Below are positions 1-20,855 of a DNA stretch of 20,855 nucleotides, piece after piece. This DNA comes from a virus. Where the stretch lies: positions 1 to 20,855 of IMG/VR virus record IMGVR_UViG_3300046804_002572, one strand, 5' to 3'. Position 1 is the first letter of the stretch. The number at the start of each line of letters is the position of its first letter. The notes beneath the pieces were generated by a model. That model worked only from the letters and a program-made list of their open reading frames with translations. It did not search any database and was not told where the DNA came from. A program made the position numbers and the translations under genes.

Positions 1-97
1 TACCTACAATGAAGTAAGCGTTCCTCCTCGCATTAACGATATTCGTGAAGTAATTCAGCAACTTGATGATAATATTGGTGCTGTTCTTGGTATTTAA
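1..97 (+). CDS. 3' end of an unidentified CDS (partial)
   Basis: An open frame enters from the left edge (first full codon at 2) and ends at TAA 95-97, giving about 31 residues that end in QLDDNIGAVLGI. The tail is an ordinary soluble, helical-looking sequence. The upstream part is missing and I do not recognise the family. The stop overlaps a late-promoter box that serves the next gene, so this gene probably belongs to the same late virion block. Confidence 0.6.
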   Translation, partial: TYNEVSVPPRINDIREVIQQLDDNIGAVLGI

Positions 98-103
98 TAA
101 ATA
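96..103 (+). promoter_or_regulatory. T4-type late promoter box AATAAATA
   Basis: AATAAATA matches the T4-like late consensus NATAAATA, recognised in T4 by gp55 and gp33 with the gp45 clamp. It lies 15 nt before the ATG at 118 and overlaps the stop of the previous gene. Recurrence of the motif before many genes in the window supports function. Confidence 0.6.
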
Positions 104-117
104 CTTAGAAAAAAGCA

Positions 118-645
118 ATGTATTTTTCTGAGTGGAGAAAACTTCAAAGAGACTGTGGGATGTTTAATATCTCGCAGTCTTTTGTTGCAGAAGGAATTTC
201 AAAGCAGGACTTTGAACAAATTGTTCATAATTTTCTTCCCTTTGTAAAGAAAGAATTGAATATTAAAGATCTTCCGAAGATACATTTTGTTGATGATCCT
301 AAGTTTGCAAAAAGGATTGCAGCATTTGGGCAGATTAAAGATAATCGTATCGTGATTGATATCCAAGGTCGTCACACTATGGATATTCTAAGAACCTTGG
401 CACACGAACTCACTCATTATCGTCAACATAAACGTGGAGTAACTGGAAGCGGTCATGCAGGAGCACCAACAGAAAACGAAGCAAATAAACTTGCAGGAAC
501 AATCGTAAGAAAGTTTGGCGAGAAGCATCCTGATATTTTTTCACTTCCATCTGTAAATGAGGCAAAAGCAAAATTAAAGAAAAGAGAAAGAAGAAGGACT
601 GGACTTGAGATGGACTATGAGTATTATCCTTCGGAGATTAGGTGA
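118..645 (+). CDS. HExxH zincin-like metallopeptidase domain protein
   Basis: This 175-aa protein carries a clear zinc-peptidase signature, LAHELTHYRQH, with HELTH at residues 96-100. It is followed by PTENEAN at 117-123, whose Glu could be the third zinc ligand of a gluzincin-type site. The C-terminus (150-161) is very basic (KAKLKKRERRR). There is no signal peptide or membrane segment. ATG 118 is used because it sits 15 nt after a late-promoter box; ATG 160 is an alternative that would start MFNISQSFVAEG. The segment SFVAEG resembles a T4 gp21 prohead-protease cleavage site, which is an inference. It is flanked by virion-type late genes, so a packaged or assembly-time role is plausible. The substrate is unknown, and peptidase activity rests on the motif alone. 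Confidence 0.7.
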   Translation: MYFSEWRKLQRDCGMFNISQSFVAEGISKQDFEQIVHNFLPFVKKELNIKDLPKIHFVDDPKFAKRIAAFGQIKDNRIVIDIQGRHTMDILRTLAHELTHYRQHKRGVTGSGHAGAPTENEANKLAGTIVRKFGEKHPDIFSLPSVNEAKAKLKKRERRRTGLEMDYEYYPSEIR

Positions 646-648
646 ATG

Positions 649-655
649 CTAAATA
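649..655 (+). promoter_or_regulatory. Late promoter box CTAAATA
   Basis: CTAAATA lies 28 nt before the ATG at 683, immediately after the stop of the peptidase-like gene. It is the cyanophage-style variant of the T4 late box. Confidence 0.5.
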
Positions 656-682
656 TTCCTAGAAGAATATTACGATTTTCTA

Positions 683-1840
683 ATGGATAGCAAGAATCTT
701 AAAGGTTTGATGGAAGCATATTCGGAAATCTATGCTCCCCAAGAAGTTGATGAAGCAACTGCAATGGCGAAACGTGGTTATGATGAGACTAAACTACGCA
801 AACGTGCTGCTGGTGGTGAAGCAGCAGATAGAGCAACTTCACTTGAGAATAGACCAACATATGGTGATAAGAGCAAGGAAGCACAAAGATCTAGATATGC
901 TAGAGCACAAAGAGGTGATTTCCGTAATACTGCATCATCAAATCCTGGACTGCACGTTGGACAGCACAAGTCTGATGATCCTAAGGTAAAGGCAAAGCAG
1001 GCAGCAAGAGGTGCTCAGAGAGGTGCTTTGACCCCTAATGAGAGAAAGCAACTCAATATGGGAGATGAGACTTTTGATCTATTTGATACTGTTCTTGAGT
1101 TCCTCCAAGCAGAAGGATATGCAGAAACTCTGGAAGAAGCAGAGTGGATGATGGCAAACGTGATTGATGAGGAAGCGATTGGTATTATTCTTGGTGAAGC
1201 ATCATACTCTGCAAAGGCAGCAAGAGCAGGTAAAGATATTGGCAAGCCTGGTAAAGCATTTGCAAAGATTGCAAAGGAAGCAGGTAAGCGTTATGGATCC
1301 AAAGAGCGTGGTGAGAAAGTTGCTGGTGCAGTATTAGCAAAACTTCGTAGAGAAGAGATTGAGATTATTGAAGATGCTTTAGATGAAGCAATCTATAGTG
1401 AAAAGGGTAAAGCAAAAGCAGCAGAAATGATTGCCAAGCGTTCTACTCCTTCTGGTAGAGCAAAGTCAGGTAAAGGTGCTAATGTTGCTCACATTAGACA
1501 AATTCGCGGTTCTGGTAGAGGCGACTTTGATAGAGAGGGTTTGGGTGGAACTCCGATGACTCCAACTATGGCTAAAAATCCAATTAAGAAACAGAACTAT
1601 GTTGGAACTGGAAACAAAGCAGCAAGAAGAGCAGGATTAACACCAACCAGAGAAAAACCAAATGCTTGGAAAGAAGAGTATGTAGATGAAGCACAACACG
1701 CTCGTGAGAACCCTGAGAAGTATGAAAGAGAACAGAGCAAAAAGTCTGCTCCTGTTCGTGGAGAAAAAACTCCTATGCCACCAAGAGGTAATAAGAAGCG
1801 TGAAGATTTTGAAAAGTGGTATGCTGCGAATGTTCGCTGA
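683..1840 (+). CDS. Basic virion-type protein with DLFD...EGYAET module
   Basis: A 385-aa Lys/Arg/Ala/Gly-rich protein with long disordered-looking basic stretches and no membrane segment. The N-terminus (MDSKNLKGLMEAYSEIYAPQ) is an acidic amphipathic helix like those on other late proteins here. Residues 131-164 hold a module, DLFDTVLEFLQAEGYAE, that recurs in the 15313-15840 protein as DLYDIILSHLLDEGYAE. A further Ala/Lys-rich part (173-225) and a basic tail follow. This style is common among T4-like cyanophage virion or head-associated proteins. An internal, DNA-contacting or prohead-core role is inferred from composition and late-promoter context. No enzymatic motif is visible. Confidence 0.7.
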   Translation: MDSKNLKGLMEAYSEIYAPQEVDEATAMAKRGYDETKLRKRAAGGEAADRATSLENRPTYGDKSKEAQRSRYARAQRGDFRNTASSNPGLHVGQHKSDDPKVKAKQAARGAQRGALTPNERKQLNMGDETFDLFDTVLEFLQAEGYAETLEEAEWMMANVIDEEAIGIILGEASYSAKAARAGKDIGKPGKAFAKIAKEAGKRYGSKERGEKVAGAVLAKLRREEIEIIEDALDEAIYSEKGKAKAAEMIAKRSTPSGRAKSGKGANVAHIRQIRGSGRGDFDREGLGGTPMTPTMAKNPIKKQNYVGTGNKAARRAGLTPTREKPNAWKEEYVDEAQHARENPEKYEREQSKKSAPVRGEKTPMPPRGNKKREDFEKWYAANVR

Positions 1841-1846
1841 TAAATA
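1839..1846 (+). promoter_or_regulatory. Possible late promoter box GATAAATA
   Basis: GATAAATA fits the late consensus and overlaps the stop codon of the 683-1840 gene. The next element is a strong terminator at 1865, so a transcript from here would be very short. It may be a coincidental match or a remnant. Confidence 0.25.
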
Positions 1847-1864
1847 ACCACGGAAGGTTGCTCT

Positions 1865-1897
1865 AACCCGCTTGACTTTTAGTTGAGCGGGTTTTAT
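1865..1897 (+). terminator. Strong rho-independent terminator
   Basis: AACCCGCTTGACT (1865-1877) pairs with AGTTGAGCGGGTT (1881-1893), allowing two G-U pairs, to give a 13-bp stem with a TTT loop. A short T-rich tail follows. It ends transcription after the 683-1840 gene and overlaps the promoter of the next tRNA. Confidence 0.85.
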
Positions 1898-1900
1898 AAT
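1872..1900 (+). promoter_or_regulatory. Sigma70-type promoter for tRNA-Ala, nested in the terminator
   Basis: TTGACT (1872-1877), a 17-nt spacer and TATAAT (1895-1900) form a near-consensus promoter. The -35 lies in the 5' arm of the terminator hairpin and the -10 just beyond the stem. The expected start near 1907 is a few bases before the tRNA at 1911. Confidence 0.7.
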
Positions 1901-1910
1901 ATCTAAACAC

Positions 1911-1985
1911 GGGGAATTAGCTCAGTTGGTAGAGCGCCTGCTTTGCACGCAGGAGGTTTCATCGGTTCGAGTCCGATATTCTCCA
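1911..1985 (+). tRNA. tRNA-Ala (anticodon TGC)
   Basis: Full cloverleaf: acceptor GGGGAAT/ATTCTCC with one G-U pair, D arm GCTC/GAGC, anticodon stem CCTGC/GCAGG around loop TTTGCAC (anticodon TGC), T arm ATCGG/CCGAT around TTCGAGT, discriminator A. The variable region has 7 nt (AGGTTTC) against the usual 5. CCA is not encoded. It lies alone inside the structural-gene block with its own promoter. Confidence 0.93.
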
Positions 1986-1988
1986 CTT

Positions 1989-1995
1989 CTAAATA
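1989..1995 (+). promoter_or_regulatory. Late promoter box CTAAATA
   Basis: CTAAATA begins 3 nt after the tRNA-Ala 3' end and lies 29 nt before ATG 2024, so the tRNA and the next late gene appear to be transcribed from separate early- and late-type signals. Confidence 0.5.
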
Positions 1996-2023
1996 CTTTA
2001 ACAAGTCTGTGGAGAGTATTCCT

Positions 2024-3451
2024 ATGACAATAACAATTCCTTCTGAGGCAACAAAAACATTTGAAAAGCTTCTTGGGGCAATGGGGGGAGAAGATTACTC
2101 CTATTATCTTTTTGATGTAAAAAATGTAAATGAAAATCCAAAAGCAAAAAAAGTGATGGAAGTTGTGGTATATGTACCACAATCTAAAAGGATAACTGCA
2201 GCATCAAATATTCAGGGATCTTTGGATGGCGATGGTGTAATAGCACAGATTCGTGAAAAAGAAACGGAATTGGACGTATATTTAATAGGAGATGAAAAAA
2301 AGTATATTAGGGTCCTTGTAAAACCAAATGGATCAAAAGGATCAGGTGGCGGAGCAGAAGCAACTAAAATTCAGGAAGCTGCACAATGTGTTTATGCTGC
2401 AATGAGATATTATTGTGGGGATTTGGAACATATTACTAAAGATCATCTTGGTCATGGGTGGAATCATACTGATGCTCCGGGTGTAAAAATTGAAGATATT
2501 ATGGGACTTCCAAAAGAATGGAAAGATGGGTCTTGGAAGGGAGCTCAAGAAATTTATAAAGAAGTCGGAACTGGAAAACAATACGATTTTGTTAGGGGGG
2601 ATAATGTAATTGAAGATGCAATTTCAAAAGCATTTGGTAGAGTGAAAAGACAAACTAATCTTTCATCTGAAGATAAGTGGAATCCTGCTGATATTTGGAT
2701 GGTGGAAAAAGGAAAAAAACAAAAAATAAAACAAGAATTGGACAGTCAGAATACTATTGATGATCTGAACAATACGCTTCTTCAATTCTTTAATAATAAA
2801 GAATTGATTGGAATTTCTCTTAAAAAAATTGAAGGTACTGCAAATTTATCAGTAAAAAATAATCTTCCAGCATCACAAAGAAAGGCAAATGAAAAAGCAC
2901 ATTTTGCGAAATATGATTTGACTTATGATAATGGGAGAGCAAAGGATAACAATCCTATGGATGTCTACTTATACTATGGTTCTGGGACATTTGAAAAGTT
3001 TCAAGCAAGGAATTTTGGTGGATCTACTAAAGGAGATTGGAAATTAGAATTGAAAGGAAAATCTGCAGCACAAGGAAAAATTCAAGGTGAAGTGGTTATA
3101 AATCTTTTAAAAAATGCTGGATTCAATAATATTAGTCAGTTTACTATACCATCTTGGTCAAATTGCAAACCAGGTAAGGGGAATGGTAAAGATGCAATTA
3201 CTAATGAAATTTACAATCTTTTAAAGAAACATAATGCTGTCGGTTTTGATAAAACTCCAAAGAATGAAATTAATGCTAAAAATGAGATTGCATTACAACC
3301 ACAATCTTGGAGATATAGTAAACTTGCTGGATTAAGATTTTTGGACTGGTTAAAACATACTTGTTCTGACAAAGACCTGGCGATGAAAGAAATTTACTTA
3401 TATGCTTCATCTCAATCTGACAAATCATCAGTTTATTATAAGTTGCAATAA
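2024..3451 (+). CDS. Unknown 475-aa late protein; possible PD-(D/E)XK nuclease fold
   Basis: The frame is open back into the tRNA, but ATG 2024 (MTITIPSEATKTFEKLLGAM) is the sensible start: it clears the tRNA and follows a late-promoter box by 29 nt. I do not recognise a named family with certainty. Visible features: a Gly-rich turn and helix GSGGGAEATKIQEAAQ (residues 106-121), then NPADIW (220-225) and, about 40 residues on, GISLKK (263-268). The order Glu in a first helix, Asp on a strand, then S/ExK is how PD-(D/E)XK nucleases such as phage and restriction enzymes look. This would be a variant with Ser in the E position. A C-terminal domain (about 300-475) contains KGDWKLELKGKSAAQGK. Nuclease activity is an inference. 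No signal peptide or membrane helix is seen. Confidence 0.6.
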   Translation: MTITIPSEATKTFEKLLGAMGGEDYSYYLFDVKNVNENPKAKKVMEVVVYVPQSKRITAASNIQGSLDGDGVIAQIREKETELDVYLIGDEKKYIRVLVKPNGSKGSGGGAEATKIQEAAQCVYAAMRYYCGDLEHITKDHLGHGWNHTDAPGVKIEDIMGLPKEWKDGSWKGAQEIYKEVGTGKQYDFVRGDNVIEDAISKAFGRVKRQTNLSSEDKWNPADIWMVEKGKKQKIKQELDSQNTIDDLNNTLLQFFNNKELIGISLKKIEGTANLSVKNNLPASQRKANEKAHFAKYDLTYDNGRAKDNNPMDVYLYYGSGTFEKFQARNFGGSTKGDWKLELKGKSAAQGKIQGEVVINLLKNAGFNNISQFTIPSWSNCKPGKGNGKDAITNEIYNLLKKHNAVGFDKTPKNEINAKNEIALQPQSWRYSKLAGLRFLDWLKHTCSDKDLAMKEIYLYASSQSDKSSVYYKLQ

Positions 3452-3453
3452 TC

Positions 3454-3461
3454 AATAAATA
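3454..3461 (+). promoter_or_regulatory. Late promoter box AATAAATA
   Basis: AATAAATA lies 21 nt before ATG 3482 and probably drives the nucleotidyltransferase gene together with the 4776-7055 gene behind it. Confidence 0.55.
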
Positions 3462-3481
3462 AAAGTATAAGATTAAACAAT

Positions 3482-4774
3482 ATGAAGAGTTTCTTTACAT
3501 TTTTATCAGAGGCAGCACAATCGCAAGCATCTCAGCAGGCTCAAAAACTGGGTCTGAAAGGAGACGGACACGGCGGTTGGTTGGATCGTTCTGGTAAAGT
3601 AGTAGCAAGAACTGATAAAGGAAAACTTAAATTCATTGATGGTCGTCAAGCAAAATCACCAGAAGAAACCGCTGCATCACAGAGACAAGCAGCACCTGCT
3701 CCAACTGCACAACCTCAAACAGCAGCACCTGCTCCTACACCACAACAACAAGCACCTGGAGCAGCACCTGAAGATCAAGGACAGGAACAAGAACTTCCAC
3801 CACTGACTGTTGTATTTGGTCGCTTCAATCCACCAACAGTTGGGCACGAAAAACTTCTGAAGTCTGCGAAGAGAATTTCTGCTGGCGGAGATATAAAGAT
3901 CTATCCTTCTAGATCCCAGGATCCAAAGAAAAATCCATTAGATCCTAATACTAAAGTTAAGTATATGAAGATGATGTTCCCTGAGTTTGAAGAGAACATT
4001 GTTAACGATGATGATATGAAGACTATCTTCAATGTTCTTGTAACTGCAAATGAGGAAGGATATAATAACGTAAATATTGTTGTAGGATCTGATCGTCAAG
4101 CAGAGTTTGAGAACCTCGCTCAAAAGTATAATGGCGATCTCTACAACTTCGATCAAATTCGTGTTATTTCTGCAGGTGTTCGTGATGCAGATGCAGAAGG
4201 TGTAGAAGGAATGTCTGCATCTAAAATGAGAAAGGCAGTAATGGATAATGACTTTGCATCATTCCGCAGAGGAACTCCAAAAACATTAGATGATGGAGAT
4301 ACTCAAACACTCTTTGATGCAGTCCGTCAAGGAATGGGTGTAAAGAAAGTAAAAGTAAAAAAGGAAAGTTATAATCTCTGGGAGATTGCTCCAAAGTGTG
4401 ATATGAGAAATCTTCGTGAGAATTATGTAAGAGGTAAGATCTTTAGAATTGGAGATAAGGTTGAGAACTTAAATACTGGATTGATTGGTGAAGTAATGCG
4501 TAGAGGAACCAATCATTTAATCTGTGTAACTGAAGAAGGTTATATGTTTAAGTCTTGGATTAAGGATGTAATGGAATATACTGAAGTAAAGATGGATAGA
4601 ATGTATAGAACTCCAGGAAAACCAAATACTCTTTTGGGAACGAAGGGATATTTAAAATACGCTGTTAAACAAACTCCAGGTTCTACTTTAGGAAAAGAAA
4701 ATCTGCAGAAAGGTGGTCGGTCATTTTTAGAATTAATAAATAAGTATAAGGCAAAGAAAGCAAGTACTTATTAA
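3482..4774 (+). CDS. Cytidylyltransferase/NMNAT-like nucleotidyltransferase with a capsid-targeting-like N-terminus
   Basis: A 430-aa multidomain protein. Residues 1-12 (MKSFFTFLSEAA) resemble the T4 internal-protein targeting peptide. Residues 24-55 form a small module (GLKGDGHGGWLDRSGKV). Residues 62-100 are an Ala/Pro/Gln linker. The catalytic domain (about 107-285) has GRFNPPTVGH at 113-122, the T/HxGH nucleotide-binding motif, and MSASKMRKAV at 244-253, matching the downstream ISxTxxR-type motif. Together these indicate nucleotidyl transfer of the NMNAT/cytidylyltransferase type; the acceptor substrate is not determinable. The C-terminal domain (about 315-420) includes GLIGEVMRRGTNHLICVT (333-350). 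It ends one base before the start of the 4776 gene, so the two are probably co-transcribed. An NAD-related role is possible but unproven. Confidence 0.8.
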   Translation: MKSFFTFLSEAAQSQASQQAQKLGLKGDGHGGWLDRSGKVVARTDKGKLKFIDGRQAKSPEETAASQRQAAPAPTAQPQTAAPAPTPQQQAPGAAPEDQGQEQELPPLTVVFGRFNPPTVGHEKLLKSAKRISAGGDIKIYPSRSQDPKKNPLDPNTKVKYMKMMFPEFEENIVNDDDMKTIFNVLVTANEEGYNNVNIVVGSDRQAEFENLAQKYNGDLYNFDQIRVISAGVRDADAEGVEGMSASKMRKAVMDNDFASFRRGTPKTLDDGDTQTLFDAVRQGMGVKKVKVKKESYNLWEIAPKCDMRNLRENYVRGKIFRIGDKVENLNTGLIGEVMRRGTNHLICVTEEGYMFKSWIKDVMEYTEVKMDRMYRTPGKPNTLLGTKGYLKYAVKQTPGSTLGKENLQKGGRSFLELINKYKAKKASTY

Positions 4775-4775
4775 G

Positions 4776-7055
4776 ATGTCTACTAATCCTCTGAACGATA
4801 TCTCCAAAGTATATTTGGAGCAGGTTGCTGCTGTTGAAGAAGGTGTAAGACCTACTCCAGTTGATAAACCACTTGATAAAGCAGCGTTCAAAAAGCGTAG
4901 AAGAAGTCTTGCTGGAAAAGAGAAAAGTGCAGAGGCAAGATCGAGAGGACATCAAGGTAAAGAATGGTATAACAGTGGAAGAACTTATAGTCCTGATGAA
5001 GCAAAGAGAATGCGTTCAAAACTGGATGATGAAGAAAGATCTACAAGACATCGTAGTTCTGTAGACCCTGAGGGTGATGATAGACTCTACTCTGCAGATA
5101 AGACGAAGAATCCCAAGAAACTTCGTAAGCAGAAAGCGATGGGAGAACTTGGTGAGTCTTCACATCTTGAGACTGATATGAAGAAGCGTCGTGAAGCAAA
5201 TGAAAAGGCAATTGAAGATATGAAGAAAACTGCTGCATATAAGAGTATGGCAGCAACAGCAGCGAAGAAGTTTGATGAAGAGTTTGTAGATCCAGAGCAC
5301 GGCGAAGCTCCAAGTGGAAGAAGTCCTTTACAAAATGTCTCAGATCATCCTAGAGCATCTGTAAGAAAAAGAGCTGTAAGTGGATTTAAAGCTCAGATGG
5401 AAAAGGAATATGGTGGGAAGTGGAAATCCAGATCTAGTGATCCTGTCAAAGAAGCACTTGATCCAGTAGGACACGAAGATGCTGATGTTGATAATGATGG
5501 TAAGAAGGGCACCAATGCTGATAAGTATCTCTTAAAGCGTAGAAAAGCAATCGGTAAAGCAATCTCAACTCAAGAAGCAAAAGAAGTGAAGAGATGGTGG
5601 GATGATGATGGTGATGGGGAAGGATATGAAGAAGGAGAAGTCTCTGGTAAGTTTAAGAAGAAAAAGACAGTAAAAGAAGGATACTCAAACTGGAGAGAAG
5701 ACCTTGTTGAGGTAATAGGTGCAATTGAAAAGAAAAAGGATGATGGAAAAATTGCTGAAAAGAAAGTAGAGAACAAAATTGTAATTAATCCATCTATTAC
5801 CGAATCAATAGAAAATCTTGGTGGAACTCTTCTGGAGATGATGGAGATTGATGAAGTAGATTATATTATGGAAAATGTTTATGATGAACTTTTGGATGAG
5901 GGGTATGATGAAGATGATATTGAAGAAGCACTTGAATATGCACTAACTGAAGCAACAGTTACTTTTGGGCATGATACACCAACCGGAGAAAAGAAAAAAG
6001 GTAATCTTTTAAAAGCAGTTGGAAGACTTGCAAGACAAAAACTATCCAGTAAAGTTCGTGGTGCTAAAACAGCAGCAAAACAAGCAGTAGCAACTGGCGC
6101 AAGAAAAGTTGCAAAGGGAGCACTTGGAGTTGCTCGTAAGGTTGAAGGTGGCGATAAAACAGCAAGTCCTGTACATTCCAAGACAAGAACTGCATCAACG
6201 TATCGTGGTGCTGGTGCAGGACAGAAAGAAAGAGTAAGTAGTGGTTCTTATACACCACCTACCAAAAAGAAAGCAGAAAAGCCTGCTGATCCTTGGGAGG
6301 GTAGTGCTACAACTCCACCAAAAGCAAAACCAAAAGCAGCAACTAAAAAGGCAGCAGCACCAAAAGCAAAAGCACCTGCTGCTACAAAGAGAAAGAGAAA
6401 GTCAAAGTTAGATGATCTACTTGCTTCGGTGAGAAGTGAAAGTGTAATTGGAAATAGGGCTAGAAATGCTGTTGCTGATGATAGACTTGATGTGGAGCAA
6501 GAAAAAACTAATGCTTCGATGAATAAATTGAGACAGCAGAATAAGAGATTTGATAGAGCACTTGCATCTGATGCTGCAAGAAAAGTTGAGAGAGATGTAA
6601 AAAAATCGAGTGCTTATGGACCTCAGCGTCTCAAACCAGGAACAGTAACTGGTCGTCGTATTGAGGATCCAAAATCAACAGGTTCAAAAGCAACTGGTTA
6701 TCGTATTGAAGAAACTCAACTTGATGAAAAAACCTTAACCGCTGCTGAGACAAAGGAAAAAGAAAGAATTGTAAAGTCTATGAAAGATAAAGCAGCAGAC
6801 TTTGAGAAGAGATATCCTGGTCGCGGTAAAGAAGTGATGTACGCTACTGCCACTAAAATGGCAAAGAAAATTGCAGAGCAGGCAATGGAACTACAACCAA
6901 AGACTCAACCACAACCAAAAGAAAAACCACTTGATACTGCAATTGAAAGACAGAAATATACAAATTTGAAAATGGTGCAACAAAGGCAACAACAACTCCA
7001 AAAACAAAAACTTAATCTTCAGAGACAAGGAAAACTTCCTTTAGAAACTGATTGA
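4776..7055 (+). CDS. Large basic modular virion-type protein with acidic DxDxDG and histone-like segments
   Basis: A 759-aa protein dominated by Lys, Ala, Arg, Asp and Glu. The N-terminus (MSTNPLNDISKVYLEQVAAV) is an amphipathic leader. Residues 234-242 (EDADVDNDG) resemble a calcium-binding DxDxDG loop and are followed by KYLLKRRKAIGKAI; a second acidic run is at 276-281. Residues 362-393 (ENVYDELLDEGYDEDDIEE) echo the EGYAET module of other late proteins here. Residues 408-545 are strongly basic and Ala-rich, resembling histone H1 tails (KAKPKAATKKAAAPKAKAP). The C-terminus holds VMYATATKMAKKIAEQA (687-703). No catalytic motif is visible. The best guess is a virion or prohead-core, DNA-contacting protein, inferred from composition and neighbours. 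The gene follows the 3482 gene with one base between stop and ATG. Confidence 0.7.
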   Translation: MSTNPLNDISKVYLEQVAAVEEGVRPTPVDKPLDKAAFKKRRRSLAGKEKSAEARSRGHQGKEWYNSGRTYSPDEAKRMRSKLDDEERSTRHRSSVDPEGDDRLYSADKTKNPKKLRKQKAMGELGESSHLETDMKKRREANEKAIEDMKKTAAYKSMAATAAKKFDEEFVDPEHGEAPSGRSPLQNVSDHPRASVRKRAVSGFKAQMEKEYGGKWKSRSSDPVKEALDPVGHEDADVDNDGKKGTNADKYLLKRRKAIGKAISTQEAKEVKRWWDDDGDGEGYEEGEVSGKFKKKKTVKEGYSNWREDLVEVIGAIEKKKDDGKIAEKKVENKIVINPSITESIENLGGTLLEMMEIDEVDYIMENVYDELLDEGYDEDDIEEALEYALTEATVTFGHDTPTGEKKKGNLLKAVGRLARQKLSSKVRGAKTAAKQAVATGARKVAKGALGVARKVEGGDKTASPVHSKTRTASTYRGAGAGQKERVSSGSYTPPTKKKAEKPADPWEGSATTPPKAKPKAATKKAAAPKAKAPAATKRKRKSKLDDLLASVRSESVIGNRARNAVADDRLDVEQEKTNASMNKLRQQNKRFDRALASDAARKVERDVKKSSAYGPQRLKPGTVTGRRIEDPKSTGSKATGYRIEETQLDEKTLTAAETKEKERIVKSMKDKAADFEKRYPGRGKEVMYATATKMAKKIAEQAMELQPKTQPQPKEKPLDTAIERQKYTNLKMVQQRQQQLQKQKLNLQRQGKLPLETD

Positions 7056-7058
7056 TTC

Positions 7059-7065
7059 CTAAATA
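7059..7065 (+). promoter_or_regulatory. Late promoter box CTAAATA
   Basis: CTAAATA lies 29 nt before ATG 7094, just past the stop of the 4776-7055 gene. Confidence 0.5.
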
Positions 7066-7093
7066 ATCCGAATACTCTTTTACGGGGGTCATT

Positions 7094-7267
7094 ATGTCTG
7101 CAGTAGTAGTAGTGGTAAAACCACTTCTTATTTCGATTGCGACACATCCAGCGGTTAAAAATCTTGTTGTTGAACTTTTAACAAAGTATGTAAAGTCCAC
7201 TGATAATAGTATTGATGATGTAGTTCTTGAGTTGGTTAAGGAGAAACTCTTTACGCCACAAGCATGA
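7094..7267 (+). CDS. Small conserved-looking 57-aa protein
   Basis: Begins MSAVVVVVKPLLISIATHPA and ends KEKLFTPQA. The first half is hydrophobic (Val/Leu/Ile) and the second an acidic amphipathic helix (DNSIDDVVLELVKEKL). Its own late box and a following ATGA overlap with the next ORF support it as real. The function is unknown; membrane association or a tiny structural role is possible. Confidence 0.6.
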   Translation: MSAVVVVVKPLLISIATHPAVKNLVVELLTKYVKSTDNSIDDVVLELVKEKLFTPQA

Positions 7268-7428
7268 TTACTTGTTTTGTAACTAACTGGGGAGTAACAA
7301 TTACACTAGGTTTATTATTAACTATATCTGAATGGCTAGCAAAAACAAAAAGATTTGAAGAAAATGGATTATTGGATCTAACAAATAACTTTTTGAGAGT
7401 TGTTTTACGTAAAGGAGACAGAAAGTAA
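7264..7428 (+). CDS. Small 54-aa single-membrane-segment protein, translationally coupled
   Basis: The ATG overlaps the preceding TGA (ATGA, 7264-7267), a classic coupling arrangement. The N-terminal half (VTNWGVTITLGLLLTISEWL) is a likely membrane helix, followed by a basic tail ending VLRKGDRK. The 3' end of the gene forms the 5' arm of the terminator at 7411. Size and topology would suit a holin-like or other small membrane protein, but no family is recognised. Confidence 0.6.
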   Translation: MITCFVTNWGVTITLGLLLTISEWLAKTKRFEENGLLDLTNNFLRVVLRKGDRK

Positions 7429-7445
7429 AGGTCTCCTTTTTTTAT
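7411..7445 (+). terminator. Rho-independent terminator overlapping the 3' end of a small ORF
   Basis: AAAGGAGAC (7411-7419) pairs with GTCTCCTTT (7431-7439), a 9-bp stem followed by a T run. The 5' arm is coding sequence of the 7264-7428 ORF. A late-promoter box follows directly at 7443. Confidence 0.85.
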
Positions 7446-7450
7446 AAATA
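7443..7450 (+). promoter_or_regulatory. Consensus late promoter TATAAATA
   Basis: A perfect TATAAATA begins within the T tract of the preceding terminator and lies 34 nt before ATG 7484. It should drive the 7484-8257 structural gene. Confidence 0.7.
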
Positions 7451-7483
7451 TAATTAGCAAATATTTTTTACGGAAGAAAGAAC

Positions 7484-8257
7484 ATGGCACTCTGGGGAAA
7501 TAATGATGCTAAAGGTTCTGGTGGAACAGTATCTTTAGATTATGTTACTGGCGTTGTAACTGGTTCAGGAACTACTTTTGGTCAAGTGGGTGCTGCTGCA
7601 ACCGGAGATGTAATTCGTTTTGGCAGCAGAACTGGAACTTTTTATGGCGATGCTGTTATTGTGGGAATTGCAAGCACAACTCAACTTTCTATTGCTTCTA
7701 CTGTAGGATTGAGTGGTGCTGCTATTTCTGGGGTTCAGTTTGATATTAGCGAACTTCCTAAGTATACAGTTCTTGATAGTTCATTTAGTGCTTCTAATAT
7801 TACATCTGCAACTTTTGTTTCAATTCCTTATGTGGCAACAGCAACAACAAATGCGGGAATTGGTACAAATATAATTCCTGTTACTGCTGTAACTGGAGCA
7901 ACAGGACTAGTAGTTGGCGATGCTCTTGTAAATGGTGGTAATAATATTGCGATTAACACTATTGGAGCGACGACAATTTCACTTGCCTCTACAATTAGTG
8001 TAGGAATCAGCACTGGGGATACGTTATCATTTAAGAGACTTTCTGATGGTTATGCAAAATCGGTTTATGGTGTAGCTGATGCTGGAATTGATGCTGCTCA
8101 AGGAACAAAATTTGCCCTGACTCATGAGGGATGGGTTGGTATTACCACTTATATGGGATGTGAAGGAGAGATGAGAGTTAAAACTGAAGTTCTTGTTGCA
8201 ATGTCTGGAATTACTACAGGTAACACTCCATTATATGATGCTAATCCACTAAATTGA
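7484..8257 (+). CDS. Glycine/threonine-rich virion structural protein
   Basis: A 257-aa protein beginning MALWGNNDAKGSGGTVSLDY. It is rich in Gly, Thr, Ala, Ser and Val with alternating beta-type residues and no charged low-complexity runs. Two related beta segments are visible: TGVVTGSGTTFGQVGAAATG with the following IGIAST-like stretch in the first 80 residues, and VTGATGLVVGDALVNGG through ISVGISTGDTLSFKR in the middle. The MALWGNND start is, as I recall, typical of a structural protein widely found in T4-like cyanophages. I do not know its place in the particle; tail or appendage is a guess. It has a consensus late promoter of its own. Confidence 0.7.
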   Translation: MALWGNNDAKGSGGTVSLDYVTGVVTGSGTTFGQVGAAATGDVIRFGSRTGTFYGDAVIVGIASTTQLSIASTVGLSGAAISGVQFDISELPKYTVLDSSFSASNITSATFVSIPYVATATTNAGIGTNIIPVTAVTGATGLVVGDALVNGGNNIAINTIGATTISLASTISVGISTGDTLSFKRLSDGYAKSVYGVADAGIDAAQGTKFALTHEGWVGITTYMGCEGEMRVKTEVLVAMSGITTGNTPLYDANPLN

Positions 8258-8264
8258 TTGATTT

Positions 8265-8648
8265 ATGATTTTTAATGAATTGAATGAAGATAATTTTCTT
8301 TTATTTGCTATTAAACATTATGAAAATCCTCAATCTGTGACAAAAGAGGACTTTGAAAAAGATTTGAATCATTTCAAATATATTAAAAGACTTTTGAAAC
8401 GATATAAGAATACGGGTGAGTTAAAAACTCATCTTCTTCTTAATCATTTTATTATTCTTTATAATATTTTTGGCGAAGCAACAACTCCTATGTTGTTTTT
8501 TAAAATTGAAAAAGATCTTTGGTCTTCTATGAAAAGTTTTATTATATTTTTGGGCAGACTTCCAGAATATCCAAAATCTGCAATTCATGATATTAAAGTG
8601 GATGTTAATTGCCTTTCGGAACTTTATAAAATCTACAATGGATCCTAA
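8265..8648 (+). CDS. Conserved phage protein of unknown function, 127 aa
   Basis: Begins MIFNELNEDNFLLFAIKHYE and contains a helical core with FKYIKRLLKRYKNTGEL and LLLNHFIILYNIFGEA. No membrane segment, signal peptide or catalytic motif is evident. It looks like a small helical protein family that I associate with T4-like cyanophages, but I cannot name a function. It starts 7 nt after the structural gene and its 3' end overlaps the next ATG by 11 nt, so these genes form one transcription unit. Confidence 0.65.
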   Translation: MIFNELNEDNFLLFAIKHYENPQSVTKEDFEKDLNHFKYIKRLLKRYKNTGELKTHLLLNHFIILYNIFGEATTPMLFFKIEKDLWSSMKSFIIFLGRLPEYPKSAIHDIKVDVNCLSELYKIYNGS

Positions 8649-8835
8649 AAAACTTGACTGGATTATTTCTATCGTTAGAGAAGAAATGATGGCATCTGGC
8701 CAGAGCGGATTTACTGGTGCTGCAGATCCGAAAGGTCCTGTTGCTGGATTTGATCCTGTTATGGGATTGAAAAAAAGAAAAGGTCCACAAATTAAACTTC
8801 CTCCAGGTTCTCGCAAACGTTGGCAGAAAAAATAA
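8638..8835 (+). CDS. Small 65-aa protein, Gly/Pro and Lys rich C-terminus
   Basis: Begins MDPKKLDWIISIVREEMMAS and ends with a basic tail (LPPGSRKRWQKK). ATG 8638 is preferred because it gives an 11-nt overlap with the upstream gene. The frame extends further upstream, but that would bury the gene in its neighbour. One N-terminal amphipathic helix is followed by a Gly/Pro-rich extended region. The function is unknown. Confidence 0.6.
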   Translation: MDPKKLDWIISIVREEMMASGQSGFTGAADPKGPVAGFDPVMGLKKRKGPQIKLPPGSRKRWQKK

Positions 8836-8837
8836 AA

Positions 8838-9254
8838 ATGTTCCAACCATCATCTACAGAAACAAAAATAGCACTTCTTGAAGAGCGTATTAATGTCTAT
8901 GAGCAGATGATGGAAAGAATTGATACTGCAATTCAAAAGATTGGTGAGACAAGTCAAAATATTAGTCAAATGCTTGCAGTTCATAACGAAAAGATTGAGC
9001 AGTGTAATCGAACCGATAACTTGATTGTTAGAATGATTGAAGATATTAAAGAATCTTCAAAGCAGCAGCACGAATCTATTAGTAAAGAGTTAAGTGAAAG
9101 AATAGATAATGTTGAGAAAAAGGTAGAGTCTCTATCAAAGTTTAGGTGGATGGTAGCAGGAATAATTTCCTTATGCGTGCTTGTCATACCAATTGCTACA
9201 AATTTTATCGCGGATAACTTTGTTCCAAAAGTAGAACAAACAAGAAATAAATAA
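8838..9254 (+). CDS. Coiled-coil protein with a C-terminal membrane helix
   Basis: A 138-aa protein starting at ATG 8838, 2 nt after the previous stop; an in-frame TTG at 8820 would overlap the previous gene. Residues 8-100 are a long heptad-rich coiled coil (ALLEERINVYEQMMERID and ERIDNVEKKVESLSKF). Residues 104-124 are a membrane segment (WMVAGIISLCVLVIPIATNF), with a short charged tail. The architecture resembles XhlA-type phage membrane proteins that pair with holins. That similarity is architectural only, so a lysis role is a hypothesis. It is the last gene of the late cluster before the DNA-metabolism operon. Confidence 0.65.
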   Translation: MFQPSSTETKIALLEERINVYEQMMERIDTAIQKIGETSQNISQMLAVHNEKIEQCNRTDNLIVRMIEDIKESSKQQHESISKELSERIDNVEKKVESLSKFRWMVAGIISLCVLVIPIATNFIADNFVPKVEQTRNK

Positions 9255-9277
9255 TATTGAATTTGGCACTTGCTGCC

Positions 9278-9385
9278 ATGAAGGCAAAAAAGAAACCGTC
9301 CATTTATTCTCTACAAAAAATAACAAATTCCGTTATAAAATGGACAGGAATAATGACCTCTCTTTGCCTTGACAAATCAAGATAG
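9278..9385 (+). CDS. Possible 35-aa basic micropeptide
   Basis: ATG 9278 opens MKAKKKPSIYSLQKITNSVI and ends in KSR. It fills most of the gap between the coiled-coil gene and the primase. There is no good ribosome-binding site, and the primase promoter lies at its 3' end. It may be chance. Confidence 0.2.
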   Translation: MKAKKKPSIYSLQKITNSVIKWTGIMTSLCLDKSR

Positions 9386-9396
9386 TCTGGTAGACT
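9369..9396 (+). promoter_or_regulatory. Sigma70-type promoter for the primase-nrd operon
   Basis: TTGACA (9369-9374), a 16-nt spacer and TAGACT (9391-9396). The -35 is consensus and the -10 keeps the TAnnnT positions. It lies just upstream of ATG 9421 and is the only visible promoter before the primase-nrdA block. Confidence 0.5.
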
Positions 9397-9420
9397 GGAT
9401 AAACAGATTAAAATTTGATT

Positions 9421-10389
9421 ATGGATTTTGTTGATGTTAAGTACATCAATTTGATATCTTCTCGCTTTCAGAAGTTCAAGAAGGTAAAAAATAATCTTTA
9501 CAATTTTCGTTGTCCTTTGTGTGGTGACTCTCAAAAAAATAAAAATAAAGCGAGGGGATATCTATACCAAGTAAAAAATAACACAAATTTCAAATGTCAC
9601 AATTGCGGTGTTAATGTATCTTTTAATAATTTTCTCAAGCAATTAGATACTACTATTCACAAGCAATATACTTTCGAAAAGTTTAAAGAAGGTCATTCCG
9701 GAAGAAACTTTACTGCAGAAGAACCAAAATTTCAATTTAAGACACCAAAGTTTAAACCCAAATTAAATTTACCAAAAGCGTCGGAAAACTCTAAAGCAAA
9801 ATTATATCTTGAAAAGAGAAAATTAAACCCGGATAAATTCTATTACACTGACAAATTTAAGGAGTGGACCAATTCCATTCAACCAGTATTCGACATTACA
9901 GAAAACGATGAACCTAGGATCATTATTCCTTTGTTCTATCAAAATACATTAGTTGGATTCCAAGGAAGAGCACTTGGTCTAAACAAGATTAAATACATTA
10001 CTATAATGCTTGACGATGATGCCCCAAAAATCTATGGTCTTGATGAAGTCAAAAAAGATCAAACTGTCTATATCACAGAAGGTCCATTCGACTCAAATTT
10101 CATATCCAATTCAATTGCTCTTTGTGGTGCAGATGGTGATGTTAGTAAGTGGGGTATTGGCAATTGTGTGTGGATCTATGATAACGAACCACGTAATGCA
10201 GAAATCCACCGTCGAATCGAACAATGTATCAATAGGGGAGATAAGGTCGTAATTTGGCCCTCCAATATACAAGAAAAAGACATTAATGAAATGGTACTAT
10301 CTGGACTGGATGTGCAGTACGTGATAGAATTAAATACTTATTCTGGATTAGAAGCAAAACTTAAATTTACTACCTGGAAGAAAATATGA
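9421..10389 (+). CDS. 61: T4 gp61-like DNA primase
   Basis: A 322-aa protein with the domain order of T4 gp61 (342 aa). An N-terminal zinc-binding domain has CPLCGDS (C31, C34) and CHNCG (C59, C62). A central linker follows, then a TOPRIM-like catalytic domain with EGPFD (E220, D224), IYDNEPRN (D254) and KDINEMV (287 region). In T4, gp61 synthesises pentaribonucleotide primers on the lagging strand in complex with the gp41 helicase. ATG 9421 is chosen over an in-frame TTG two codons upstream. Its TGA overlaps the nrdA ATG (ATGA at 10386-10389), so the two genes are translationally coupled. Confidence 0.88.
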   Translation: MDFVDVKYINLISSRFQKFKKVKNNLYNFRCPLCGDSQKNKNKARGYLYQVKNNTNFKCHNCGVNVSFNNFLKQLDTTIHKQYTFEKFKEGHSGRNFTAEEPKFQFKTPKFKPKLNLPKASENSKAKLYLEKRKLNPDKFYYTDKFKEWTNSIQPVFDITENDEPRIIIPLFYQNTLVGFQGRALGLNKIKYITIMLDDDAPKIYGLDEVKKDQTVYITEGPFDSNFISNSIALCGADGDVSKWGIGNCVWIYDNEPRNAEIHRRIEQCINRGDKVVIWPSNIQEKDINEMVLSGLDVQYVIELNTYSGLEAKLKFTTWKKI

Positions 10390-12683
10390 GCAACGGAACT
10401 AAAGTAAAAAAGCGCGATGGTCGAATTGAATCTCTTGACTTAGAGAAGATGCATTTGATGGTTGAAGAGGCGTGTAAGGGTCTTGCAGGGGTCTCTGCGA
10501 GTCAAGTTGAGATGACCTCGGGTATTCAATTTTATGACGGAATTACCACAGCAGAGATTCAGGAAATTCTGATTCGTTCTGCTTCGGACTTGATTGATTT
10601 GGACCATCCTAATTATCAATATGTTGCTGCTCGCCTTCTTCTTTTTGCGGTTCGTAAGCAACTGTATGGAAAGATGAAAGAACTTCCATCTCTTGAGAAT
10701 CACATCTATAACTGTGTAAATCAAGAGGTGTATGATAATGATATCTTTAACAAGTATTCTAAAGAAGAGATTGAACGTGCTAATGGTTACATTGATCATG
10801 ACCGCGACTATCTCTTTACCTACGCAGGTTTACGTCAAGTAGTTGATAAGTACCTCGTACAAGATAGAAGTAGTAGTGGTGTATATGAAACTCCGCAATT
10901 TATGTACATGATGATTGCTCTGACTATTTTTTCAGAGTATCCAAAAGAAACCCGTATGTCATATGTCAAGAGGTATTATGACGCAATCTCCAAACACAAA
11001 ATCAACATCCCAACACCAATCATGGCAGGAGTGCGAACTCCGCTTAGACAATTTGCTAGTTGTGTCCTTGTTGACGTTGATGACACCCTCGATAGTATCT
11101 TTAGTAGCGATATGGCTATTGGCAGATACGTTGCACAGAGGGCGGGAATCGGCATCAACGCTGGTAGAATCCGTGGCATCAACAGCAAAATCAGAGGTGG
11201 AGAAGTTCAACATACGGGCGTTGTACCATTTCTCAAGAAGTTTGAAGCAACTGTCAGATGTTGCACGCAAAATGGCATACGAGGTGGATCCGCGACAGTC
11301 CACTTCCCAATCTGGCACCAAGAAATCGAAGACATCCTAGTTCTGAAAAACAACAAAGGAACTGAAGATAACCGTGTCCGCAAACTGGACTATTCGATTC
11401 AAATTAGCAAACTGTTTTATGAAAGGTTTATTCAAGATGGTGAGATTACGCTTTTCTCCCCGCATGATGTACCTGGACTATATGATTCTTTCGGAACAAT
11501 TGAGTTTGACTCTCTCTACATTGGATATGAAAACAATCCGTCCGTTCCGAAGAAAACTATTAAAGCGCAGGAACTCATTCTTAATCTTCTTAAGGAACGT
11601 GCAGAAACAGGTCGTGTCTATATTATGAATATCGATCACTGCAACTCCCACTCTTCCTTTAAGGATAAAGTTAATATGAGCAATCTTTGTCAAGAGATTA
11701 CTCTTCCAACTGACCCAATTCAGCATATTGACGACAATATGGGTGAGATTGCTCTTTGCATTCTTTCCGCAATTAATGTTGGTAAGGTTAAATCTGACGA
11801 AGAACTTGAGGAACTTTGTGACCTTTCAGTTCGTGGTTTGGATGAGTTGATTGACTATCAGAAATACCCCGTAGTGGCGGCAGAAATCGCCACTAAGGCA
11901 CGTCGTTCTCTTGGAATAGGTTTTATTGGTCTTGCTCACTATTTGGCAAAACTTGGATATAATTATGATTCGCAAGAGGCATGGGATGCTGTTCATGGAC
12001 TCTCTGAGAGTTTCCAATACTATCTACTAAAAGCATCTAATCAACTCGCTAAAGAGAAGGGATATTGTGAATACTTTGGACGTACTAAGTATGCTGATGG
12101 TATTCTTCCAATTGATACTTACAAAAAAGACGTAGACGAAATTTCATCAATTTCTTATCAGCATGACTGGGAATCTCTTAGGGCATCTATCCTGGAATAC
12201 GGTCTCAGGCACTCAACATTGTCCGCACAAATGCCATCGGAAAGCAGTTCCGTTGTGTCAAACGCAACTAATGGAATCGAACCACCTAGAGATTACTTGT
12301 CCGTTAAGAAATCCAAAAAAGGACCACTTAAACAGATTGTTCCTCAATACCACACTCTTAAAAACAATTATACTCTTCTTTGGGATATGGAGTCCAATCG
12401 TGGTTATATTAATGTTGTTGCTGTGATGCAAAAATTCTTTGACCAAGCAATTTCTGGAAACTGGTCGTATAATCCAGAAAATTATGCCAATAATGAAGTT
12501 CCTACTTCGGTGATGGCAAATGACTTTTTGAACTGTTATCGCTATGGTTGGAAAACAGCATACTATCAAAACACATATGATATTAAAACTGATGAAGTAG
12601 TTGAGGAGAAACCTAATCTTCAATCACTCCTTCAAGAACTTTCTGGTGCTGAAGAGGAAGATTGCGAAAGTTGTAAAATTTGA
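10386..12683 (+). CDS. nrdA: Ribonucleoside-diphosphate reductase, class Ia alpha subunit
   Basis: A 765-aa large subunit that reduces ribonucleoside diphosphates to deoxy forms. An N-terminal ATP-cone-like region (about 5-95) is present. Active-site elements line up with E. coli NrdA: C226 in FASCVLVD, N433/C435/E437 in NLCQEI, C458 in ALCILSA, and the paired tyrosines in KTAYYQNTYD that relay the radical. MPSESSSVVSNATNGIEPPR is the conserved phosphate-binding stretch. The C-terminus DCESCKI (C760, C763) is the swinging dithiol re-reduced by thioredoxin or glutaredoxin. The length matches the family. Translation is coupled to the primase upstream. nrdB follows after an inserted HNH gene. 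Confidence 0.97.
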   Translation: MSNGTKVKKRDGRIESLDLEKMHLMVEEACKGLAGVSASQVEMTSGIQFYDGITTAEIQEILIRSASDLIDLDHPNYQYVAARLLLFAVRKQLYGKMKELPSLENHIYNCVNQEVYDNDIFNKYSKEEIERANGYIDHDRDYLFTYAGLRQVVDKYLVQDRSSSGVYETPQFMYMMIALTIFSEYPKETRMSYVKRYYDAISKHKINIPTPIMAGVRTPLRQFASCVLVDVDDTLDSIFSSDMAIGRYVAQRAGIGINAGRIRGINSKIRGGEVQHTGVVPFLKKFEATVRCCTQNGIRGGSATVHFPIWHQEIEDILVLKNNKGTEDNRVRKLDYSIQISKLFYERFIQDGEITLFSPHDVPGLYDSFGTIEFDSLYIGYENNPSVPKKTIKAQELILNLLKERAETGRVYIMNIDHCNSHSSFKDKVNMSNLCQEITLPTDPIQHIDDNMGEIALCILSAINVGKVKSDEELEELCDLSVRGLDELIDYQKYPVVAAEIATKARRSLGIGFIGLAHYLAKLGYNYDSQEAWDAVHGLSESFQYYLLKASNQLAKEKGYCEYFGRTKYADGILPIDTYKKDVDEISSISYQHDWESLRASILEYGLRHSTLSAQMPSESSSVVSNATNGIEPPRDYLSVKKSKKGPLKQIVPQYHTLKNNYTLLWDMESNRGYINVVAVMQKFFDQAISGNWSYNPENYANNEVPTSVMANDFLNCYRYGWKTAYYQNTYDIKTDEVVEEKPNLQSLLQELSGAEEEDCESCKI

Positions 12684-12704
12684 CTGGAGTAAATACTATG
12701 TGTG

Positions 12705-12713
12705 TGCTATAAT
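12705..12713 (+). promoter_or_regulatory. Possible extended -10 promoter before the HNH gene
   Basis: TGCTATAAT is a perfect extended -10. The only nearby -35-like element (TTGACT, 12680) is 22 nt away, too far for normal spacing. It could give the HNH endonuclease and nrdB independent transcription. Confidence 0.4.
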
Positions 12714-12746
12714 TCAAAGAGATGAAAATTTCAATTTCTAAAAACA

Positions 12747-13325
12747 ATGAATTATAAAAAAATATATAATTCATTGATTGAAAACCGTAAAATAAATTTC
12801 TCTGAAGAACTTGGTGAAATGCACCACATAGTTCCAAAGTGTCTGGGTGGGGATGATAATGCAGATAATTTGGTAAAATTAACTTTTAGAGAGCATTTAT
12901 TGGCACATAGATTATTATCTAAAATTTATCCAAGTCATCCTGGACTAAACTATGCAGTTGTTCTACTTTCCAAAGGTAATTTTGGTAATAGAAAATTGCA
13001 TCCAAAAGGAATGAAAGGTAAAACCCAATCAAAAAAAGCAAGGGAATTAGTTTCTGAATATATGAAACTGAATAACCCGAATAAAAATAAATCTCCTTGG
13101 GACATACCTTCTTCAAATGAGAGTAGTAAAAAAATCTGGAAAAAGGCAGATTATTACTATCAAAAATGGATTGAGATGGGAAAACCAAGTTATTATAAAC
13201 TTACATCAAATTTAAATGAAAAGTGGAAATCATCTCATCAAAATATGGTAATGAAATTTAAATGTGGATGGATACCAAATGAAGATGTACAATGGACTAC
13301 CTGGAGGACAAAAAATGCAGTTTAA
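12747..13325 (+). CDS. HNH homing-type endonuclease between nrdA and nrdB
   Basis: A 192-aa protein with an HNH core at residues 26-55: MHHIVPKCLGGDDNADNL followed by REHLLAHRLL, giving H26/H27, N41 and H50/H54. A basic C-terminal part with few hydrophobic residues (about 80-192) probably binds DNA. In T4 and relatives, free-standing mob and seg homing endonucleases occupy intergenic spaces, and T4 mobE itself lies between nrdA and nrdB. The position here is the same, though orthology to MobE cannot be claimed from the sequence alone. The last 11 nt overlap the nrdB start. Its base composition is more AT-rich than nrdA and nrdB, as expected for a mobile gene. Confidence 0.85.
   Translation: MNYKKIYNSLIENRKINFSEELGEMHHIVPKCLGGDDNADNLVKLTFREHLLAHRLLSKIYPSHPGLNYAVVLLSKGNFGNRKLHPKGMKGKTQSKKARELVSEYMKLNNPNKNKSPWDIPSSNESSKKIWKKADYYYQKWIEMGKPSYYKLTSNLNEKWKSSHQNMVMKFKCGWIPNEDVQWTTWRTKNAV
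13303..13307 (+). promoter_or_regulatory. Shine-Dalgarno GGAGG for nrdB
   Basis: GGAGG lies 7 nt before ATG 13315, inside the 3' end of the HNH gene, and fixes the nrdB start against the longer open frame from 13264. It is the strongest ribosome-binding site noticed in the window. Confidence 0.75.
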
Positions 13326-14493
13326 AATTTCTTCAACAGAAGAACCAACTCAAATTAAAGGTATGACAGTTTTTAATACTGAACAAGTGAATACCAAAAA
13401 GCAACCAATGTTTTTTGGTAAACCTCTGGGAGTTCAAAGGTACGATTCATACAAATATCCAGTATTCGATAAACTTACCACCCAACAACTTGGATACTTC
13501 TGGAGACCCGAAGAGGTTTCTCTCCAGAAGGACCGTGGAGATTATCAAACACTTCGCCCAGAGCAAAAGCATATCTATACTTCTAACTTGAAGTATCAGA
13601 TTATGCTTGACTCTATTCAGGGTCGTGGACCTGGCATGGCATTCATTCCCTATTGCTCTCTTCCCGAATTGGAAGCGTGTATGGAAGTGTGGGGATTTAT
13701 GGAGATGATCCATAGTCGTTCGTATACTTATATCATTAAAAACGTCTATTCGGACCCAACTGAGGTGTTTGATAAGATTGTGACAGATGAGCGTATTCTG
13801 GAGCGTGCTAAGAGTGTTACGGAGTCATATGATGACTTCATTCAATCATCCCAGCAATATGGTGTATCCGATACTTGGTTGCACAACCTTGAGGGTGTAT
13901 CATATGCAAAGGAATCACTCAATGACGTTAAAAGAAAACTCTATAGAGCAATCGCAAACGTTAATATTCTTGAAGGTATTCGCTTCTACGTTAGTTTTGC
14001 TTGTAGTTTCGCCTTTGGTGAACTTAAGCTTATGGAAGGATCCGCTAAAATCATTAGTCTCATCGCAAGAGACGAAAACCAACATCTAGCCATTACTCAG
14101 AATATTCTGAATAAGTGGAGAGATGGTGATGATCCAGAAATGAAGCAGATTATGAAAGAAGAGGAAGAATGGACGTATGCAATGTTTGATCGTGCTGTAA
14201 ATGAAGAAAAGCGTTGGGCAGATTATCTGTTCAAGGATGGCAGTATGATCGGACTTAATGACAAGTTGTTACAACAGTATGTTGAATGGATCGCAAACCG
14301 TAGACTAAAGGCGATCGGTCTAAAACCTCAATATGATATCTCAGCAAACAACAATCCACTTCCTTGGACTCAGCACTGGATTTCTTCTAAAGGACTTCAA
14401 GTAAGTCCACAAGAAACGGAGGTTGAAAGTTATATAGTAGGTGGTATTAAACAGGATGTTGCTGCGAATACATTTGCTGATTTTAAACTTTGA
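13315..14493 (+). CDS. nrdB: Ribonucleoside-diphosphate reductase, class Ia beta subunit
   Basis: A 392-aa radical-generating subunit. The diiron and tyrosyl-radical site aligns with E. coli NrdB: D99 in LDSIQGR, E130 and H133 in MEMIHSRSYTYI, and Y137 as the radical tyrosine. The second metal-binding helix is RDENQHLAIT. The C-terminal tail ESYIVGGIKQDVAANTFADF matches the peptide that docks onto NrdA. The start is set by the GGAGG at 13303; the open frame continues upstream into the HNH gene but lacks homology there. The gene appears intact, so the HNH insertion has not damaged it. The stop codon lies inside the -35 of the next promoter. Confidence 0.97.
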   Translation: MQFKISSTEEPTQIKGMTVFNTEQVNTKKQPMFFGKPLGVQRYDSYKYPVFDKLTTQQLGYFWRPEEVSLQKDRGDYQTLRPEQKHIYTSNLKYQIMLDSIQGRGPGMAFIPYCSLPELEACMEVWGFMEMIHSRSYTYIIKNVYSDPTEVFDKIVTDERILERAKSVTESYDDFIQSSQQYGVSDTWLHNLEGVSYAKESLNDVKRKLYRAIANVNILEGIRFYVSFACSFAFGELKLMEGSAKIISLIARDENQHLAITQNILNKWRDGDDPEMKQIMKEEEEWTYAMFDRAVNEEKRWADYLFKDGSMIGLNDKLLQQYVEWIANRRLKAIGLKPQYDISANNNPLPWTQHWISSKGLQVSPQETEVESYIVGGIKQDVAANTFADFKL

Positions 14494-14518
14494 CAAATAC
14501 AACAATCTGAAATATAAT
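14490..14518 (+). promoter_or_regulatory. Perfect consensus sigma70 promoter after nrdB
   Basis: TTGACA (14490-14495), a 17-nt spacer and TATAAT (14513-14518): both hexamers and the spacing are consensus. The -35 overlaps the nrdB stop. It reads into the GIY-YIG gene at 14554. Confidence 0.85.
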
Positions 14519-14522
14519 ATTA

Positions 14523-14530
14523 TATAAATA
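14523..14530 (+). promoter_or_regulatory. Consensus late promoter TATAAATA
   Basis: TATAAATA lies 24 nt before ATG 14554, only 4 nt after the -10 of the sigma70 promoter, so the GIY-YIG gene has tandem early- and late-type promoters. Confidence 0.65.
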
Positions 14531-14553
14531 GTATTAGAGTTCAGTTTGTTAAA

Positions 14554-15297
14554 ATGTATTATGTTTACGAATTAATAGACCCGAGAGTTAATCTTCCTTT
14601 CTATGTTGGAAAGGGTAAAGGTAATCGGGTCTATTTTCATTTATCAGAACAATCAAGGGCAAAATCAGACAACTTTAAAAAGTTTGATAAAATTAAAAAA
14701 ATAAGAAAGGAAGGTTATGAACCTGAAGTCAAAATAGTTAAATATTTTGAGGAAGAAAATGATGCTTATGATTATGAAGAGGAACTAATCAAAAAATATG
14801 GAAAAAGAGATATTGATGAAGGTGGAATATTGACGAATATTTGCGAAAGTTCAAGACCACCAAAGTTAAATGGTAGAACTTATCAAGAAATATACGGGGA
14901 TAAGTGGGAGGAACAAATCCAAAAAAGATTAAAGACAAAAGAAGAAAGAGGAAATTATGGTGGTGTAAGAAAACACACAGAGGAAACTAAAAAGAAAATA
15001 AGTGAGAAAGTATCTGGTAAGAATAATCCAAGTTATGGAGTTCCTTGTAGTGAAGAAAGAAAAAGAAAAATAAGTGAAAGAGCAAAAGAGAGATTTGCAA
15101 ATGGGTTTGTATCTCCATCAGCAAAAACTTGGATGTTAATTTCTCCTCAAGGAGAAGAGTTTATAATAACTGGAAAACTTAAAGAGTTTTGTAAGTTAAA
15201 AAATATTTCATATGCGACTATGAGTGCTGCTATTCTGTATGATAGAACTGGACCAAGAAAAAATGGTTGGAGTATCAAAGAACTTATAAATACCTAA
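14554..15297 (+). CDS. GIY-YIG homing endonuclease with NUMOD-type DNA-binding repeats
   Basis: A 247-aa protein. The GIY-YIG catalytic domain (about 1-100) has YYVYELIDP at 2-10 and FYVGKGKGNR at 16-25, with an acidic helix (YDYEEELIKKYG) supplying the expected Glu. Two NUMOD3-like segments follow: HTEETKKKISEKVSGKNNPS near 147 and CSEERKRKISERAKERF near 170. The C-terminal part, with LKEFCKLKNISYATMSAAI, resembles a NUMOD1-type helix-turn-helix. This is the layout of phage Seg and I-Tev-type homing endonucleases. It sits directly after nrdB, so nrdB is flanked on both sides by endonuclease genes. The ATG is chosen for its fit to both promoters. Confidence 0.88.
   Translation: MYYVYELIDPRVNLPFYVGKGKGNRVYFHLSEQSRAKSDNFKKFDKIKKIRKEGYEPEVKIVKYFEEENDAYDYEEELIKKYGKRDIDEGGILTNICESSRPPKLNGRTYQEIYGDKWEEQIQKRLKTKEERGNYGGVRKHTEETKKKISEKVSGKNNPSYGVPCSEERKRKISERAKERFANGFVSPSAKTWMLISPQGEEFIITGKLKEFCKLKNISYATMSAAILYDRTGPRKNGWSIKELINT
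15285..15292 (+). promoter_or_regulatory. Consensus late promoter TATAAATA
   Basis: TATAAATA lies 21 nt before ATG 15313 and overlaps the 3' coding end of the GIY-YIG gene. Confidence 0.7.
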
Positions 15298-15312
15298 AAA
15301 GTATTTTTAAAA

Positions 15313-15840
15313 ATGGACGCACAAGAACTTCGCAATCTCCAAGAGGCATATATGGAAGTTGTTATGAATGAAGCAAAAGTTGATGATACTATGAGTGATT
15401 GGAAGAAACTTGATGCTCGTGACAAAAGACATACTGATAGATTAAGTCCAAGACAGAGAAGACATTTGGATATGAATGTTCGGTCTGGTGATATGAGTGT
15501 AAATCAAAATAGACAACAGGCACATAAACAAAGAAGAGGTAAAAGAAAGCCTGTTGCGAGAAGTATTGGTGGAGGTGGTTCTCACGGAAAGTATTATCAA
15601 GCATCAGTAGAGAAGAAAGCAAATAATATGAGTCCTGAAGATATAAAAAAGAAAAAAAGAGAAGATATGATGAGAAGAATGGGAAATGCTGCTGAGAGAC
15701 GGGGACTTTCTGACCATTATGACCTCTACGACATCATTCTCTCACACCTTCTTGATGAAGGATATGCTGAAACCCCAGAAGCAGCAGAAGCAATTATGGT
15801 GAATATGAGTGAAGAGTGGAGAGATAGTATTATTGGTTGA
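15313..15840 (+). CDS. Basic virion-type protein sharing a module with the 683 gene product
   Basis: A 175-aa protein. The acidic leader (MDAQELRNLQEAYMEVVMNE) parallels that of the 683-1840 product. The middle (35-130) is highly basic with many Arg/Lys/Gln/His residues (HKQRRGKRKPVARS). Residues 137-170 hold the shared module: DLYDIILSHLLDEGYAETPE followed by IMVNMSEEWRD. No enzyme motif is visible. The shared module, late promoter and composition suggest a virion or prohead-associated protein. The paralogy is seen directly; the role is inferred. Confidence 0.7.
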   Translation: MDAQELRNLQEAYMEVVMNEAKVDDTMSDWKKLDARDKRHTDRLSPRQRRHLDMNVRSGDMSVNQNRQQAHKQRRGKRKPVARSIGGGGSHGKYYQASVEKKANNMSPEDIKKKKREDMMRRMGNAAERRGLSDHYDLYDIILSHLLDEGYAETPEAAEAIMVNMSEEWRDSIIG

Positions 15841-15858
15841 TTTTCTTTTATACCTATT

Positions 15859-16008
15859 ATGACTCCAAAAATACTTTCGCAGGATTCCAATTATGATGAA
15901 TGGTGTGAACAGGAAATTATAAATGCTTATAAAGAAGCAGCAGAATGTGATGAGTTTATGTTTGGAGACTATGACTATTATAAAGAATGGATTGGTATAA
16001 GTACCTAA
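15859..16008 (+). CDS. Small acidic 49-aa protein
   Basis: Begins MTPKILSQDSNYDEWCEQEI and ends YYKEWIGIST. It is rich in Tyr, Trp, Asp and Glu with two Cys. It starts 18 nt after the previous stop and is followed by a terminator. No family is recognised; small size and position suggest an accessory protein. Confidence 0.5.
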   Translation: MTPKILSQDSNYDEWCEQEIINAYKEAAECDEFMFGDYDYYKEWIGIST

Positions 16009-16013
16009 AATAT

Positions 16014-16021
16014 TATAGATA
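16014..16021 (+). promoter_or_regulatory. Late-promoter-like box TATAGATA abutting a terminator
   Basis: TATAGATA differs from the late consensus by one base. It ends directly against the terminator hairpin at 16022, with ATG 16046 just beyond. The same geometry occurs at 17816 and 18392. Confidence 0.35.
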
Positions 16022-16045
16022 GGGGAGAGTAATCTCCCATTTTTT
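16022..16045 (+). terminator. Rho-independent terminator
   Basis: GGGAGA (16023-16028) and TCTCCC (16033-16038) enclose the stable tetraloop GTAA, followed by A and a T run that leads straight into ATG 16046. Confidence 0.85.
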
Positions 16046-16207
16046 ATGCCCAAAAATCAAATCAATAAAGAAGAACTAAAAGTTCGCATCTTAAAATTAA
16101 AAGACAAACTTTATAACGAACATATCAGACCTGAAATGGATATGAAAGGACTCGCTCATAAATATCTTAACGAAGTTCTTGATATTGTTAATGAGTATAG
16201 ATATTGA
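16046..16207 (+). CDS. Small conserved-looking 53-aa helical protein
   Basis: Begins MPKNQINKEELKVRILKLKD and ends LDIVNEYRY. It is charged and helical throughout. The ATG directly follows the terminator T tract, with no Shine-Dalgarno. The last 17 nt overlap the next gene. I associate this type of short protein with T4-like cyanophages, but its function is unknown. Confidence 0.6.
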   Translation: MPKNQINKEELKVRILKLKDKLYNEHIRPEMDMKGLAHKYLNEVLDIVNEYRY

Positions 16208-16634
16208 CTATGAAAATCCTTGGGTTTATAATGGAAATCCTTTCACTAGTTTAGATATTGGTGGTTATTATGGATTTGTATATTTGATAGAAAACAAATT
16301 AAATGGCAAAAAATATATTGGTAGAAAATATCTTTGGCAGTTTAGAACTCCAAAGGGCAAGAAGAAAAAAGTAAAATCAGAATCTAATTGGAAAGAATAC
16401 TATGGGTCTTGTCCAGAACTTAAAGAAGACATTGACAAATTTGGCAGAGAAAATTTTAGTAGAACTATCTTATCATTACATAAAACAAAGGGCAAAACAA
16501 ACTTTGGGGAGACCAGTCAACTCTTCAAAAACGATGTCCTCACAGAATCCCTTGACAATGGAGAACCAGCATTCTACAATAGCAACATCTTGGGACGGTT
16601 TTACCGAAAAGACTATTATGAATGCAACGACTGA
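16191..16634 (+). CDS. SegE-like GIY-YIG domain protein
   Basis: A 147-aa protein starting at ATG 16191, inside the previous gene; the open frame before it has no ATG. The GIY-YIG core is GFVYLIENKLNGKKYIGRKY (28-47), followed by KESNW-type residues and YYGSCPELKEDI (70-81), then ILSLHKTKGKTNFGE (93-107). This resembles the SegE subgroup of small phage GIY-YIG nucleases. Unlike the 14554 protein it has no NUMOD repeats, so it may be a non-mobile nuclease fixed in the genome. Both ends overlap neighbours (17 nt each), consistent with stable operon membership. Confidence 0.75.
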   Translation: MSIDIDYENPWVYNGNPFTSLDIGGYYGFVYLIENKLNGKKYIGRKYLWQFRTPKGKKKKVKSESNWKEYYGSCPELKEDIDKFGRENFSRTILSLHKTKGKTNFGETSQLFKNDVLTESLDNGEPAFYNSNILGRFYRKDYYECND

Positions 16635-16791
16635 AGATATTGTTGCTCATGTTAGATCGTGGTCTCTTGACCGTGCCTCTGATATGAGTGTGGATAAGGA
16701 GGATGCCCGTGCTATTCTTGCTGAGTTTTATGAATGGATTGAACCTGAAGATGATGAATTAGAAATTGTCTCTTTGGAACCAGAAAATTAA
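16618..16791 (+). CDS. Small acidic 57-aa protein
   Basis: Begins MNATTEDIVAHVRSWSLDRA and is strongly acidic at the end (EPEDDELEIVSLEPEN). The longer open frame from 16402 lies inside the SegE-like gene out of frame, so ATG 16618, with a 17-nt overlap, is preferred; ATG 16534 is an alternative. The function is unknown. Confidence 0.6.
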   Translation: MNATTEDIVAHVRSWSLDRASDMSVDKEDARAILAEFYEWIEPEDDELEIVSLEPEN

Positions 16792-16797
16792 TAAATA
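16790..16797 (+). promoter_or_regulatory. Late promoter box AATAAATA
   Basis: AATAAATA overlaps the stop of the previous ORF and lies 26 nt before ATG 16823. Confidence 0.6.
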
Positions 16798-16822
16798 TAT
16801 TTTTTTAATAATTGAAAAAAAA

Positions 16823-17005
16823 ATGACTGAACAGCAACAACATCTTGCAAATCTTTTAGAGCAGAGAACTCAATTGGATGCTCAAATTACACAAAATAGG
16901 GAACTTTTTTGGAAAGTTCAAGGAGCTATTGAGTACTTAACTCAAATTGGAGTTACTTTACCTGAACCCGAACAAGAAGAAACCCCTGAAGAAGTGGACT
17001 CTTGA
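16823..17005 (+). CDS. Small 60-aa coiled-coil protein
   Basis: Begins MTEQQQHLANLLEQRTQLDA, continues QGAIEYLTQIGVTLPEP and ends in an acidic tail (EEETPEEVDS-like). The N-terminal 40 residues are heptad-like. ATG 16823 follows a late box by 26 nt; the in-frame upstream codons include no ATG. I recall this as a recurring short cyanophage protein of unknown function. Confidence 0.65.
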   Translation: MTEQQQHLANLLEQRTQLDAQITQNRELFWKVQGAIEYLTQIGVTLPEPEQEETPEEVDS

Positions 17006-17030
17006 CAAAATCTAAATAAAAACTTATAAT
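17002..17030 (+). promoter_or_regulatory. Perfect consensus sigma70 promoter with an embedded late box
   Basis: TTGACA (17002-17007), 17 nt, TATAAT (17025-17030). The spacer contains CTAAATA (17012-17018), a late-promoter variant. The -35 overlaps the stop of the 16823 gene. The predicted start near 17037 is just before a terminator hairpin, so most transcripts may end at once unless the hairpin is bypassed. Confidence 0.7.
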
Positions 17031-17038
17031 GTCTATAA

Positions 17039-17060
17039 CCCACTCAAAAAGTGGGTTTTT
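17039..17060 (+). terminator. Rho-independent terminator
   Basis: CCCACT (17039-17044) pairs with AGTGGG (17050-17055) around loop CAAAA, followed by five T. It ends the small-gene cluster before the lysozyme gene. Confidence 0.85.
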
Positions 17061-17072
17061 CGCTATGAGAAA

Positions 17073-17153
17073 GTGAGTGAAATTAGAGCCGTGGAAGATG
17101 CCCTTCGAGAGTTGGGTGTACCCCTCTTCTATACGGATGTAGAGTTCAATTAA
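17073..17153 (+). CDS. Possible 26-aa micropeptide or gene remnant
   Basis: From GTG 17073 the frame reads VSEIRAVEDALRELGVPLFY and ends VEFN, a protein-like amphipathic sequence. The frame stays open upstream through the terminator hairpin to 17016 without an ATG. It may be a tiny leader peptide ahead of the lysozyme gene or a decayed gene end. Confidence 0.25.
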   Translation: MSEIRAVEDALRELGVPLFYTDVEFN

Positions 17154-17158
17154 TTTTA

Positions 17159-17791
17159 ATGCAAAACATCTTTACTGTAGCCCTTCCCCTTCTGGCATCG
17201 GTTACAACCAATGTGGCAACACTGCCTGTATTTCCTCCTTTGACGACGCCTCCAGCGCCGTTTTCTGTTATTAAGGAGTTTGAAGTTACGACAGCGACCA
17301 AAGAGGTTGCTCCCGAAAAGCCAAAAGAGAAAAGGCTAATTTGTAAAGGGTGTTCGGAATATGAGCAACTTGCTGTGGATTATTTCCAAGAGCAAGGAAT
17401 TAAAGACAGAAACGCCCTTGCTACTATCCTGGGCAATATTAAGCAGGAATCTATGTTCGTGCCTAATATCTGCGAAGGTGGTAGTAGGACCAGTTATCAT
17501 AACTGCGGACGTGGTTATGGTCTGATCCAATGGACATCTGCCGATCGTTATTATGGATTGGGTGATTTTGCTAAGAAGTATGGTGGTTCTCCATCAGAAC
17601 TTCGCACGCAACTTCGTTATCTAACGACTGAAGTTCAATGGCAACGTATCGAAGACAGGATGAAAACTCCTGGTAAGTCTATTGATCGTTACATGGACTA
17701 TGCGTATAGTTGGATTGGTTGGGGGCATCATGGTGCTCGCACTTCATATGCTTATGATTATGCTTCCAAACTGATCACGGTAGAGGTTTGA
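17159..17791 (+). CDS. Exported phage lysozyme (tail-lysozyme family), candidate endolysin
   Basis: A 210-aa protein. The N-terminus (MQNIFTVALPLLASVTTNVA) is a hydrophobic signal or anchor sequence, followed by a Pro/Thr-rich linker (21-57). The catalytic domain (about 65-205) has LGNIKQESMF at 91-100 with E97 as the likely catalytic Glu, and GYGLIQWTSADRYYGLGDF (119-137), hallmarks of phage tail-lysozyme-like peptidoglycan hydrolases. Cysteines C62, C65, C105 and C116 could form disulfides outside the cytoplasm. The export signal suggests a Sec-released endolysin as well as a tail enzyme; the sequence alone cannot choose. The next but one gene is a small membrane-anchored protein, so this may be a lysis module. 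Confidence 0.8.
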   Translation: MQNIFTVALPLLASVTTNVATLPVFPPLTTPPAPFSVIKEFEVTTATKEVAPEKPKEKRLICKGCSEYEQLAVDYFQEQGIKDRNALATILGNIKQESMFVPNICEGGSRTSYHNCGRGYGLIQWTSADRYYGLGDFAKKYGGSPSELRTQLRYLTTEVQWQRIEDRMKTPGKSIDRYMDYAYSWIGWGHHGARTSYAYDYASKLITVEV

Positions 17792-17815
17792 TAAAATAGA
17801 ATATAACAACTGAAT

Positions 17816-17823
17816 AATAAATA
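17816..17823 (+). promoter_or_regulatory. Late promoter box AATAAATA abutting a terminator
   Basis: AATAAATA lies 2 nt before the hairpin at 17826 and 37 nt before ATG 17860. A T4-type late start, about 6 nt past the box, falls within the hairpin's 5' arm. Confidence 0.6.
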
Positions 17824-17825
17824 AT

Positions 17826-17853
17826 GGGGAGTGCTGCAGACCTCCCCTTTTTT
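17826..17853 (+). terminator. Rho-independent terminator upstream of the HNH-like gene
   Basis: GGGGAG (17826-17831) pairs with CTCCCC (17842-17847), followed by six T. It should stop transcription arriving from the lysozyme gene, just before ATG 17860. Confidence 0.8.
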
Positions 17854-17859
17854 AGTAGA

Positions 17860-18393
17860 ATGAAAACATTTAAAGAGTTTATAATAGAAGCATCTAGAGA
17901 AGAAGCTGAAAAGAAAAGACTTGCAAAAGATAATCCCGATGAATGGAGAGTTAGAAATACTGGCGGGGGTAAATGGACTACAAAAAGAAAATCTTCAATA
18001 CAGGGGCAAGGTGAAAGAAGATCGCAAAATTTAAGAGCAATAAGTAAGAAAGAATTGGAAGATCATGCTAAGAGAAATCTTCATCCAAGTCCTTCAACAA
18101 CAGCGAATAAGGCATTAAAAATTGAAAGAGAAAGAAAGAAAAAGCAAAGAGAAGAAGCACAAAATAAATCAAGAGAAACTGGAAGACAGCATGATGTAGA
18201 TCATATACAGGCGCAAGCAAATAGAAAAGGACATTCTGATAGGTGGCATAGAATACATCCAGGAGATGCTTCTGATAATAGAAGAGTTATTCCTCAATCA
18301 GATAATCTAACTAAAAATTCAAAAGATACTGGCGGAAAGAAAACTACAAGAGCATCGGTTATCAGAAAAGCACTTATGAGGGCGAGGGGATAA
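17860..18393 (+). CDS. HNH-like nuclease with a T4-type capsid-targeting N-terminus
   Basis: A 177-aa, very basic protein. Residues 1-11 (MKTFKEFIIEA) nearly match the T4 internal-protein targeting peptide, cleaved by gp21 after the Glu. A charged helical middle follows (12-105). The putative nuclease site is HDVDHIQAQA (111-120; D114, H115), then RIHPGDASDNRRVIP (131-145; H133, N140) and SDNLTKN (147-153), a DH...N...N pattern of His-Me finger type. ATG 17860 is chosen because the alternative at 17824 lies in the terminator hairpin and would bury the leader. No Shine-Dalgarno is seen. Packaging into the head and injection into the host are inferred from the leader; nuclease function is inferred from the motif. 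Confidence 0.7.
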   Translation: MKTFKEFIIEASREEAEKKRLAKDNPDEWRVRNTGGGKWTTKRKSSIQGQGERRSQNLRAISKKELEDHAKRNLHPSPSTTANKALKIERERKKKQREEAQNKSRETGRQHDVDHIQAQANRKGHSDRWHRIHPGDASDNRRVIPQSDNLTKNSKDTGGKKTTRASVIRKALMRARG

Positions 18394-18399
18394 TAAATA
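18392..18399 (+). promoter_or_regulatory. Late promoter box AATAAATA abutting a terminator
   Basis: AATAAATA overlaps the stop of the HNH-like gene and touches the hairpin starting at 18400; ATG 18429 lies 30 nt downstream. A late start near 18405 would remove most of the 5' arm. Confidence 0.6.
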
Positions 18400-18428
18400 G
18401 AGGAGAGCGGTTGCTACTCCTCTTTTTT
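18400..18428 (+). terminator. Rho-independent terminator abutting a start codon
   Basis: GAGGAG (18400-18405) pairs with CTCCTC (18417-18422), then six T run into ATG 18429. Confidence 0.8.
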
Positions 18429-18872
18429 ATGTTTAATTTTAACTTCGGAAAGAAGAAACCAGATAGGAAGCAGATAATCCTTATAAGCGTCATACTCAGT
18501 GGTATCGTAGCAACCCTCTCCCAATGCACAGGAGCGCCCCAGGAGCGCCTCTGGGACCTTCTAGACGAGGTTCAGAGGACTCTGTTCCCTCAGACCATAA
18601 TCAATGATGTCCTGCTCCAAGACCCTGGCGTAGTGGATAGGAGGGTCAAGAGGGATGTGGATAAAGCAATCAGAGAGTATGAACGCTTGACAAAGGACTC
18701 AGAACCACCTAGAGTACCTTTGCCACGGTTGATTGAGAAAGCTCCAGATAAAGCTTTATGTTATACTAAAGAATGCTTAAGTCTTGGTGGAGAAATGAGA
18801 CTCTGTGCTCCTTGGGTTCCAGATTGTGTAGGAGGTACTGAATTTGATATTGACAAAAGACAAGAGAAGTAG
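18429..18872 (+). CDS. Small membrane-anchored protein of unknown function
   Basis: A 147-aa protein. The basic N-terminus (FGKKKPDRK) precedes a membrane helix at about 15-32 (QIILISVILSGIVATLSQC), giving an N-in anchor with the rest outside. C33 follows SQ, which does not make a proper lipobox. The exported part is charged, with four Cys near the end (CYTKECLSLGG then CAPWVPDC), suggesting disulfides. Position two genes after the lysozyme suggests a lysis or cell-envelope role such as a spanin-like protein, without sequence proof. The first two-thirds are notably GC-richer and use AGG and CTC/CTG codons, unlike neighbouring genes. The long frame from TTG 18411 is rejected because it starts in the terminator. 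Confidence 0.65.
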   Translation: MFNFNFGKKKPDRKQIILISVILSGIVATLSQCTGAPQERLWDLLDEVQRTLFPQTIINDVLLQDPGVVDRRVKRDVDKAIREYERLTKDSEPPRVPLPRLIEKAPDKALCYTKECLSLGGEMRLCAPWVPDCVGGTEFDIDKRQEK

Positions 18873-19081
18873 TATTATTTCTAAGTCGTGGTTCAGGTTT
18901 TAAGATAGAATCCAGTGGGGCATCTATTGAAAGAACTTGATTTGGTCTCACAAACACACGACACTTGACAATCCAAGCAAGACCTGCTATGATTGTCTCA
19001 TGAGTTTTGAAGGTCCAAACTTCATGTAAACCTCACCCCTCCCATGCCTCTCATAGAAGCACAAACAGGGAGGTCTCTTAT
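18873..19081 (+). other. Non-coding region with tRNA promoter and structured leader
   Basis: No convincing ORF. It contains the promoter at 18965-18993. The predicted leader from about 19000 to 19081 has two inverted repeats: TGAAG/CTTCA at 19008-19024 and CCTCCC/GGGAGG at 19038-19073. These may be processing or protection structures for the tRNA-Arg transcript. Confidence 0.4.
18965..18993 (+). promoter_or_regulatory. Sigma70-type promoter for tRNA-Arg
   Basis: TTGACA (18965-18970), 17-nt spacer, TATGAT (18988-18993), then TGTCT. The module CACTTGACAAT ... TATGATTGTCT is repeated almost exactly at 19902-19937 ahead of tRNA-Gly. Confidence 0.75.
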
Positions 19082-19154
19082 GGGGCAGCAGCATGACGGA
19101 TCATGCACCATCCTTCTAAGATGTAAGATGGGGGTTCAAATCCCTCCTGCCCTG
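19082..19154 (+). tRNA. tRNA-Arg (anticodon TCT)
   Basis: Acceptor GGGGCAG/CTGCCCT with one G-U pair, D arm GCAT/ATGC, anticodon loop CTTCTAA (TCT) in stem CCATC/GATGT with one terminal mismatch, T arm GGGGG/CCCTC around TTCAAAT. It reads AGA, a frequent Arg codon in these phage genes. CCA is not encoded. Confidence 0.85.
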
Positions 19155-19170
19155 TTTAATAGATAAATGT

Positions 19171-19178
19171 TATAAATA
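19171..19178 (+). promoter_or_regulatory. Consensus late promoter TATAAATA
   Basis: TATAAATA lies 23 nt before ATG 19201 and gives the HNH gene late expression within an otherwise sigma70-driven tRNA island. Confidence 0.65.
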
Positions 19179-19200
19179 ATAGTATATTTCCTTTGGACTA

Positions 19201-19761
19201 ATGGATAAACAAAAGTTAATAGATTATATTGAAAGTGGGATGTCAACTACTCAAATATCAAAGTTAGAAAACAAAGGTAAAACGACTATCAGATATTGGT
19301 TAGATAAGTATGAATTAAAAACAAAAAATAAATCCTTTAAGGAAGGATATGTAGAAAATCCTATTTTAAGGATAAATGGAAAACCAATTCAATCTTGTGC
19401 TAAATGTGGAATTTCTTTAAATGAAGAAACTGGATATTGGAGAGAAAGTAAAAAAATATGGCAGGGAAATTGTAAAAAATGTCACAACAGTTATAATGCC
19501 GACAGGTGGAAAAATAGTAAAAAGAAAGCAGTTGAATATAAAGGAGGTAAATGTGAAAAATGCGGATACAATAAATGTATTGATGCTTTAGAATTTCATC
19601 ATACAGACCCAACACAAAAAGATAAAAATTTTGGGAATATGAAATTAAGAAAATGGGAAGACCAGAAAAAAGAACTTGATAAGTGCATATGTGTATGTGC
19701 TAATTGCCACAGAGAAATACACTCAGAACTTAGGCTTGACACCACACAAGAATTGGTGTAA
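19201..19761 (+). CDS. HNH homing-type endonuclease with HTH and zinc sites, inside the tRNA island
   Basis: A 186-aa protein. The N-terminal helix-turn-helix (about 12-38, STTQISKLENKGKTTIRYWL) precedes a zinc site CAKCG (66, 69) with CKKC (91, 94). The C-terminal HNH domain has CEKCGYNKC (118-126), EFHHTDP (131-137) and CANCHREIH (166-174), which pairs structural cysteines with H133/H134, N168 and H174. This is a typical free-standing phage HNH endonuclease. It sits between tRNA-Arg and tRNA-Leu. The last 26 nt hold the promoter of the downstream tRNAs. Its AT-rich composition matches the other mobile genes here. Confidence 0.88.
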   Translation: MDKQKLIDYIESGMSTTQISKLENKGKTTIRYWLDKYELKTKNKSFKEGYVENPILRINGKPIQSCAKCGISLNEETGYWRESKKIWQGNCKKCHNSYNADRWKNSKKKAVEYKGGKCEKCGYNKCIDALEFHHTDPTQKDKNFGNMKLRKWEDQKKELDKCICVCANCHREIHSELRLDTTQELV

Positions 19762-19764
19762 TAT
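19736..19764 (+). promoter_or_regulatory. Sigma70-type promoter for the Leu-tRNA unit
   Basis: TTGACA (19736-19741), 17-nt spacer, TAATAT (19759-19764), overlapping the end of the HNH gene. The expected start at about 19771 coincides with the first base of a structured leader. Confidence 0.65.
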
Positions 19765-19770
19765 ATAAAA

Positions 19771-19815
19771 GTGATAGAGGGTAAGTCCCTGTTATATCCT
19801 TATGAGGTATATCAC
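19771..19815 (+). ncRNA. Putative structured 5' leader RNA (three-way junction)
   Basis: GTGATA (19771-19776) pairs with TATCAC (19810-19815), enclosing a hairpin AGGG/CCCT (19778-19790) and a weaker one TATC/GGTA (19795-19809). It starts at the predicted transcription start. It could protect the tRNA transcript or be a tRNA remnant. Manual folding only. Confidence 0.3.
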
Positions 19816-19829
19816 ACTTACTCCATCTT

Positions 19830-19902
19830 GCCCTTGTATTCCAACGGTAGAGAAAGTGGACTTAGAATCCATACAGTGTAAGTTCGAATCTTACCAGGGG
19901 CA
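19830..19902 (+). tRNA. tRNA with Leu anticodon (TAG) and short variable loop
   Basis: Acceptor GCCCTTG/CAGGGGC with one G-U pair, weak D stem TTC/GAA, anticodon arm GTGGA-CTTAGAA-TCCAT (anticodon TAG), variable region ACAGT of only 5 nt, T arm GTAAG/CTTAC around TTCGAAT, discriminator A. Bacterial Leu tRNAs normally have a long variable arm, so this class I shape is odd. Confidence 0.8.
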
Positions 19903-19903
19903 C

Positions 19904-19932
19904 TTGACAATTAAACTAAAATAGTTTATGAT
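19904..19932 (+). promoter_or_regulatory. Sigma70-type promoter between tRNA-Leu and tRNA-Gly
   Basis: TTGACA (19904-19909), 17-nt spacer, TATGAT (19927-19932), then TGTCT. The predicted start near 19939 is a few bases before tRNA-Gly. Confidence 0.75.
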
Positions 19933-19942
19933 TGTCTTATAT

Positions 19943-20013
19943 GCGGGTATAGTTTAGGGGTAAAATGCCATCCTTCCAAGTTGGAGTCACCGGTTCGATT
20001 CCGGTTACCCGCT
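19943..20013 (+). tRNA. tRNA-Gly (anticodon TCC)
   Basis: Acceptor GCGGGTA/TACCCGC, D loop with AGGGGTAAAA, anticodon loop CTTCCAA (TCC) in stem CCATC/GTTGG with one T-T mismatch, T arm ACCGG/CCGGT around TTCGATT, discriminator T. At 71 nt it is typical of Gly tRNAs. Confidence 0.88.
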
Positions 20014-20015
20014 TA

Positions 20016-20087
20016 CCTCTGGTAGTCTATTGGTAAGGACAGGCAGACAATGCACTTGGAAACTAGGTTCGATTCCCAGACAGAGGA
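20016..20087 (+). pseudogene. Degenerate tRNA-like sequence
   Basis: CCTCTG (20016-20021) pairs with CAGAGG (20081-20086), a D arm GTC/GAC with TATTGGTAAG is present, and a T arm CTAGG/CCCAG surrounds TTCGATT with one mismatch. Length is right for a tRNA (72 nt), but no 5-bp anticodon stem with T33 can be formed in the middle, so no identity can be assigned. It is either a decayed tRNA or an unusual one. Confidence 0.5.
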
Positions 20088-20090
20088 CAC

Positions 20091-20163
20091 GGGAGCATAG
20101 CTCAGCGGTAGCAGCGTCTGCTTTACACGCAGAATGTCGGGGGTTCGAATCCCTCTGCTCCCA
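20091..20163 (+). tRNA. tRNA-Val (anticodon TAC)
   Basis: Acceptor GGGAGCA/TGCTCCC, anticodon stem TCTGC/GCAGA around TTTACAC (TAC), T arm with TTCGAAT, discriminator A. It starts 3 nt after the tRNA-like unit and is probably co-transcribed from the 19904 promoter. Confidence 0.92.
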
Positions 20164-20166
20164 CTT

Positions 20167-20174
20167 GATAAATA
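20167..20174 (+). promoter_or_regulatory. Late promoter box GATAAATA
   Basis: GATAAATA starts 4 nt after tRNA-Val and lies 18 nt before ATG 20192. Confidence 0.55.
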
Positions 20175-20191
20175 ATTACAAAAAGAGTATA

Positions 20192-20626
20192 ATGGAAAAA
20201 CTGTTTAAACTCTTAAGTGATGCTCAGTCATCACTTTTTGTTTTATTTCATAAAACTTGGGCATTTCATTGGAATGTAGTTGGAGAAGATTTCACTCAAC
20301 TCCATCAACTCTTTGGTGGACAGTATGAAACTATGTTTGAGGAGATTGACAGACTCTCTGAACATATGAGATACTTAAATGTAAAACCATTGAGTTCTCT
20401 TTCAAGAATGCTTGAGGTTACTCAAATCAAAGAGGCTGCAAGTTCAACTGGAGCAAAAGAAATGCTTCAAGAACTTCTTGAAAACAATGAAAAGTTTTGT
20501 GAGTTAATGGCAGAGATTTCGGAAGAATCAGAAGCACAAAAGCAATATGCAACTGCTAATCTGGTTCAAGACTTAATGGAATCTCACGGCAAATTTGTAT
20601 GGATGCTAAGATCACACCTACAGTGA
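20192..20626 (+). CDS. Dps-like ferritin (DNA-binding protein from starved cells family)
   Basis: A 144-aa four-helix protein. The intersubunit ferroxidase signature is complete and spaced as in E. coli Dps (H51, H63, D78, E82): here H26 in AFHWNVVG, H38 in QLHQLF, D53 and E57 in EEIDRLSEHM. Dps proteins oxidise Fe(II) with H2O2, store iron in a dodecamer and can protect DNA. The protein is shorter than E. coli Dps and lacks its Lys-rich N-terminal tail, so DNA binding is less sure than iron oxidation. ATG 20192 is used, since the upstream frame runs through tRNA genes. A late promoter suggests expression late in infection, possibly against oxidative stress in a photosynthetic host. Confidence 0.85.
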   Translation: MEKLFKLLSDAQSSLFVLFHKTWAFHWNVVGEDFTQLHQLFGGQYETMFEEIDRLSEHMRYLNVKPLSSLSRMLEVTQIKEAASSTGAKEMLQELLENNEKFCELMAEISEESEAQKQYATANLVQDLMESHGKFVWMLRSHLQ

Positions 20627-20641
20627 TAAGGATGAAGAACA

Positions 20642-20855
20642 ATGATTTCAATAAGATGCAAAGACTGCAATAAAGAATTAACTGGACACCAAACAAAAAC
20701 AGTGACGTGTGGATGTCCTAATATGGCAACAATTCGTGGAGATAAAATTTCTGCACTTGACTTATCTCGAATTGTTATGTTAAACTCTTTAAAAGAAAAT
20801 CAAAACAAAAGTGTGCTTACTTCTCAAGATATTGCTTGGCAGGCAGCACGTCGTC
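20642..20855 (+). CDS. Small putative zinc-binding protein (3' end beyond window)
   Basis: The first 71 codons of an ORF beginning MISIRCKDCNKELTGHQTKT. C6, C9, C23 and C25 form a CxxC...CxC zinc-ribbon-like cluster, followed by TIRGDKISALDLSRIVMLNS and a helical segment. It starts 15 nt after the Dps stop. I recall similar short proteins in T4-like cyanophages; the function is unknown. The gene runs off the right edge. Confidence 0.65.
   Translation, partial: MISIRCKDCNKELTGHQTKTVTCGCPNMATIRGDKISALDLSRIVMLNSLKENQNKSVLTSQDIAWQAARR

Follow-up and report, generated by a model that had tools for sequence, protein, structure and literature searches.

The window analysed here is a 20,855-base IMG/VR record of a T4-like cyanophage whose nearest cultured relatives include three Synechococcus phages of reservoir or lake origin, S-SRM01, DSL-LC02 and DSL-LC03. 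A reading made from the sequence alone had placed an open reading frame at 17860-18393 and proposed for it an HNH-like nuclease behind a capsid-targeting leader of the T4 internal-protein type; coordinates, frame and translation (MKTFKEFIIEASREEAEKK...HDVDHIQAQ...SDNRRVIPQSDNLTKNSK) are all exact. The gene and its surroundings comprise the following features.

17159-17791, + strand: tail-lysozyme gene (PF18013, 1.4e-16), left border of the slot
17816-17823, + strand: late-promoter box AATAAATA, compared with the cyanophage consensus
17826-17853, + strand: hairpin GGGGAG...CTCCCC followed by T6, -10.5 kcal/mol, between promoter and start codon
17860-18393, + strand: whole gene of the nuclease-like protein, 177 aa, pI about 10.8-11
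17860-17889, + strand: leader MKTFKEFIIE, of capsid-targeting type by T4 leaders, conservation, virion association and capsid propeptides
17893-18030, + strand: linker, residues 12-57
18031-18390, + strand: C-terminal domain of HNH/His-Me-finger type by motif and alignment, residues 58-177
18199-18204, + strand: D114-H115, putative metal/general-base pair
18277-18279, + strand: N140
18304-18315, + strand: N149 to K152, the end of N-x8-N-x2-K
18392-18399, + strand: a second late-promoter box, for the next gene, accompanied by a separate hairpin that extends to about 18428
18429-18872, + strand: conserved phrog_3316 gene (PHROG match), right border of the slot

An alternative in-frame ATG lies at 17824, just ahead of the upstream hairpin; the start was taken as 17860 on the evidence of the relatives and of the promoter and hairpin layout. 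This start falls 36 bases past the box AATAAATA, and the cyanophage late-promoter consensus is NATAAATA (PMC2984593). Among leader genes more widely, 24 of 28 starts have an [N][A/C/T]TAAATA box no more than 60 bases upstream; in background 60-nt windows the rate is 5%. The box would thus make the gene a late one, as is expected of a T4-type internal protein. The hairpin recurs, identical or nearly so, 5' of leader genes at four other loci (L009, L019, L020, L063).

All 14 NATAAATA late-promoter boxes of the whole window lie on the + strand. In the slot, a late promoter and then a hairpin plus T run stand ahead of every gene (17816-17853, 18392-18428), and such promoter-hairpin repeats could let gene cassettes recombine.

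Leaders in the window and in cyanophage virions

The T4 peptide that the sequence-only reading had quoted proved correct, for IPII and IPIII both start MKTYQEFIAEA in the T4 record; the claimed match at most positions of MKTFKEFIIEA amounts to 8 of 11 identical residues. T4 IPI starts MKTFKEF, which is the window leader over its first seven residues. Among 30 related starts, K2 is invariant, position 4 is F or Y (one I), position 7 is F (one L), position 8 is I or L and position 10 is E in 29, a conservation of 29-30 out of 30 at positions 2, 4, 7, 8 and 10 that treats F/Y and I/L as equivalent. Position 3 is Thr in 28 of these starts with every one of the four Thr codons in use, so that it is the peptide and not the DNA that is conserved. 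The leader is also retained in relatives down to 38-47% identity. In mutants of T4 IPIII, targeting depends mainly on residues 4 and 7 and processing on residues 8 and 10 (PMC9026906); these are the conserved positions here, within an N-terminal leader of about ten residues as in the T4-type capsid targeting sequence (CTS). The composition-based null probabilities argue that the likeness is not due to chance, with values per protein of about 3e-5 (MK.[FY]..F..E) and about 5e-9 (MKTF..FI.EA); 24 instances of the former pattern were found in 13 phage records, against two of a reversed control.

Cleavage by the prohead protease is predicted after Glu10, the next codon being Ala11. The junction IIE/A (the slash marking the cut) is of the type that the major capsid propeptides of S-CREM2 and S-SCSM1 carry at their expected end, FLAE/A and LLTE/A. 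The predicted mature protein has 167 aa, a computed mass of 19.2 kDa and a computed net charge of +22 (pI 11), the small basic body of a T4-type internal protein. A match of residues 1-25 to a PHROG 'internal head protein' (E=0.27) is suggestive only. The leader strings gave no result in a literature search, and other literature could still describe the leader. T4 gp61.1 (NC_000866 18966-19130), a protein of unknown function, starts MKTFKEFIKE, apparently a CTS, and is possibly an unrecognised internal protein.

Virion assignments in two cyanophages, taken here and below from passages of the respective papers (for S-CREM2, the mass-spectrometric proteome in Table 3 of PMC10665884), associate such leaders with the particle. 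In S-CREM2 the leader pattern, which was widened after the virion proteins had been inspected, occurs in 5 of 52 virion proteins and in none of 167 others (p=6e-4; 219 proteins). The five are the SAM hydrolase gp6, gp13, the kinase gp14, gp136 and the cytidylyltransferase gp154. Since this first pattern was loosened post hoc, a stricter one derived from the family and T4 is given as well: over S-CREM2 and S-SCSM1 together it marks 4 of 97 virion proteins and 1 of 404 others (p=0.006). The S-SCSM1 leader protein gp30 (106 aa) has no virion tag. The authors of both virion papers caution, in the passages available, that such enzymes might be co-purified (PMC10665884, PMC9602691); this is less likely for the leader proteins because the leader is common to them. 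The passages of PMC10665884 and PMC9602691 in question do not mention a shared leader. No member of the nuclease family was detected in any virion, its carriers being absent from the phage-record collection searched.

The window contains a second leader gene.

3482-4774, + strand: MKSFFTFLSEA cytidylyl/NMN-adenylyltransferase, with virion homologues in S-SCSM1 and S-CREM2

Its product is 60% identical to the virion-detected NMNAT of S-SCSM1 and is also homologous to S-CREM2 gp154. With this gene included, seven window genes besides the nuclease have a counterpart among S-SCSM1 virion proteins, the other six being 683-1840, 2021-3451, 4776-7055, 7484-8257, 8587-8835 and 15313-15840, of which the last matches over a short stretch.

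Several observations on this part of the window and its homologues may be set apart. Across the gene block 683-9254, the S-SCSM1 homologues are mostly virion-tagged in the same source, and candidate leaders of another kind (MDSKNLKGLMEAY, MSTNPLNDISKVYLEQ), present in several of its genes, may represent a second type of head-targeting signal. The small protein of 8587-8835 contains GFTGAADPKGPVAGFDPVMG, which is almost identical to the segment just past the presumed major capsid cleavage site; its homologues S-CREM2 gp160 and S-SCSM1_97 are listed virion proteins, and the product is possibly a capsid-mimicking head protein. Additionally, gene 93 of S-SCSM1 (L038; record 91626-91835) encodes a virion protein with a leader-like C-terminus, KKRTFKEFLEYIE.

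The nuclease-like domain and its swapped counterparts

The domain spanning residues 58-177 matches 39 loci in viral contigs; none was found in bacterial or archaeal genomes, and 50,697 phage records hold no relative of the window protein. H115 and N140, named by the sequence-only reading as the residues to mutate, are invariant in a 28-sequence alignment, as are Q119, D136, N149 and K152. The motif DH[IVN]...N-x8-N-x2-K is present in 28 of 28 relatives (one with G for D) and in 0.15% of shuffles, giving all of them the pattern of catalytic His with metal-binding Asn/His that marks HNH/His-Me finger enzymes. In S-CREM2, DH...N-x8-N-x2-K picks out 2 of 219 proteins, both annotated as nucleases: gp177, an HNH endonuclease, and gp12, a CRISPR-associated endonuclease tabulated as a virion protein, in which residues 17-26 (LRFASFMAEA) are leader-like. 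The motif spacing recurs in a Burkholderia phage HNH 'homing endonuclease' to which one diverged relative shows a distant likeness (E=0.02).

Profile and structure searches were less definite. The window protein has no significant Pfam, NCBIfam, PHROG nuclease or PDB match, and the best profile scores among its relatives are 0.011 for GmrSD_C and 0.12 for HNH. Matches to Exonuc_VII_L, PulS_OutS and DUF2992 fell below threshold and were taken as chance. Two AlphaFold models were built, from 16 and 28 sequences. The modelled order of strand 111-115, strand 141-145 and helix 146-151 is that expected for a beta-beta-alpha-metal site, with a poorly predicted intervening loop (pLDDT about 49). A Foldseek search for a His-Me finger fold with both models gave no significant PDB match; the top BFVD matches are mostly HNH proteins, the best at E=0.12 and none significant. 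We therefore call the protein HNH-type on motif conservation rather than on a proven fold, and the motif supports an HNH-type nuclease-like domain as its body. Of the two halves of the earlier claim, capsid targeting is well supported, by the T4 CTS positions, the late promoters and the virion-detected leaders of the same type, whereas the nuclease assignment is carried by the motif and by a weak likeness to annotated phage HNH endonucleases, with no significant profile or PDB match. One copy of the nuclease gene (L013:1779-2345) has an in-frame stop near codon 27 and is otherwise open.

The leader and the domain are separable. The window protein and its counterpart at L017 are 85% identical over residues 1-54 and wholly different in the remainder. 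A second nuclease-like class (HH...N) is borne by L017, L019/L020, L026 and L031. Four cargo types were counted at first, a division that was dropped since reciprocal BLAST relates types B, C and D; there are thus two nuclease classes and not four. The slot between the lysozyme and phrog_3316 genes holds class A in the window, L009, L063 and L055-type loci, and the second class in L019, L020 and L023; it is empty in DSL-LC02 and DSL-LC03 and is occupied in S-SRM01 by an unrelated gene without a leader. Both of its borders also occur in phages lacking the nuclease, and the nuclease family is found at several unrelated loci. An adjacent immunity gene was sought at the slot and none was found; no ORF fits between 18393 and 18429. 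HNH/GIY-YIG homing-type genes of the window (12747-13325, 14554-15297, 16179-16634 and 19201-19761, around nrdA/nrdB and elsewhere) have no leader.

At two loci (L018:4779-9262 and L026:3516-5790), all or most genes in a run of consecutive late genes carry a CTS-type leader. These arrays are partly common, with an EMRKED-type basic protein, a GNAT-like (acetyltransferase) protein and an MKTYQEF protein (81% identical), and the nucleases beside them are of different class. Several pairs of leader proteins align over residues 1-11 only, their bodies being unrelated, and leader-only similarity has likewise been reported for T4 Ip1-3 (PMC12373910). At L072 the nuclease is accompanied by a nucleotidyltransferase that bears a leader; the S-CREM2 homologue of this transferase, gp156, is tabulated as a virion protein. 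At L015, L018, L023, L055-type loci and L064 (a degenerate copy) the leader segment lies inside a longer protein; in L023, L055-type loci and L064 another basic protein is fused ahead of it, that of L064 itself starting with the leader-like MITFNEFIERV. The family thus combines different bodies, one leader and variable loci, as T4-type internal proteins do, with the common delivery module and swapped toxin domains of polymorphic toxins.

A proposed packaged nuclease and its alternatives

Our favored explanation, to which we give a probability of about 0.62, is that the gene encodes a late, head-packaged, protease-trimmed HNH-type nuclease that is injected and cuts host or rival DNA in the next cell. 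As an accessory internal head protein gene it would be transcribed late, and the first ten residues would recruit the precursor into the prohead core, where the prohead protease would trim it after Glu10. The trimmed nuclease would be packaged alongside the DNA and delivered by injection to the next cell, where its mature, strongly basic HNH-type domain would cut the host chromosome or the DNA of rivals, whether resident or co-infecting. By analogy, the virion probably carries the nuclease and injects it along with the viral genome; the early steps would follow T4 precedent and the virion enrichment of leaders, while DNA cleavage is suggested by the motif. We infer in this way the packaging, cleavage and injection of the window nuclease, its activity and its target. 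The observation from which this work began is confirmed, and its interpretation is partly supported, being right in the main lines with a function that is still putative.

A point against this explanation is that a nuclease would have to be kept from acting while packed beside the genome, and no immunity gene is apparent. The virus's own DNA could possibly be spared by sequence specificity, by DNA modification or by a shortage of free metal ions inside the head. The T4 CTS has been fused in the laboratory to staphylococcal nuclease or EcoRI (PMC9026906, PMC3012670), and since T4 carries such fusions a phage can remain viable with a nuclease in its head.

The best of the alternatives, although unlikely, is an internal protein whose nuclease-like fold is inactive or merely binds, condensing DNA or blocking a host restriction system. 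All three T4 internal proteins, IPI, IPII and IPIII, are injected restriction inhibitors that block GmrSD enzymes (PMC12373910), the window protein is very basic, and the C-terminal HNH domain of GmrSD has a weak match in one relative (E=0.01-0.025), a likeness that would fit a mimic or decoy. A pure binder would, however, have no need of H115, N140, N149 and K152, invariant over 28 diverged sequences, nor does this account sit well with a second, apparently unrelated HNH-type class at the same place under the same leader. Somewhat less probable again is a free-standing homing endonuclease that enters phages lacking the gene, with the leader a by-product or an aid to faster homing at co-infection. 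The HNH motif, the distant likeness to the Burkholderia phage enzyme, the occurrence of the slot both occupied and empty and the several GIY-YIG/HNH homing-type genes of the window would fit it, but those homing-type genes lack the leader, nearly all relatives of the nuclease keep it even inside longer fusions, GNAT, NTase and other non-nuclease bodies share it, and the family is spread over several unrelated loci. Late expression and head targeting would equally place the nuclease for a role that precedes injection, either in the prohead or while DNA is being packaged (trimming or clearing DNA, for instance); its accessory distribution, with the slot empty or otherwise filled in related phages, implies that it is not essential for head assembly and makes this role very improbable. 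That the leader is a chance resemblance on a cytoplasmic late protein is scarcely credible, for although ten residues only are at stake and head packaging of the window protein is a prediction, the full motif has the null probability given above, is conserved and belongs to a type enriched in virion proteins.

CTS-type labels sit on many different, interchangeable proteins in T4-like cyanophages. It is tempting to speculate, and we do so tentatively, that these phages possess a large modular set of virion-borne effectors under a common CTS, comprising nucleases, an acetyltransferase, nucleotidyltransferases, a kinase and a SAM hydrolase, with nuclease domains swapped as in polymorphic toxins and attacking the DNA of the host or of rivals as soon as infection begins. 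The injected internal proteins known so far, those of T4, are restriction inhibitors under a common address label. Natural CTS nucleases in abundant cyanobacterial viruses, if real, would mean that DNA-attacking enzymes are delivered before gene expression, and it would become a concrete question why the viral genome survives next to a packaged nuclease. The leader also offers a simple rule by which injected cyanophage proteins, many of them annotated only as hypothetical, could be recognised from sequence.

Comparison with known systems

The family shares with bacterial polymorphic toxins a single delivery module and swapped C-terminal nuclease domains, but the module is here a phage head signal and no paired immunity gene was found. 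With VDHIVPL-type phage HNH endonucleases (Burkholderia phage Maja QOV06326, phage DSS3_MAL1) it has in common TG-x2-[HY]-x-V-D-H-I ... N-x8-N-x2-K, although those enzymes have no leader and the similarity is weak (E 0.01-0.1). Nearer in delivery are S-CREM2 gp12, gp6, gp14 and gp154 (PMC10665884) and the S-SCSM1 NMNAT (PMC9602691), virion-detected in the passages available and bearing the same type of leader; their bodies are not homologous to the window nuclease, and gp12 shares with it the DH...N-x8-N-x2-K motif.

The closest system is that of T4 itself. Its internal proteins and their capsid targeting sequence were reportedly described by Repoila in 1994 and by Mullaney and Black in 1996. 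IPI, IPII and IPIII (Silas 2025, PMC12373910) have a near-identical leader, a predicted cut after Glu10 and a small basic body, and they too are polymorphic, with unrelated bodies and the leader alone in common. They differ in being restriction inhibitors, whereas the window body is HNH-type nuclease-like; furthermore, the window family belongs to viruses of cyanobacterial hosts and carries the leader inside fusion proteins in some members. We conclude that the window gene represents a variant of T4's internal-protein system, not a separate kind. In the laboratory fusions, the CTS likewise aims a nuclease into the T4 head; what was engineered there is, in the window family, natural and diversified.
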